From contig SZOZ01000005.1 of NCBI GenBank assembly GCA_030263455.1, positions 124,001-188,000 on the forward strand: DNA of 64,000 nucleotides. Direction: 5' to 3'. The position numbers and the translations under genes are program-made. Below are positions 1 through 64,000 of this stretch, piece after piece (the stretch's first letter is position 1; every line of letters starts with the position of its first letter). This DNA is from Synechococcales cyanobacterium CNB (lineage in GTDB: Bacteria; Planctomycetota; Phycisphaerae; Phycisphaerales; UBA1924). The notes beneath the pieces are model-generated. The model worked only from the letters and a program-made list of their open reading frames with translations, did no database searches and had not been told where the DNA came from.

Positions 1-2
1 AA

Positions 3-110
3 CTGGCGTCCGCGATCGCGATCGAGCAGTTCGGGTATCGCGACGTTCGCCAGCGGCGCGAGCAGTTGAAGAAACTGGTGGTCGAACTGCGGCAGGGCGC
101 GGGGGCGTAG
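3..110 (+). CDS. C-terminal end of an unidentified protein (partial)
   Basis: The window opens inside an open frame ending at the TAG at 108-110. It gives 35 residues rich in Arg, Gln and Lys and ending LRQGAGA. The predicted segment is helical (IEQFGYRDVRQ, then RREQLKKLV) and has no family-defining motif. The stop lies 6 bp before kdsB, so the two genes are probably co-transcribed. Frame and stop are clear, but identity cannot be judged from so short a tail. Confidence 0.55.
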   Translation: MASAIAIEQFGYRDVRQRREQLKKLVVELRQGAGA

Positions 111-116
111 CGAACG

Positions 117-908
117 ATGGCACAGGGACCGGCCGGATCGTCGTCGTCGGTCGGCGGCGCGGTCGCCATCATTCCGGCGCGGATGGGATCGGTTCGATTC
201 CCCGGCAAGGTGATCGCGGACGCGACGGGCAGGCCGCTGATTCAGCACGTCTACGAGGCGGCGCAGGCGGCACGGTCCGTTGTGCGAACCGTCGTGGCGA
301 CGGACGACGCGCGTGTGCTCGCGGCGGTTCAGGGGTTCGGCGGCGAGGCGGTGATGACGGGCGAGCACCCGAACGGCACGAGCCGTCTGGCGGAAGCGGC
401 GGCGACTCTCGGGCTGGAGTCGGATCGCGTGATCGTCAACGTCCAGGGCGACGAACCGGAGATCGAGCCGCGATTGATCGACCTGAGTGTGCAGGCCCTC
501 GTCGAGACGGGCGCGGAGGCGGCGACGGCGGCGTGCCCGTTCGGCCCGGACGAGCAGCACGACGATCCCAATGTCGTGAAGGTCGTGCTTGACGGGCGGG
601 GAATGGCCTTGTACTTCTCGCGCGCGCCGATTCCGCACCGCCGCGACGATGACGATGGCCCGTGCGCACGCCCGCTGCGGCACGTCGGGTTGTATGTCTA
701 TCGGCGCACGTTCCTGGAGGACTATCTGCGGCTGCCCGCGACGCCGCTGGAAATGACGGAGAAACTCGAACAACTGCGGATTCTCGAGCACGGTCGGCGA
801 ATCGCGGTGGCGGTCGCTGCCGGTGTCAGCCGGGGGATCGACACGCCGGAGCAATACGCCGCGTTCGTGGAGCGGTGGAGGGCGGGCGGGCGCGGCAGGG
901 CGGAGTAG
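117..908 (+). CDS. kdsB: 3-deoxy-manno-octulosonate cytidylyltransferase (CMP-KDO synthetase)
   Basis: This enzyme activates KDO with CTP to CMP-KDO for the inner core of lipopolysaccharide, in the cytoplasm. The 263-residue protein has the family's N-terminal nucleotide-binding signature IIPARMGSVRFPGK (about residues 18-31), the VATDD segment near 60 and the VNVQGDEPEI metal/sugar-nucleotide motif near 107. C-terminal GIDTPEQ near 240 is also typical. Length matches the usual 245-260 residues plus a short Gly/Ser-rich N-terminal extension. The ATG follows the previous stop by 6 bp. Its presence implies an LPS-bearing outer membrane. Confidence 0.93.
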   Translation: MAQGPAGSSSSVGGAVAIIPARMGSVRFPGKVIADATGRPLIQHVYEAAQAARSVVRTVVATDDARVLAAVQGFGGEAVMTGEHPNGTSRLAEAAATLGLESDRVIVNVQGDEPEIEPRLIDLSVQALVETGAEAATAACPFGPDEQHDDPNVVKVVLDGRGMALYFSRAPIPHRRDDDDGPCARPLRHVGLYVYRRTFLEDYLRLPATPLEMTEKLEQLRILEHGRRIAVAVAAGVSRGIDTPEQYAAFVERWRAGGRGRAE

Positions 909-917
909 ACTGCGGGC

Positions 918-2672
918 GTGACGGCCGACACGCACACGATGGTCGAACGGACGGACCCGCGGCTGCTGGCGGTCGCGCGGGGCGACGCGCCGGCCGACCT
1001 GCTCATCAGCGGCGCTTCGGTCGTCAATACGTTCACCTGCGAGATCGAGCGGGCTGACGTGGCAGTCTTCGGCGGGCGGGTTGCGGCGGTGGGGGAGCCG
1101 CGCGAGGCGAAAGAGACAATCCACGCGCGCGGGGCGTTTGTCACACCGGGGTTGATCGACGCGCACATGCACGTCGAGTCCACGATGCTCATGCCGCGGG
1201 AGTTCGTGCGCGTCGTGCTGCCGCACGGGACCACTGGGGCGGTTCTGGACCCGCACGAGATCGCAAACGTGCTCGGGACGCCCGGCATCCGGCTGCTGAT
1301 GGACGACGCGGCAGGGATGCCGATGGAGCTGATGTGGTGTGTGTCCTCGTGCGTTCCCGCCTCGCACCTGGAGACGAGCGGGGCGAGCCTCGGCGTGGGT
1401 GATCTTGAGCCTCTGTTCGACGATCCCCGCGTCGTCGCGCTCGCGGAGATGATGAACTTTCCCGGCGTCGTGAGGGGCGTTCCCGAGGTGCTGGCCAAGG
1501 TCGCGATCGGGCTGCGGCGGCGCATCGTGGACGGGCACGCTCCGGGGCTGCGCGGAGCGGGGTTGCAGGCCTACGTCGCGGCCGGGATCACCTCCGACCA
1601 CGAGTGCACAACCGCCGAGGAAGCGAGCGAGAAGGTCCGGCTCGGGATGACCGTCTACATCCGCGAGGGGAGCGCGGCCCGGAACCTGGAGGCGTTGCTG
1701 TCTGCCGTGATGCCGACGAACCGGCATCGGTTCTGCTTCTGCACCGACGATCGCCACCCCGCGGACCTTGTGGACGAGGGACACATCGACCACGTCGTTC
1801 GCCGGGCGGTCGCGCTCGGGCTGGACCCGGCGGTTGCCGTGGCGATGGCGTCGCTCCATCCCGCTCGTCATTACGGCAAGCGAGACCTGGGCGCGGTTGC
1901 GCCCGGTTACGCGGCCGACCTGCTCGTGCTGGATGATCTGCGCGAGTTTCGGCCTCGGCTCGTGCTGTTCCGTGGGCGCATGGTTGCGCACGAAGGGCGG
2001 TACAAGGGACCGGACGCGCCGGCTCGCGCCGGGCTGCCGGCGTCGGTGGTGCGTCTGCCGGCGGACTTCGGTGCTGCGTCGTTGCGTGCCCCTGGGCCGC
2101 GAGGCGGGCGCATTCGCGTCATCGGCATGGACCCGCACCAGTTGGTGACGGAATCGCTCGTGCTGCCGGCAAGGATCGAGGGCGGCATGTGCTTGGCGGA
2201 CGCCGACAGCGACGTGCTGAAACTCGCCGTCATCGAGCGGCACAAGGGCACGGGCAACGTCGGGATCGGGTTCGTGCGGGGGTTCGGGCTTCGTCGCGGT
2301 GCGCTGGCCAGCACGGTCGGGCACGACTCGCACAACCTGGCCGTGGTGGGGACGAACGACACGGACATGGTGGTCGCCGCGCGCGCGCTGGCAGAGGCGG
2401 GAGGGGGCCAGTGCGTGGTCGAGGGTGGGCGCGTGCTGGCGATGCTTCGCCTGCCTGTCGCCGGGCTGATGTCGGATCGATCCGCGGGCGAAGTGATCGT
2501 TGCGCAGCGGGTTCTGCTGGACGCGGCTCGCTCGCTGGGGTGTCCGATCCACGACCCGTTCATGCCGCTGAGTTTTCTGCCGCTCGTGGTGATCCCTCAC
2601 CTGAAGTTGAGCGACCGCGGGCTGGTGGACGTGGACCGTTTTGACTTCGTGCCGTTGGACGCGGATGCGTGA
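918..2672 (+). CDS. ade: Adenine deaminase
   Basis: Predicted to deaminate adenine to hypoxanthine in purine salvage. The 584-residue length matches the bacterial Ade family of the amidohydrolase superfamily. It shows the metal-binding GLIDAHMHVESTM motif near residue 78, LDPHEIANVLG near 112, SDHECTT near 227 and FCTDDRHP near 272. The C-terminal Ade domain contains TVGHDSHNL, HDPFMPLSFL and a final ...HLKLSDRGLVD. The chosen start is GTG at 918, nine bases after kdsB ends, so both genes probably share a transcript. Confidence 0.94.
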   Translation: MTADTHTMVERTDPRLLAVARGDAPADLLISGASVVNTFTCEIERADVAVFGGRVAAVGEPREAKETIHARGAFVTPGLIDAHMHVESTMLMPREFVRVVLPHGTTGAVLDPHEIANVLGTPGIRLLMDDAAGMPMELMWCVSSCVPASHLETSGASLGVGDLEPLFDDPRVVALAEMMNFPGVVRGVPEVLAKVAIGLRRRIVDGHAPGLRGAGLQAYVAAGITSDHECTTAEEASEKVRLGMTVYIREGSAARNLEALLSAVMPTNRHRFCFCTDDRHPADLVDEGHIDHVVRRAVALGLDPAVAVAMASLHPARHYGKRDLGAVAPGYAADLLVLDDLREFRPRLVLFRGRMVAHEGRYKGPDAPARAGLPASVVRLPADFGAASLRAPGPRGGRIRVIGMDPHQLVTESLVLPARIEGGMCLADADSDVLKLAVIERHKGTGNVGIGFVRGFGLRRGALASTVGHDSHNLAVVGTNDTDMVVAARALAEAGGGQCVVEGGRVLAMLRLPVAGLMSDRSAGEVIVAQRVLLDAARSLGCPIHDPFMPLSFLPLVVIPHLKLSDRGLVDVDRFDFVPLDADA

Positions 2673-2838
2673 TCGTGGCTGCGGGGCGGACGGGCTAGGA
2701 TTTACACCGCGGTCGGCCGGCGATCCGATCCCGGTGGGCGTGCGTACAGGGAAGAGTCCGCCATTGCAGCCCGGACCGGGCCGCGGCGCGTGGGGCGGGA
2801 AGCCGCCGGCGGGCAATCGGCAACATGGAGAGTCAGTG

Positions 2839-4665
2839 ATGCTCGATCAGAACCTCGGAGCGTTGGTGTCGGACCCGGCGGGTTGCTGGGCCGGTCTTGA
2901 GGCGCTGGAGGCGCGGGTCGTCCTCGACGCGACGCCGACGAACCCGCTCTATCCGGTGGTCGAACTGAACACGAACCTCGGGAGCGTGTTCATCGAGTTG
3001 TACCCGGACACCGCGCCGCAGAACGTGGCGAACTTCCTGGGCTATGTCGAGCGAGAGGACTACGACAACACGATCTTCCACCGGCTCGTCAAGGGCTTCG
3101 TCCTCCAGGGCGGCGGGTTCGTCTGGAACGAGGCGGAGAGCGATTTCGACCAGATCAAGAAGCAGGATCCGGTGGTCAACGAGTTCAGCCGTTCGAACGT
3201 GCAGTGGACGGTCGCCTTCGCGAAGATTCCGGCCACGGACGACAACGGCGACCCGATCGAGGGAGGCGGGCCGGACTCGGCGACCAACCAGTTCTTCTTC
3301 AACCTGGCGAACAACTCGGCGAACCTCGACAACCAGAACGGCGGGTTTACGGTCTTCGGCGGCGTGGTCGCGGGGCAGGAGATCATCACGTCGATTACGC
3401 AGTTGCCGGTCGGGAACTTCGGAGGCGCGCAGGGGTCGGTGCCCCTGATCCGGATGCCGACCTCCCGCGAGGACGCGAACCCGGAGGATTTCGTCACGAT
3501 CCTCACGGCGCGCATCGTCTACGACCCGGCGACGAGCCTCGCGGTCGGGAACGGCGTGCTGCCCGGCGGCTCGGCGGATGCTTTCGACCGCGCGACGGTC
3601 GGCGTGCTCAACCGCTTTGGGGGCGCGACGGTCTTCCGCCAGACCTCGGACGGCACCGGGTGGACCGTCACCGACCTCGGCCTCAAGACGCAGAGCACGG
3701 GCCAGACGGGTCCGCTCGTGACGTGGGTCGATCCGAAGGACGGGCGGACGTACGCGGCGGCGCCGTCGGCGGCCGGGCTGCGGCTGTACACGAACACCGG
3801 CGAGGGTCAGTGGACCGCGCGCAACCTGAACGCGGAGATCGCCGGGGCCGGGCAGATCGCGACGAGACTGACCGCATTCATCACGCGTGAGGGCCTTGTC
3901 ATGCTGGCCGGGCTGAGCGTGACGGGCGAGTTGCTCCTCTTCTCGCAGACGGGCGGCAACGACGGTCAGGGGAACCTTGCGTGGAGTTTCAGCAATGTCT
4001 CGACGGCCGACCTTGCCGATCAGGGGCTGGCGACGCCGACGTTCACGAGCGACCTCGTGAGTTACGTGACGTCGTGGAACGGGCTGAACATCGCGGGCCT
4101 GGACGCGAGCGGAGCGATCCACGCCGTCTGGTGGGCGCCGGGCCTTGAGAAGTGGACGACGAGCAACCTGAGCGAGATCACCGGCGCGCCGGCGCTGTTC
4201 GGAGGGCTGACCCCCTACCTCACCGGATGGGGCGGGATCAACCTCGCCGGGATCAACGCCGACGGCGACGTGACGACGACCTGGTGGGTGCCCGAGTTCG
4301 GGGGCGACTGGCGACAGGACAACCTGAGCCAGTTGTTCGGCGGCCCGGGGCTGGAGCCTGGGTCGCTCGCCAGTTACGTGACGCCTTGGGGCGGGTTGAA
4401 CGTCGTCGGGCGTCGCGGCGATGGGCACACGGTCGTCTACTGGTGGGCGCCCGAGATCGAGGGCGACGCGTGGGCGGTGACGTCGATCAGCGAGTTCATC
4501 GAGGGCGCCCCGCTGTTCGCGGGTCGTGTCTCGGGCATCGCGTCGCCGGTCGGCACCATCAGCCTCGTCGGTGCGTCGGCCGACCACGACCTGCTCCGGT
4601 ACTGGTGGCAGCCCGGCGGCGAGTGGCAGGCGGAGAACGTGTCGGCGAAGGCCGTGCTGGTCTGA
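2839..4665 (+). CDS. Cyclophilin-type peptidyl-prolyl isomerase with C-terminal repeat domain (surface/exported)
   Basis: The N-terminal third is a cyclophilin: IELYPDTAPQNVANF, the FHRLVKGFVLQGG signature, and NQFFFNLANN / FTVFGGVVAG downstream. It begins with the planctomycete surface-protein motif LEALEARVVLDA (about residues 22-33) instead of a clear signal peptide. The C-terminal ~370 residues are an uncharacterised repeat region with units of about 50 residues built on SYVT.W.GLN..G...DG....WW.P; the same region ends the FG-GAP protein at 24,046. I chose ATG 2839 because GGAGAG lies about 9 bp upstream; an in-frame GTG-less extension to 2641 would overlap the preceding gene. The repeat tail may form a beta-propeller (inference). 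Confidence 0.85.
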   Translation: MLDQNLGALVSDPAGCWAGLEALEARVVLDATPTNPLYPVVELNTNLGSVFIELYPDTAPQNVANFLGYVEREDYDNTIFHRLVKGFVLQGGGFVWNEAESDFDQIKKQDPVVNEFSRSNVQWTVAFAKIPATDDNGDPIEGGGPDSATNQFFFNLANNSANLDNQNGGFTVFGGVVAGQEIITSITQLPVGNFGGAQGSVPLIRMPTSREDANPEDFVTILTARIVYDPATSLAVGNGVLPGGSADAFDRATVGVLNRFGGATVFRQTSDGTGWTVTDLGLKTQSTGQTGPLVTWVDPKDGRTYAAAPSAAGLRLYTNTGEGQWTARNLNAEIAGAGQIATRLTAFITREGLVMLAGLSVTGELLLFSQTGGNDGQGNLAWSFSNVSTADLADQGLATPTFTSDLVSYVTSWNGLNIAGLDASGAIHAVWWAPGLEKWTTSNLSEITGAPALFGGLTPYLTGWGGINLAGINADGDVTTTWWVPEFGGDWRQDNLSQLFGGPGLEPGSLASYVTPWGGLNVVGRRGDGHTVVYWWAPEIEGDAWAVTSISEFIEGAPLFAGRVSGIASPVGTISLVGASADHDLLRYWWQPGGEWQAENVSAKAVLV

Positions 4666-4674
4666 AAGGGATGC

Positions 4675-5196
4675 TCAGCCGGTTCGGCGGAGCGCGAGGA
4701 TGAGTTCGACCTGTCCCGTGGGGCGGTCGATCTCGCGTGCGATCTCGACCGTCGGCAGGCCGCGATCGGCGAGTTCATAGACTCGCGCGTGGAGAGGATC
4801 GGTGGCCGGCGCTTGCGGACGGGATCGGACTGGCCGCGCCGGTGGCGCCTCGACGCACTCAAGCCGTGCGAGGCGTTCGTCCGCGTCGCGGATGAGTTTT
4901 TCGAGCTTGGCGGACCTGGCTTCGAGCTGTGCGGCCAGTTCACGGGCGAGATCATGCATCTCGGCCATGACGGCCTCCGCGGAATCCCGCCCCGCGGCCT
5001 GCGCCCGGATCGCGTCGATGCGCTCGCGCGGCGACAAGTTCTGTTGTGCTCGGGCGGCCAGGCGCTGCTGCACCTTGCGCATGGCGATGAAGAGGATGAT
5101 CATCAGCCCTGCGGCGATGAGCAGGCCGGGCAGTGGACCGACGGAGGGTCGCGTCTGCGTGGCGGCCGCGAGCACGAGGATCGAGGTCGCGTCCAT
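4675..5196 (-). CDS. Membrane-anchored coiled-coil protein with C-terminal HTH-like segment
   Basis: This 173-residue protein has one transmembrane helix near the N-terminus (PGLLIAAGLMIILFIAM). A charged coiled coil follows (RERIDAIRAQ through ARSAKLEKLIRDADERL), then a Pro/Arg linker, and a C-terminal helix pair VYELADRGLPTVEIAREI that resembles a resolvase-type HTH. The layout resembles DUF2802/SwrB-like proteins, but I cannot assign a function. The start is the ATG at 5196, preceded by GGGAG at good spacing; an upstream ATG at 5214 is less likely. It converges on the cyclophilin gene with a 9-bp gap. Confidence 0.7.
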   Translation of the reverse strand: MDATSILVLAAATQTRPSVGPLPGLLIAAGLMIILFIAMRKVQQRLAARAQQNLSPRERIDAIRAQAAGRDSAEAVMAEMHDLARELAAQLEARSAKLEKLIRDADERLARLECVEAPPARPVRSRPQAPATDPLHARVYELADRGLPTVEIAREIDRPTGQVELILALRRTG

Positions 5197-5249
5197 GCAC
5201 TCCCACGATACCACGGGTCGGCCGAGCGCGTCGCCGTATCATTCCCCTG

Positions 5250-6308
5250 ATGCCCGGCTCAAAGGGAGTGGTGAGACCGTCCCGCCACGATTCAGCGGTC
5301 GGCATGGTGGTCCGCCACTGGCGCCGCCTGGCAGGAGGCGCGGAACGCAGGGACCACGACCGGCGGACACTGGTGGCCTGTTCGGGAGGAGCGGATTCGT
5401 CCGCGCTCGTGCTCTGCCTTGCGTCGGCCACCGACCGGGTGGTCGTGGCGCACGTCGTGCATGACCTTCGCCCTCGGACCGAATCGCTCTCGGATCGTGC
5501 CAAGGCGAGGGAACTCGCGGCGGGGCTTGACCTGCCGTTCGTCGAGGAGCACGTCCGGGTCGCCGGCCTGCCGGGGAACGACGAAGCGAACGCGCGTCGG
5601 CTGCGGTACGAGGCGCTGGAACGGATGGCGTTCGAGCAGGGCTGTCCGTACATCGCGACGGCGCACCACGCGGAGGACCAGCTCGAAACAATGCTGATGG
5701 GGCTTGTGCGTGGGACCGGCCTGGCCGGGCTTGCGGGCCTGCGCCCGAGACGGCCGGTCGGAGAGCGGGGCATTCATGTCGTTCGACCGATGCTGAGGCT
5801 CGCTCGGGTGGAGAGCGAACGCATCTGCCGCGAGTGCGGGTGGACGTGGGCGGAGGACTCGACGAACCGCGACGTCACACGGCTGCGAGCGGCGTTGCGT
5901 GCGGGTCCGGTGAAGGAGCTGCTCCGCATCCGCCCGGCGACGTGCGACCACGCGGTGAACGTGGCGGAGTTCGTGCGGGAAGCGGCCGCGCTCGTCGAGG
6001 ACGGCGTGGCGGAGGTGTGGCCGACCGCGACCCCGGTCGAACGCGACGGTCGCGTGGTCGCGTACTCGTTCGATCGAGCTCGGTTGCGTGGCCTGCGGTG
6101 GATCGTGGTCGGAGCGCTGCTGCGCTCGGCCTATGCTCGGCTTCGCGACGGCCGGGGGCTTGATCGCCTCCGGGCGAGGTCGATCCGGGCCGCATCGCTC
6201 GCCGTGCGAGAAGCGGAAGACGCGCGGGAGTTCCGGTGGCATGGCGCTCGGGTGGTGGTGGGGCGTGACAGCGTCGAGGTCAGGTTGGAGGAGTCCGCTG
6301 ATGGGTGA
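5250..6308 (+). CDS. tilS: tRNA(Ile)-lysidine synthetase
   Basis: TilS attaches lysine to C34 of the AUA-reading tRNA-Ile, converting CAU to LAU so that it decodes AUA and not AUG. The N-type ATP pyrophosphatase P-loop SGGADSSAL, the HDLRPR segment, the NARRLRYEAL helix and the ATAHHAEDQLETMLMGLVRG motif are all present. The frame is open upstream to 5133, but ATG 5250 avoids extending deep into the divergent gene at 4675-5196. Its stop overlaps the start of the next gene by 8 bp, so the two are translationally coupled. Confidence 0.88.
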   Translation: MPGSKGVVRPSRHDSAVGMVVRHWRRLAGGAERRDHDRRTLVACSGGADSSALVLCLASATDRVVVAHVVHDLRPRTESLSDRAKARELAAGLDLPFVEEHVRVAGLPGNDEANARRLRYEALERMAFEQGCPYIATAHHAEDQLETMLMGLVRGTGLAGLAGLRPRRPVGERGIHVVRPMLRLARVESERICRECGWTWAEDSTNRDVTRLRAALRAGPVKELLRIRPATCDHAVNVAEFVREAAALVEDGVAEVWPTATPVERDGRVVAYSFDRARLRGLRWIVVGALLRSAYARLRDGRGLDRLRARSIRAASLAVREAEDAREFRWHGARVVVGRDSVEVRLEESADG

Positions 6309-6693
6309 TCGGGCGAGCAGGATCGTGCTGGTGGGCCATTGCGGGCCGGACGCCGCGATGCTGCGGTCGGCCGTGCGCGGGGCGGTTCCGGACGCCTCGT
6401 TCGAGACGGCGAATGACGATGCGTCGCTGTCGAGGGCGATCGAAGGGGCGGACCTCGCGCTGGTGAACCGGGCGCTGGAGGGCACGTTCTCTGCCTCGGA
6501 TGGCGTGGAGTTGATCCGACAGCTCGCGTCGCGGCGCACCGGCGAGCGCCCCGCGCTCATGCTGGTGAGCAACTACGAGGATGCGCAGGCCCGGGCGGTG
6601 CGTGCCGGCGCGGTGGAAGGGTTCGGCAAGCTGGCGATGTACGATGACGCCGCGAAGGAGCGCCTGCGTCGGGCGCTCGGCGCGTCGGCGTAA
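6301..6693 (+). CDS. CheY-like receiver-domain protein (degenerate)
   Basis: A 130-residue single-domain protein begins inside the tilS stop. It follows a receiver-like pattern: IVLVGHCGPDAAMLR strand/helix, ADLALVNRALEG where a receiver would carry its phospho-acceptor Asp (here Asn, in LVNR), PALMLVSNYEDAQ, and GAVEGFGK with the conserved Lys region. The acceptor Asp is therefore apparently missing, which suggests a phosphorylation-independent pseudo-receiver. A partner cannot be identified from the neighbourhood. The frame is also open upstream inside tilS, but ATG 6301 is the natural start. Confidence 0.7.
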   Translation: MGDRASRIVLVGHCGPDAAMLRSAVRGAVPDASFETANDDASLSRAIEGADLALVNRALEGTFSASDGVELIRQLASRRTGERPALMLVSNYEDAQARAVRAGAVEGFGKLAMYDDAAKERLRRALGASA

Positions 6694-6708
6694 GGGCTGG
6701 AGTGTGAG

Positions 6709-7950
6709 ATGGCGAAGCGTGGCCCGGCGAGCGTGGCGGCGAAGAAGCCCGGTGTGAAGGACTACGCGGCGCGCCGGGCGGCGGTGCTTCGCGAGCTGAG
6801 GGGAGCGATCGGGCTGGTCTTCGCGGGCGAGGGGGGCGGGCACCTGCGCGGGCAGTGGGAGGCCGACCGTTCGTTCTACTACCTGACGGGCATCGGGGAC
6901 GAGGCCGGAGCGGCGGTGCTCTTCGACGGGGCGAACCCCGACCCGCGCAGGCGGTGCATCCTGTTCCTCAAGCCGCGCGACCCCGAAGTGGAGATGTGGG
7001 ACGGGCACCGCGACGCGATCGGTTCCGCGCTCAAGGCCCGCACCGGGTTCGACACGGTGCTGCGGACACGCGCCCTGCCGAACGTGCTCGCCACGATCAC
7101 GCGCCAGCGGAAGCGGCTGGCGACGCTGCACCCCCCTTCGCTGCACACGGGGGCGGTTCCGCCGGACCTGGCCCTCTTCCGGCAGTTGTGCGAGCGGACC
7201 GCGGGCGTGAGCATCGAGGACAGGTCCGGCGTTGTTCCCTCGCTGCGGGCGATCAAGTCGCCGATCGAACTGGCGGCGATCTCCCGGGCGATCGACGCCA
7301 CGCTCGCCGGGCACAGGGCCGCGGCGGCCGTGATGAAGCCCGGCGCGAACGAGCGGGACGTGCAGGAGGCTCTGGAACGGGCGATGCGCGACGCGGGCGG
7401 AGACGGCACGGCGTACAACTCGATCATCGGCGCCGGGCCGAACGCGGCTGTCCTCCACTACATGCGCAACAACGCCGCGATCGAGCCGGGCGACCTCGTG
7501 CTCATCGACGCGGCGGCCACGATGGACGGGTACGCGGCCGACATCACGCGCACGTACCCGGCGTCGGGGAAGTTCTCCGCTGACCAACTGGACGTCTATC
7601 GCACCGTGCTGCGCGCGCAGCGAGCGGCGATCGCGGTCGTGAAGCCGGGCAACCACATGTGGCAGGCGGACGAGGCCGCGCGCGAGATCATCGACAAGGC
7701 CGGGTTCGCGGACGCCTTCTACCACGGCATCGGGCACCCGCTGGGGCTGGAGGTGCACGACGTGGCGTCGGACGGCGCGCTGAAGGCCGGCATGGTCGTC
7801 ACGGTCGAGCCGGGCGTCTACGTCGAGGAGCGTCGGCTCGGGATTCGCCTGGAGGACGACGTGCTGGTGACGCAGGGCGGGAGCCGGAACCTGTCGGCGC
7901 ACATCCCGATCGAGCCGAAGGACGTCGAGGCGATGGTGCGCGGGCGGTGA
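6709..7950 (+). CDS. pepP: Xaa-Pro aminopeptidase (M24B)
   Basis: Predicted cytoplasmic dimetal aminopeptidase removing N-terminal residues before proline. The first ~170 residues are the creatinase-like N-terminal domain (GEGGGHLRGQWEADRSFYYLTGI). The catalytic pita-bread domain shows the five metal ligands in context: DAAATMDGYAADITRTYP (two Asp), GIGHPLGLEVHD (His), TVEPGVYV (Glu) and RLEDDVLV (Glu). The 413-residue length is normal. It starts 15 bp after the receiver-like gene and ends head-to-head with the SCO1 gene. Confidence 0.9.
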   Translation: MAKRGPASVAAKKPGVKDYAARRAAVLRELRGAIGLVFAGEGGGHLRGQWEADRSFYYLTGIGDEAGAAVLFDGANPDPRRRCILFLKPRDPEVEMWDGHRDAIGSALKARTGFDTVLRTRALPNVLATITRQRKRLATLHPPSLHTGAVPPDLALFRQLCERTAGVSIEDRSGVVPSLRAIKSPIELAAISRAIDATLAGHRAAAAVMKPGANERDVQEALERAMRDAGGDGTAYNSIIGAGPNAAVLHYMRNNAAIEPGDLVLIDAAATMDGYAADITRTYPASGKFSADQLDVYRTVLRAQRAAIAVVKPGNHMWQADEAAREIIDKAGFADAFYHGIGHPLGLEVHDVASDGALKAGMVVTVEPGVYVEERRLGIRLEDDVLVTQGGSRNLSAHIPIEPKDVEAMVRGR

Positions 7951-7956
7951 GCGCGC

Positions 7957-8703
7957 TCAGCCGCGGTCCTTGCCGGCGATGGCCCTGAGGCGGGCGGTGA
8001 GCGCGGCGCGGTCGTCCTCGAAGTTGGGGGAGTAGAGGCCGATCAGACGCCGGTCCGGGCCGACGAGGATCATGCGGTCGGGGTGCCTGATGTTGGCCAT
8101 GGACTCGCCGTCGGGGAGGGTGATGCGGTTCGACTCGTCGGGGTCGTCGGAGACGTCGAACTTGAGGCTTTCGGAGGCGATGCGCCGGATGGTGGCGGCG
8201 TCGCCGGTGAGAAAGCGCCAGCGGGAATGATCGACGCCGAACGCGGCGGCGTACTGTCGGAGGCGCTCGGGCGTGTCGTTTGCGGGATCGACGCTGATGG
8301 AGACGAAACGGACGCTGGTGCCGGCGAGGTTCTCGTACTGCTCATACATGCGTCCGGTCAGCATCGGGCAGACGAGGACGCAGTGCGTGAAGACGAAGCT
8401 GAGGACGGTGACCCGGCCGTCGAAGATCGACTGGTCGGCGGGCTTGCCGTCCTGATCGACGAGGTTGAACTCGGGGATGCGGAGTTCGCCCAGCGGCTCC
8501 GGGATGGGGCGGAGAAGCTCCGCGAGCGATGCGCGGCGGACGTCCAGCCGGGCGTTGGTGGAGGCGTGCGCCTGTTCCTGCGCGAGCCGGCGTGCCTCGG
8601 CGGCCTTCTCGGCCTGCCTGGCGCGGAGCATGAGCGCGGCCGAGACGGAGAGCGCGAGTCCGACGACGGCGACGATGAGCAGCGGGGCGAACCACCTGGG
8701 CAT
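7957..8703 (-). CDS. SCO1/SenC-family copper chaperone
   Basis: A membrane-anchored thioredoxin-fold protein that delivers copper to the Cu-A site of cytochrome c oxidase. It has an N-terminal helix (FAPLLIVAVVGLALSVSAALML), a charged linker, then the SCO domain with the copper-binding CVLVC motif and the later His in IRHPDRMILVGPD. Length 248. I chose ATG 8703, which gives a proper membrane anchor; the frame is open much further upstream but overlaps the permease gene. It is the last gene of the cyoE-ABC-ABC-SCO1 operon. Confidence 0.88.
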   Translation of the reverse strand: MPRWFAPLLIVAVVGLALSVSAALMLRARQAEKAAEARRLAQEQAHASTNARLDVRRASLAELLRPIPEPLGELRIPEFNLVDQDGKPADQSIFDGRVTVLSFVFTHCVLVCPMLTGRMYEQYENLAGTSVRFVSISVDPANDTPERLRQYAAAFGVDHSRWRFLTGDAATIRRIASESLKFDVSDDPDESNRITLPDGESMANIRHPDRMILVGPDRRLIGLYSPNFEDDRAALTARLRAIAGKDRG

Positions 8704-8717
8704 GTCGGCCTCCCGAG

Positions 8718-9473
8718 TCAGCGCCGCGAGCCGATGGTCGAGGCGGCGAGAGCGATACCGGCGGCGGCGAACAGCATCGTAGCCCCCCAGGCGATCGGAT
8801 CGAAGACGCCCGCGAGCGAGGCGTGCAGGGCCTGCGTGGGCCACGTCATCGGGTTGACAAACATGACGGCACGCAGCCAGCCGCTCGCGCCCTCGAGCGG
8901 AAAGACCGAGCCGGAGAGGAGCCACATGGGCATGAGCAGGAGGTTCATCACGCCGTGGAATCCCTGCACCGAATCGACGCGCCAGGCGAGCGCGAGGCCG
9001 AGGCCTGCCACGCCGACCGCGACGCACGCGAGCGCGGCGAGCGCGGCAAGATGGCCGGGCGCGCCCGCGGGCAGCCCGAGGATCGCGGCCGCCGGGAGCA
9101 GCAGGGCGGCCTGCGCCGTCGCGATGGCGGATGCGCCGGCGAGCTTCGATCCCCACGCGACCCAGCGCGGCGCGGGGCTGACGAGCACGGACTGGAGGAA
9201 GCCCGCGTGCCGGTCGTTGATGAGCGAGATCGCGCCGAGGATCGCGGTGAACATGACGGAGACGGTGAGGACGCCGGGCAGCAGGAACGCGGCGTAGGTC
9301 GTGGCGGCGTGCCCCGCGGGGGGGGCGAACGACCCGGCGAACCCGCTGCCGAGCAGGAGCCAGAGCAGGACGGGCGTGCCCAGCGTGGCGACGATGCGCG
9401 ACGGCTGGCGCACGAAGCGCACGAGCTCGCGCGCGGTGAGGCGGACGAAGGCGTGGACGCCGCCCGCGCTCAT
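8718..9473 (-). CDS. ABC-2 type transporter permease
   Basis: About 251 residues with six predicted membrane helices, including LGTPVLLWLLLGSGF, YAAFLLPGVLTVSVMFTAILG and LLLMPMWLLSGSVFPLEG, the last being the ABC2_membrane signature region. Its ATG overlaps the stop of the upstream ATPase by 3 bp, so the pair forms one exporter. Position between heme O synthase and SCO1 suggests a role in cytochrome oxidase or heme/copper biogenesis; the substrate is unknown. Confidence 0.85.
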   Translation of the reverse strand: MSAGGVHAFVRLTARELVRFVRQPSRIVATLGTPVLLWLLLGSGFAGSFAPPAGHAATTYAAFLLPGVLTVSVMFTAILGAISLINDRHAGFLQSVLVSPAPRWVAWGSKLAGASAIATAQAALLLPAAAILGLPAGAPGHLAALAALACVAVGVAGLGLALAWRVDSVQGFHGVMNLLLMPMWLLSGSVFPLEGASGWLRAVMFVNPMTWPTQALHASLAGVFDPIAWGATMLFAAAGIALAASTIGSRR

Positions 9474-10462
9474 GGCGTGCTCCCTTCGGCGAGCGGGCGT
9501 CCTGTCGCGGCGAGGTAGGCGTCGCCGAGCGTCGGCGGCGAGACTTCGAAGGGCAGGCCGGCGAGGGCGAGTCCCGAGGCGGCGGCGGCGAGGGCGTCGC
9601 GATCGTTGCTTCGGCCGATGATGCCGCCGTCGGGCGCGACGGAGACGCTCAGCCCGCACCGCTCGAGGATCGGCGCGGACGCGCTGTCGGAACTTCGGAC
9701 GGTCGAGCCGCCGAGGGAGGCGCGCAGCACGGCCGGCGCGCCGTCGGCGACGATCCTGCCCTCGTGCATCATCACGACGCGGTCGGCCCGCTCGGCCTCG
9801 TCCATCAGGTGCGTGGACATCAGGGCGGTGAGCGGTCGCCCCGCGTCGGCGGCCTCGCGGCGCAGCGCGGCGAGGGTGTCGAGGAAGCGGGTGCGCGCGT
9901 CATGGTCGAGGCCCGCGGTCGGTTCGTCGAGCAGCAGCAGGGTCGGCCGGTGGAGGAGGGCGCGGGCGAGGTCGGCGCGCCGGGCCAGCCCGCCGGAGAG
10001 CGAGCCGACGCGGTCGTCGAGGCGGTCGGCGAGGTCGAGGCGGCGGGCGGCGTGGGCGATGCGGTCGGCCGCGTCGCGCCCGGAGAGGCCGTGGAGCGCG
10101 GCCTGGGCGAGCAGGTTCTCGCGGACGGTGAGGAGGCGGTCGAGGCCGGGGGATTGGAAGACCACGCCGAGGCGTGCCCGGTAGCGGCGGGCCGCGTGCG
10201 CACCGGCCGCGACCGTGTCGCCGAAGGCTTCGAGCGTTCCGTCGTCCGGGCGGTCGGCGGTGGCGAGGAGCCGCATGAGCGTCGACTTGCCCGAGCCGTT
10301 GGGCCCGAGGAGCGCGACCCACTCGCCGACCGGGACGGTGAGCGAGAGGGCTTCGAGCGCGACGCGCGCGGGGCGGCCGCGCGAGCCGGGAAATGCGCGG
10401 CGCAGCCTGCTCGCCCTGACGGCGATCGGTGGTTGCTCGCTCGCGGCCGCGGCGTGTGGCAT
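9470..10462 (-). CDS. ABC transporter ATP-binding protein
   Basis: A 330-residue ATPase partner of the downstream permease. Visible motifs are Walker A GPNGSGKST (near residue 54), Q-loop VVFQSPGLDRLL, signature LSGGLARRADLARALL, Walker B LLLLDEPTAGLD and H-loop MSTHLMDEAE. About 90 residues follow the core, as in CcmA/NatA-type exporters (A/L-rich, ending in TLGDAYLAATGR). The start ATG overlaps the cyoE stop in a TGATG junction. Substrate is not deducible. Confidence 0.88.
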   Translation of the reverse strand: MPHAAAASEQPPIAVRASRLRRAFPGSRGRPARVALEALSLTVPVGEWVALLGPNGSGKSTLMRLLATADRPDDGTLEAFGDTVAAGAHAARRYRARLGVVFQSPGLDRLLTVRENLLAQAALHGLSGRDAADRIAHAARRLDLADRLDDRVGSLSGGLARRADLARALLHRPTLLLLDEPTAGLDHDARTRFLDTLAALRREAADAGRPLTALMSTHLMDEAERADRVVMMHEGRIVADGAPAVLRASLGGSTVRSSDSASAPILERCGLSVSVAPDGGIIGRSNDRDALAAAASGLALAGLPFEVSPPTLGDAYLAATGRPLAEGSTP

Positions 10463-11436
10463 CAGAGGAGGGCGTGGGCCATGCCGTCGGCGACCATCGC
10501 GCACAGCAGGATCGGCAGGTGCACGATGGACGCGATGAAGACGGGGCGGGCGAGTTCGCGCCGGCGCGCCGCGGCGAGGCGGGCGCAGAGCATGAGGAAC
10601 GCGCCGCCGGTGAGGAGCGCGGCGGCGAGGTAGCCCGGCCCGAGCAGCGTCGGCATCGCCCACGCCGGGGCGAGCGTGAGCGCGACGAGCAGCGGGGCCG
10701 TGAGGCCGATGGCGACCGCGGTGCGGTGCTCGCCGCGCTCGAGCGCGGGCAGGACGCGGTACCCGCCGCGGGCGTAGTCCTCGCGGTACATCCAGCCGAT
10801 GGCGAGGAAGTGGGGGAGCTGCCAGACGAACATGATCGCGAAGAGCGCCAGCGCGCCCGGCTCGACGAGCGCGGCGATCCCCGGCGTCGCCGAGACGGCC
10901 GACCAGCCGATGAGCGGCGGGAGCGCGCCCGGCACCGCGCCGATGAGCGTCGAGCCCGCGGTGACGGGCTTGGACGGCGTGTACACCCACACGTACAGCG
11001 CGACGCACGCGAGCGAGACCAGCGCGGGAACGACGCCCGCGAGCAGCAGCAGCGTCAGCACGCCGAGCGTCGAGAGCGCGAGACCGGCCGTGCGGACGGA
11101 CGACGGCGTGAGCCGCCCCTCGGGCAGGGGGCGCGTCGCGGTGCGCTGCATGAGGGCGTCGCGGTCGCGCTCCATCCACTGGTTGAGCGCGTTCGCGCCC
11201 GCCGCGGAGAGCGCCGTGCCGATCGTCGTGCCGAGCACGAGCAGGGCGAGCTCGCCGAACGCCCAGCGGTGCCCCGCGGCGGAGCGCTCGAGCGCGGCCA
11301 TGCCGAAGCCGACGAGCGCGGTGATGGTGACGAGCCGCGTGATGCGCGGCTTGGTGGTCTCGACGATGGCCCGCAGGCCGCGGACGGTGGCGAGTTCGCC
11401 CAGGTCCGCGGCGGGGATGGATGTCGATCGGCTCAA
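10462..11436 (-). CDS. cyoE: Protoheme IX farnesyltransferase (heme O synthase)
   Basis: This polytopic UbiA-family prenyltransferase converts heme B to heme O. The core motif NALNQWMERDRDALMQRT..RP carries the Asp residues that bind Mg-farnesyl diphosphate, and the second motif WMYREDYARGGYRVLP is present. Around nine hydrophobic helices fill the rest. No ATG fits. I chose TTG at 11436 because GGAG lies about 7 bp upstream; it gives a normal 324 residues. This is the first gene of the operon that continues with the ABC exporter and SCO1. Confidence 0.88.
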   Translation of the reverse strand: MSRSTSIPAADLGELATVRGLRAIVETTKPRITRLVTITALVGFGMAALERSAAGHRWAFGELALLVLGTTIGTALSAAGANALNQWMERDRDALMQRTATRPLPEGRLTPSSVRTAGLALSTLGVLTLLLLAGVVPALVSLACVALYVWVYTPSKPVTAGSTLIGAVPGALPPLIGWSAVSATPGIAALVEPGALALFAIMFVWQLPHFLAIGWMYREDYARGGYRVLPALERGEHRTAVAIGLTAPLLVALTLAPAWAMPTLLGPGYLAAALLTGGAFLMLCARLAAARRRELARPVFIASIVHLPILLCAMVADGMAHALL

Positions 11437-11702
11437 CGGGCGTCTCCGTCGTGCGTGGGGGGGGTGGCGGGTCTGCGAGACGGCGGGGTTTCGGGCTGGC
11501 CGGAAGGGTTGCGGTCTGGCAGGAGGGGAGTCTAGGCGATTGGTGCTCCGGATTGTGCCCGTGATTGCGCCCGGGGGGCATGCCATCTTCCGGAGCGGCC
11601 CCGCGCCGTTCCCCGCCGCCGGACCGGCACGGGCTTCACCCCGCTTGTACGAACCTGAACAGCGCGGATTCCGCGCTCCGGCCCGCGCCACGGCCCCGGC
11701 GG

Positions 11703-11870
11703 CCCGTGCCCGCGCGGTTGCGGCCCGTGCCCGCGCGGCTCGGGCACGAGTCCGCGAGGCTGCGGCACGTGCCCGGGAGTCTGGAGCGCGTGCCCGCGCG
11801 GCTCGGGCACGGGTCCGAACGGCCGCGGCACGCGCCGGGACGGCCGGGGCACGTGCCCGCCCCGGGGCGG
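11703..11870. repeat. Degenerate 21-bp tandem repeat, about eight units
   Basis: GC-rich intergenic DNA upstream of cyoE with a 21-bp period. The clearest copies are CGTGCCCGCGCGGCTC at 11726 and 11789, 63 bp (three periods) apart; both continue into GGGCACG. That 23-bp copy is itself an inverted repeat (CGTGCCCG / CGGGCACG) and can form hairpins. The 21-bp period creates heptad-patterned phantom frames on both strands, but none has a credible start or family. The whole 11437-11988 stretch contains no gene I can support. Confidence 0.7.
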
Positions 11871-11929
11871 CGGCCGGGGACCGCCCGGATCAAGGGCCGG
11901 GCGCGGGGTTCGCGGGCCGTCCCTCGACG

Positions 11930-11960
11930 AAAAAGGGGCCGACCCTCGCGGGGCCGGCCC
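11930..11960 (-). terminator. Rho-independent terminator (leftward)
   Basis: Read on the minus strand, a 10-bp stem (GGGCCGGCCC against GGGTCGGCCC, one G-U pair) with a 5-base loop is followed by CTTTTT. It lies 28 bp beyond the stop of the PEP-CTERM remnant, as expected for that gene's own terminator. Confidence 0.75.
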
Positions 11961-11988
11961 TCGTGGAGAACGCGGGTTGACGGTCGGA

Positions 11989-12183
11989 TCAGCGGCGGCG
12001 GCGGAGCATCAGCCCGCCCGCGGCGAGCAGGGCGAGAGAGCCGGGCGCGGGGATCTGCATCTCGCCGCCCCGGATGTTGCCGAAGTTGTCGAGTCCGGCG
12101 ACGAAGATGCCCTGCAGGGGCGTGCCGTCGAGGGCGTCCTGGCGGATGATGTTGCGCTTCGGTCCGCGAACGCCTGTAGGCTG
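11989..12183 (-). pseudogene. Orphan C-terminal tail of a PEP-CTERM protein
   Basis: On the minus strand, the frame ending at the TGA at 11991-11989 reads GLDNFGNIRGGE, then IPAPGSLALLAAG, a short hydrophobic helix and RRRR at the stop. This is a textbook PEP-CTERM sorting tail (PxP-G, helix, Arg cluster) recognised by exosortase. Upstream the frame has no plausible start and runs antisense into the GH38-like gene, so only the last ~60 codons survive. A fitting terminator follows. I read it as the remnant of a surface-protein gene truncated by rearrangement. Confidence 0.6.
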
Positions 12184-12224
12184 CCGCGGCCGGTTCTCAA
12201 CCGGCGAGGCGCGGAGGCCGCTGG

Positions 12225-14855
12225 ATGTCGCGACGCCCCGTCTATTACACCTTCGGCAACCACATGCACTGGGTGGACATGCAGTGGCTGTGGGGGTACG
12301 ACGTGCTCCCGGGGTCGGTGCGGGACATGCTGCGCCTCTGCCGCGAGACCGGCGCGCGTGGCTGTGTGAACTTCGACGCGATCGGGTACGAGAAGATGGC
12401 GGCCGAGTGCCCCGATGCGCTCGCTGAACTGCGGGAGGCGGTGCAGGCCGGCACGATCGAGCCGGTCGGGTGCTCCTACGGGCAGCCCTATGGCCTGTTC
12501 CACGGCGGCGAGAGCAACGCGCGGCAGTTCACGTTCGGCGTGCGGAGCGTGCTGCGGCTGCTGGGCGTGAGGCCGCGCACGTTCTGGGAGGAGGAGTTCT
12601 ACTTCTTCCCGCAGCTGCCGCAGGTGCTGGCGTCGTGCGGGTTCACGGGGGCGAACCTGTTCTTCCAGTGGACGTGGCACACGCCGGAGGCGCCGCGCGA
12701 GCGGGCGAGCCTGATCCTGTGGGAGGGCGCGGACGGCACGTGGCTGCCGACGCTGCCGCGCAACGAGCTGAACGTGCACCAGTGGCCCGAGGACTTCGAC
12801 GGGCTGCTCGAGCAGGGGCTGATCCGGGAGCTGGAGGCGCCGGCGATCGTGCAGTGGCTGGAGTTGATGCCGAGCCGGGACTGGATGTGCCGGAGCGAGG
12901 TGCTGCTGCCGCGGCTGAAGGCGTTGTTCGCGGACCCGCGGTTCGAGGTGCGGCCGCGGACGTGCGGGGCGTTGATCGAGGAGTTGCGTGGGTCGTCCGA
13001 AGGCGATCCGCCCGTTCGCGCGTACACGATGGACGACGTGTGGCACGGGATGACGCTGGGAAAGAACGGGGACCGGCACCCGCGATCCAGCGGGCTGTGC
13101 GAGCAGCGGCTCGTCTGCGCCGAGGCGATCTCCGCGCTGCTGGGATTGTTCGGCCGCCCCTACCCCGGGTGGGACGTCTACCCGACGTGGGAACTCGAGG
13201 AGGGGTGGCGCGAGGCGCTCGCCGCCCAGCACCACGACAATCACGAGTGCGAGGGGCTGTGCGGGTTCATCGGCGAGGCTTCCTTCGAGCGGGCGTCCAC
13301 CCTGGCGAACGAAGTGGCCCGGCGTTCGATGGAGGCGCTCGCGTCGCGCATGAACGCCGTCGAGGGGGCCACGGTCGTGTTCAACGGTGCGGGTGTGCCG
13401 CACGACCTGCTCGTCACGACCTCGCTCGACCTGCGCGGCGAGGTGGTCGAGGATGTTCCCGCGTTCGGCTACCGGGTGGCGCCCCGCGCGGCACGCGGAA
13501 GCCCGAAGGTCAGGGCGTACCGGGAGCGAGGGACGATCATCCTCGAGCGGGGCGCGTTCCGGGTGGACGTGGACGCGGAGCGCGGCGTCATCACGCGGCT
13601 CCGTTCGGAGCGATTCCCGGAGGGGGTTGTTGCGCCGGAGAGGCCGCTCTGCGCGGTGTCGATGGCTCGCGCCGGGGGCGTCGAGACGTTCGACGACGTG
13701 CGGGTCGAACTCGACGAGTTCCAGGGACGGCCGACGGTGTTCATCGCGAGGGCGAGCCGGTCGGGCGACGGCGGATTCGGCGCCCGTGTGTCGCTCGCGC
13801 CTCTCCGGGACACCGTGGACGTTCAGATTCTGTCCGATCAGATTCCCGATCCCGAGCCGGGAATGCGCGGAGGGCTTGCTGCCGAGTTCGTGCCTCGATT
13901 CCGCATCGCGAGGGTCGTGTGCGACTACCCGTTCGGGATCGGCCGGGTGGAAGCGGCGGCGACGCGCCCGCGGAAGTACCCGACGGGCGACTGGATGACG
14001 TCGCCGCAGGTCTTCGAGGACGTCCACCGGCCATTCACGGCGTTGCGGCTCGTCGATCTGCTCAACGATCAGGGCGACGGGCTGCTGATCACGCACGACG
14101 GATCGCAGCAGTGGTTCCGAACGGAGGACGGGGTGCGCTGCCTGCTGACGGCGCGCGACCCGTGGGACGGGAAGCGGTACGAGCGAGGGTTCGATGCGAG
14201 CCTCGCCATCACGCCGCACGGCCCGCTGACCGATGCGGAGCGGGCGAGCCGGGCCGCCCGATCGTGGCTCGTCGGCGTGCACGAGGGCGAACGGGGCGAT
14301 CTCCCCGATGTGTTCGGGCCTCTGGAGATCACCGGCGCGCCGGCGGTCCACGCGCAGGCCTTCTTCCGCGAATCCATGAAGTCCGGCGAGCGCCTGCCGG
14401 ACTGGGCGGGGCACCGAATGGCGATCGAATCGAGCGGCGCGTGCACGCACCCCTTCGTGATTCGCCTCGTCGAATGGAACGGCGAACCGGCCGAGGTCAC
14501 GCTGAAACTGCCCGGGACGGTCGCGCTCGCGGCCAAGACGAACCTCATGGGCGAGTGCGGCCCGTGGCCGGCCGGAGCCGCGCCCGCCGAGGCCCCGCTC
14601 CATCTGCGCGACACGGGTTGGCTCTCCCCCGAGCCTGCCGATCCGCCCGACTGGGCGCGCGGGGCCGTGCTCCGCGGCAGGCTGGTCGAGTGGTCGCGGG
14701 TTCGCTTTGCCGTGCGGCCGCGCGAGATCGCGACGGTGATGGCGGACCTGGTGATGGGGCGCAAGGCATGGCGCGACCTCGACGCTAAACGCGAGGTCTG
14801 GGCGACGGTGCATCGGACGACTGAGCCGCGGGACAGCGAAGGAGCACGGGCGTGA
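12225..14855 (+). CDS. Glycoside hydrolase family 38-like (alpha-mannosidase-related) protein
   Basis: An 876-residue protein with the GH38 layout. The N-terminal metal-site motif HMHWVD fills the role of HxHxD. EEEFYFFPQLPQVL is near residue 120, the AQHHDNHECEG motif near 336 corresponds to the family's QHHDAISGT, and a long beta-rich C-terminal half follows. The canonical DxFGH nucleophile stretch is not evident, so it belongs to a divergent branch and substrate specificity is open. It heads an operon with ribokinase and a sugar dehydrogenase-like gene, overlapping the former by 4 bp, which fits breakdown of a glycan or glycoside. Confidence 0.75.
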   Translation: MSRRPVYYTFGNHMHWVDMQWLWGYDVLPGSVRDMLRLCRETGARGCVNFDAIGYEKMAAECPDALAELREAVQAGTIEPVGCSYGQPYGLFHGGESNARQFTFGVRSVLRLLGVRPRTFWEEEFYFFPQLPQVLASCGFTGANLFFQWTWHTPEAPRERASLILWEGADGTWLPTLPRNELNVHQWPEDFDGLLEQGLIRELEAPAIVQWLELMPSRDWMCRSEVLLPRLKALFADPRFEVRPRTCGALIEELRGSSEGDPPVRAYTMDDVWHGMTLGKNGDRHPRSSGLCEQRLVCAEAISALLGLFGRPYPGWDVYPTWELEEGWREALAAQHHDNHECEGLCGFIGEASFERASTLANEVARRSMEALASRMNAVEGATVVFNGAGVPHDLLVTTSLDLRGEVVEDVPAFGYRVAPRAARGSPKVRAYRERGTIILERGAFRVDVDAERGVITRLRSERFPEGVVAPERPLCAVSMARAGGVETFDDVRVELDEFQGRPTVFIARASRSGDGGFGARVSLAPLRDTVDVQILSDQIPDPEPGMRGGLAAEFVPRFRIARVVCDYPFGIGRVEAAATRPRKYPTGDWMTSPQVFEDVHRPFTALRLVDLLNDQGDGLLITHDGSQQWFRTEDGVRCLLTARDPWDGKRYERGFDASLAITPHGPLTDAERASRAARSWLVGVHEGERGDLPDVFGPLEITGAPAVHAQAFFRESMKSGERLPDWAGHRMAIESSGACTHPFVIRLVEWNGEPAEVTLKLPGTVALAAKTNLMGECGPWPAGAAPAEAPLHLRDTGWLSPEPADPPDWARGAVLRGRLVEWSRVRFAVRPREIATVMADLVMGRKAWRDLDAKREVWATVHRTTEPRDSEGARA

Positions 14856-15796
14856 GCGGAAGCGTGTGCGTCGTCGGCTCGATCAACATGGACTTGGTGG
14901 TGCGCACGCCGCGCCTGCCCGTGCCCGGGGAGACGATCCTCGGCGGCCCGTTCGCGACGTTCCCCGGCGGGAAGGGCGCGAACCAGGCCGTCGCGGCGGC
15001 CCGGATGGGGGCGCGCGTGTCGATGGTGGGGCGGGTCGGCGCGGACGACTACGGGCAGTCGCTCCGGGCCATGTTCGTCCGCGAGGGCGTGGATGCGACG
15101 GCGATCCGCGCCACCGCCGGAACGGCGACCGGGGTCGGTGTCATCATCGTGGACGAGCGCGCGGGCGAGAACACCATCGTCGTCGCACCCGGCGCGAACG
15201 CGAGTCTCACGCCGGAGGACGTCGAGAGCGTGGCCGGGATCGTCCGTTCCGCGGCGGTGCTGCTGCTGCAGCTCGAAACGCCGTTCGAGACCGTCGCGGC
15301 TGCGATTCGTGTTGCGCACGGAGCCGGGCGTCGCGTCGTGCTGAACGCCGCCCCGGCCGCGGTCGTGCCCGAGGGAATCCTCAGGCAGGTCGATCTGCTG
15401 GTTGCGAACAGGGGCGAGGCCGCGCTGCTGACGGGGGGGGCAGAGGAGGACGATCCGCTCGCGCTGGCCAAGGACGTGCTCCGGCTCGGATCGGGCGCAG
15501 TGGTGGTGACGGCCGGGCCGGATGGGGCGTGCCTGGCCGCGAGCGACGCCTCGGTGCGTGTGCCGTCGATCCCGGTGCGGGCGGTGGACTCGACCGCGGC
15601 GGGGGACGCGTTCTGCGGGGCCTTGGCGGCCTGTCTGGCGGCGGGCGGATCGGTCGAGGAGGCGGTTCGCACGGGTTGCGTCGCGGGCGCGCTGGCGGCG
15701 ACGCGGCCCGGCGCGATTCCTTCCCTGCCGGGGCGAGCCGAGGTCGCGGAACGGTTGCACGTCACGCACGCGGAAGGCGGAGAGCGCACGCGATGA
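14852..15796 (+). CDS. rbsK: Ribokinase (PfkB family)
   Basis: Predicted to phosphorylate ribose or a related sugar at O5. The 314-residue protein has the N-terminal signature VVGSINMDLVVR, the substrate motif FPGGKGANQAVAAARMG and the catalytic/anion-hole signature VDSTAAGDAFCGALAACLA with the catalytic Asp. Start is GTG overlapping the previous stop; its own stop overlaps the next ATG (ATGA). Substrate could be another pentose in this glycan-catabolic context. Confidence 0.9.
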   Translation: MSGSVCVVGSINMDLVVRTPRLPVPGETILGGPFATFPGGKGANQAVAAARMGARVSMVGRVGADDYGQSLRAMFVREGVDATAIRATAGTATGVGVIIVDERAGENTIVVAPGANASLTPEDVESVAGIVRSAAVLLLQLETPFETVAAAIRVAHGAGRRVVLNAAPAAVVPEGILRQVDLLVANRGEAALLTGGAEEDDPLALAKDVLRLGSGAVVVTAGPDGACLAASDASVRVPSIPVRAVDSTAAGDAFCGALAACLAAGGSVEEAVRTGCVAGALAATRPGAIPSLPGRAEVAERLHVTHAEGGERTR

Positions 15797-17007
15797 CAGG
15801 CGAGAAAGGAGTCGGCGCGGGGTTCATCGAGCACATCCCGGGCACCGCGCCGGTCGCACCACCGGAACGCCACCCGGGCGCAAAGGGCGTCGGCGTGCTC
15901 GGGCTGCACGAAGGGCGGACGCTCCTGATCGCCCTCGAGTCGCGGTGCGTGTTTGCGCGGGCGGTGGCGGGATGCGACCTGAGCGAGGAGAAGATCGCGG
16001 CCTCGCGCCGCGAGTTGCCGGGGCTGTACTACACCCCGGATTACGGCTCGATGCTGTCCCGTCCCGAGGTGGAGATCGTGGCGATCTACACGCCGGACCA
16101 CCTGCACGCCGAGCACGTGGAGCGGGCCTTCGAGGCCGGCAAGGACGTGATCTGCACCAAGCCGCTGGCGAACTCGCTGGAAGGGGCGAAGCGCATTCTC
16201 GAAGCGGGCCGGCGGACGGGTCGGCGGCTGCTGGTCGGGCAGAGCACGCGCTTTTTTGAGCCGTTCCGGCGGCAACGGTCCGCGCTGGAGCGAGGCGATT
16301 TCGGCGGCCTGAACGCGGTGGAAATGGTGGATGCGCACTACATTCACCGCATGGACTGGTACTACCGCAAGAGCCGGTGGGCGGCGACGGAGACCGACTG
16401 GGTGTTCCTGGGGTTGAGCCACCCGGTCGATCTCGTGCGATGGTACCTGGGGAGGATTCGGTGCGTGCACGCGCTCGGCGTTGTGTCCGCGATGGGGCGG
16501 GCGTTCGGCGTGAATGGGAGAGACATGTACGTCGTCAACCTGCTGGCCGAGGACGGGCGGATCGCGCGCGTGATGGGGCATTATGGATGCCACGAGTTGC
16601 CGACAGCACGCAACTGCATCGAATGTCTCGTGTTCGCGTCCGGCGGGACGAGCCTGGCGCAGTACCACGACATGCGGTACGTGCACACCGCGAGCGGCGC
16701 GGACGACGAAGCCGTGGGCGTGGGCGGGGGCGCGTTCCGGCCGGGCGCGCACGCCGAGATCGTCGAGGACTTGCTCTACGCGGGCCGCCATTACTACTTC
16801 AACAGCGAGGTGCACGGGATGCACTACGGCGAGTTCGCCAACTACGCCGATCACTTCGCCTCCGGGCTGATCTCGGGCGAGCCGCGATCGCCGGAGCTGG
16901 AGGAGGGCGTCGAGACCGTGTGCGTCATGGAGGCGATCAGGCGATCGGCGGAGACCGGTGAGCCGGTCGAGATCGCGCCGTTGCTTCGGCAAGTGGGTCT
17001 GGCCTGA
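15793..17007 (+). CDS. Gfo/Idh/MocA-family NAD(P)-dependent oxidoreductase
   Basis: A 404-residue protein of the glucose-fructose oxidoreductase / inositol dehydrogenase family. An N-terminal Rossmann fold is suggested by GVGVLGLHEGRTLL, AVAGCDLSEEKI and IVAIYTPDHLHAEHVERAFEAGKDVICTKPLA, where TKP is the usual EKP active-site variant with the conserved Lys. The C-terminal domain includes the TDWVFLGLSHPVDLVRWYLG stretch with a catalytic-site His. It is coupled to ribokinase by a 4-bp overlap. It probably oxidises or epimerises a sugar released by the GH38-like enzyme (inference). Confidence 0.85.
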   Translation: MTGEKGVGAGFIEHIPGTAPVAPPERHPGAKGVGVLGLHEGRTLLIALESRCVFARAVAGCDLSEEKIAASRRELPGLYYTPDYGSMLSRPEVEIVAIYTPDHLHAEHVERAFEAGKDVICTKPLANSLEGAKRILEAGRRTGRRLLVGQSTRFFEPFRRQRSALERGDFGGLNAVEMVDAHYIHRMDWYYRKSRWAATETDWVFLGLSHPVDLVRWYLGRIRCVHALGVVSAMGRAFGVNGRDMYVVNLLAEDGRIARVMGHYGCHELPTARNCIECLVFASGGTSLAQYHDMRYVHTASGADDEAVGVGGGAFRPGAHAEIVEDLLYAGRHYYFNSEVHGMHYGEFANYADHFASGLISGEPRSPELEEGVETVCVMEAIRRSAETGEPVEIAPLLRQVGLA

Positions 17008-17055
17008 CGAGCGGCCGCGGGCCGCCAACGATTGCCCGTGTCCGAGTCCGCGGCC

Positions 17056-20000
17056 ATGGTGAGAAGCCTCCTCCCGTCGTGCATGGCGACGGATCGGGAG
17101 CGGATCGCGCGCCGGCTGCGGGCGGCCGACCACGCGGGACGGCGCGACGAGATTCGCTCGCTGCACGCGCAGGCGGAGCGTTCGGCGCAGCGGGCCGCGG
17201 CGCGGGCCGGGCGCATCCGTTCCATCGACTACCCGCCCGAGCTGCCCATCGTCGCGGAGCGAGAGCGCATCCTGTCGGCGATCCGGGAGCACCAGGCCGT
17301 CGTGGTGTGCGGCGAGACGGGTTCGGGCAAGAGCACGCAACTCCCGAAGTTCTGCCTGGAACTGGGGCGCGGCGCGACCGGCGTCATCGCGCACACGCAG
17401 CCGCGGCGCGTCGCGGCCCGGAGCATCGCGTCGCGGGTGGCGGCGGAACTGCGCGTGCCGCTCGGGCGCGCGGTCGGCTACAAGGTTCGGTTCAATGATC
17501 GCACGTCGCCCGACACGCTCGTCAAGGTGATGACCGACGGGGTGCTGCTCGCCGAAACGCAGGGCGACCGCAGGCTGCTCGCCTACGACACGATCATCAT
17601 CGACGAGGCGCACGAGCGGAGCCTGAACGTCGACTTCCTGCTCGGGTACCTGCGCCAACTGCTGCCCAAGCGGCACGACCTGAAGGTGATCGTCACTTCG
17701 GCGACGATCGACCCGGAGCGTTTCAGCCGCCACTTCGGCGGGTGCCCGGTCATCGAAGTCTCGGGGCGGACGTACCCGGTCGAGGTCCGGCACGCGCCGC
17801 CGGACGCCGCGGACGCCACGATGTCCGAGGCGATCGTCCACACGCTGCTGGGGCTTGAGGCCGAGGGCTTGGGCGACGTGCTCGTGTTCCTGCCGGGCGA
17901 GCGTGAGATCCGCGAGGCGGCCGAGGCGTTGCGGGCCGCGCCGGGCGCGGAGGGGCGGGAGGTGCTGCCGCTCTACGCCAGGCTCTCCGCGGAGGAGCAG
18001 GACCGCGTGTTCCGCGCGCACAACGGGCGGCGCGTGATCCTGGCGACGAACGTGGCGGAAACGTCGCTTACGGTGCCGGGCGTCCGTTTCGTGATCGACA
18101 CGGGCGTCGCGCGGATCAACCGCTACAGCCCGCGCTCGCGCATCCAGCGGCTGGAGGTCGAGCCGATCTCGCGTGCGTCGGCGGACCAGCGGGCCGGCCG
18201 GTGCGGACGCGTGCGTGAGGGGATCTGCGTCCGCTTGTACAGCGAGACCGACGACGAGTCGCGCCCCAGGTTCACCGATCCGGAGATCCTGCGGACGAAC
18301 CTGGCGGGGGTGATCCTCCAGATGGCCGCGCTGCGGCTGGGCGAGGTGGAGCGATTCCCGTTCGTCGAGGCGCCCTCGGCGCGGATGATCCGCGACGGGC
18401 GCGACACGCTGGTCGAGCTGGGCGCGATGGGAGCCGACGGCGGGCTGACCGAGATCGGCCGTCGACTGGCGCGGTTGCCGGTCGATCCGAGGCTCGGACG
18501 GATGCTGCTGGCGGCGGAACGGGAGGGGTCGCTGCGCGAGGCGCTGATCATCGTGGCGGGCTTGTCGGTGCGAGATCCGCGCGACAGGCCGATCGACAAG
18601 CGGGACGAGGCGGACGCGGCGCACCGGGCGAACGCCGACCCCCGTTCGGACTTCCTGACGCTTGTGCGTGTGTGGGAGGAGTTCCACAAGGCCGCGCGGG
18701 AGTCGTCGCGCCGGGGGTTGCAGGGCTGGTGCCGGGAGCGGTTCCTGTCGCACGCGCGGATGCGGGAGTGGCAGGACGTTCACCACCAGCTGCACGCGAT
18801 GGCGATGGAACTCGGGATGCGGATCAACGCCGCGCACCCGCACGAGGACCGCGTGCACCGGGCGCTGCTGACGGGGCTGCTGGTGCACGTGGGCCGGCTG
18901 CGCGAGCGCCACGAGTACGAGGGGCCGAGCGGGACGAAGTTCAGGATTCACCCGGGGTCCGTGATGCACGGGCGCGATCCGCCCTGGATTGTTGCGGCGG
19001 AGCTGGTGCAGACGACGCGGCTGTACGCGAGGATTGTCGCGCCGGTGCGAGCGTCGTGGGTGGAGCGGCTCGGGTCGCACCTGCTGTCGCGGACGTATTC
19101 CGAGCCGCGATGGGATGCGCGGCGCGAGCGTGCGGTCGCGTTCGAGACGGTGTCGCTGCTCGGGCTGCCGGTGGTCGATCGCAGGCGGGTTGATTTCGGG
19201 GGCGTGAACCCGGCCGAGGCGCGGGCGCTGTTCATTCACCACGCGCTGGTCGAGGGCGGGCACGCGAGCGGGGCCGATTTCGAGCGGCACAACCGGCGCG
19301 TGGTCGAACGAGTGCGCGCGCTGAGCGCGAAACTCCGCCGCGACGAGAGTGCGGCGCAGGCCCAGCGGCGCTTCGACTTCTACGACCGCAGAGTGCCGCC
19401 GGGCGTCTGGACGGGGCGTGCGTTCGAGGCGTGGCGGCTGCGCGCGGAACGCGACGATCCGATGGCCCTCTACTTCGACGAGCGAGAACTGGCCGGTCCG
19501 CTCGCCGAGGCCGCGTCGGCGGAGTCGTTTCCCGACACGATCCGCGTCGGCGGCGTGGAACTGCCGATTGACTACGCGCACGACCCCGGCGGAGATGCGG
19601 ACGGAGTCACCATCACCGTGCCGCTCGGGGCGGCGTGGTCGCTCACGCAGGCGGCGGTGGACTGGGCGGTGCCGGGAAACGTCCGCGACGCGGCGATCGC
19701 GCTCGTGCGGACCCTGCCTCGCGCGGCGCGGCGGTCGCTCGGGCCTGCGCCCGAGATCGTGGATTCGTTCCTGGCGTCGTCGCCGGATCGTTCGTGTCCG
19801 CTGGTTGAAGGACTCGCGGCGTTCATCGGCCGCACGCGCGGCGTGACGGTCCGTGCCGGCAACTTCGCCCCGGACGCCGTGCCGGAGCACTTGAGGGCGC
19901 GTGTCGCCGTGGTGGACGAGGGCGGCCGCGCGGTGGCTTGCGGGCACGACGTCGCCGCCGTTCGCGCGTCGATACGCGGCGCGCTGGCCGAAGCGCTCCG

Positions 20001-20904
20001 CGTCGTGCGGAGCGACTACAACCGGGCGGCGATCTCCGACTGGACGATCGGCGACCCGCCCGAGAGCGTCGTGATCGCGCTCGGCGGCGCGAGCGTGCGG
20101 GCGTGGCCGGCGATGGCCGAGGAGATGCGAGCGGCTGCGGTGCGGCTGTTCACTTCGCGCGATGAGGCCGAGGCGGCGTGGCCGATCGGCGTCCGACGAC
20201 TCCTCCGCGTTCGACTTGCCGGCGAGTTGCGGACGCTCATCGAGCACCTGCCGGGCGTCGAGCGGCTCCGGCTTCTGTACGCCACGCTCGGAAGCGCGGA
20301 CGCGCTGCACGAGGATCTTGCGGTGATGGCGGTCGAGCGCGCGTGCCCCGTCCCGCTCGCGGCGATCCGGACGTCGGCAGCGTTCGAGCGGGCGGTGTCC
20401 GAGACGTGGGGCCGCCTCTCGCCCGCGCTCGTCGAAGCGGCGAGGGTTGCAGAGAGGACGCTCGAAGCCGTGCAGCGGGTTCGCGTACTCATTGAAAGCA
20501 ACCCCGAACTCCTGCATGGCGAATCCGGGGAGGACATCGCCTCGCAGTTGGATCACCTGATCCCGGCCGGGTTCCTGGCGTCCACGGCGGCCGACCAATT
20601 GCGGCACTATCCGCGTTATCTCGCCGCGCTCGAGGCCCGGCTTCGCAGGCTGGCGGCAGGCCGCACGGCGGGAGAGCGGGCCGCGTTGGACACGGTCGCG
20701 CCGGCGTGGTGGCGCTACATCGACGCTCTTGGGCGGCTCGACTCGCATCCGCCCTTGGCGCGCGACGAACTCCGCTCGTACCGATGGATGGTCGAGGAAC
20801 TTCGCGTCTCGGTGTTCTCGCAGGGACTCGGCACCGCTCAACCGGTTTCGGCGAGGCGTCTCGATGAGCAGTGGGGGCGGGTGCAGGCGGCTGCGGCGGG
20901 CTGA
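17056..20904 (+). CDS. hrpA: ATP-dependent RNA helicase HrpA
   Basis: A DEAH-box helicase of about 1,280 residues, the full length of E. coli HrpA, which acts in rescue of stalled ribosomes and mRNA processing. Motifs in order are Walker [24 protein letters not shown] in [21 protein letters not shown], motif III SATID, and motif [10 protein letters not shown]. The helicase-associated and C-terminal HrpA domains follow. Three starts are possible (TTG 17032, ATG 17056, ATG 17083); none has a strong ribosome-binding site. It appears monocistronic. Confidence 0.92.
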
Positions 20905-20977
20905 GACGCCACGCGGCGGACACAGTATCCTTCCGCCTCCCGGCCCGGAGCGGGTCACTCGACCGGAGAATCGGACC

Positions 20978-22564
20978 GTGCTTGTCGGCATCCCGAAAGA
21001 AGTGCACCAAGGCGAGCGCCGCGTTGCCGCCACGCCGCAGACGGTGTTGCGCTACCGCAAGGCCGGGTTCGGGGTTCTGGTCGAGCGAGGCGCGGGCGAC
21101 GCGGCGGGCTGTTCTGATTCGGCGTTCGTCGAGGCCGGAGCCGAGATCGTTGACGGGGTGCGAGACCTCTGGCAGCGAGCGGACCTGATCGCGAAGGTGC
21201 GCGGGCCGGAGGCGCACCCAGGGCTGGGCGTGCACGAGGCGGACCTGATCCGGGAGGGCGGGAGGCTCGTTTGCTTCATCTGGCCGGGGCAGAACCGGGA
21301 GCTGCTGGAGCGGTTGGCGTCGCGGCGCATCACCGCGCTCGCCATGGACTGCGTGCCCCGCATCACGCGGGCGCAGAAGATGGACGCCCTCAGCGCGATG
21401 GCGAACGTCGCCGGGTACCGGGCGGTGGTCGAGGCCGCCCACTCTCTGCCGCGGTTCTTCGCTGGGCAGATGACGGCTGCAGGGCGTGTCGATCCGGCGA
21501 AGGTGCTGGTCATCGGGGCCGGCGTCGCGGGGTTGTCCGCGATCGGTACCGCCCGGAGCCTCGGAGCGATCGTGCGTGCATTCGACACGCGTGCCGCGAC
21601 GCGCGACCAGGTCCGCAGCATGGGCGCGGAGTTCCTCGAACTGCACGTCGATGAGGAGGGCGAGGGGGGAGGCGGCTATGGGAAGGAAATGTCCAAGGCC
21701 TACGTCGAGGCGGAGATGGCCCTCTTCGCGGCGCAGGCGATGGAAGTCGACGCGATCATCACGACCGCACTCATCCCCGGCAAGCGGGCGCCGGTGCTCG
21801 TGACCGCGGGCATGGTCGAGAGCATGAGGCCTGGTTCGGTCGTGGTGGACCTGGCGGCTGAGCAGGGCGGGAACTGCGCGCTGACGCGACCGGATGAGGT
21901 CGTGGAGCACAAGGGCGTCACGATTGTCGGATTCACGGACCTGCCGAGCCGGATGGCGAGCCAGTCGAGCCAGTTGTACGCGACGACGGTCTTCCACCTG
22001 GTCGAGGCGCTGGGTGCGGACCTGGAGCCGGACTTGGGGGACGAGGTAATACGAGGTGCGCTGGTCGCGCACAGGGGCGAGATCACCTGGCCGCCGCCGA
22101 AGCCGCAGGTCGAGCCGGTGGTCGCGACCGGGCGCGAGCGTGCAGAGCCTGCGAAAGTGGCCCCGGTGCCGGCCGCGGTCGAGAGGAAGTCGCGGCCGTG
22201 GCAGAGGGTGTTCTGGCTGGGGCTGGCGGGCGTGCTGCTGCTGCTCATCGGCCTGACCGCGCCGCCCGCGCTGCTCTCGCACCTCACGGTGTTCGTGCTG
22301 GCGTGCTTCGTGGGCTGGCTGGTGGTGTGGAACGTCACGCCCGCGCTGCACACGCCGCTGATGAGCATCACGAACGCGATCAGCGGCATCATCGTGATCG
22401 GCGGGATGCTGCACCTCACGGGCCAGGGGCGGGGGTTGCCGGCGGTGTTGGGGATGGTGGCGGTGCTCGTTGCCACGGTGAACGTCGCGGGCGGGTTCCT
22501 GGTGACGCGGCGGATGCTCTCCATGTTCCGGAAGCACGCCCCGACGGGAGGATCGTCAGCGTGA
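20978..22564 (+). CDS. pntA: NAD(P) transhydrogenase subunit alpha
   Basis: Couples the proton gradient to hydride transfer between NADH and NADP+. The N-terminal domain resembles alanine dehydrogenase ([19 protein letters not shown]). The NAD-binding fold contains [20 protein letters not shown] and the mobile loop follows. After an acidic/Pro linker there are about four membrane helices ([32 protein letters not shown], then two more), so both alpha parts are fused in one chain as in E. coli. Start GTG 20978 has GGAGA eight bases upstream. It overlaps pntB. Confidence 0.93.
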
Positions 22565-23958
22565 TGCCGGAGAGCATGGTGACGGCGTCGTACATCGCTG
22601 CCAGCGCGCTGTTCATCCTCGCGCTCGGCGGGCTGTCGCGCCCCGAGACGGCACGGCGCGGGGTCGCGTGCGGCATCGCGGGCATGGCGCTTGCCCTGAC
22701 CGCAACGACGCTCGGAGAACGAGTGGGCGATTACGCCCTGCTGGCGGCGGCGATGGCGCCGGCGGTGATCGTCGGTGCGGTGGTCGCGGCGAGGGTCCGG
22801 ATGACGGCGATGCCGCAACTCGTGGCGATTCTGCACAGTTTCGTCGGGCTTGCGGCGGTGCTGGTGGCGGTGGCGGGGCACCTCGAGCCGCACGCCTCGC
22901 AAACCGGATCGGGCGAACTGGTGCATCGCGTCGAGGTGTATCTCGGGGCGTGCATCGGTTCGATCACGTTCACCGGCTCGGTCGTCGCGTTCCTGAAGTT
23001 GCAGGGGTTGGTGAGCGGCAAGCCGCTGATTCTTCCGGCCCGTCACGCCGCGAACGCCGCCGCGCTGCTGGTGACGGTCGTGCTCGGCGTTCGCTACGGC
23101 ATGGCGACCGGCGGGGCGGGAATGGCGGAGTTGCTGATCGCGACGGCCATCACGGGTGTGCTGGGGATGCACCTCGTGGCCGCGATCGGTGGGGCGGATA
23201 TGCCGGTCGTCGTCTCGATGCTGAACAGTTACTCGGGTTGGGCGGCATCGGCGGCGGGCTTCATGCTGGAGAACGACCTGCTGATCGTGACAGGCGCGCT
23301 GGTCGGCAGCAGCGGCGCGATCCTGAGCTACATCATGTGCCGGGGGATGAACCGTTCGTTCATCAGTGTTATCCTCGGCGGGTTCGGCACCGAGGGCGGG
23401 GCCGCGCCGTCGGGCGAGGCACCGGGGGGTGAGGTCACGCCGATCGACGCTCCCGCCGCCGTCTCGCTTCTGAAGTCGGCGCGGAGCGTCATCATCGTGC
23501 CGGGGTACGGCATGGCCGTCGCCCAGGCGCAGCACGCGCTGGCGGAATGTGTCCGCCTGCTCGAATCGGCCGGCGTGCTCGTTCGTTTCGCGATCCACCC
23601 GGTTGCGGGGAGGCTGCCGGGGCACATGAACGTGCTGCTCGCCGAGGCGGGCGTGCCGTACGACGTCGTGCTCGAGATGGAGGAGATCAACCCCGACTTC
23701 CCGCAGACGGACGTCGTGCTCGTCATCGGGGCGAATGACATCGTGAATCCCGCTGCCCAGGACGACCCTGGGAGTCCGATCGCCGGGATGCCTGTGCTTG
23801 AAGTCTGGAAGGCCCGCACGGTGATCGTGATGAAGCGGGGGATGGCCACGGGCTACGCGGGCGTGGACAACCCTCTGTTCTACCGCGAGAACACGCGGAT
23901 GCTCTTCGGCGACGCGAAGAAGGTCGTCGAGGCGTTGCTGACGGGGCTGCGTTCGTAG
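22564..23958 (+). CDS. pntB: NAD(P) transhydrogenase subunit beta
   Basis: Membrane and NADP-binding subunit of the proton-translocating transhydrogenase, 464 residues. Eight or nine N-terminal helices include [20 protein letters not shown]. The conserved [18 protein letters not shown] and [21 protein letters not shown] stretches are present. The C-terminal domain carries [16 protein letters not shown] and [18 protein letters not shown], the NADP site. ATG 22564 sits in the last codon of pntA (an in-frame GTG one codon earlier is possible). Confidence 0.93.
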
Positions 23959-24045
23959 CCGGTTCGCGTCTGTGGATGATCGTGCCCCGGCCTGCCGATA
24001 GACTTGGTCCGGCCGGGTGGCCGTGCGCACAGGCAGGGGATGCCC

Positions 24046-27000
24046 ATGAGCAAGACGCGAGTTCGTGCCCGCTCCGAGTCCGCACTTTCCGCGGGAGATT
24101 CGTGCCGATCCGAGGCCCTCGAAGGGCGGGTTCTTCTCGCGGTCGTGTACGACGCGCCGACCACGGCTGTCGGTGACGCGCCGACCGGGCTGGTCGTCGC
24201 GGATTTCGATGACGACGGCATCCTCGACGCGGCAACGGCGGACTTTGATTCGAACACCGTCACGGTGCTGCTCGGACGCGGCGACGGATCGTTCACACGC
24301 TCGCAGACACTCGACACGCTCGGCTCGGCGTCGCGCGTTGTCGCGGGCGACCTGAACGGCGACGGGGCGATCGACCTCGTCGTGAGTGAGTTCGGCAACA
24401 ACTCCATCGCGGTCTTCCTCGGCAACGGCGACGGAACGTTCGGCGACGCGACGCGCATCGCCGGCAACGGCGGACCGGTCGGGCTTGCGCTGGCCGACCT
24501 GAACGGCGACGGCGACCTCGACCTTGTGACGACCAACTTCCTCCTGAACTTCGTCGGCGTCTACATCGGCGACGGGACGGGCGGATTCGGTCCCGCGACA
24601 CTTCTCCCGGGCGGAACCGCGCCACGGGCGGTTGCGGTCGGCGATCTTACGGGCGACGGCGCGCCGGACCTCGTGGTCGCTGCCTCGGAGGACGACGCGA
24701 TCCGTGTCTTTATCAACGACGGCTCAGGCGCGTTCGCCGCGCCAGTGCAGTACCTCGTGAGCGCGAACCCGGAGGACGTTGCACTCGGCGACCTGAACGG
24801 CGATGGGCACCTCGACGTGGTTGTCGCGTGCGCCGATGACGACGTGGTCACGGTCCGGCTCAACGACGGCACGGGCGCGCTGACCAACCCGGGTTTCCTG
24901 GTGTCCGTGGACGCCAGGCCGCGCTCCGTTGCGCTGGCGGATCTCAACGGCGACGGCCGCGTCGACTTCATCACCGGGAACTCCGACGCGAACAACGTTC
25001 AGGTCGGCTTCGGCGTGGGCAACGGGAACTTTACGACCTCGCCGGCGTTTCTGGTGGGCCAGGCGCCACGGGCCGTCACGCTGAAGGACATGGACGGGGA
25101 TAGCGTGCTCGACGTCATGGTCGTGAACGAGGAGAGCGATACGCTCACGATCCTATTCGGCGCGGGCCACGGCGTCTTTGCCGCTCGACGGGACTCCGTG
25201 ACCGGTGCGCCCATCGGCGCAGCAATGGCGGCGGCAGATCTTGACGGCGACGGCCGCGATGATCTGGTGGCCGTGTTCCCGGAGGACGGCACGGTTCGCG
25301 TCTTCTTTTCAGATGGGACAGGCAACTTCCTGGCAGGCCCCTCGTTCGCCACCGGCGGCAGGCCCGTCTTTGTCTCGATCGGCGACCTGAACGGCGACGG
25401 TCGTGCCGATATCGCGGTCAGCCTCAACCTGGACGACGCCGTTGCTGTCTTCTTCGGCGACGGCGCCGGCGGGTTCTCGGCGGGCGGCGTGTTCGCAACC
25501 TCCGGAGGTCCGCAGGAGGTCCGCATCGGCGACATGGACGGCGACGGCGTACCGGACCTCGTCGTCGGGTGCTCGACGGCGTCGGTGATCGACGTGCTCC
25601 TCAATGACGGGAGCGGCTCGTTCGGCGCGCCGGTTTCGTTCGCCGTGCCGGGAAACCCGGTCTCGATCCGGCTTGGTGATCTCGATGAGGACGGCGACCT
25701 CGACATCGCCATGGTGACTTCAACGGGCGGCGCTGCGCTGCAATGGCTCCGCAACGGCGGCGACATGAACTTCATCGGCCCGTCGATCGCGGCGAATCTC
25801 GGTGGGCTGGGTGTTCGACTCGCACTCGCGGACCTCGACGGCGACGGCGACCTGGATGCGATTGCGACCACGACCGAGGGGAAGGTCGTGGTGTGGCGCA
25901 ACAACGGGCTGGGGTTCTACTCGCCGGCGGGCGTCTCCGTGGAGGTTGGTGCCGGAGCGGGCGCCATCGAGTTCGCCGACGTGAACGTGGACGGCAGGCC
26001 CGACGCGATCGTCGCCGTGCAGGGTTCCGATCGCGTGGTTGTGCTGGAGGGCGATGGGGGCCTCGGATTCCTGACGCCGATTCTCTCGCACGTCGTCGCG
26101 GCCGCTCCGGCCGGGCTTGCGGTCGGGAGGTTCGAGGGAAGGGCGTACCTCGGCGTCGCGACGCTGAGCGCCACGGCCGGGACCATCAGCACATACAACA
26201 ACATCCGCACAGCGTCGAGCATCGACGGCCTGCAGTCCACCCTGCTCACGCTCACGCGCGACCAGCAGTTCACCCTCTCGGTGCAGGCACGCGATAACCC
26301 GGCGTCGATCCGGCGCGTCGCGTTCTGGGCGGACTTTAACGGCAACAACGCGATCGACGAAGGTGAGGCGCTCGGCACCGATGAGGACGGCGAGGACGGT
26401 TGGTCGATTCTCGCCGTTCTGGGGAGCGGCGCGCCGCTCGGCCCCGGGCTGACCATCATCGCCATCGGCGTCGACTTCGCCGGTGTCGAAACGAACAAAC
26501 TCACGCTCGATCTCACGGTCATCTATTCGCTGCTGGCCGCGAACGGGGCTGTCGTCTCCGGCGTGCAGGGCGCCGACGGCCGCTACTACGTCGGGGCGAG
26601 AAACTCCGACAACCGGCCGCTCGTGTACCGGCAGATCGACCCCGGTAGCCAGGCGTGGGAAGCACGCGATCTCCAGGCGGCGACGGGTTCGCCCGCGCTC
26701 GTCGGCGACGTGAGCTTCTTCGTGGACGACAAGGACGGGCTGCTCTACGCGGCCGCGGTCTCTGTGGACGGGCTGCTGCTCTTCGTGCTGCGGAACGGCG
26801 CGTGGAGTTTCCGCAATCTCTCGACCGAGATGGGACTTGCTGACGACCTGACCGGGCAACTGACGGCGTTCGTGGATACGACGGGGATCGCGCACGTCGC
26901 GGTCATTTCTGCGGCCGGGCATCTGCTGCTCTTCGTGCAGACCGGCGCGGTGAACCCGGACGGGGGCTTCGTGTGGTCGCTCGTGAATCTGAGCACGGAT

Positions 27001-27669
27001 CATCTCGCCGCGCAGGGCATGAGCACTCCCGCGTTCGTGGGTCGCATCACGAGTTACGTCACGAGCTGGAACGCCCGCAACATCGTGGGCGTGGACGCAT
27101 CGGGCCGTCTGCACACGGTCTGGATCGCCGATGCCGAAGGGTTCACGCTCTGGCGCACCGACGACCTGTCTGCCATTACCGGCGCGCCGACGATCACCGG
27201 CGGTCTGACCATCTACCTCACGTCGTGGGACGGGATCAACATCGCCGGCACGGACGAGTCCGGTTCGGTGCTCGTGACGTGGTGGGTTCCGCAGTTCGAG
27301 GGCAACTGGGAGGTGAGCGACCTCACGGCCCTCTTCTCGGGGCCGCAACTGGCGGTCGGCTCGCTCACGAGTTACGTCACGCCGTGGGGCGGGCTGAATG
27401 TCGCCGGCGTCGGGCCGGACGGCGACCTGGTGATCTACTGGTGGGTTCCGCAGTTCGAGGGCGAGTGGGTCGTCAGTTCCTTTGATGAAGTGCTCCCCGG
27501 TGGCTCACCGCGTCCCGACGGCGGCGGGCTGAGCGGGTATGCGGGGGCCGACGGCAGGCTCAACGTCTTCGGACGGAACACCAACCGGGAGGTCATCCGC
27601 TACCACTGGGATCCGGGCACGGACGTCTGGACGCCGGAGAACCTGACGGAGGTTGCCGTTCGCGTGTGA
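24046..27669 (+). CDS. Large FG-GAP/VCBS-repeat surface protein
   Basis: A 1,207-residue exported protein. It opens with a basic stretch and the planctomycete motif SEALEGRVLLAVV near residue 20. About twelve FG-GAP repeats follow, each with a DLNGDG-type calcium-binding loop (GDLNGDGAIDLVV, ADLNGDGDLDLVT and so on), predicted to fold as an integrin-like beta-propeller. After a central domain with ADFNGNNAIDEGEALGTDEDGEDG, the last ~370 residues repeat the SYVT.WGGLN..G..DG....WWVP units also found in the cyclophilin-type protein at 2839. ATG 24046 has AGGGG 6 bp upstream. It probably acts in adhesion or substrate binding at the cell surface. Confidence 0.85.
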   Translation: MSKTRVRARSESALSAGDSCRSEALEGRVLLAVVYDAPTTAVGDAPTGLVVADFDDDGILDAATADFDSNTVTVLLGRGDGSFTRSQTLDTLGSASRVVAGDLNGDGAIDLVVSEFGNNSIAVFLGNGDGTFGDATRIAGNGGPVGLALADLNGDGDLDLVTTNFLLNFVGVYIGDGTGGFGPATLLPGGTAPRAVAVGDLTGDGAPDLVVAASEDDAIRVFINDGSGAFAAPVQYLVSANPEDVALGDLNGDGHLDVVVACADDDVVTVRLNDGTGALTNPGFLVSVDARPRSVALADLNGDGRVDFITGNSDANNVQVGFGVGNGNFTTSPAFLVGQAPRAVTLKDMDGDSVLDVMVVNEESDTLTILFGAGHGVFAARRDSVTGAPIGAAMAAADLDGDGRDDLVAVFPEDGTVRVFFSDGTGNFLAGPSFATGGRPVFVSIGDLNGDGRADIAVSLNLDDAVAVFFGDGAGGFSAGGVFATSGGPQEVRIGDMDGDGVPDLVVGCSTASVIDVLLNDGSGSFGAPVSFAVPGNPVSIRLGDLDEDGDLDIAMVTSTGGAALQWLRNGGDMNFIGPSIAANLGGLGVRLALADLDGDGDLDAIATTTEGKVVVWRNNGLGFYSPAGVSVEVGAGAGAIEFADVNVDGRPDAIVAVQGSDRVVVLEGDGGLGFLTPILSHVVAAAPAGLAVGRFEGRAYLGVATLSATAGTISTYNNIRTASSIDGLQSTLLTLTRDQQFTLSVQARDNPASIRRVAFWADFNGNNAIDEGEALGTDEDGEDGWSILAVLGSGAPLGPGLTIIAIGVDFAGVETNKLTLDLTVIYSLLAANGAVVSGVQGADGRYYVGARNSDNRPLVYRQIDPGSQAWEARDLQAATGSPALVGDVSFFVDDKDGLLYAAAVSVDGLLLFVLRNGAWSFRNLSTEMGLADDLTGQLTAFVDTTGIAHVAVISAAGHLLLFVQTGAVNPDGGFVWSLVNLSTDHLAAQGMSTPAFVGRITSYVTSWNARNIVGVDASGRLHTVWIADAEGFTLWRTDDLSAITGAPTITGGLTIYLTSWDGINIAGTDESGSVLVTWWVPQFEGNWEVSDLTALFSGPQLAVGSLTSYVTPWGGLNVAGVGPDGDLVIYWWVPQFEGEWVVSSFDEVLPGGSPRPDGGGLSGYAGADGRLNVFGRNTNREVIRYHWDPGTDVWTPENLTEVAVRV

Positions 27670-27678
27670 TCCTGCCGC

Positions 27679-28074
27679 TCAGGCGATCCGGCGAGGGCGG
27701 CCGTTGGGCAGCGCTCTCGTGCGCGCCCGCGTGCTGCGGCGCTCTTCAGACGACACTCTCCGACATCCGACCATCACGCCACCGTCCTTGCAGCGCGCAA
27801 CCCTGACGACGCGGCAGTGCGATGGAGACGCTTGGTTGCGCGCCAGCAGGACGAGCGCATCCCCCGTTCGCGGGGCCAGTTGGTCGGGAACGACCAGGCC
27901 GAACCCGCTTTTCGACGCGTCGCGCAGCCGGCCCGGACAAAGGGAGATCGAGCCGACGATGCGCCAGGCGACGCGGTCGTCGCAGCAGTAGGCGCGGTGG
28001 TCCTGGCGGCGTCGAAGCTGGAAGGGCGCATCGGCGTTCCATCCGAAGTCTCCTCTCTTGGCGTCGGGTTTCAT
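27679..28074 (-). CDS. Probable PilZ-domain protein
   Basis: 131 residues starting at an ATG that overlaps the stop of the upstream GGDEF gene (ATGA). The middle follows a PilZ-like pattern: DRVAWRIVGSISLCPGRLRDASKSGFGLVVPD, where the D.S..G motif of c-di-GMP binders is visible, then TGDALVLLARN and RVVRVARCKDGGVMVGCRRV. The leading RxxxR half of the PilZ signature is not obvious, so binding is uncertain. Coupling to a diguanylate-cyclase-type gene supports a c-di-GMP readout role. Confidence 0.55.
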   Translation of the reverse strand: MKPDAKRGDFGWNADAPFQLRRRQDHRAYCCDDRVAWRIVGSISLCPGRLRDASKSGFGLVVPDQLAPRTGDALVLLARNQASPSHCRVVRVARCKDGGVMVGCRRVSSEERRSTRARTRALPNGRPRRIA

Positions 28075-29609
28075 GCGGCCACCCCCGCTGTTGTCGAAGC
28101 GGCCTTCTCGGCGACCTCGAGCACGGCGGGATCGAAGCGGCCGCTTCGGTCCCCTCGAAGTTCGGCCACCGCCTCAGCGCGAGTTCTGGCACGCCGGTAG
28201 GGACGGTCGCTCATCATCGCCGCGAGCGCATCGGAGACGGCGACGATGCTTGCGCCCACGGGAAGCGAGCTCCTTGCCTGCGCTGCACCTTGCGTGTGTG
28301 ATCGGCGGACGTACATCGAGCCGGCGGTGCCCGCGCCGAGCCGCTCCGCGAGGCGGGCGCTTTCCTCGCCGACCGCCCCCAGGATCGACCGCTCCAGATT
28401 GTCGAGCGCGGCGGGGTGTGCCAGCAGGTCGTCCGGAGCGGCGCACTTGCCGACGTCGTGCAGCAACGCCGCCAGCCGAATACGTTCCGATTCCGCCCCG
28501 CGGATACCGAGTCGATCCATGATCTCGCACGCGAGTGATGCGGCCTGCTCACAGTGCGTGCCGGTGTGCTCCTGCTGCGAAGGACCCATGGAGGGTGCGA
28601 GGCGGCGAATCAGCGCCTCACGACGCTGTTCGACGCTCATCGTTCGGGCGAGTTCGAGGTCGTCGGCCTCCCGTTCGGCGAGCGCCATGCCCCACGTGCA
28701 GACACGGTTCCGGCCTCGGTCTTTGGCCATGCACAGGGCATGGTCGGCCCGGAAGATGATCTCTTCGCTCAGGCCGTTCGTGGGGGCGATGGCCACGCCC
28801 GCGCTCACCGTGACGCGCAGCGGGCCGGCGCGGGTCTGGATGCGCTGTGCGGCCACTCTGCGGCGGAGGAGTTCCGCCGCGCGCCACGCCTCGCTCTCTC
28901 GCCCGACGTGGCGTAGAAGGACGAACTCCTCGCCGCCCCAGCGCACGGCGGTCGCACCTGGTCCGGCGGCGTGGGCGATCGTGGCGGCGATGGCGCGGAT
29001 CACGTCGTCTCCCGCGGCGTGACCGTACGAGTCGTTCACCCGCTTGAAGTGGTCGACGTCAAACATCACCGCGCTCATGAACCGTCGCCGGTCGTGCCTG
29101 GAGCGGCTGCCGGACATGAGCAGGTCGAGGTGCCTGCGGTTGAAAAGACCGGTGAGGTGGTCGGTCTCCGCGAGGCGTCGCATTCGGGCGAGGCGGCGAG
29201 CCTGGGTACGGCGTTCGCCGTGGCTCCGGCGCGCCTCGGCGATCGCGTTCTCGACGCGCCTCCAGAGCGTGTCCCCAAGCAGGGCATCCGTCATCGGTAC
29301 GAAGTCCGCCACGCCTGCACGGAAGCACTCGACGGCGACCTGCTGCTCGCTGCAGGCGGAGACGACGATGAGCGGACAGGGTGCGATGGTGCGGCGTACC
29401 GCGTCGAGGGCCGCGCTCGCCGGACGCGGGACAAGATCGGCGTCGAGAACCGCACAGTCGAAGTGCCTGTCACGCGCGGCTCGGAGAAGGTGATCCCCGT
29501 CGCTGACGCACATGACGTCCAGGAATGGTCGCCCCTCTCCCAGCCTCGCGTTGAGCAAGCCACGCCGCGTCGAGTCCCGCTGGGCCAGCAGCACCCTCGT
29601 TCTCGCCAT
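28071..29609 (-). CDS. Response regulator with GGDEF domain and degenerate HD-GYP domain
   Basis: 512 residues in three parts. A receiver-like domain comes first (TRVLLAQRDS; phospho-acceptor region DCAVLDADLV). A GGDEF domain follows with DHLTGLFNRRHLD, FDVDHFKRVNDSYGHAAGDDVI and an intact GGEEF active site, so it should make c-di-GMP. The C-terminal HD-type domain keeps LLHDVGK but lacks the usual HHE and GYP segment before VSDALAAMMSDRPYRRA. It may therefore be an inactive or altered phosphodiesterase. ATG 29609 has GGAGG 8 bp upstream. It is coupled to the PilZ-like gene. Confidence 0.88.
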   Translation of the reverse strand: MARTRVLLAQRDSTRRGLLNARLGEGRPFLDVMCVSDGDHLLRAARDRHFDCAVLDADLVPRPASAALDAVRRTIAPCPLIVVSACSEQQVAVECFRAGVADFVPMTDALLGDTLWRRVENAIAEARRSHGERRTQARRLARMRRLAETDHLTGLFNRRHLDLLMSGSRSRHDRRRFMSAVMFDVDHFKRVNDSYGHAAGDDVIRAIAATIAHAAGPGATAVRWGGEEFVLLRHVGRESEAWRAAELLRRRVAAQRIQTRAGPLRVTVSAGVAIAPTNGLSEEIIFRADHALCMAKDRGRNRVCTWGMALAEREADDLELARTMSVEQRREALIRRLAPSMGPSQQEHTGTHCEQAASLACEIMDRLGIRGAESERIRLAALLHDVGKCAAPDDLLAHPAALDNLERSILGAVGEESARLAERLGAGTAGSMYVRRSHTQGAAQARSSLPVGASIVAVSDALAAMMSDRPYRRARTRAEAVAELRGDRSGRFDPAVLEVAEKAASTTAGVAA

Positions 29610-29800
29610 GGTCGTGCCTCCCCGGAGCGGCGCGGCCACCCCGATCAGGGACGATCGGCGGGCTGCTCGCGGGAGTTCAGTCGTCACACGGGTTCCTCGC
29701 GCGGGTGGAACGCACCATCGATGCACGCTCGTCATCCGGCACACGTGCTGCGCGGCGCAGGACTGTCATCGAACGCGAACGCGTCCCACGTTGCGGGGGG

Positions 29801-30547
29801 TCAGGCCGTGCCGCACGCAGCAACGAGCCTTCGGAAGAGGCCGATGCCCGCGGCTTCATGCTCCGTGCGCTCCGGGTGCCACTGCACGCCGACGTAAAAC
29901 ACGCGGTCCGGATCCCAGACAGCCTCGATCACCCCATCGGGGCATCGCGCGAGCACGCGCAGCCCCCCTGAATCGGAGACGGCCTGCCGATGGCGGCTGA
30001 AAACGACGAGCGGACCTGCACCGAGTGGTCTGTGCGGGCCGGTGTCGGCCGGCACGACCTCGTGTGTTCCATCCCGGTGCATCGCGGCGATCGATGGCGA
30101 GGATTCCTCCATGCGCTGGTCGAGAGCGCCGCCTGCGTGGAGCGCCATCATCTGCATGCCGAGGCAGACGCCGAGGACGGGCTTGTCGCGGTGGCGTTGC
30201 TCGAGTACGTCGAGCAGGGCGGCTTCGTATGCCTGCCGGTCGGTGTGAACAGGTGTGGCGAGCGGGTGGGTTGTGCCGCCGAACGGCTCCATGCGGGGAT
30301 CGTCGCCACCCGTGAGAACGAACGCGGAGAATCGGCGTGCGTGCTCGCCCGCCGCTGCCCTGATCGGCGGCAGGAGGACGGGCACTCCGCCCGCGGCGGT
30401 GACCGCGTGGGCGTAGCGCGTGTAGGCGAAGGCACGCGCGCCGTTGGGAGATTCGCAGAGGTCCGTCGTGATGCCGACGAGCGGCGGATCGGCCGTTCGC
30501 CAGGTTGGCGTGCGAGCCGTTCGTCCGTCGCTTGGCTTGCCCGCCAT
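29801..30547 (-). CDS. Gamma-glutamyl-gamma-aminobutyrate hydrolase-like class I GATase (peptidase C26)
   Basis: About 248 residues of the PuuD-like class I glutamine amidotransferase fold: VGITTDL at the N-terminus, FVLTGGDD, the nucleophile elbow GVCLGMQMM and the catalytic His/Glu motif VGVQWHPER. Such enzymes hydrolyse gamma-glutamyl amides, for example in putrescine degradation; the substrate here is unknown. Start chosen is ATG 30547 (a second ATG lies three codons upstream). It is divergently oriented from the DUF4340-like gene with a 48-bp gap. Confidence 0.82.
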   Translation of the reverse strand: MAGKPSDGRTARTPTWRTADPPLVGITTDLCESPNGARAFAYTRYAHAVTAAGGVPVLLPPIRAAAGEHARRFSAFVLTGGDDPRMEPFGGTTHPLATPVHTDRQAYEAALLDVLEQRHRDKPVLGVCLGMQMMALHAGGALDQRMEESSPSIAAMHRDGTHEVVPADTGPHRPLGAGPLVVFSRHRQAVSDSGGLRVLARCPDGVIEAVWDPDRVFYVGVQWHPERTEHEAAGIGLFRRLVAACGTA

Positions 30548-30595
30548 CGCTCTCACTCTACGCCGCGGGGCACGGTCGTGCGGTAGAGTTGCCCC

Positions 30596-32005
30596 GTGCG
30601 ACGGCTGCGGGGCGTGATCGTGCTGCTGAGTGTCGCCCTCATCGGGGCGGCGGTTCTCGTGGTGCAGTCCCGTCCCGTGCGGAGCGGGCCGGTGCCCTTG
30701 TTGAGCCTCCTGCCCTCGCAGGTCGAGTCGATCCGGCTCGATTCGCCGGGGTCTCCGTCAATCATCGTGAGGTCGGAGGGTTTCGCCCGCGAGTGGATGA
30801 TCGTGGTTCGCGGGTTGGATGGGACGGAATCACGCTGGCCCGCATCGGAGCCTCGCGTGCGCGCCGCGTTTCGCGTGCTCGCTTCGCTGTCGGGTGAAGC
30901 GAGCGATCCTCTCCGGGATGCCGACGTCGGGTCGGTCGTGACGATCACGGCCACGGACGGGTCCGAATGGAGGCTCCGGCTCGCGGCGCAGACGCTGGCT
31001 GGCCGAGGACGGGTGCGTGTCGAGAGTCCGTCCGGCCGGATCGTGCACGCCCTCGTGGAAGGCGAGACCCACGCGATGCTCGCGCGGCAGAGCGTCATGC
31101 AGTGGCGCGATACGCGGGCCATCCCAGGTTTCGACGGCACGGCGTCGCGGTTCCGCGCTCAAACCGCCGACACCCAGTTGGGCATTGCCTCCGTGCGGGG
31201 TCGGTGGGGGATCCAAGGCCCGTTCATCGCGCCCGCGGAGCCGCGCATCGTCAAGGAGCTGCTGCGGGCTGCCGAGTCGCTGACCGTGGCGCGGTTCCGT
31301 GACGAGCCGCACACGGCGACGGACGCCCGCCCGTTGCTGGTCATCGAGGTCGAATCAGACCTGCCCTCGCCGACCGGCGACGAACGCGACCGGCGAGTGA
31401 TCGTGCGGAGGCTGTCGGTGCTGGAGCCCGCCGATGCCTCCGGGGCGCGCTACCTGGCGCTCGCGGAAGCGTCGATGCTGACGCCGCACACGCGAAGGAG
31501 CGATACGATCTCCGGTCCAGCGCTGGTTGAAGTACCCTCCGAATCCATCGCCGCGCTCCCGTTGGACCCGGAGGTGTTCATTGTGCGGCGAGCGGTGGCT
31601 GTCCCATCGGCGGATGTCGGACGGGTCTCGCTCGGATCGCTCGTGCTCGAACGCACGCATGAGGGTTGGGTGCGGATCGACAGCGAACAGCCCGTGCCGC
31701 TCGCGACCGAGGATGTTGCCGGCCTGGAAGCGGTGCTGACGCTCCTCGTGGACGTCCCCGCGGACGTCGTTCGTCGGAGCGGCGATGAGCCGCCCGAGGG
31801 ATTCGAGCAGGTCGCCACGCTCTCACTCCGTGGGCTGGACGGTTCCGACCTCGGCTCATTCGCCGTCGGTGTTGCCCCGCTCGATGCGGCGAGTCCGCAG
31901 CCCGACGCGGCAGCCGTCGTGCGCGACGCCGTGGCGACGCGCTTCTACCGTGCTGCCCGATCGCACGACGCGATCGCCTGGCTGGCCCGGCGCGTGCCTT
32001 GGTGA
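30596..32005 (+). CDS. Membrane-anchored DUF4340-like protein
   Basis: 469 residues with one N-terminal membrane helix (GVIVLLSVALIGAAVLVV) and a long soluble region with repeated beta-rich modules. These include VESIRLDSPGSPSIIVRSE, WRLRLAAQTLAGRGRVRV and a second copy-like segment VGRVSLGSLVLERTHEGWVRI. The pattern of a short beta motif followed by a substrate-like domain is that of DUF4340 proteins, often linked to GldF/GldG-type ABC exporters, but no such exporter is beside it here. Start is GTG 30596. Function unknown. Confidence 0.6.
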   Translation: MRRLRGVIVLLSVALIGAAVLVVQSRPVRSGPVPLLSLLPSQVESIRLDSPGSPSIIVRSEGFAREWMIVVRGLDGTESRWPASEPRVRAAFRVLASLSGEASDPLRDADVGSVVTITATDGSEWRLRLAAQTLAGRGRVRVESPSGRIVHALVEGETHAMLARQSVMQWRDTRAIPGFDGTASRFRAQTADTQLGIASVRGRWGIQGPFIAPAEPRIVKELLRAAESLTVARFRDEPHTATDARPLLVIEVESDLPSPTGDERDRRVIVRRLSVLEPADASGARYLALAEASMLTPHTRRSDTISGPALVEVPSESIAALPLDPEVFIVRRAVAVPSADVGRVSLGSLVLERTHEGWVRIDSEQPVPLATEDVAGLEAVLTLLVDVPADVVRRSGDEPPEGFEQVATLSLRGLDGSDLGSFAVGVAPLDAASPQPDAAAVVRDAVATRFYRAARSHDAIAWLARRVPW

Positions 32006-32015
32006 GCCTCGCCCC

Positions 32016-33359
32016 CTACGCGCGCGATGACTGGCGCTCGACGGGCGTCGCGTGCAGAGCGATGTCTCGCCGGTAGACCATGCCTTCGAAGCGGATTCGC
32101 TCGCACGCGGCGTAGGCCCGTTCGCGAGCTTCCGCAATCGTCTCGCCGAGCGCGGTCACGCCGAGCACGCGCCCTCCCGCCGTGACGATGCGTCCCCGCT
32201 CGTCCGCCTTCGTGCCAGCATGGTAGACGGTGACGCCCTCGACCTCTTCGGCTTCGTCCAAGCCCTTGATCGGCACGCCCGTCCGCGGCGCGTCCGGGTA
32301 GCCCTGGCTCGCCAGGACGACGCACACCGCCGGGCGAGGATCCCAATCCAGGTCAACCTCGTCAAGCCGCCGGTCGCACGCGGCGATCAGCGTCCGCAGC
32401 AGGTTCCCCCGGAAACGCGACATCAGCGGCTGGCACTCCGGGTCGCCGAAGCGTGTGTTGAACTCCAGCACTTTCGGCCCGCCCGGCGTGAGCATCAGCC
32501 CCGCATAGAGCACGCCGCGGAAGTCGATGCCTTCGCGCCGCAGAGCATCGACCGTCGGCACGAGGATCTGCCGTTCGACACGGGCCATGAGTTCGTCGTC
32601 GATGCCCTCGGCCGGGCAGAACGCGCCCATGCCGCCGGTGTTCGGGCCTTCGTCGCCGTCGCGGAGCCGCTTGTGGTCCTGGCAGGGCGGCAGGATGTGG
32701 ATGCTTCGCCCATCCACGAGCGCGAGCACCGAGACCTCGCGCCCCTTCAGCCGCTCCTCAATGACGACGGTGCGGCCGGCGTCACCGAAGACGCGCTGCC
32801 GCATGATCCGGTCGATCGCTACCCGGGCTTCGTCCAGCGACTCCGGCACGACGACGCCCTTGCCCTTCGCCAGCCCAGCGGCCTTGATGACCTGCGGCTC
32901 GTCGCGCGATTCCAGGAACGCGATGGCTGCTTCGGGGTCGCTGAACGCACGACCCTCGGCGGTCGGAATCGCCGCGCCGCGCATCAACTGCTTCGCCCAC
33001 GCCTTGTCGGCTTCGAGGCGAGCACCGTCCGCCCCGGGTCCGAACACGCGACGGTGGGGGGCACTCAGGGCGTCCGCCCATCCCTCCGCGAGCGGATCCT
33101 CGGGTCCGATGACGACGAGACCGATCCGCTTATGGTCGCAGAACTGGACGAGGCGATAGATCTCGCGCTTGCTGGCCGGGAAATCGATCGCTCGCCCGAG
33201 CGTCGCCAGCCCCGCGTTGCCCGGGGTGGCGAGCCAGAGATCGCCCATGCCGGACGAGCGTGCGAGCGCGACCGCCAGCGCGTGCTCGCGTCCGCCGCCG
33301 CCGACGAGCAGGACGTTGGTGCGTGAGCCTGTTGCCTGTGGTTCAGGGCTTGGCGACAT
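32016..33359 (-). CDS. purD: Phosphoribosylamine-glycine ligase (GARS)
   Basis: Second step of de novo purine synthesis: ATP-dependent joining of phosphoribosylamine and glycine. The 447-residue ATP-grasp enzyme shows the N-terminal VLLVGGGGREHALA motif, VIGPEDPLAEGWAD, KAAGLAKGKGVVV, the signature NTGGMGAF near residue 260 and EFNTRFGDPECQPL. ATG 33359 gives the expected N-terminus after a short polar extension. The gene converges on 30596-32005 with a 10-bp gap. Confidence 0.93.
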   Translation of the reverse strand: MSPSPEPQATGSRTNVLLVGGGGREHALAVALARSSGMGDLWLATPGNAGLATLGRAIDFPASKREIYRLVQFCDHKRIGLVVIGPEDPLAEGWADALSAPHRRVFGPGADGARLEADKAWAKQLMRGAAIPTAEGRAFSDPEAAIAFLESRDEPQVIKAAGLAKGKGVVVPESLDEARVAIDRIMRQRVFGDAGRTVVIEERLKGREVSVLALVDGRSIHILPPCQDHKRLRDGDEGPNTGGMGAFCPAEGIDDELMARVERQILVPTVDALRREGIDFRGVLYAGLMLTPGGPKVLEFNTRFGDPECQPLMSRFRGNLLRTLIAACDRRLDEVDLDWDPRPAVCVVLASQGYPDAPRTGVPIKGLDEAEEVEGVTVYHAGTKADERGRIVTAGGRVLGVTALGETIAEARERAYAACERIRFEGMVYRRDIALHATPVERQSSRA

Positions 33360-33538
33360 CGGGCGATGATACGGCCCCATGCACAGGCCGCACGGCATCA
33401 CGCGGCGTTCGCTTCCGAGCGGCTGCATTCAAACAGGCCTCCCCCGGCGTCGACCGCGTGCGTCCAGCCCTCCGTTGGTTCCCGTGGTTTCCGCCGCGGG
33501 TTGACCCACGCGGAGATCAGCCATACGGTTGCCCAGAT

Positions 33539-35161
<1,623 letters not shown>

Positions 35162-35395
35162 CGGCGCTCCCGTGCGGCCCAGCCGCCTTGTCGATACCGC
35201 TTCTCCTCTCGTGGTAGAGCGCGACGGCCCGTGCCGCGACGACGCGGACCACCCACCCGCGAAGGGCGGCGTGATCGCGTATCACTATACCGCCCGCGTC
35301 AAGCGCGGTTGCGCCTTCTGGGGCGGTTTCGCGCCCGTTCGCGGAGGTCCAGGATGGAGCACGTCGCGGCACGCACGGTCTCCGTTGAATGCACC

Positions 35396-36163
35396 TCAGG
35401 CGCGCTGCGCCATGCGGTCGCGCAGCCGCTGGTAGGCGGCGGTCACTTCCTTGAAGCGCTGCACGGCGAGTTCGACCAGGTGCGGCTCGACGTTCTTCCC
35501 GCTCAAGCCGTCGGGGTGGTACTTGCGGCAGGCGTCGCGGTAGGCGCGCTTGACCTCGTCACACGACGCGCCGCGCTTGAGGCCGAGCAGTGCCAGGTCG
35601 GCGTCGAGTGAATCCGCCGGAGCCGACGCGCCCTGCGCCGCTTCCTCTTTGTCATCGCCCGGATACCAGCGATGGTTCGGGCGACGCCGGCGGCGCTTCC
35701 ACTCCCGCCATTCGGAATGCTCGCGCGCGAGCAGGTTCAGATGCTCGATCACGCGATTGAACTTGGCGGCGGCCAACTCCCTGAAATCATCCGCCGCCGT
35801 GCGCTTCAACCGGACGAATGCGCCCGAAGCGAAGCACAGCGCAATCCCCGACCCTGACCCATCACGCCAGACTGATGCGGTGACGATCAGGGACATGCAT
35901 GACCAGTCGTACTCACTGACGCGGGACAGGCGCCGGCTCACGTCTTCCCCGCGCCGGAACTTCAAGGGGTCCGCCCTGGCGTCGTACCCTTGTTCTTTCA
36001 TGTACCGCACCAGTTCGGCGCGCGCGATTGAGGGGGGCAGCGACACCCGGGCGTGGCTGGACCACGTTACGTAGTCGTCACCGCCGCCCCACTCAATCCA
36101 CGCAAACAGGATCGCCCAGCCGACGGTGACAAGCACGCCGATGACGATGATGACGGCCGTCAT
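35396..36163 (-). CDS. Membrane-anchored protein with C-terminal J-domain
   Basis: 255 residues. One N-terminal helix (TAVIIVIGVLVTVGWAILFAWIEW) is followed by an uncharacterised soluble domain and a basic linker (KRRRRRPNHRW). The C-terminal J-domain has LLGLKRGASCDEVKRAYRDACRKYHPDG, with the diagnostic HPD. J-domains recruit and stimulate DnaK/Hsp70. The start is ATG 36163 with GGAGG about 8 bp upstream, overlapping the stop of the small gene before it (ATGA). Its place among transfer-arm membrane genes suggests a role in element transfer or assembly, but this is inference. Confidence 0.8.
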   Translation of the reverse strand: MTAVIIVIGVLVTVGWAILFAWIEWGGGDDYVTWSSHARVSLPPSIARAELVRYMKEQGYDARADPLKFRRGEDVSRRLSRVSEYDWSCMSLIVTASVWRDGSGSGIALCFASGAFVRLKRTAADDFRELAAAKFNRVIEHLNLLAREHSEWREWKRRRRRPNHRWYPGDDKEEAAQGASAPADSLDADLALLGLKRGASCDEVKRAYRDACRKYHPDGLSGKNVEPHLVELAVQRFKEVTAAYQRLRDRMAQRA

Positions 36164-36330
36164 CGCGGGTGCCTCCGCTGGGTCAGCCGGTCGGCGGCAT
36201 CGAGGCCGCGCCGCATGGCATCGGTGTTCCCCGACAGGAAGCGCCCGACGGGAACCAGAATCCACTTGTACACACCGACCCAGACGAAGAACCCAGCGAC
36301 GTAGGTCAGCAACATGCCGAGGCTTTCCAT
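36160..36330 (-). CDS. Small membrane protein (56 residues)
   Basis: Starts ATG 36330 after AGGAGA and ends overlapping the J-domain gene. One N-terminal hydrophobic helix (LLTYVAGFFVWVGVYKWIL) is followed by a basic tail. The junction VPVGRFLSGNTD resembles VIPIFRFGARNPE in the next small gene, so the two look like diverged duplicates. No family is recognised. Confidence 0.7.
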   Translation of the reverse strand: MESLGMLLTYVAGFFVWVGVYKWILVPVGRFLSGNTDAMRRGLDAADRLTQRRHPR

Positions 36331-36355
36331 GACGAGTCTCCTGTGACGATGGTGC

Positions 36356-36514
36356 TCACTTGCGGAACAGGCGCCGCCCGATCTCGAAGCCGCGCTTGGT
36401 GAGTTCGGGATTGCGCGCGCCGAAGCGGAAGATGGGAATGACGACGTGCTTGAACACCAGCACCCAGAACGCGATGGTGATAACGATGCAGAGCAGATTG
36501 ACCAGACCGTCCAT
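36356..36514 (-). CDS. Small membrane protein (52 residues), paralogue of the neighbour
   Basis: ATG 36514 follows AAAGGA. An N-terminal helix (LVNLLCIVITIAFWVLVFK) precedes a short basic tail ending RRLFRK. It shares size, topology and a similar helix-exit motif (VIPIFRFG) with the 56-residue protein downstream. Probably a minor membrane component of the transfer arm; function unknown. Confidence 0.68.
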   Translation of the reverse strand: MDGLVNLLCIVITIAFWVLVFKHVVIPIFRFGARNPELTKRGFEIGRRLFRK

Positions 36515-36612
36515 GACGTTGTCCTTTCAGATGGGGTTGCCGTCAGGCGACCCTGTTGATGCGTGCGCCCGCCGCCACGCGCGGTGGGTCGTAACGACTC
36601 TCCGTCGCGCGA

Positions 36613-36918
36613 TCAGTCGCGCTCAGGCTCGGGCGGTTCGGGTTCATGGCCGCGCTCGGCGTCGCGCTGCTGCTCGGCCTGTTGCAGGCGCTCTTCGAGG
36701 ATGGACGGCGCGGCGTCGTCCTTCGACGCCGCATGTTCCTTGTCCGGGCGCAGACCTTCCGTCACCAGGCCGGGCGGCCGCGTGCCGATCATGCCGTACT
36801 CGGGATGTTGGGCAGCCGTCCCGGGACCCCAGAACGCCGAACCCAGTTCGTGGAGGCCCTGGCGCCAGTAAGCGCCGAGCACTTCGCGGCTGCGGCTGAG
36901 ATTCTCACGCAGATTCAT
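36613..36918 (-). CDS. Small soluble acidic protein, unknown
   Basis: 101 residues from ATG 36918, which has AAGGAG six bases upstream. The N-terminal half is helical (NLRENLSRSREVLGAYWRQGLHELG) and the C-terminal third is highly charged with a Glu/Pro/Arg-rich end (EPEPPEPERD). No family recognised. It lies between two membrane-protein genes of the same leftward operon, 24 bp from the upstream one. Confidence 0.65.
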   Translation of the reverse strand: MNLRENLSRSREVLGAYWRQGLHELGSAFWGPGTAAQHPEYGMIGTRPPGLVTEGLRPDKEHAASKDDAAPSILEERLQQAEQQRDAERGHEPEPPEPERD

Positions 36919-36942
36919 CCTGTACTCCTTTCTGAATGGGGT

Positions 36943-37539
36943 TCACTCACCGCGCATGCGGCGGAACGCTTCCGCCGCGTCGCGTTGTTCAACGAATGCA
37001 TCGTGGAGATCGAGCGAACGGCGATGTTGGAGCGCGCCGCTCATGCCGGAGGTGGCGCCGGCGCCGAAGGCGGCGAACATCAGGTAGGCGCCGAGCGGCT
37101 GGCTCACCGGGAGCAGCAGCGCGCCGGCGAGGAACACGACCAGGAACTCCAGCCCCGTCTTGATGCGCTGCTCCGGCGTGCGCCGGAAGACGCGCTGCAA
37201 CAGCGGCGCGCCGTTGAAAAGCGAGTGCGGCTGCGGACCGCCTCGCCGGACGCGCGCCGCCGTGCAGATGCGCGCCCGCAGCAGCGCCAGCCAGTAGAGA
37301 GCCAGGAAGCCGAGCATCGGCTCAGCGCTGTGCCCTTCCCAGAACACCGGCCAGAACAGGATCAGGGCGAAGCCGGCCGCCGCCTGCATGCCGAAATACC
37401 GTTGACCAAACGTATCGGCGCGGCGCAGAAACACCTCGACGGTGACGGCGAACGTCCGCGCAATGAACGTCAGCACGCCGAGGAACTGGTTGAAGTCTTT
37501 CTTCGAGACCATCGGGTCAGGTTGCTGTTGCTGGAACAT
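36943..37539 (-). CDS. Polytopic membrane protein of the transfer arm
   Basis: 198 residues with about four hydrophobic segments: AAAGFALILFWPVFWEG, MLGFLALYWLALLRARI, LEFLVVFLAGALLLPVS and LGAYLMFAAFGAGATSG. The N-terminal and C-terminal tails are polar. It resembles no family I can name. Its position directly after the coupling-protein gene suggests a membrane partner of that ATPase. Confidence 0.7.
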   Translation of the reverse strand: MFQQQQPDPMVSKKDFNQFLGVLTFIARTFAVTVEVFLRRADTFGQRYFGMQAAAGFALILFWPVFWEGHSAEPMLGFLALYWLALLRARICTAARVRRGGPQPHSLFNGAPLLQRVFRRTPEQRIKTGLEFLVVFLAGALLLPVSQPLGAYLMFAAFGAGATSGMSGALQHRRSLDLHDAFVEQRDAAEAFRRMRGE

Positions 37540-37624
37540 GGCGTTTGTCTCCGTTCACTTGTGCGCGCAGTCACCGCGCGGGCGGTCCGCGCCGCTTTTC
37601 CCTGCCGCTTACTTCACGCTGGCG

Positions 37625-39214
37625 CTACGACTTCTGGTTGAAAGACACCGGGAGCCAGCTGCGACCCGATGCCCTGAATACCCGTCCGTTCTGAAACGCG
37701 ATGCCGTCCACGATCCAGCCGTTGTCCGGCCCGCCCGTGCGCAGCCGGGTGAACGCGCGCGGCTCGACCTCCGCCTCCATGACCTCCGAGAAGCCGCCGC
37801 TCGTCGTGCCGTTGTCGCGCGCCCAGTCGAGACCGAGCAGCGCGCTCACCTGGTCGTCGGCCGCGTGCGAGTGATTGCCGCTGGCGCGGACCTGCAAGGT
37901 GCGGCCGATCAGGCGCGAGCTCCAGTCATTGGTTTGAACGTCAGAATTGGCATGCAGCACTTTGAGCGCGCAATTGCCGAAGATGGCATCCGCCTCGGCG
38001 CGCCCCTTGTCGCCGCCGCCAAGCGCGGCGTACACCCCGGGCACGCCCTGGGTCAGCAGCACGCAGCCGACGCGCGACGACCGGCATGTCGCCAGGAACT
38101 GCGCGTCGTGCGTCGGCGAGACGAACGTCTGAAACTCATCGCACCACAAGCAGATCAATCGGCTGTCAGGAGTCACACGACGGCCCTGCATGCTCCGCTG
38201 CCAGCAATACTTGAGCACGGCGTTGGCGATGACGCCGGTTTCGCGGTAGGTCTGCGTCGGCAGGCCACAGACGATGATGGCCCCGTCTTCGCAGTCGCCC
38301 GGTGTGACAGTGGTGTCCGCGCCGAAGAGCGATCGAAGCTCGCCGCGCTGCATGGGGTCGAGTTGCGAGGTAAGACAGCTCACGACGACCGATCGTGTCT
38401 TTGGCGCCAGCGCGGGAAGCTCGCAGAGGACATAGTCGGCGACCAGCGCGAAGTCCTGCGCCTGCGCCGTGCTCTTGCTACGCCTGTCCGCCTCCGACAG
38501 CAGTTGGAAGCAGTAGGACGACTTTCGCCACTCTTCCGAGCGCACGTCGTCGAGCGACTGCGGCGCCGAGATGACGGCGCGGTAGAGCGCGTCGATCGTG
38601 ACCGTGCCCGTCGCGAGGATCAGCAGATCCACGAAGTTCCTGATGAGTTGCTTCGTCGCGCGCCGCCAGTACGCCTCGTCGTCGCGTGCGCCGCCGCTGC
38701 CGCCTTGGCGGTCGGCGCACTCGAGGATCGCTTCGAGCAGGCCGACGACATTCTCGGCGGACGAGACCGAGCCCTCGCGCGCCAGCTCGTAGGACACGGG
38801 GTTGAACCGCCAGGGACCGCCGGGACGTATGACCCGAAGGTCGGCGCTGCGTCCGGTCGCGGCGGCGTATTCCTCCCACAGCGTCACCTCATCCGCTTTG
38901 GCGCAGCACACGAGGAGGCCGGCTTTCGCGGTCCCGAGCAAGGCGAGCGCCAGCGCCCGCCCGCTTCCCGTCGTCTTGCCCGCGCCGCTGGCTCCAGTCA
39001 CGAGGACGTTCTCCGTCACCATCCTGGCGGTGTACGCGTCTTCCGGCGATAACCAGATCAACGGCGCTGCGAGCGCGTCCGCTTGCGGCGCATGGGCTTT
39101 CGCGTTGCGCTTGCGCCGGATTTGCAGGCACACCAGCAGCAGCATGAGGACGAGGCAGCCGATGCCGACGGCGTCCGACAAGGTGTCCGGGTTGGGAGGC
39201 GAGGCGTCAAACAC
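37625..39214 (-). CDS. TraD/TraG (VirD4)-like type IV coupling protein
   Basis: A 529-residue hexameric-ATPase-type protein that would bring the relaxase-DNA complex to the transfer channel. It has one N-terminal helix (AVGIGCLVLMLLLVCLQI) where classical TraD has two. Walker A is GASGAGKTTG near residue 74, and Walker B is LICLWCDEFQTF near 347. TraG-like motifs follow, including CRSSRVGCVLLTQGVPGVYAALGG. The start is GTG 39214, four bases from the preceding microprotein stop. It pairs functionally with the MobF relaxase at 46,614. Confidence 0.85.
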   Translation of the reverse strand: MFDASPPNPDTLSDAVGIGCLVLMLLLVCLQIRRKRNAKAHAPQADALAAPLIWLSPEDAYTARMVTENVLVTGASGAGKTTGSGRALALALLGTAKAGLLVCCAKADEVTLWEEYAAATGRSADLRVIRPGGPWRFNPVSYELAREGSVSSAENVVGLLEAILECADRQGGSGGARDDEAYWRRATKQLIRNFVDLLILATGTVTIDALYRAVISAPQSLDDVRSEEWRKSSYCFQLLSEADRRSKSTAQAQDFALVADYVLCELPALAPKTRSVVVSCLTSQLDPMQRGELRSLFGADTTVTPGDCEDGAIIVCGLPTQTYRETGVIANAVLKYCWQRSMQGRRVTPDSRLICLWCDEFQTFVSPTHDAQFLATCRSSRVGCVLLTQGVPGVYAALGGGDKGRAEADAIFGNCALKVLHANSDVQTNDWSSRLIGRTLQVRASGNHSHAADDQVSALLGLDWARDNGTTSGGFSEVMEAEVEPRAFTRLRTGGPDNGWIVDGIAFQNGRVFRASGRSWLPVSFNQKS

Positions 39215-39217
39215 GAG

Positions 39218-39304
39218 TCACTTACCCGCCTTCCGCCGCGCGTCCGCGTCGCTCTTGATCAGCGTGGCGATGATGAACAGGACAAACGTGGGAATCAGCT
39301 CCAT
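39218..39304 (-). CDS. 28-residue hydrophobic microprotein
   Basis: ATG 39304 follows GGAGA. The sequence is one short helix (ELIPTFVLFIIATLIKS) plus a charged tail (DADARRKAGK). It lies tightly between parB (12 bp) and the coupling-protein gene (3 bp), so it is well placed to be translated. It may be a small membrane peptide or a translational-coupling leader. Confidence 0.5.
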   Translation of the reverse strand: MELIPTFVLFIIATLIKSDADARRKAGK

Positions 39305-39316
39305 GACGAATCTCCG

Positions 39317-40141
39317 TTACTTGCCGTTGACCGAGATGCTCCTGACGACTTCCGCCAGCGGTCGACCGTCGGCGCCGGCGTGCCTGAGCTGCTCGGCAAG
39401 GTCCATGAACCAGGTCATGACTGACTCGACCGTCAGCGTCGGGGCGGACACGGCGATCGAGCGGCCGCCATCCAACTTGATGACGACGCGGTCGCGCGGC
39501 GTGCGCTGCCGCTGGGTGGTGCGTGCAGCGGACCGGCCCGCCCTGACGGCCTTTGTCTCCGCGACCAGCCGGTCGCGCGTCAGCCGGCCTTCCAAGACTT
39601 CCTGCGCCAGGCGGCGCTGTTCCGCGACATCGCCGATCCTGGCAAGTTCGTAGGCGGTGCTGTAGGGAATTCGGCCCGCTTGCACGTGCTCCAGAATCTC
39701 CGGGGCCAGCAGCAGCAGGGACATGACCTTGGACACGGTGGCGGGCGAAGTCCCGACGCGCTTTGCAATCTCCGCCGCCGGCCGGTTCGTCGCCTTCATC
39801 AGCCGGTCATACGCTTTCGCCTTCTCTGCCGGGTTCAGGTCCTCACGGGCGCAGTTCTCGATCAGCTGGAGTTCGATGATCTCCGCTTCGCTCAGTTCAC
39901 CCTCCATGAGGATGGCAGGGATGGCCGTCAGACCTGCCATCGTCGCGGCGCGCCAGCGCCGCTCCCCCGCGATGATCCGGTAGCGCTCGCCGACTCGGCG
40001 CACCGTGATCGGTTGCTGCACGCCAACGACCTTGACAGTCATGGCGAGTCCCAGCAAGGACTGCTCGTCGAAGTGCTCCCGCACTTGTGGTTCGGGGTCC
40101 ACCAGGTCGATGGGGAGGTCTTGAACGGTCCGCTTCGGCAT
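39317..40141 (-). CDS. parB: ParB/Spo0J-family partition protein
   Basis: 274 residues with the ParB N-terminal CTP-binding domain (VGVQQPITVRRVG, then the GERRWRAA motif and ENCAREDLNPAEKAKAY). A central HTH follows (AAEIAKRVGTSPATVSKVMSLL), then a variable C-terminus. Such proteins load at parS sites for partition of plasmids or chromosomes. No ParA gene is visible in the window, so it may use a host ParA or act as a regulator. ATG 40141 has AGGAGA upstream. It heads the leftward operon. Confidence 0.87.
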   Translation of the reverse strand: MPKRTVQDLPIDLVDPEPQVREHFDEQSLLGLAMTVKVVGVQQPITVRRVGERYRIIAGERRWRAATMAGLTAIPAILMEGELSEAEIIELQLIENCAREDLNPAEKAKAYDRLMKATNRPAAEIAKRVGTSPATVSKVMSLLLLAPEILEHVQAGRIPYSTAYELARIGDVAEQRRLAQEVLEGRLTRDRLVAETKAVRAGRSAARTTQRQRTPRDRVVIKLDGGRSIAVSAPTLTVESVMTWFMDLAEQLRHAGADGRPLAEVVRSISVNGK

Positions 40142-40169
40142 AAACGTCTCCTTGCGCCTGCCACTTCCG

Positions 40170-40222
40170 GGGGTGAGAAGCGCGGGCACGGCACGCGGGC
40201 CGTGCCCGGCTCTCACCACCCC
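40170..40222. promoter_or_regulatory. Long imperfect inverted repeat between parB and the ECF sigma gene
   Basis: Arms of about 22 bp (GGGGTGAGAAGCGCGGGCACGG and CCGTGCCCGGCTCTCACCACCCC, with small bulges) surround an 8-base loop in the divergent intergenic region. It could be a partition site, an operator or an mRNA leader structure. The rest of the 286-bp gap also holds the 20-bp repeat at 40219 and a T-run near 40378-40385. Confidence 0.6.
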
Positions 40223-40238
40223 TTGGCGGGGGCTCCCG
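40219..40238 (+). repeat. 20-bp repeat, copy 1 (inverted copy at 57140)
   Basis: The sequence CCCCTTGGCGGGGGCTCCCG at this place recurs exactly, in opposite orientation, at 57140-57159. Both copies lie in intergenic DNA upstream of regulatory genes. The left edge overlaps the end of the long inverted repeat. Confidence 0.75.
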
Positions 40239-40427
40239 TGACGGGCCTCCCGCCCGCCGCTATCCTTTTGCCGGGGCGTGTTTCCTGCTGTATGCGCACC
40301 CGTGGAACGCCACGGGGAACGCGTTCGCCCCAAGGCAGAGTGCGCGGACGGGCCGGGCGCTCTCGCCGCCAGTTCCGTTTTTTTTCCTGGAGGCTTCGGC
40401 CACTTGGCCCTATCCCGGACCGGTTCG

Positions 40428-41006
40428 ATGCAAGCCGACGATCTCATTCAGCTCGCCAGCCAGGGGGACGCCGATGCGCTCGAACGTCTTCTCCGCCGCT
40501 ACCGATCGTGGATGCTCGGAATCGCACGGGCGGAGATCGGCGAGTCGCTGCGGCGCTACGTGGACGACGACGACATTGTCCAGCACGCTTCCGCGCAGGC
40601 CTTCCGATACATCGCGACACTGGACATCACAGAAGATCCCTCGAAGCAGTTCGAGGCATGGTTGTCACAGGTGTTGCGAAACAGCGTCCGTTACTTCGCC
40701 CGCAAGCACCGCAGAAGAATGGAACGCCTGGCGACGAGCGTCATGGAGGTCCATCCGGAGCGCGGACCGACAGCCAGCGCCGTGGCCCGCGCCACCGAGC
40801 GCAGGAGCCGCCTGGAGGACGCGATTGCCGGGCTTCCGGAGGAGTACCGCGTTGTGATCGAGCTGCAACTCAAGGGACTCAAGCAGAAGCAGATCGCGGA
40901 TCGACTGGGCACGACGAAGGCCGTCATCAACAGTCGTCAAGAGCGAGCGCGACGGCAACTGCGCGAACTGCTGGGGTCAACGTCGCTCAATCTGCCGTCG
41001 GCGTAA
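40428..41006 (+). CDS. ECF-type RNA polymerase sigma factor
   Basis: 192 residues. Region 2 (LERLLRRYRSWMLGIARAEI ... DDIVQHASAQAFRYI) and region 4 (LPEEYRVVIELQLKGLKQKQIADRLGTT, HTH) are clear, and no anti-sigma gene is adjacent. The kinase gene starts 12 bp downstream. In planctomycetes, ECF sigma factors are often paired with serine/threonine kinases, which is the likely control route here. I chose ATG 40428 because the open frame further upstream is low-complexity and lacks homology-like features. Confidence 0.85.
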   Translation: MQADDLIQLASQGDADALERLLRRYRSWMLGIARAEIGESLRRYVDDDDIVQHASAQAFRYIATLDITEDPSKQFEAWLSQVLRNSVRYFARKHRRRMERLATSVMEVHPERGPTASAVARATERRSRLEDAIAGLPEEYRVVIELQLKGLKQKQIADRLGTTKAVINSRQERARRQLRELLGSTSLNLPSA

Positions 41007-41018
41007 CGGGACCGGGCC

Positions 41019-44000
41019 ATGCGCGACGACGAGCGGTCAAACCGTATCGATCAACTCGTGGACGAGTTCCTTGTTGCCGGCCTCGGCGAAGACCAGATTG
41101 ATGGATTCTGCCGTGACCGGCCCGAGTTCAGTCACGATCTTCGCGACGCGTTGCGTGATGCGATTCTCATTCGCGCCGCACGCCATCGCGCCGAACTGCC
41201 GGTGGCTGCTTCGGAAGAAGAATCGACCCAGCACTCCGCTGACGCGAACGCGCGGTCCATCACCCGCCGCATCGGCGTGTACACGCTCGGCGCTCGCCTT
41301 GGCGGCGGGGGATTCGGCGAGGTGTATGAAGCGACCGCCGAGGATTCAGGCGACACGGTTGCCATCAAGCTACTTCGTTTAGAGCACGGCGAGCGGGCCG
41401 ACATCGTGCATCGCTTTCGCCGGGAAGCGGCCATACTGACGAGCCTGGGCCATCCGTCCATCGTTCCCGTAAATGAAATCGGCGAGGCGGACGGGCGTCC
41501 CTACATCGTGATGCAGCGTATCCGGGGCCTCGACCTGCACCGCCTGTCGCGCGCCCGACCGATCGACCCCGAACTTGCCGCGCGGTACATCGCCGACGCA
41601 GCCGATGCCTGCGCGTTCGCGCACCAGGCGGGCGTGATCCACCGCGACATCAAGCCTGAGAACATCCTCGTCGAGGATTCCGGCCGCGTCGTCCTTTCCG
41701 ACTTCGGCCTTGCCAAGCAACTCTACTCCAAGACAGAGCTGACGCTCTCGCTCCAGCGACTCGGCACGCCGCACTACATGGCGCCTGAGCAGGCGGATCG
41801 ACGCTTGGGTTCCATCACTGCACGCTCCGACGTGTACTCGCTCGGCGCCACGCTGTATTTTCTGCTCACCGGCCGCCCACCCTTCCCGACGATCGAGGGT
41901 CTGGGCCGGGATGCGGCGCTCGATCAGGTCAAGTGGGACGCGCCCGTCCCGCCGTCCAGGCACAACCCTGTCGTCCCGGCAGACCTCGAAACGATCTGCC
42001 TGCAATGCCTGGAGAAGTGGCCCGGCGACCGGCCCGCCGATGCCACGGCACTCGCGGCGGATCTCCGCGCCTTCATCACCGGGCGGCCGGTGTCGGCGAG
42101 GCTCCCGGGCCGATTCCGTCGCGCGCGGCGCTGGTGCGCACGCCGCCCCTTGGCTACATCCCTTCTCAGCGTGGCGCTCGCGGCTCTGCTGGCGGGCTCC
42201 GCCGCATCCATTCACTACGCCTCGCGCGCCGTCGCCAGCGAAGCCGAGACGCTGAAGCAGCGCGGCGAGACGGCCAAGGCAGACCGTGAGCGCCAGCGGC
42301 GCGAATACCTGGCGGACATGCGCGACGCACAGGCGGCGCTGATTCGCGGCGAAACGCCCATCGCCCTTGGTCTGCTGAGCAAGTATGAAAGCCCTGCAGC
42401 CGCTGCGGATGACCCGCGATCCTTTGAATGGCACTACCTGCGGCGGCTGGCGCAAGCGCCATCACCCGTGCAGGTCGGCCTCGAGGACGGAACATGGAAC
42501 CGGCTGAGCCTGAGCCCCTCGGGCGACCGCATCGCCTGCATCGACCAACGCGGCAACTTGGCCGTCTTTCTTCTGCCCGACGGCGAGCCGCTCTTTCGCG
42601 GTGCGGGGCCGGTCAAGGACTGCGCGTTTGTCCCCGACGGCGCAACCATCGTCGCGCTCACGGCTTCCCTGGAGGGTCGGCTCAGCGTCCTAGACGCAAC
42701 TACCGGCACGGTTGCGAAGGAGTTCCCCGTGGGCCTGTACGCGACGGCGATGGCGCTGAGCCCCGCCGCCCCGACCTGCTTCACGGGGGATGCCGGCGGC
42801 GGCCTCTGGCTCTGGTCACTGGAGAACGCCGACGTGGTTGATCTTGCCGCCGGCCACAAGCGCGGACCGTTCGATCGCAGTCTCGACATCCAGCACGGCA
42901 CCGTGACAGCGGCGGCGTTCTCGCCGGACGGCGACTCGCTGGCCGTCGGGTACGAAAGCGGCGCAACACAGGTCTGGGATATCCGCCGTCGTGACATCAC
43001 GGCCCGCGGACCGGTTCATAACGGTATCGTCACGGGGCTGTCCTTCAGCCCGGACGGCACGCGCATCGCCAGCCAGAGCTTCGGTCGCTACGTTCCTCAG
43101 CTGGAGAGCGACACGCACGGTGAAGTCCGCGTGTGGAACGCCGCGACCGGCGAATCACTCGGGGTGATCGTGCCGCACCAGGTCATGCTTGCCGAATCTT
43201 CCTTTCTCGACGAGCGGCTGAGCGTTCCGTTCGGTCAACTCACGCCGTGGTTCGCGGCCGATGGCCGCGAACTGGTCACTACCGGCCCGCTCGCCGTGCA
43301 GCGATGGAATGTCGAAACCAGGCGGCTGACAGGGCAGTACACCGGCGACGGCACAGTGGTTCATGCCGTGGCAATGTCAGCCGATGGCCGACACGTCGCC
43401 GCCGCCGGTGCTTCGGCTGGCGTCCGCGTCTGGCCGACTGACTCCGCCGAGCCAGCCACCACCCTTCTTTCGGAGGACTTCGGCATCCGGGCGCTGTGCG
43501 GTGATGGCGAACGCCTGGCCATCGTCCGCGAGAACGGGGCGGGTATGACCGTCGGAGAGCGCGGCCAGCTCTACTCCCGTTCGGAACGACGCGAAGCAGT
43601 GGTCTGGGACTTGGAGAACAACACGCCCACGAGCACCACGCGCCTGCCGACCAACGTCAACAGGATCACGCCGGTACTCGGAGGATTCCTCTGCGGGGAC
43701 GTAGTCGTCGGAGCGGCGACGGCCCCCGACCTCGCAAAGCGGCTTCGCGGGCTTTCGGATTCATCCGCTATTGCGGTGAGCGCCAACGGACGCTGGATAG
43801 CAATTGGGCATGACGATGGTACGGTGCAACTTGTGACTGAAGACGAGGCGACGGCGTGGACTGCTCCGGTGCATCAGGGCGCAGTCACGGCGCTCGCATT
43901 CGCGCCCGATGCAAGCGTGGTCGCCTGCGGCGGGGAAGACCAGCGCATCCATGTACTCGATTGCCGCACGGGCGCCATCGTCGCCAGCCTTCAGGGCCAC

Positions 44001-44312
44001 CGCCGCGAAATCGGAGGATTGGCGTTCTCGCCGGACGGTCGGCGCCTTGCCAGCAGCAGCGGCCTGCTGCAAGTGGAGAGCACGCAGCCGGGCGAGGTAC
44101 GGTTGTGGGACTGGGCCGTTGAACAGTTGTGCCTTGAACTGTCGGCCGGGCCTTCCGACGTCTATCCCGGCGTGGCATGGAGCGGGGATTCGACGCGGCT
44201 GTATGCGGCGGCCAATGCGATGACACCGGGAGAAGTCGCGCCCGGTCGCGTCGTGATGTGGGATTCCGGCGATAGATGGGCTGCCACGGAAGGAGCAGCA
44301 CCCTCGCAGTGA
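41019..44312 (+). CDS. Transmembrane serine/threonine protein kinase with WD40-type repeats
   Basis: 1,097 residues. A short N-terminal domain is followed by a Hanks-type kinase (P-loop LGGGGFGEVYEA, Lys in VAIKLL, HRDIKPENIL, DFGLA, APEQ). A membrane helix follows near residue 375 (LLSVALAALLAGSAASIHY) and then a short coiled coil. The C-terminal ~650 residues are WD40-like repeats (AAFSPDGDSLAVGYESGATQVWDIR, LAFAPDASVVACGGEDQRIHVLD, and others). This is the typical planctomycete kinase design. The repeats probably sense or bind a partner while the kinase domain signals to the upstream ECF sigma factor. Confidence 0.9.
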   Translation: MRDDERSNRIDQLVDEFLVAGLGEDQIDGFCRDRPEFSHDLRDALRDAILIRAARHRAELPVAASEEESTQHSADANARSITRRIGVYTLGARLGGGGFGEVYEATAEDSGDTVAIKLLRLEHGERADIVHRFRREAAILTSLGHPSIVPVNEIGEADGRPYIVMQRIRGLDLHRLSRARPIDPELAARYIADAADACAFAHQAGVIHRDIKPENILVEDSGRVVLSDFGLAKQLYSKTELTLSLQRLGTPHYMAPEQADRRLGSITARSDVYSLGATLYFLLTGRPPFPTIEGLGRDAALDQVKWDAPVPPSRHNPVVPADLETICLQCLEKWPGDRPADATALAADLRAFITGRPVSARLPGRFRRARRWCARRPLATSLLSVALAALLAGSAASIHYASRAVASEAETLKQRGETAKADRERQRREYLADMRDAQAALIRGETPIALGLLSKYESPAAAADDPRSFEWHYLRRLAQAPSPVQVGLEDGTWNRLSLSPSGDRIACIDQRGNLAVFLLPDGEPLFRGAGPVKDCAFVPDGATIVALTASLEGRLSVLDATTGTVAKEFPVGLYATAMALSPAAPTCFTGDAGGGLWLWSLENADVVDLAAGHKRGPFDRSLDIQHGTVTAAAFSPDGDSLAVGYESGATQVWDIRRRDITARGPVHNGIVTGLSFSPDGTRIASQSFGRYVPQLESDTHGEVRVWNAATGESLGVIVPHQVMLAESSFLDERLSVPFGQLTPWFAADGRELVTTGPLAVQRWNVETRRLTGQYTGDGTVVHAVAMSADGRHVAAAGASAGVRVWPTDSAEPATTLLSEDFGIRALCGDGERLAIVRENGAGMTVGERGQLYSRSERREAVVWDLENNTPTSTTRLPTNVNRITPVLGGFLCGDVVVGAATAPDLAKRLRGLSDSSAIAVSANGRWIAIGHDDGTVQLVTEDEATAWTAPVHQGAVTALAFAPDASVVACGGEDQRIHVLDCRTGAIVASLQGHRREIGGLAFSPDGRRLASSSGLLQVESTQPGEVRLWDWAVEQLCLELSAGPSDVYPGVAWSGDSTRLYAAANAMTPGEVAPGRVVMWDSGDRWAATEGAAPSQ

Positions 44313-44317
44313 GGGTA

Positions 44318-44779
44318 CTACTCCCTGTATCGCGAGCGTCCCTCCTTGCGCGGCGGATCCTCCACGAGTTCGAGTTCGGGCACCCAACCGGACGACGGCG
44401 AGTGCTTCTTGCGTCCTCGCTCGTCGCGCGACATGATGAGGAAACGGCTCCCCTCGCGCTCATCACCTGACCGGCCGGCGGCGGCAATCAGGATTCCCGG
44501 GATGTTGGATGCCGGCGAGCGGATGGCAAGCCCCAACTGCCTCAACTCGTGGTTCACCCACGCGGCGGTTTCTCGCTTCTCCACGAGCGTATCCTGCGGC
44601 AATGTGTTGAGGTGGGCATTCAGCACCGGCCCCAGCGCGGACGCGATCTCCGCATGTACAGCCGAGCGGACTCCGCGCGCGCGTTCCGCGTGCGCCTCAA
44701 AACCCGCCGGTCCTGATTCAATCACCTTCCGCACGAGCCGGCGGAGTTCGGCAAGGTCATCGGTATCCTTCTCTGTCAC
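44318..44779 (-). CDS. Element-encoded protein, unknown (paralogue of 51085-51576)
   Basis: 153 residues starting GTG-ACN-GAG-AAG (MTEK). A helical N-terminal region leads into the core LNAHLNTLPQDTLVEKRETAAWVNHELRQLGLAIRSP and a polar C-terminus. The core matches the protein at 51085 (FNAHLAAQPHETLAEKRDLTREANADLRALGLAVRCP). No known family recognised. It converges on the kinase gene with a 5-bp gap. Confidence 0.65.
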   Translation of the reverse strand: MTEKDTDDLAELRRLVRKVIESGPAGFEAHAERARGVRSAVHAEIASALGPVLNAHLNTLPQDTLVEKRETAAWVNHELRQLGLAIRSPASNIPGILIAAAGRSGDEREGSRFLIMSRDERGRKKHSPSSGWVPELELVEDPPRKEGRSRYRE

Positions 44780-44928
44780 GGGCTGCCGTTGCTGGTTTTA
44801 CACTTGGCATACGCCATCCCTTCGACTCAAACACAAGCCGACAGCCGCCGTCAAGCCCTTTCACCGCTGCGGGCGGAGTTGCGGATCGCCCGCATCAATG
44901 ACACGGCGAGCGTTCAGCCGAGCCGAAC

Positions 44929-44948
44929 TTGTTGGACGCGCCCAACAA
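44929..44948 (+). promoter_or_regulatory. Predicted operator, site 1 (TTGTTGG-N6-CCAACAA)
   Basis: A perfect dyad with 7-bp arms, 45 bp upstream of the small gene at 44993. The same TTGTTGG...CCAA arrangement with identical spacing occurs twice in the repressor/excisionase intergenic region (52982 and 53043), pointing to one DNA-binding protein. Confidence 0.6.
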
Positions 44949-44992
44949 ATCGCCGCTTCCGGCGGCGCGATGGCCCGTGCTACGGTGGAAAC

Positions 44993-45196
44993 ATGACCAC
45001 GCCCGACCCGCTCCACATCGCCAACGCCGCCCAGCAGATGGCCCGCACCGCCCCTGGCAACGACGCCGTCGTCTTCGGCCGCGTCGCGATGGTGTGCATG
45101 GGAGTGATGGCGGCGGCCTCCGTGGCCCAGGTGTTCCAGTCGCTGCTCCGCGACCTGAACCGGCGCGAGAAGGGTTCGCAAGGTCGTTGTCGCTGA
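44993..45196 (+). CDS. Small membrane protein (67 residues)
   Basis: ATG 44993 with GGTGGA just upstream. One hydrophobic segment (VAMVCMGVMAAASVAQVF) lies between polar ends. The sequence directly upstream carries operator site 1 and a possible extended -10 (TGCTACGGT), so it may belong to the element's repressor regulon. No family recognised. Confidence 0.6.
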   Translation: MTTPDPLHIANAAQQMARTAPGNDAVVFGRVAMVCMGVMAAASVAQVFQSLLRDLNRREKGSQGRCR

Positions 45197-45229
45197 GCCG
45201 TCGCGACGCAGTTATCCACGGGTGTTTAC

Positions 45230-46144
45230 CTAGAACGACGCCTTTATAACGACACCGCAACTTCCATATTGAGCAGTGCCAGTATAGAGCACATTGTATA
45301 CGAATGGGTCGGTGTCTGTACGGACACAAACCGGCGTGCTGGTGTCACCATATGTATAGCCGAAGATCAAGCCGCCATTATACGTGAGGTGCTGCGGTGG
45401 CTCGAGGGCTAGCGCTAACCGAATCGCGATTACTTTGCCGCTGACTGGAAATCCATCATCGATCTTATTGTCAATATAATGGAGATCTGCCGGCGCGTAG
45501 CCATTGAAGACAGTTCCAGAGGCAGCAGGCCACGCTCGGATGCTACCCAGCGCAAAGCTATGACCAGTGAGTGGCGGCGGTATTCTGCCTGGATAGGATT
45601 CAAACGTGACATTTCCGTGTACAATCCACCCCCCCGATGCAGGGCTTCCTGCGAGGCCCATGTATCGAAGTTTCATTCCCTCGACCGGTGGTGTTGCAAC
45701 GCCGGGCATATCCGGCGTACTCGGGGGCACTGCTGTGACAGCCGCTATCGCATAGGGAATCAGCCCTGCTGCGTGCAAATGATACCAGAAATTAATATGC
45801 TCATGTCGTGCTGATATAATGCACACTCCCAAGCCATCGCATCCGGGAGGGTAACCGACGGTGCCATCGCCGTTTCCGCTTGACAATGCGCTCCACCCAA
45901 AGACAGTGGCATTCAAGCAGTCGCCAGGGAGACAATTATACCGATTGCGGAATACATTGGCGGCGCTGTCGAACAATTCCACCTGCCGCACTGCAAGGCG
46001 CCGCTCTGATGCGGTGATCAAATCAGTTCCCACAAGAACGCCACCGACAATCAGAGCGATTATAACAAGTGCTATTGCTAACTCGATCAGCGTAAACGCT
46101 TCACGTGTCCATCTCAGCACGGCCACTCTCTTTCTGACACACAC
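45230..46144 (-). CDS. Type IV pilin-like / pseudopilin protein
   Basis: 304 residues with a textbook prepilin leader: basic peptide, then A-FTLIELAIALVIIALIVGGVLVG, where prepilin peptidase would cut before the Phe. The mature protein starts with the usual long helix, followed by a domain with several Cys (YNCLPGDC, CDGLGVC, SCGVV). Such proteins form type II secretion pseudopili or type IV pili. No pilus-assembly genes are nearby. The DNA is clearly less GC-rich than both neighbours and uses A/T-ending codons, suggesting recent acquisition from another source. Start GTG 46144; a start four to ten codons later is also possible. Confidence 0.8.
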   Translation of the reverse strand: MCVRKRVAVLRWTREAFTLIELAIALVIIALIVGGVLVGTDLITASERRLAVRQVELFDSAANVFRNRYNCLPGDCLNATVFGWSALSSGNGDGTVGYPPGCDGLGVCIISARHEHINFWYHLHAAGLIPYAIAAVTAVPPSTPDMPGVATPPVEGMKLRYMGLAGSPASGGWIVHGNVTFESYPGRIPPPLTGHSFALGSIRAWPAASGTVFNGYAPADLHYIDNKIDDGFPVSGKVIAIRLALALEPPQHLTYNGGLIFGYTYGDTSTPVCVRTDTDPFVYNVLYTGTAQYGSCGVVIKASF

Positions 46145-46219
46145 ACTATCTGACTTACTATGATACCCGCTATATAATTGGTTGTGTATGACATTTTTAT
46201 GACACTTCAGACGAGATGA
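46145..46219 (-). promoter_or_regulatory. AT-rich probable promoter region of the pseudopilin gene
   Basis: Strikingly AT-rich for this window, with TATATA/TATAAT-like hexamers near 46170-46178 and two direct TGTCAT copies on the minus strand. It separates the pseudopilin from the relaxase-side gene. Exact promoter elements cannot be fixed by eye. Confidence 0.4.
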
Positions 46220-46624
46220 TCACCACTCAATCGCATCCACCACTGTCTCCCGCTCACCGGCCTGTAGGCCGGCGCTGCGGTCCGCTTCGCGTATGAAGGA
46301 CACGCGGTGGCGCGTGATGCCCTCGAACAGGCGCACGGAAGGGCGCACTTCCGCGTTCAGGTTGCGCCCCTTGATGCGGATGGTCTGCCCGCCGACGGTG
46401 AGCGTGATGCCTTCCGATGGATTGAACTCGGCGCGTTCGAGACGCGCGTAGTCCACGGCCACGATGTTGCCGTCCCGGCGGCGCAGCTCCAGCATCCGCG
46501 CGAAGTCGCGCACTCCGCGCAGCCAGCCGAAGGCGCGACAGTCGGCGCAATCGGAATCCGGCTGCTCGCTCGCGCGTGCGCCTTGGTTGCCGATATACCG
46601 TTCCAGCAGCGTCTCATCGCTCAT
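46220..46624 (-). CDS. Unknown protein coupled to the relaxase
   Basis: 134 residues from ATG 46624, which overlaps the relaxase stop by 11 bp, so the two are co-translated. The N-terminal half has a CADC motif (CADCRAFGWLRGVRDF), and the middle is beta-rich (GITLTVGGQTIRIKGRNL). No family recognised. Coupling to the relaxase suggests an accessory role in transfer. Confidence 0.68.
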   Translation of the reverse strand: MSDETLLERYIGNQGARASEQPDSDCADCRAFGWLRGVRDFARMLELRRRDGNIVAVDYARLERAEFNPSEGITLTVGGQTIRIKGRNLNAEVRPSVRLFEGITRHRVSFIREADRSAGLQAGERETVVDAIEW

Positions 46625-49220
46625 GGACCAATACCTCCCGTTCGCGCGTCGCATCGCGCGGCGGTTCATGTTCGAGGTGGCGCGCCCGCCCGCCGGTCAG
46701 TTCCGTCGCCGTCAGCCGGTCGTCCGAGCGGCTCACGGCGGTCAGCAGCGCGTCCTTGTCGTCGGTGTAGAGGGTCGCGTGTTCACGCGCCCGGCTGACG
46801 CTCACGTATGCCTGTTGGCGCGACGAGGCGGGAAACGACGCCGACGACTGGGCGATGAGCACATGATCTACAGTGCGTCCCTGGCTGGCATGGCTCGTGG
46901 TGCAGTAGCCGTGCGCCAGGTGCCCGTAGTCCTTCGCGATCCTCCAGCCGTTCGTGAGCACGAGGTTGCCGGCGCGGTCGAATCGCTTCACCGTGTAGAG
47001 CGCGCCGTTGTTGAGCCGGTGCCTGCCGTTCGCCGTCTTGCCGTTGCGCGTGACGCGCACCACGTCGCCCGGCGCCACCGGCAGCACCGAGGGCCGGTAG
47101 AGCTGGAACCGCGCCGCCTGATCGAGCGGCAGCGGCGCGTCGCCGACCACCAGCCGTTCGCCCTTGCAACGGCCCTTGGCATTCTGGTGGAAGACCAGCA
47201 CGTCGCCGGGGGCGTAGTTCAGCGGGTCCATGCGCTCGGCCTCGGTGAGGTTGGCGTTTTCCAGCACGACGAGCGGGCGTTCGTCCGTACCCAGCCGGCC
47301 GGACTGTTTCAACCGGGCGCGAATCTCGTCGGTGACCCAGGCCCCTTCGAGATGCGTCGGCGCAATCGCCAGGACCGACTGCCCCTCGGCGACGGCGGCG
47401 ACATAGTCCTCGGCCAGTTGCTGGTAGCGCTCAGTGTCGCCGACCTCGCGTATCCACCCCAGCCGGTCGAGTTGCCTGAACCCATCTTCCGTCCGCCCCT
47501 CCGAAAGCGCCCGCACGGCTTCCTTGTAGTCGCCGCGCTGGCGGCGGATGTTGCGTATTTCGGCGGGGACCAGTCCGGCTTCTTCTTCCAACAGCCGCAG
47601 CGCCGCGCCTCTTTCAACACTCGAATGCTGTCGCCGGTCGCCCGAGAGAATGACTCGTGCGCCTTTGCGTTCGGCAAGGTCGAAGAGTTGCGCCATCGTG
47701 CGCGATGACAGCAGTCCGGCCTCATCGATCCACAGGACCTGACCGGCGACGCGCGCCTGCAATGCTTCATCTACCAGCAACCGCGCCACCGTGTCGGCGT
47801 CGGCGAATCCTTCCCGCCGCAGCACGCCGCGGCTGGCGTCGGCCGACGGCGCGAAGGTGAAGACGCGCTTCCCGTTCGATTCGATGCCCTCGACCGCTTC
47901 CTGCATGAGCGTCGTCTTGCCGGTCCCGGCGACGCCGCGCACGAGGATGACGCGGTCGGGTGACTCCAGCACGTGCCGCACCGCCCGGCGCTGGTCGTCG
48001 CCCAGCCAGTCGCGAGTGAACTGGTGGTCTGCCTTGCCAAGCGGGCGGCACGCCCCGCGTCCCTCGCGCGCGAAGGCGAGCATCCGGTCTTCTTCGGCCA
48101 ACACCTCGCGCGTCGTGGCGAACCGGCGCCCGTCGCGCTCGGCGACGATGAGTTCCTCGCGTGCCACCGCCTGCGTCACCGCTTCGGGAGTAGCGCGGCC
48201 GACGGCGCGCTTCATGGCCTCGGCAAGCACTCGTCGTTCGGGCAGCACGGCGCTCCGCTCGAAACAGTGCTGGATCGCCTGGCGTGCCGCCTCCCTGGCG
48301 GCGAGGTTGTCCCTGGCGATGCGTTCGCTTCCGACGCGATCCGCGACGGCCTCAATGGCCCGCGATTCCTCCGGGGTCATGCGCGACCGCCACTCGTCGC
48401 GCAGTTCCGGCAGTGTCAGTTGCTTCGCCTTGCGCTCGCGCGTCTTCGCGCCGAGCGCGCCCTTGGCGTCGGGGTCGGTGATGCCGGACTCGCGCGCCAG
48501 TTCCTCGATGAGCGCCGTGCGCCGCGAAAGGCGTCGGATGACAGTATCGGGAACACCCGCCAGTTCCCAGCCCTGCTTCGTGCGCACGGTGGGAACGCCC
48601 AGTTCCTCCACGCGCCGCGCCAGCCGCGCGTGAAACACTGCCTCGAAATACGGCCCGTCGCGCTTGAGCCCCGCGAACTGCCCGGCCTTCCAGCGAGACT
48701 CTGTTTCGTCCCAGGTGGCATTGAAGATAAAGCAGTGACTATGAAGGTGAGGGTCCGGCACGCCGTTTACGGGCCGCGCCGTCGTGTGGATGAACTCGCC
48801 CCAGACCATGTTGCCGGTCGTGCGGTCCTGGTTGCGCCCGCCTGCGCGCACGCGCGTCTGCATCTCGGCTTCGATGTCGCGCATGGTGGCGTCCACCGAC
48901 TCGCGGAAGGCGTCGAGAATGCGCGCGTCACCGGTCAGTCCGTACAGGAGCGACAGGCTCTTGGGGCAGTGGAAGTTGAAGTCGTAACCGACGCGCCGGT
49001 CGGACTTGGTGCGCGCCGTCAGCGGCTCGCCGGTCGAAGGATTGCGGTTGTCGCACAGCGCGTCCCAGTCCTCGCGGTGCACCTCGCCGGACAGTCCCAG
49101 TCGCGCGGCGGCATGGCCACGCCAGACGCCGGCGAGTTCCTGGCCTTCCGTGTAGTAGTCGGCGGTCGAGTAGTAGCTCTTGGCGCCGGCGGGCGTGCTG
49201 TTCTGAATGATGCGCAGCAT
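46614..49220 (-). CDS. MobF-type relaxase-helicase (TrwC/TraI-like)
   Basis: 868 residues. The N-terminal relaxase domain has the tyrosines in KSYYSTADYY, the CPKSLSLLYGL segment and the metal-binding three-His motif in PDPHLHSHCFIFN. The helicase part has Walker A RGVAGTGKTTLMQ (near residue 430), WIDEAGLLS, LSGDRRQHSSVERG and the C-terminal HASQGRTVDHVLI / YVSVSRARE motifs. It nicks oriT, stays covalently bound to the 5' end and unwinds the transferred strand. At 868 residues it is shorter than F TraI and similar to R388 TrwC. The candidate oriT lies 0.4 kb upstream. Confidence 0.93.
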   Translation of the reverse strand: MLRIIQNSTPAGAKSYYSTADYYTEGQELAGVWRGHAAARLGLSGEVHREDWDALCDNRNPSTGEPLTARTKSDRRVGYDFNFHCPKSLSLLYGLTGDARILDAFRESVDATMRDIEAEMQTRVRAGGRNQDRTTGNMVWGEFIHTTARPVNGVPDPHLHSHCFIFNATWDETESRWKAGQFAGLKRDGPYFEAVFHARLARRVEELGVPTVRTKQGWELAGVPDTVIRRLSRRTALIEELARESGITDPDAKGALGAKTRERKAKQLTLPELRDEWRSRMTPEESRAIEAVADRVGSERIARDNLAAREAARQAIQHCFERSAVLPERRVLAEAMKRAVGRATPEAVTQAVAREELIVAERDGRRFATTREVLAEEDRMLAFAREGRGACRPLGKADHQFTRDWLGDDQRRAVRHVLESPDRVILVRGVAGTGKTTLMQEAVEGIESNGKRVFTFAPSADASRGVLRREGFADADTVARLLVDEALQARVAGQVLWIDEAGLLSSRTMAQLFDLAERKGARVILSGDRRQHSSVERGAALRLLEEEAGLVPAEIRNIRRQRGDYKEAVRALSEGRTEDGFRQLDRLGWIREVGDTERYQQLAEDYVAAVAEGQSVLAIAPTHLEGAWVTDEIRARLKQSGRLGTDERPLVVLENANLTEAERMDPLNYAPGDVLVFHQNAKGRCKGERLVVGDAPLPLDQAARFQLYRPSVLPVAPGDVVRVTRNGKTANGRHRLNNGALYTVKRFDRAGNLVLTNGWRIAKDYGHLAHGYCTTSHASQGRTVDHVLIAQSSASFPASSRQQAYVSVSRAREHATLYTDDKDALLTAVSRSDDRLTATELTGGRARHLEHEPPRDATREREVLVHER

Positions 49221-49559
49221 GGGAGGACACTCTCCTACGCCTCATTCGTCGTGGTCAATCGCCGGTTCGTTGGACGGAGCCGTTTCTTTCACGGGGTTTC
49301 ACGGCGCGCCTGCGGCCCTGCTGCGGATGGGTCATCCATTCGCGCGCGGACTATCCCGGCCGCGGCACGGACGCCGGTGTTGCATTGCCCCTGAGCCCAG
49401 CCAGGCGCGATGCGGACCATTGCCAAATCGCCCTCGTCTGCTTCCCATCGGGCAACGTGGGGTCGCCCGGGCGTTGACGTGCCGGTGCGTCTCTGCTTTT
49501 CCCCGGTCTCCTGCGCCCAACACGGCCTGATTGACGGCATCGCTACAGCCGCCGCCGGT

Positions 49560-49641
49560 CCGGTCAAGCGGAAAACCGGTTCCTCCCAACATCTTCACTG
49601 CGTTGCAGACGCGGGTCCCTCCCGTTTTCCGCTGTGACCGG
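49560..49641. other. Candidate oriT: near-perfect long inverted repeat
   Basis: Arms CCGGTCAAGCGGAAAAC (49560-49576) and GTTTTCCGCTGTGACCGG (49624-49641) differ only by one extra base and flank 47 bp. They lie in the 509-bp gene-free region beside the relaxase gene, which otherwise shows no open frame I trust. MobF relaxases recognise a hairpin next to their nick site, so this is the best oriT candidate; the nick site itself is not identifiable. Confidence 0.5.
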
Positions 49642-49729
49642 TGCGCTCCGCCCCGGCCTGGAGCGGCTGGTTTCCGCGTGCCATCAGGCCGCGATGGGCG
49701 CGGCCGGAAACCTCAGAAAGGAGACTCAC

Positions 49730-49933
49730 ATGTCCGACACGAACAACAACGCTTCCAAGGCTCCCACGCACATCGCCTACCAGGTGCGCGACCGGGAGGG
49801 CAAGAAGGGCTTCTGGACCCGCATCGGGTCCGCCTGGCCGCACAACGACGGCAAGGGCTTCAACATCCAGCTTGAAGTCGTGCCGCTCGACGGCCGCATC
49901 ACGCTCCGCGTTGCGAGCGACAAGAAGGACTGA
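49730..49933 (+). CDS. Small conserved protein of mobile elements (67 residues)
   Basis: ATG 49730 has an ideal AAAGGAG seven bases upstream. The sequence is short and soluble: polar N-terminus, then THIAYQVRDREGKKGFWTRIG, AWPHNDGKGFNIQLE and LDGRITLR. Compact proteins with this layout recur in conjugative and integrative elements of Alphaproteobacteria (from memory), with no established function. The gene is followed 61 bp later by the methyltransferase and probably shares its transcript. Confidence 0.75.
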   Translation: MSDTNNNASKAPTHIAYQVRDREGKKGFWTRIGSAWPHNDGKGFNIQLEVVPLDGRITLRVASDKKD

Positions 49934-49994
49934 CCCATCCGCAACCGGGCGGGCCGCAAGGCCCGCCCTTTCTTCATCGAAAGGAGTACACGAC

Positions 49995-50741
49995 ATGACT
50001 ACCGTCGCTCTCATCAACCCGTTCTTCGCGGCGCGTCTCCGCCGCAAGCCACTCTTGGCCTCCGCCAGGGTCGCTACCGCTCCCATCGAGAAGCGCGTCA
50101 TCGGCAACGCCACGCTGTATCGTGCCGACTGCTTCGACATCCTGCCGACGCTCTCCGGCATCGGCGCCGTCGTCACCGACCCGCCCTACGGCATCGGCTT
50201 CCAGTATCGCAGCTACAACGACGCGCCCGAGAAGTACGACGCGCTGATGGAGCAGCTCGTGCCCGAACTCGTCCGCATTACCGGCAACGGCCCGTGCTTC
50301 GTCTGGCAGAGTCCGCTCACGGCCGAGCGATGGCACCACTACTTCCCGAAGGGCTGGCGCATCATCGCCGCCTGCAAGGTCTATCCCGAGCGCGGCCGGC
50401 AGCGCTGCCTGAGCTGGGACCCGGTCATCTTCTGGAGCGGCAGGTCGCTGCTCAAGGACGAACTGCCGCGCGACTGGCACGTCGCCGACCTGCGGCCTTG
50501 GACGGAGAGCATCAGCGACAACCCCGTGCCCTGCCCGCGTCCGCTTGACCAGATGCGCTGGTTCTGCGACTCGATTCCCGCCGACTCCATCCTCGACCCG
50601 TTCATGGGCTCCGGCACCACCGGCGTCGCGGCGGTGCTGGCCGGCAAGCGCTTCGTCGGCATCGAGCGCGACCCGGTCTACTTCGACTACGCCTGCAAGC
50701 GCATCGAGGCGGCGTGCGTCGATGCTCCGCTAGTGTCTTAG
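49995..50741 (+). CDS. Site-specific DNA methyltransferase (N4-cytosine/N6-adenine, beta-class order)
   Basis: 248 residues. The catalytic motif IV TDPPYGIG (near residue 56) precedes the SAM-binding motif I DPFMGSGTTGVAAVLAG (near 197), the beta-class order. TLYRADCFDILPTL resembles the motif typical just before motif IV in these enzymes. No restriction endonuclease is adjacent, so it is probably a solitary methylase that protects or regulates the element. AAGGAG lies about 9 bp before ATG 49995. Confidence 0.88.
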   Translation: MTTVALINPFFAARLRRKPLLASARVATAPIEKRVIGNATLYRADCFDILPTLSGIGAVVTDPPYGIGFQYRSYNDAPEKYDALMEQLVPELVRITGNGPCFVWQSPLTAERWHHYFPKGWRIIAACKVYPERGRQRCLSWDPVIFWSGRSLLKDELPRDWHVADLRPWTESISDNPVPCPRPLDQMRWFCDSIPADSILDPFMGSGTTGVAAVLAGKRFVGIERDPVYFDYACKRIEAACVDAPLVS

Positions 50742-50774
50742 CGCGAGTCGAACCGAAGGTTCAGCACGCGATTG

Positions 50775-50996
50775 TCAGCAAGCTCCACTGCATGCTGCGC
50801 CGAGCTTCGCTCCGGCCACTGCTCCCGCTTTGCCTGCGGCCACGGCGCCAGCCGGACCGCCGGCGAGCAGGCCGAAGAACCCGCAGATCACGGTACCTGC
50901 CACGGTTGCCACGACGACGGCCGCGGCGGCGTCCACAGCCTTTTCTGCGACACGGTCCCCGAATGATTCCGACCCGTTGTTTTCGCTCGATGCCAT
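50775..50996 (-). CDS. Small glycine-zipper membrane protein
   Basis: 73 residues from ATG 50996, with GGAGG 5-6 bp upstream. A polar N-terminus is followed by two helices rich in Ala/Gly (AVVVATVAGTVICGFFGLLAGG and AVAAGKAGAVAGAKLGAA), a glycine-zipper pattern typical of small membrane or toxin-like peptides. No partner gene is evident. Confidence 0.62.
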   Translation of the reverse strand: MASSENNGSESFGDRVAEKAVDAAAAVVVATVAGTVICGFFGLLAGGPAGAVAAGKAGAVAGAKLGAACSGAC

Positions 50997-51084
50997 ACTC
51001 GCCTCCGTTTGTGGTATGTACACCTACACCGATAATTCATACGGGCACCTGCACTGGTCGGTTCCGCAAGGCCGCACGCATCGT

Positions 51085-51576
51085 TCAACGGCCGCGGGGT
51101 GGTTTGCTCTCCCTTCGTGCCCGCTCGGCCCAATACTCCGCCGCGCCCTCGCGCCGATTCGGGTACGCCATGAGATCCACGCGGAAGAGGGACGTTGAGG
51201 TCTTCGACTTGAACTGCTCACCGGAGCGCAACAGCAGAAGCTGGAAGCGTCCCGCTTCCGGGCGATACCCGGAATCCGTCTGCAGCATTGCCGGTTCCCC
51301 GGTCCTCGGACACCGGACTGCTAATCCGAGCGCCCGCAGGTCGGCATTGGCTTCGCGCGTCAGATCCCGTTTCTCTGCAAGTGTCTCATGCGGCTGCGCC
51401 GCCAGATGCGCGTTGAACGCCGCGGCGAAGCGCTCCGCCAGCGCGTCGTGGAACAGTTCTCGCGCCTCGGTCAGCCGGGCGCGCAGCGACTCGTAGTCGT
51501 CACGTTTCCGCTCGGCGAACAGTTGTTCAATGCGACGCAGCTTCGCGTCGATGCCCTTCGGCTCCTTCTCCGTCAC
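51085..51576 (-). CDS. Element-encoded protein, unknown (paralogue of 44318-44779)
   Basis: 163 residues starting GTG-ACG-GAG-AAG (MTEKEP), the same start context as its paralogue. Helical N-terminus (RIEQLFAERKRDDYESLRARL), core FNAHLAAQPHETLAEKRDL..ANADLRALGLAVRCP, then a beta-rich end (GRFQLLLLRSGEQF). Family unknown; the duplication suggests a useful role for the element. Confidence 0.65.
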   Translation of the reverse strand: MTEKEPKGIDAKLRRIEQLFAERKRDDYESLRARLTEARELFHDALAERFAAAFNAHLAAQPHETLAEKRDLTREANADLRALGLAVRCPRTGEPAMLQTDSGYRPEAGRFQLLLLRSGEQFKSKTSTSLFRVDLMAYPNRREGAAEYWAERARRESKPPRGR

Positions 51577-51911
51577 GTTCCCCCCGCGTGCGTGATTATT
51601 CCTGCCTTTCACCCTACCACTGCGCCGCACCGGGCGCAAGAGCATGTGCCGCGCCGGGCCGGGCATCGCCTCCCTTCCCTGACTCCGGCGTGCTCGCCAT
51701 GACGCGCGGCTGTGTCTCACGGGTTCCTTTCCGTGGGGTTGACCTGTTTGATGCACATCCTGGCGTCCGCCGCCCCCGCGTACGGCCTGCGGCCTCAAGG
51801 GGACCGTGTTGTCGCTTCGCTCCTGCCCGCACCATCCCCTTGACGCGGCGGCTTTCCACGGCCGCCGTCCGGTGTGCATCGGTCAACCAGCCACGAAAGG
51901 AGACTCAACCG
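51577..51911. other. Gene-free interval
   Basis: No open frame here has a credible start, codon bias or family signal. The last bases hold GAAAGGAGACTCA, the same leader as upstream of the 49730 gene, serving as ribosome-binding site for 51912. Confidence 0.5.
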
Positions 51912-52373
51912 ATGGACACACCGCTCACCCATGCCAACCTCCGCCAGTTCACCGGCGATCTCACCATCCGCGAAGTGCCTCCCTCTCGCCTAGCCACCGG
52001 CACATGGTCACACGAACTCGACCGCCAGATCGGCGAGGGCGACATCCATGCCTCCTACAGCGCCGACCGCATCGGGATGGGGCAGCCGATGCGCCGCCCG
52101 TTCACATACGAAGGAATCCGCTGGGTCTGCGTAGGCTTCCGCCCCGGCCCGCAAACCGAAGCCTACCGGCTCGTTCATCCGGCGGCCTTCGATGGAACGC
52201 CGACTACCTATGCTGAGAAGGTTCGTCCCAATGGCGGCGAGGATGCGCGCTCCGACCCGATGGGCTTCTATCACGGCATGACGGTGTGTTCGGGCGGCGA
52301 ACAACTCATCCTTTGCGGCCCGCCCGTCCGGTTCGTCCCCGGGCAAGAGGCGCAGCGCTCACTATTCGACTGA
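51912..52373 (+). CDS. Unknown soluble protein
   Basis: 153 residues from ATG 51912 with AAAGGAG upstream. Beta-rich with short motifs DIHASYSADRIGMGQPMRRPFTYEG and RWVCVGF and no membrane segment. The acidic, moderately sized sequence is not recognised. It lies alone between gene-free stretches. Confidence 0.65.
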   Translation: MDTPLTHANLRQFTGDLTIREVPPSRLATGTWSHELDRQIGEGDIHASYSADRIGMGQPMRRPFTYEGIRWVCVGFRPGPQTEAYRLVHPAAFDGTPTTYAEKVRPNGGEDARSDPMGFYHGMTVCSGGEQLILCGPPVRFVPGQEAQRSLFD

Positions 52374-52694
52374 CCGGCTCACCGCGCAGGGGTTGTCCCT
52401 GACTGCGGTGTCGCACGAGGCGAGGCATCGCCGTCGCATCTCGCTGCAAAGCGCGAGCGAGGAACCCTCGGACTCCGGACCATACCGGCAGGCGGGGGCT
52501 GGGCGATGGGTGCCCGCCGCCCGTCGCCGTCGTGTCCCAGCCGCCGGTGAGGACCCGACGACGACGGCCGTATACGGCAGGCACAACTTCGCTTGAACGA
52601 CTGACTCAGTCGTCCAATCTCCGGTGAGCACGAATCCATCCCTGCAAGCATTTGACATGCAGACGCCTCCCCTAAGCGTTGCTTAGGCAGGATT
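52374..52694. other. Gene-free interval with a palindrome and a hairpin
   Basis: Overlapping open frames here look like shadows. A perfect palindrome ACGACTGA-C-TCAGTCGT sits at 52597-52613. A perfect CCTAAGC-GTT-GCTTAGG hairpin lies at 52671-52687, 8 bp beyond the repressor stop, and could end that transcript although no T-run follows. Confidence 0.55.
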
Positions 52695-52937
52695 TCACCG
52701 TGAAACGGCCTGCTGGTTCTCGTGCAGTCTGCGAAGCCGCTTAGCCTCCTGCTTCTGTTCGTACTCTGCCATGAAGCGGTAGATCTTTCCCACCGTCGCC
52801 AGCGAACAGGATCGTCCTCTACGCAGGTCGAACACGAACCGGGAATCGTTCATCGCCCAGAGGCCGAAGGTCGTCGGGGACAGACCGTGGCGGGCGATGA
52901 ACGCTTCTACCTGAAGTTGAAACTCATCGTCGGTCAT
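52695..52937 (-). CDS. Small HTH regulator (phage-repressor-like)
   Basis: 80 residues: VEAFIARHGLSPTTFGLWAMNDSRFVFDLRRGRSCSLATVGKIYRFMAEYE reads as a compact helix-turn-helix of the type found in small repressors of integrative elements, with a basic C-terminal tail. There is no ribosome-binding site. Instead a -10-like TTATCT ends 8 bp before ATG 52937, so the mRNA is probably leaderless, as for phage lambda cI. It is divergent from the excisionase-like gene and flanked by two TTGTTGG-N6-CCAA operators. Confidence 0.7.
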   Translation of the reverse strand: MTDDEFQLQVEAFIARHGLSPTTFGLWAMNDSRFVFDLRRGRSCSLATVGKIYRFMAEYEQKQEAKRLRRLHENQQAVSR

Positions 52938-52945
52938 GCACTTGC

Positions 52946-52973
52946 AGATAATGGGCGCGCACCAATCGGTCAA
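52946..52973 (-). promoter_or_regulatory. Predicted leaderless promoter of the HTH regulator
   Basis: Minus strand: TTGACC (52973-52968), 16-bp spacer, TTATCT (52951-52946), then 8 bp to the ATG at 52937. The spacing places the transcription start at or next to the start codon, which explains the missing Shine-Dalgarno. Confidence 0.55.
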
Positions 52974-52981
52974 CACGATTA

Positions 52982-53001
52982 TTGTTGGACGTTTCCAATG
53001 A
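52982..53001 (+). promoter_or_regulatory. Predicted operator, site 2
   Basis: TTGTTGG-ACGTTT-CCAA, matching site 1 at the first ten bases and in the CCAA half. It lies directly upstream of the regulator's -35 hexamer, as expected for autoregulation. Confidence 0.6.
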
Positions 53002-53042
53002 CGTGCCCTCACGTGTGTGGCGCGGAATCCGCGCGCTGGCAC

Positions 53043-53062
53043 GAATTGGATACCGCCAACAA
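53043..53062 (-). promoter_or_regulatory. Predicted operator, site 3
   Basis: On the minus strand TTGTTGG-CGGTAT-CCAA, the same arms and 6-bp spacing as sites 1 and 2. It ends 9 bp before the -35 of the excisionase promoter. Confidence 0.6.
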
Positions 53063-53070
53063 ATGAGCTG

Positions 53071-53098
53071 TTGCATCGTGGGTTTGCATTCCTATCTT
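53071..53098 (+). promoter_or_regulatory. Predicted promoter of the excisionase-integrase operon
   Basis: TTGCAT (53071-53076), 16-bp spacer, TATCTT (53093-53098). The leader then reaches ATG 53125 through a GAGG ribosome-binding site. Confidence 0.5.
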
Positions 53099-53303
53099 TG
53101 ATGGACTGTCAGTCACGAGGACGCATGCCGACGCCAGAGACACAACGCATCCTGCTCACCAAGGAGGAGGTAAAGAAGCTCCTAGGCATCGGCGACGCCA
53201 CCTTTTCCGAGCTTGGCGTGGATTACATCCAGCTTGGCCGACGGCGGCGGTACGTCATCGAAGACGTATACAGGGCGATCAATGAACGGAAGCAACCGGG
53301 AGC

Positions 53304-54476
<1,173 letters not shown>

Positions 54477-54482
54477 CGCGTC

Positions 54483-55475
54483 ATGGCGATCGCCAACGTG
54501 CCTCCAAAACCCAAGGTGGGTCGAGCGCCGTTTTTGCCCGGCGGCACGATTGCGACACGCGAACACCCGAGTGTGTCAACCGAGAACAGGCCTGCTCCAC
54601 AACGGCATATTGCCTTCGTTTCCCAACGTCTCGTCGAAGCCTCCACTGACATCCGACAAGGCCCACCGGAGCGCGCCGAGTTCCTGCACACTGTGCTCTG
54701 TCACGTCGGCTTTCCGCGACAAAGGACTGACGCGCGAGTCTTTGAGCGCACCAGCGGCAACGTGAGCGTCCGCCTGGAAGCAGGCACGCTGTACACGGGT
54801 GACGGCTGGCGTGCGCAGCCCCTTCCCTACGGCACCGTCCCTCGCCTCATCATGGTCCACCTGTCATCGGAGGCAATCCGCACCAGGCGGCGCACCGTCG
54901 AACTCGGCGACAGCGTTCGGCAGTTTCTCGCCAGGCTCGGCATGTCCGCCAGCGGCGGACCGCGAGGGGGATACGCGGCATTGGCCAGGCAGCTTGCGGC
55001 GCTGGCCGCGTGCCGGCTCACGCTCGGCATGCAGGAAGCAGGCCGCGTCGTCACGGTGGACGCCAAGCCGATCAAGCGCTTCGAGGCATGGTTGCACGGG
55101 GACGGCACGCAGCGGACGCTCTGGCCTGCCGCGCTGGAACTGTCCGAGGACTTCTACGGAACGCTCATCGAACACGCGGTCCCGCTCGACCATCGCGCCC
55201 TCGCCGCACTCAAGCACTCGGCGCTCGCCCTCGACGTGTACACGTGGCTCGCTCACCGGCTGTGCCGCGTGCGCGGTCATAGCGTGCGGCTGAGCTGGCA
55301 GAATCTTCGCGAGCAGTTCGGCCAGGAGTACCAGGACACCCGCAACTTCAAGCACGCCTTCCGCGCGGCGCTGAGACAGGTGCTCGCGGTGTACCCGGAT
55401 GCTCGCGTCAGCACGGTCCCCGGCGGACTGGAGTTGCGGCCGTCGCGCCCGCCGCTCAACCCGAAACTGTCGTGA
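54483..55475 (+). CDS. repA: RepA-family plasmid replication initiator
   Basis: 330 residues resembling the plasmid RepA (RepA_C-type) family: a Pro-rich N-terminus, LPYGTVPRLIMVHLSSEAIRTRRRTVELGDSVRQFLARLGMSASGG, then ALKHSALALDVYTWLAHRLCRV and SWQNLREQFG. The iteron origin follows immediately. It begins 7 bp after the integrase stop with no obvious ribosome-binding site, so ATG 54483 is provisional. A plasmid initiator inside a chromosomal element means that the excised form could replicate. Confidence 0.82.
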   Translation: MAIANVPPKPKVGRAPFLPGGTIATREHPSVSTENRPAPQRHIAFVSQRLVEASTDIRQGPPERAEFLHTVLCHVGFPRQRTDARVFERTSGNVSVRLEAGTLYTGDGWRAQPLPYGTVPRLIMVHLSSEAIRTRRRTVELGDSVRQFLARLGMSASGGPRGGYAALARQLAALAACRLTLGMQEAGRVVTVDAKPIKRFEAWLHGDGTQRTLWPAALELSEDFYGTLIEHAVPLDHRALAALKHSALALDVYTWLAHRLCRVRGHSVRLSWQNLREQFGQEYQDTRNFKHAFRAALRQVLAVYPDARVSTVPGGLELRPSRPPLNPKLS

Positions 55476-55506
55476 TTCGACGCATCCTCGATGCACGCAC
55501 TGTGAG

Positions 55507-55668
55507 TAAGTCGGTTGACTTACCGACTTATCCACGCTGAATCACCACCCCCTCATGCGCTGAATCGCCACCCCCTCGCACGCCATTCGTGCGCTGAATC
55601 ACCACCCCTAACCTGTAGTAGATACCTATAGCTCTTCCTGTAGTTGGCAGGCAGGCGCCTGTGGATAA
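55507..55668. other. Plasmid-type replication origin (iterons and DnaA boxes)
   Basis: Three iterons of CGCTGAATC-R/G-CCACCCC type lie at 55535-55554, 55558-55577 and 55592-55610. A TTATCCACG DnaA-box-like site (55528-55536) precedes them, and a perfect DnaA box (TGTGGATAA, minus-strand TTATCCACA, 55660-55668) follows. Overlapping hairpins TAAGTCGG/CCGACTTA occupy 55507-55530, and the stretch around 55612-55645 is relatively AT-rich. All lie directly downstream of repA, the standard oriV layout. Confidence 0.82.
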
Positions 55669-55688
55669 CGGGCAGGAACGGCGCGGGT

Positions 55689-55871
55689 TCACTTCGTCCG
55701 GTCGGCGTGCTCGGCATCCTCCTTCATTTGCAGGTGCAGGCATTCTATCGGATCGAGGACCCGCTTGATCTCGGCATCGGTCAGGCCGGTCTTCTTCAGC
55801 CGCCTCCGGTACTCGGCGAGTCTGGACTCGGCCTGTTTGATTCGGGTTCGTGTCGTTCCTTGTTTGCTCAT
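55689..55871 (-). CDS. Small helical protein (60 residues)
   Basis: ATG 55871 with GGAG 8 bp upstream. Highly charged and helical (RIKQAESRLAEYRRRLKK, LTDAEIKRVLDPIE), no membrane segment. It is close to the origin, which suggests a copy-control or partition accessory, but nothing in the sequence proves it. Confidence 0.55.
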   Translation of the reverse strand: MSKQGTTRTRIKQAESRLAEYRRRLKKTGLTDAEIKRVLDPIECLHLQMKEDAEHADRTK

Positions 55872-55912
55872 TCGCCGCACTCCATGCGGTGAATACGCCG
55901 CCTATTCGCCGC

Positions 55913-55948
55913 GCTTGTCAAGTTTTACAGCAAGAAAACTTGACAAGC
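55913..55948. repeat. Perfect 14-bp inverted repeat, 8-bp loop
   Basis: GCTTGTCAAGTTTT / AAAACTTGACAAGC without mismatch, between the 60-residue gene and the PEP-CTERM gene. It could act as a bidirectional transcription barrier, an operator or a recombination site. A small GCCC-GAAA-GGGC hairpin follows at about 55955. Confidence 0.8.
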
Positions 55949-55969
55949 ACCACTGCCCGAAAGGGCGCG

Positions 55970-56617
55970 TCACGCCCGCCGGCGGCGACGCGCCCCGGTC
56001 AGGCCCATCAGGGAGAGCAGGGCGAGCGAGCCGGGTTCGGGTACAGCCGTGATGATGCGGATTTCGTCGTAGGCCGCGCCGAACTTGAGGGTGAAGTCCA
56101 GCCGCGTCCGGTCCGCGGAAATCTCGAAGGTGTCGAGCGAGCCGGGCGGCAGTTCCAGCCGCCTGCCGGGGCTGTTGCCGTAGGTCACGCCCGGGCGGCC
56201 GAGGAAGTCGTCCGTGCCGTTCATCGACGCCGTCTTGATGAGCACGCCGAGAATGGGCGCGTCGAAGACGACGTAGCCCGAGAGCAGCGCGTCGAAGCCG
56301 TCCACCGAGTCGGCATGGAACAGGTAGCTCTGCACCGCCGTCCCGGCGGAAACGAAGCCCGGCACGAGCAGCGATTCATGGTCCACCAGCCCGGTGTTGA
56401 CGTGATCGAGTTCCAGGTCGGCAAGCAGCGTCGTCTGCCGCTCGAAGAAGCCGCGGATCTCCGTGTCGCTCTCCCACTGGTTGAGCGCGATGTTGGCCGG
56501 CGGCTCGGCGATGACGGCTGCCCCGCCGACCTCGATGATGTCGGCAAGGGCGGGTGAGGCGGACAGGGCGGCGATGGCGCCGACGACGACTGTGGACAAG
56601 GTGGTGTGGTAACGCAT
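55970..56617 (-). CDS. PEP-CTERM exported protein
   Basis: 215 residues with an N-terminal signal peptide (LSTVVVGAIAALSASPALA), a beta-rich ectodomain and a classic sorting tail: VPEPGSLALLSLMGLTG followed by RRRRR. Exosortase would cut it and anchor it to the envelope. No exosortase is in the window, so it must rely on a host enzyme. It lies inside the mobile element, so it is probably cargo. Confidence 0.85.
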   Translation of the reverse strand: MRYHTTLSTVVVGAIAALSASPALADIIEVGGAAVIAEPPANIALNQWESDTEIRGFFERQTTLLADLELDHVNTGLVDHESLLVPGFVSAGTAVQSYLFHADSVDGFDALLSGYVVFDAPILGVLIKTASMNGTDDFLGRPGVTYGNSPGRRLELPPGSLDTFEISADRTRLDFTLKFGAAYDEIRIITAVPEPGSLALLSLMGLTGARRRRRA

Positions 56618-56699
56618 GGGCAGAGTGATCCCGTTCTCGTGATGCTGAACAATGCGGCGGAGCGATACGCGCGCTCTCCAACTCCACGCAAACGGTAAT

Positions 56700-57095
56700 T
56701 CATGATGGCTTTCCGGCCAGACGGCATTTTCGCTGTCGGTGATCTCGCCGACAGCCGCAGTGCGGGCACGGCTCGTCCATCAGCAGTTCCCACGCCAGCG
56801 CGAAGACGCGGCTCGTCACTTCGGCGCGGTTCGCGCCGTCGAGCCCCAGGCGATCGAGCGCGCGCTCGCGGTGCATGCGCACGGTGCCGTACCGGATGCC
56901 GAGCTTGGGCCCGATCTGCTTATCGCCGAGGCCGTGCATGATGAGCGCGATCACTTCCGCCTGCCTGTCCGACAGCCCGGCGAACTCGACCACCCGCCGC
57001 CAGGTGGCGGCGTCGATGACCGGCGGCGTGAGTGCCGGCAGCGGCTCGGGTTGGATGGGCAGCGCCTTGCGGGCGGCGCGTGCTCGGCGAGGCAT
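56700..57095 (-). CDS. LuxR-type HTH transcriptional regulator with C-terminal Cys cluster
   Basis: 131 residues. The central LSDRQAEVIALIMHGLGDKQIGPKLGIRYGTVRMHRERALDRLGL is a LuxR/FixJ-type HTH. No receiver domain is present; the C-terminus ends in CPHCGCRRDHRQRKC, a possible zinc site. Start ATG 57095 (the open frame runs further upstream without typical features). It is transcribed toward the PEP-CTERM gene. Redox or metal responsiveness is a guess from the Cys residues. Confidence 0.7.
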   Translation of the reverse strand: MPRRARAARKALPIQPEPLPALTPPVIDAATWRRVVEFAGLSDRQAEVIALIMHGLGDKQIGPKLGIRYGTVRMHRERALDRLGLDGANRAEVTSRVFALAWELLMDEPCPHCGCRRDHRQRKCRLAGKPS

Positions 57096-57139
57096 GGTCA
57101 GCGTCCCGACAAAAAGGGAGCGTCGAACCAAGGACGCCT

Positions 57140-57159
57140 CGGGAGCCCCCGCCAAGGGG
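57140..57159 (-). repeat. 20-bp repeat, copy 2 (inverted relative to 40219)
   Basis: Exact reverse complement of 40219-40238, in the intergenic region upstream of the LuxR-type gene and of the defence-like operon. Confidence 0.75.
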
Positions 57160-57412
57160 CATGGAGAACGTGCCCTGGCCGACGCCCCTTTGCGGGGCGC
57201 GGCCTTCAAGGCACTGCCTCTCCAACTGAAACTTGGCGGTTTTCCCGAGAGCAGCGGCTTGACGCTCGCGCGTCGTTCAGATTGTCGCCGGGGCCACCTT
57301 CTGACTCCGGCACAGCTATTCTACGCGGAGAACGGGCCGGGCCGAAGGGCGGACTCCGGCCCTCGACCGGGGCCGTCTCAGGCCCGACAATGACCGCCAG
57401 GCTCGTTCGCCG

Positions 57413-57441
57413 TTGACAGCCACGCGGACGGGTGCTACGCC
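57413..57441 (+). promoter_or_regulatory. Probable sigma70-type promoter of the three-gene operon
   Basis: TTGACA (57413-57418), 17-bp spacer, TACGCC (57436-57441): a perfect -35 with a weak -10, about 100 bp before the DUF2130 gene. Confidence 0.4.
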
Positions 57442-57546
57442 GGATCAGGCAGAACCACTGGTCGGCGCCGCATCGGCCAATCCCCGCTCAGAACCCGATC
57501 CGGGGGCGGTTTGCGGATACCCTTGCGGCAGGAAGCACAAGGTGCC

Positions 57547-58824
57547 ATGACTGAGCCGACAATTGTCTGTCCATCCTGCAAGGCCGAGATCAAGCTGACC
57601 GAGTCACTGGCGGCTCCGCTCATCGAGTCCACGCGCCGGCAGTACGAGCAGCAGATCGCCAAGAAAGATGCTGATATTGCGAAGCGAGAGTCTGCACTCA
57701 AGGAACAGCAGGCGGCACTTGCGAAGGCCAAAGGGGAGATCGACGATCAGGTTGCTGCCAAGCTGAAAGCGGAGCGCGCCACCATCGCCGCTGAAGAAGC
57801 GAAGAAGGCCCGGGTTGCGATCGGCAATGATCTTGAGCAGAAGGCCAAAGAGCTCGCGGAACTCAACGAGGTGCTCAAGCAGCGTGACGAGAAACTCGCC
57901 GAGGCGCAGAAGGCCCAGGCCGAGTTGATCCGCAAGCAGCGTGAGCTCGATGACGCCAAGCGCGAAATGGAACTGAACATCGAGAAGCGCGTCCAGGAAT
58001 CACTCGGCGCAACACGCGAACAGGCGAAGAAGGAGGCCGAGGATTCCCTCAAGATGAAGGTCGCAGAGAAGGAACAGACCATCGCGTCCATGCAGAAGCA
58101 GATCGAGGAGCTGAAACGCAAAGCAGAGCAAGGGTCGCAGCAACTCCAGGGCGAAGTTCAGGAGCTTGAACTGGAAGCGATGCTCCGTGAGAAGTTCCCA
58201 CAGGATTCAATCGAGCCGGTCGCCAAAGGCGAACATGGCGGCGATGCCATCCAGCGCGTCATCGGTCCGATGGGTCAACCGTGCGGGACGATTCTGTGGG
58301 AGTCGAAGCGCACCAAGAACTGGACCGACGGCTGGCTGGCCAAGTTGCGCGAGGACCAGCGCGCCGCGAAGGCAGAACTTGCCGTTATCGTCAGCCAGGC
58401 ATTGCCGAAGGATGTGGAGACCTTCAACCTGATCGACGGTGTGTGGGTCACGTCCTACCGCTGCGCATTGCCGGTCGCTGTGGCGCTCCGTCACTCGATC
58501 ATCGAACTCGCCGCGACTCGGACCGCCAGCGAGGGACAGCAAACGAAGATGGAGCTTGTTTACCAGTACCTCACCGGTCCACGCTTTCGCCACCGCGTTC
58601 AGGCCATAGTCGAGAAGTTCACCGACATGCAGGAGGACCTGGAAAGGGAGCGCAAGACCATGACGCGCCTCTGGGCAAAGCGCGAGGAGCAGATTCGCGG
58701 CGTCATCGAATCCACCGCCGGCATGTACGGCGACCTTCAGGGCATCGCAGGGAAGACGCTGCAGGAGATTGAGGGGCTGGATTTGAGAATGCTTGAGAGT
58801 AGTGACGGACAGTATGTGGACTGA
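57547..58824 (+). CDS. DUF2130 protein: zinc ribbon, coiled coil and PD-(D/E)xK-like nuclease motif
   Basis: 425 residues. An N-terminal CPSC pair (residues 8-11) suggests a small zinc ribbon. Residues about 30-205 form a long charged coiled coil. A conserved globular domain follows, with E210, D233 in KGEHGGDAIQRV and E252-x-K254 in GTILWESKRTKNW, then EDQ near 270: the spacing and context of a PD-(D/E)xK nuclease active site. This is the family's named domain (DUF2130) of unknown function; nuclease activity is inference. The ATG at 57547 is chosen over an upstream frame because the CPSC ribbon then lies at the usual distance. First gene of the operon, 43 bp before the next. Confidence 0.8.
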   Translation: MTEPTIVCPSCKAEIKLTESLAAPLIESTRRQYEQQIAKKDADIAKRESALKEQQAALAKAKGEIDDQVAAKLKAERATIAAEEAKKARVAIGNDLEQKAKELAELNEVLKQRDEKLAEAQKAQAELIRKQRELDDAKREMELNIEKRVQESLGATREQAKKEAEDSLKMKVAEKEQTIASMQKQIEELKRKAEQGSQQLQGEVQELELEAMLREKFPQDSIEPVAKGEHGGDAIQRVIGPMGQPCGTILWESKRTKNWTDGWLAKLREDQRAAKAELAVIVSQALPKDVETFNLIDGVWVTSYRCALPVAVALRHSIIELAATRTASEGQQTKMELVYQYLTGPRFRHRVQAIVEKFTDMQEDLERERKTMTRLWAKREEQIRGVIESTAGMYGDLQGIAGKTLQEIEGLDLRMLESSDGQYVD

Positions 58825-58867
58825 ACGCAGCACTGAACAAGGCTCGAAATAGGAGGCAACGCGACCA

Positions 58868-60607
58868 GTGCAAATCCAGTCCGTCAATAGCCTGCTCACT
58901 CCCGCCGGACTAGGCCCACCGACACTCCGCGCGCTGATTCCCAACGTCGACAACTACACTGTGCTTCTCCTGCAACCAGAAGGACACATCGAGGCCAGTC
59001 CCGCCGGTGTGCGCCATCAGGACCGTGCGCTTGCACACAGCCAGTTCCGAGGTTTCTTGAATGATGCTCGCACCAACAACGTCGCACTCGCGGTCACACC
59101 TGAGTACTCAATGCCGTGGGAGACTTTGTCGGAGGCACTTCAGACGGGCTGCACCCCTTCGGACGGTTCGCTTTGGGCACTTGGTTGCGAAAGCATCAGA
59201 TACACCGAGCTTGAGGCTTTGAAGCAGACTCTTGCTCCTCATGCCACTGTTCTCTTTGAGGCACTTCAGGCCGACGACCACCGGTTTGTCGATCCACTCG
59301 CATACGTGTTTGTTGCACCTCCGACGAAGCCCAGCGGTGCAAGCAGGGTGGTCCTGCTTGTCCAGTTCAAGACCTGCCCGATGGGGGACGACGGCCACTT
59401 CGAGGTCAATGGAATGCAGCGGGGAACCCGCGTCTACCAGTTCGGCGGCGATTCCGGAAATCCACGCCTGCTTTCTCTGATTTGCTCGGATGCGTTTGAG
59501 TTCCTGGACCCCGAGGCTGCACAGGTCTATGACCGAGCCCTTGTACTTCACATTCAGCTCAACCGGCAACCACGTCAACATCAGTACCGGCAGTACCGTG
59601 ATCGGCTCTTCCGATTCCGTGGAGGCGCTACCGAAATACTCTGTCTCAATTGGGCGAAAGATGTACGAGAAGCATGCGGCGGCGCCACCCATTGCTGGAA
59701 CAACATTTCCGGCTCAGCATGGTATCTCCCGGACACATTTGACGAGCCGGACACGACCCTGTCACTCAACCATCGCAACGGCCTGTACTATACGTGGTTT
59801 CAGGCAATGCGATCCCACGCGATGTTCTTCAACTACGAGCCGGCTGCCTATTTTGTCACGGCGAGCAAAGTCGTGCATCGCGGCGTAACCGCCTCACTCT
59901 CTCGACGGCGCGGACCTCAACTCACTGCAATGCACACCTGGGATAACCATGCATCGGCCTGGGTGCATCATCCCGGCCCCACAGACGGCTTCGCGACAGT
60001 TGTCGCGGAAAGCGGTAACGCGCAACACGACATCGCCCACCTGGCAGATGTCAACCCGTTTAATGCCGAGCGTGTTCTAGCTCTGTGCGCTGGAAGTATC
60101 GGCACTAACGCCAATTGGTATCACCTCAGACAACTTGACTCTTGCGGCATCGAGACATCGGAAGTCATACGACGCATGACCTTCTGCCAAGACAACGATC
60201 ACAGCGCCCAGACGTTTCGTGTACGGCGCCTCAGGCGATGCAGACGGCTATGGGACATCCTGAATACGCCCGACCACCTACCGCCCGCGCTTGACGATCT
60301 CAAGAACGGCTTCCGTCTTGATTGGGCTCCGCATCAGAACGTCATATCGTCAGCCGGCCGGCGAGCTACAGCTATCTATATGGGTGAAGACGCCAGCGAT
60401 GTCGAGATCGAGTCGGTCGGGAAGCGGATGGCCGAATATCTTCACAGGGCGTCACCCGATCCAGACGCAGCAATTGAAGCCCGGCAGCGGCTTCACCTCT
60501 GGTATCGCCAGGACGATGGAGCACTCCGGTTATTCGACCGCTCTCGCTACCTGAGAATCGACGAGCCTCGATCTGCTTCGGAATTTGACATCGCGAGGAC
60601 GTTCTGA
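58868..60607 (+). CDS. Nitrilase-superfamily-like hydrolase
   Basis: 579 residues. The N-terminal ~300 residues look like a carbon-nitrogen hydrolase: E79 in LAVTPEYSMPW, K168 in LVQFKTC and C206 in LLSLICSDAFEF occupy the positions of the Glu-Lys-Cys triad. The C-terminal ~280 residues are unrecognised. Such domains hydrolyse amides or nitriles; in defence settings, RT-linked nitrilases (DRT class 1) are known. Start is GTG 58868 with AGGAGG 11 bp upstream. The stop overlaps the start of the ATPase gene (TGATG), so the two are tightly coupled. Substrate unknown. Confidence 0.7.
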   Translation: MQIQSVNSLLTPAGLGPPTLRALIPNVDNYTVLLLQPEGHIEASPAGVRHQDRALAHSQFRGFLNDARTNNVALAVTPEYSMPWETLSEALQTGCTPSDGSLWALGCESIRYTELEALKQTLAPHATVLFEALQADDHRFVDPLAYVFVAPPTKPSGASRVVLLVQFKTCPMGDDGHFEVNGMQRGTRVYQFGGDSGNPRLLSLICSDAFEFLDPEAAQVYDRALVLHIQLNRQPRQHQYRQYRDRLFRFRGGATEILCLNWAKDVREACGGATHCWNNISGSAWYLPDTFDEPDTTLSLNHRNGLYYTWFQAMRSHAMFFNYEPAAYFVTASKVVHRGVTASLSRRRGPQLTAMHTWDNHASAWVHHPGPTDGFATVVAESGNAQHDIAHLADVNPFNAERVLALCAGSIGTNANWYHLRQLDSCGIETSEVIRRMTFCQDNDHSAQTFRVRRLRRCRRLWDILNTPDHLPPALDDLKNGFRLDWAPHQNVISSAGRRATAIYMGEDASDVEIESVGKRMAEYLHRASPDPDAAIEARQRLHLWYRQDDGALRLFDRSRYLRIDEPRSASEFDIARTF

Positions 60608-63600
60608 TGCTCGATATTGGCCAACTGCGCGAGAGACTTGCTCATCGCTTCCCGGATGCAGAACAGGTGGAAGACAGCGTTATCCGTTTCACGCGTAGAT
60701 CGAATGGCCACCCATACGCCATCTACTACATCGATATCAGCGCGAATCTACCTGCTACACGCGAGGCGATAACGGACTATCAGGATCGCGTGATAGGCAA
60801 GCGGTACTTTGATGGCAGGAAGAGCCTGCAATGGAGCAACTATCTCTATTTTGTGGTCAGCGACGAGCTCGCTCGCACCGGTTCGGTTGAACAGGCCAAA
60901 CAATTGATAGAGCTAGATCGCACCTATGCTCGCAAGTTCGTCATTGCTGAAAGCGAGCTGGATGCTGCGTTCGAGGCTCCTCCGTCGGCATCGCCGGACG
61001 CACTGCCAGAAGCCAGCATCCACTCGGTGTGGCTCGCAAAGCTGACGGAGGCTGGTCTTGATAAGGTGGTACTGAGCGACAAATCCCTTCCCAGTCGCTT
61101 GTCACTGATTGAGGCGGCATCCAGTACAGCGTCGCCCCAACCCAAGGCGCGACCACCGCATTCATCCGTCAGCCCGCTGCCGTTTCTGAAATCACTTCAG
61201 CTTGCGAAGTTCCGTGATTTTCCTCAGCAGCGCAGCTTTGACTTTGGCAAGGTAACTCTTGTCGTGGGCGCCAACGGTTCAGGGAAGACCTCACTCCTTG
61301 AAGCCATCGAGCTTCTGTATTGTGGACGGAACAAGCGCAATCCTGACGCGAACGATGCGTACAGCATCGCCGCCGTATTCGCGGACGGCAGCAAGGAGAC
61401 TGCGACGCGCTCACGACCTCAGAAGATCTTCAGAGAACGGAACCTGAAGTGGTACGGTCAATCAGAGATCAAGACGAACAATCTCTTCATGAGCTTTGGA
61501 CTGTTCAACTTTCTCGATACCGATGCCGCAGTGGGCCTCGCGGAATCGACGGCACGGCTTGAAGACAATCTCTCCAATCTGCTCGTGGGGTCTGAGGCGT
61601 CCAAGACGTGGCGTGAGATCGAGCGAGTACATGACGCCACTACAGCCAAGCTCCGCGAACTGCGGCCTCTTGAAGCCCAAATCAAGAGCGAGCTAGACAC
61701 GCTTGACGCTCGTCTCAAGGAGTCGGCAGGTGTCAAGCAGGAATCCGACGCGATACTCACGCGGATCGAGGAGATGGTGCGCCGTCTCAAATGGCCTGTG
61801 CCCAGCAAGGACAGATCCGCGTATCCCGAACTGCTTCTCGAATCTCTTCCGGAACTTGAATCGCTCGCCCTGCAGGCTGCCGCGTTTGAATGGGCGGAAG
61901 CTCCCGTTTCAGTGGACAGACTGAAGAAATACAGCGGCGACGCGACGAAGACATGCGACAGGGTCGAAGCAGAGATGGAGCGCCTGGATGAGCATCGAAA
62001 GAAGGAACGGAGACTCGTAGATACGGCCCGCCGTGTCCAGAGCGCCTTGACGTTGATAACTGAGGCGGCGCGCATGGTAGACGCCGGCCTGCCCACTCGC
62101 GCGGAGGAACTTCGCACGCTGCAGAACACCGTGACATCCAATGGCGGATTGCTAGCCGGCTGTGCCGACGCGTTTTTGACCGTACTCGCGAAGAGCCACC
62201 CTGAGGCGTCAGTTGTCGCACTCACCGCGGCTTCCAAGGAAGCACGCGTGGCTGCACAGAAAGCAGTGAACGCCGCGAAGGAAGAACACGCAAACTTCAG
62301 ACAGCTTCGCGATCACTCAGTCAACCTGGCGCAACAGCTTCGCGACATCGCAGCCCAGATCCTCAAGGACAGTCCTCTATCCGAAGAGTGTCCCCTGTGC
62401 CATACTCAGTTCGCCCCGGGAGAATTGGCCAAGCACATGCAGCTTGGCGTGGATCAGCACGTCGAAGCTCGCGGACAGGCTTTGCTGTCGCAGTTGCGGC
62501 AGCGCGAAGAGGCACTGCGCGAAGCCATGGTCGTTGAGAATGCGTCAGCGTGGCTCGGGAAGTTCTGCGAGCGGGCAGCGATCGATAGAGAGGTCACTGT
62601 CGTGGCCGCACTGTCGAAGATCAATGGAGCACGGCAGGCGCTTGTCGAGGCACAGCAACGACTTGAGGCATTGAATAAGGAACTTGAAGCTCTGGAATCC
62701 CAAGGCCTACCCGTTGCCAGGTTGGATCAACTCCTCGCCGGCTTGCGCGAGTCTGGCTACGCTCTGCCCGATTGGACGAAGCAAAATATCGACCAAGTGC
62801 GCGCCACGATTGAGCGGGAACAAGCGAACACCGCCAAAGCGCTGGAGAAGGAACGGGCGAATGCCGACACACTTCGGCGAGCACTTGAGGCAAGCTTGGG
62901 ATTGCGGGAATCCAATGCAGAGGGCCCGAAGGTAGCCATATCCCAACTCAAGGAGCGCCGCGCGGTTGCAGACAGCCTTCGGGAGAAACTCGGCACTCTG
63001 CTCAAGTCGTTTCCCTGGCCGGGAGACAGACCGCTTTCTGAGCTGGTAGTTGAGACCGATTCAATCCGCAAAGTCGCAGCGGAGTTCCAAGCCGCGGTTG
63101 GCAGGGAGCAGCAGGCGAAGACCATTGTCGCGGACTCCACAAAGCGGAGGGAGCAACTCGCTAAACAACTGGCGGAAGTGAGCCTCCGCATTGAGCGGTT
63201 TGTCAAAGCTGACAAGGCTCTGGAGGTCATCCAGCAGAAGCACTCTCTGACCGGCGCGATGGAAGCGGCGCTCAAGCGGAACCGTGCGCAGATCGAGGCG
63301 ATCTTTGGCCGTATCCACGCGCCCGCAGAGTTCTCAGGACTTGGGGGGCGTCTTTGCACGCTCGTCAGAAAGAATGGAGCAGCCGAGGCTACGCTGAGTG
63401 AGATCAGCACCGGTCAACGCGCCGCCTTTGCCCTGTCGATTTTCTTAGCTCAGAATGCACAGCTTCGAGTGGCCCCGCCTGTGGTTTTGATCGACGACCC
63501 GATCGCCCATGTCGATGATCTGAATGCGCTGTCGTTTCTGGACTACTTGCGCGAGCTTGCTTTAGTGGGCGGTAGACAGATCCTGTTTGCAACTGCAAGC

Positions 63601-63678
63601 GAGAAGCTCGCCGCGCTCTTCGAGCGCAAGTTCGATTTCTTAGGAGATGACTTCCGCCGCCATGAACTTCGCCGGTAA
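60607..63678 (+). CDS. SMC/Rad50-like ABC ATPase with zinc hook
   Basis: 1,023 residues. An unfamiliar N-terminal domain (about 1-190, with SANLPATREAI and SDELARTGSVEQAKQL) precedes the ATPase. Walker A is GANGSGKTS at 221-229. Long coiled coils flank a CPLC zinc hook near 596-599. The signature EISTGQRAAFALS is near 932, and Walker B VVLIDDP has Asp in place of the usual catalytic Glu. The H-loop His is not evident (FATASEK). The layout matches Rad50/RecN-like and ABC-3C-type defence ATPases, which sense DNA or assemble on it. The gene overlaps the nitrilase-like gene by 1 bp. Confidence 0.82.
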   Translation: MLDIGQLRERLAHRFPDAEQVEDSVIRFTRRSNGHPYAIYYIDISANLPATREAITDYQDRVIGKRYFDGRKSLQWSNYLYFVVSDELARTGSVEQAKQLIELDRTYARKFVIAESELDAAFEAPPSASPDALPEASIHSVWLAKLTEAGLDKVVLSDKSLPSRLSLIEAASSTASPQPKARPPHSSVSPLPFLKSLQLAKFRDFPQQRSFDFGKVTLVVGANGSGKTSLLEAIELLYCGRNKRNPDANDAYSIAAVFADGSKETATRSRPQKIFRERNLKWYGQSEIKTNNLFMSFGLFNFLDTDAAVGLAESTARLEDNLSNLLVGSEASKTWREIERVHDATTAKLRELRPLEAQIKSELDTLDARLKESAGVKQESDAILTRIEEMVRRLKWPVPSKDRSAYPELLLESLPELESLALQAAAFEWAEAPVSVDRLKKYSGDATKTCDRVEAEMERLDEHRKKERRLVDTARRVQSALTLITEAARMVDAGLPTRAEELRTLQNTVTSNGGLLAGCADAFLTVLAKSHPEASVVALTAASKEARVAAQKAVNAAKEEHANFRQLRDHSVNLAQQLRDIAAQILKDSPLSEECPLCHTQFAPGELAKHMQLGVDQHVEARGQALLSQLRQREEALREAMVVENASAWLGKFCERAAIDREVTVVAALSKINGARQALVEAQQRLEALNKELEALESQGLPVARLDQLLAGLRESGYALPDWTKQNIDQVRATIEREQANTAKALEKERANADTLRRALEASLGLRESNAEGPKVAISQLKERRAVADSLREKLGTLLKSFPWPGDRPLSELVVETDSIRKVAAEFQAAVGREQQAKTIVADSTKRREQLAKQLAEVSLRIERFVKADKALEVIQQKHSLTGAMEAALKRNRAQIEAIFGRIHAPAEFSGLGGRLCTLVRKNGAAEATLSEISTGQRAAFALSIFLAQNAQLRVAPPVVLIDDPIAHVDDLNALSFLDYLRELALVGGRQILFATASEKLAALFERKFDFLGDDFRRHELRR

Positions 63679-64000
63679 GCTTCGCCGTTGTCTTGATGAC
63701 ACGACACTGTGCTCACCACTCGAAAGGCTGATGCCGCGCCAGCGGTGCAGTCATCACACCAGCTTCACCAGCAGCCGGTACATAACAACCAGTTCCATCC
63801 ATGGTATTGCGTCCACTTCCAGAGATGCGTCACAACTCGCGTCAGGCAGTGGGTGCAGACCCACATGACGCTCCTGACCATGAGCACGCCAGCACCGGCC
63901 GCGTGCAATCACTGTGACCTTTCATCGGCGTTGACGTAGCCCGCACGCGATTCTGCTTGTCCTGGCTTTCATCCGCGGCGCTCCCGGCCGTCACCGCTTC
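63679..64000. other. Right edge of window, no gene supported
   Basis: About 320 bp after the ATPase stop. Open frames exist (for example 63709-63939), but their composition and lack of ribosome-binding sites make them unconvincing. No second copy of the tRNA-fMet 3' end is seen here. Confidence 0.5.

Follow-up and report, generated by a model that had tools for sequence, protein, structure and literature searches.

Three genes follow one another at positions 57547–63678 of the window (i.e., the whole stretch of 64,000 nucleotides under study) and encode a DUF2130 protein, a nitrilase-like protein and a zinc-hook ATPase. According to the original prediction, they would form a three-gene defence system that had not been described so far, which raises the question of which of these genes belong together, whether they act in immunity and how novel such a system is.

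All three open reading frames were recovered on the forward strand, at 57547–58824 (DUF2130 gene; Pfam PF09903, 2e-81), 58868–60607 (gene 2, 579 aa) and 60607–63678 (gene 3, 1023 aa; Pfam SMC_N, 5e-13), with a spacing of +43 bp between the DUF2130 gene and gene 2 and of −1 bp between gene 2 and gene 3, as initially described. Gene 2 starts with GTG and has AGGAGG upstream. As also predicted, the three genes are less GC-rich than the DNA around them (0.58–0.60, versus 0.654 at 36–57 kb and 0.707 at 1–33 kb), and the named motifs are in place, i.e., E252 and K254 in the DUF2130 protein, E79, K168 and C206 in gene 2, and the ATPase motifs of gene 3 given below. At third codon positions, the GC content of the DUF2130 gene (0.756) differs from that of genes 2 and 3 (0.628 and 0.646) and resembles that of the upstream integrase (0.744). 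Behind this tyrosine integrase comes a gene for plasmid replication, RepA_C (53304–55475, both upstream of genes 2 and 3), while a small protein encoded on the reverse strand between the replication gene and the candidate defence genes (55970–56617) features a signal peptide, a PEP-CTERM-like end and an Arg-rich tail.

A search for gene 2 over 84,980 species genomes returned 42 loci, to which Polaromonas pPNAP01 was added (43 loci in total). Gene 3 lies directly 3′ of gene 2 in 39/39 loci with intact downstream DNA, and in most of them the two genes overlap by 1–11 bp (mostly 1, 4 or 8 bp). The four loci left aside are L017/L054, where gene 2 reaches the contig end and gene 3 continues on another contig, L022 and L046, which are contig-end or truncated copies, and the fragment L016. 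The carriers belong to Acidobacteriota, Nitrospirota, Planctomycetota, Pseudomonadota, Bacteroidota, Bacillota and archaea, and no recurring neighbour besides gene 3 was seen around the gene 2 loci. Moreover, the distances computed for gene 2 and for gene 3 are correlated (Spearman 0.86; reached in 0/999 permutations): genes 2 and 3 are co-inherited and evolve together.

The AlphaFold model of gene 2, built from 36 relatives, has a mean pLDDT of 91.4. With VIA-align, its residues 24–342 align with structures of the nitrilase superfamily at Z 14–17, among which the NAD synthetase 4f4h_B (Z 16.6, rmsd 4.0, 240 residues) and yeast Nit2 4hg3 (Z 16.1); since many enzymes are tied over this range, the substrate of gene 2 cannot be read from its fold. 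E79, K168, E179 and C206, which we take to be the residues expected of a nitrilase, are invariant in 36/36 relatives. Thus modelled, gene 2 has a nitrilase fold with a predicted Glu-Lys-(Glu)-Cys catalytic set, followed by a C-terminal extension of ~240 aa beyond the nitrilase domain. At the sequence level, Pfam returned nothing beyond noise for gene 2 of the window, CN_hydrolase included, this family matching weakly 2/36 relatives; likewise, a sequence search of the PDB with gene 2, profile included, gave no real match, and gene 2 was not found in phage and viral-contig collections.

Gene 3 carries the Walker A motif GANGSGKT, the hook CPLC (residues 595–598), the signature STGQR (934–938) and the Walker B motif LIDDP (961–965), all of them as originally reported, and the key residues of Walker A, of the signature, of the Walker B ‘DD’ and of the CPxC hook are invariant in 34/34 relatives. 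The solved structures closest to its heads are those of Rad50, SMC and RecF. The PADLOC LmuB models match 34/34 relatives (best 5e-41) and gene 3 of the window itself (8e-34), ahead of mad3 (1e-22) and AriA. Together with the nitrilase fold and the E/K/E/C residues conserved in 36/36 relatives of gene 2, this supports the part of the original prediction that saw in the two genes a defence-like sensor ATPase and a nitrilase-like effector. What had been overlooked is that the first ~190 residues of gene 3 are a separate domain (residues 1–191; 60607–61179), of which 33/34 versions across relatives are matched by Pfam PF20289 (MComp1, “ABC-3C middle component 1”; best 3e-9), above the family cut-off in several of them, the match of the window's own domain (0.043) falling below it. 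Based on these sequence matches, gene 3 is predicted to fuse a middle component (LmuC-like, MComp1) to a Rad50/SMC-like ATPase (LmuB-like). The N-terminal domain is linked to the separate LmuC of locus L066 (see below) solely through PF20289, as hhalign found no match between the two. A fold search with residues 1–124 of the model (pLDDT ~90) peaked at Z 7.7, with many restriction-endonuclease-like folds at 5–7, a middling similarity that does not suffice to assign a fold. Finally, among 392 genomes of the phylum, a profile of this domain retrieved nothing but the window and one weak match in G371 that we rejected as false, the protein being long and unrelated.

In the literature, Lamassu is equated with ABC-3C and consists of an effector (LmuA), a middle component (LmuC), which some systems lack, and LmuB, a protein of ~650 aa in which an E-to-Q change in Walker B is generally present but not defining, while a C-N hydrolase is listed among the LmuA effector domains (PMC10586767). 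Type I systems have two genes and type II three, and LmuA is liberated upon activation to form a tetramer (PMC12409362). In our loci, a candidate effector in the LmuA position adjoins the ATPase in 39/39 cases. The PADLOC check suggested along with the original prediction gave a split answer: gene 3 is recognised as LmuB, as mentioned above, while gene 2 of the window matches none of the LmuA models of PADLOC-DB 2.0.0. Among the relatives of gene 2, LmuA model PDLC03850 nevertheless matches 9/36 (best 4e-9, at L045). Between the gene 2 profile and the full PDLC03850 protein, the hhalign similarity is modest (64%, 6e-5) and limited to the nitrilase domain, with E76, K163 and C205 aligned opposite E79, K168 and C206 of gene 2, so that a nitrilase-type Lamassu is already catalogued.

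Searching the pair-bearing genomes with MComp1 uncovered three further Lamassu loci (L065, L066 and L067), whose LmuB-family sensors come with three other effectors, which indicates that effectors are exchangeable. Close to the window pair is L067 (Thauera), with a full-length LmuA (PDLC03850, 9e-279) and a 1211-aa LmuB (PDLC03861): it likewise consists of two genes, which follow each other as in the window, with the nitrilase E/K/C residues in the effector and a middle-component-like region (matched by Pfam MComp1) fused to a hooked SMC-like ATPase with a ‘DDP’ Walker B. However, the window pair is most likely a divergent sister of this system: its gene 2 shows no significant BLASTP similarity to this LmuA (best E 0.037), the relationship appearing at the profile level and in the nitrilase domain only, and gene 3 is ~190 aa shorter than this LmuB. 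Canonical type II systems (DdmABC; L066) share with the pair an effector, a middle component and an SMC-like ATPase, as well as the hook and the MComp1 family, but have a separate gene for the middle component, a nuclease effector (LmuA PDLC03848 in L066, Cap4-like by our reading) and a shorter ATPase (792 aa). In L065, a single 1197-aa protein holds both LmuC and a hooked LmuB-type ATPase, similarly to gene 3, whereas an MBL-fold hydrolase and a trypsin-like LmuA serve as effectors, a pairing described in PMC12799240. As for the RT-nitrilase systems (DRT type I), they also use a nitrilase domain against phages (PMC9122126), but joined to a reverse transcriptase and without SMC-like ATPase. 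At face value, the 1023 aa of gene 3 and its ‘DD’ Walker B argue against a Lamassu affiliation when set against reviewed LmuB proteins (~650 aa, usually E-to-Q). Yet, a PADLOC LmuB model covers the whole of the 1211-aa ‘DDP’ protein, and the E-to-Q change, absent from 34/34 relatives of gene 3 (all with D), is equally absent from the PADLOC-recognised L066 and L067, which also have D. In Lachnospiraceae (L045:9995-13536), the MComp1-ATPase has 615 aa, without long coiled coil and hook, and a ‘DEP’ Walker B; this pair may be an intermediate between the two nitrilase-Lamassu subfamilies.

Overall, genes 2 and 3 quite probably constitute an immune system of Lamassu/ABC-3C type with two genes, composed of a nitrilase effector and an MComp1-fused sensor ATPase. 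Given the nitrilase effector, the fused MComp1/LmuB and the related sensors combined with other effectors, the pair most likely represents, within the Lamassu (ABC-3C) systems with a nitrilase effector, a divergent and little-noticed branch. Hence, the system is less novel than originally thought: the defining parts of Lamassu/ABC-3C are present, and PADLOC-DB already includes a two-gene system with a nitrilase LmuA and a fused LmuB (L067). In the literature searched, neither a named nitrilase-Lamassu nor a named DUF2130 defence gene was found.

The taxonomic distribution of the pair is patchy. It was not found in the same-genus genome nor in the listed same-family genomes, and it occurs in 2 of ~390 genomes sampled from the phylum and, likewise, in 2 of ~390 sampled from the class. 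The tree of gene 2 mixes phyla and domains, the window sequence branching beside one from Acidobacteriota, within a supported group that also includes Nitrospirota, Actinomycetota and archaea. In agreement with the original view of these genes as mobile cargo, this distribution suggests that the pair moves as one piece among distantly related bacteria and archaea. In the genome of the window, the pair lies inside a region of ~49 kb running from tRNA-Met (33538–33613) to ~82749, counted in window coordinates (G000:C5:157614-206749). Sequence similarity to G576, a genome of the same genus, breaks off at the 3′ end of the tRNA and is back by ~C5:208344, while a 13-bp copy of the tRNA-Met end (GCCCCCGCTATTC), a putative att site, is found at 82737; the region is likely a genomic island. 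Just downstream of the pair, outside the window, are defence genes that had been overlooked (L049:3165-14320): a SNF2 helicase, a toxin-like pair made of M78 (ImmA/IrrE) and DUF4411, and the type III genes Mod and Res, which flank a Schlafen/AlbA-Fic-C protein. Elsewhere, Hachiman is among the neighbours at L004, and 121 neighbour proteins include members of the AbiEii, Fic and Mrr families and of type I and type III restriction. Judging from its neighbours, the window pair appears to sit in a defence island.

Could the DUF2130 gene nonetheless be an accessory nuclease recruited by the pair in some lineages, thereby making a three-gene system? Of ~40 loci, 3 have it next to the pair, in two lineages and on opposite sides: 43 bp upstream for the window, and behind gene 3 for one Polaromonas lineage (51 bp downstream and on one strand in Polaromonas eurypsychrophila, L018, and likewise in L017/L054), nowhere else. 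The proteins concerned, right after gene 3 in two Polaromonas, are distant DUF2130 members (L018:14880-16346 and L054:2641-4158), and L018, missed by a single-sequence search, came to light through Pfam on the neighbours, after which a sensitive search and PF09903 were applied over whole genomes. With the window, the Polaromonas case is a second independent adjacency, which is unlikely by chance: at ~0.09 DUF2130 per genome (13/149), ~0.002 would be expected among 76 flanking positions, an estimate that fails if defence islands are enriched in DUF2130 as such. Against such a recruitment, DUF2130 is absent beside the other ~37 loci, its position differs between the window and Polaromonas, the two versions share 27% identity, and its third-position GC is unlike that of genes 2 and 3. 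Furthermore, DUF2130 is not clearly enriched along with the system, because it is present in 5/36 system-bearing genomes versus 13/149 background genomes, and it is common on rhizobial plasmids, with no match to gene 2 or gene 3 on 41 DUF2130-carrying plasmids. The neighbourhoods rule out DUF2130 as a core component, and we regard its recruitment as very unlikely; by this comparison of loci, it is not part of the conserved system, and the pair would not need it. The trio of the original prediction is thus reduced to a strict pair (39 loci), which is conserved across genomes while the trio is not.

Another reading, in which a Rad50-like motor and an unusual partner serve DNA repair or genome maintenance instead of immunity, can invoke the structures nearest to the heads of gene 3, but it fits poorly with so patchy and cross-domain a distribution, with a partner that is a nitrilase and not a nuclease, with the MComp1 and LmuB matches and with the restriction and other defence genes nearby; we regard it as very unlikely. 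The nitrilase might also make or remove a small signal, through amidation, deamidation or acyl transfer, that acts on another target, and not be directly toxic. Members of the nitrilase superfamily are amidases, glutaminase domains for amide transfer and also the acyltransferase Lnt, and the matches of the gene 2 model include both NAD synthetase glutaminase domains and Lnt. Besides, genome G071 encodes distant nitrilase-like proteins next to CHAT-protease-like ones, an arrangement known from other conflict systems. However, with two conserved genes only, there is no conserved downstream receptor for a signal, and this role seems unlikely. The G071 proteins (L002:70-3288 and L003:472-3471) are 22% and 19% identical to gene 2 and keep the triad, one of them with a long C-terminal extension, and are possibly part of another nitrilase conflict system.

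For the nitrilase-effector Lamassu that we favour, the best explanation builds on what is observed, i.e., the pairing, the domain content, the catalytic residues, the co-inheritance and the patchy cross-phylum distribution, whereas sensing, release and toxicity are borrowed from Lamassu. By analogy, gene 3 would dimerise through its zinc hook and bind structures of phage or plasmid DNA, such as ends, hairpins or replication intermediates. In the resting complex, it would hold the nitrilase inactive, the C-terminal part of gene 2 probably docking on the ATPase. Recognition of DNA would release or oligomerise the nitrilase, and the freed enzyme would hydrolyse an essential amide-containing molecule of the cell, thereby stopping growth before the phage matures (abortive infection). 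That a Lamassu-type sensor unleashes a nitrilase-family amidohydrolase on an essential amide-containing metabolite or protein, in a subfamily missed by current defence models and moved between bacteria and archaea, is a scenario that we put forward tentatively. To our knowledge, no bacterial immune system has been demonstrated to use this effector chemistry.

A speculative trio has therefore become a precise claim about a two-gene, middle-component-fused, nitrilase-effector subfamily of Lamassu, present in two domains of life and in many phyla. Its novelty lies in the divergence of the subfamily and in an effector whose window version escapes PADLOC-DB 2.0.0, for which more than 35 relatives and their alignment offer the material for a better model. 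With the predicted catalytic residues named, the substrate of a nitrilase effector in immunity becomes a directly testable question.
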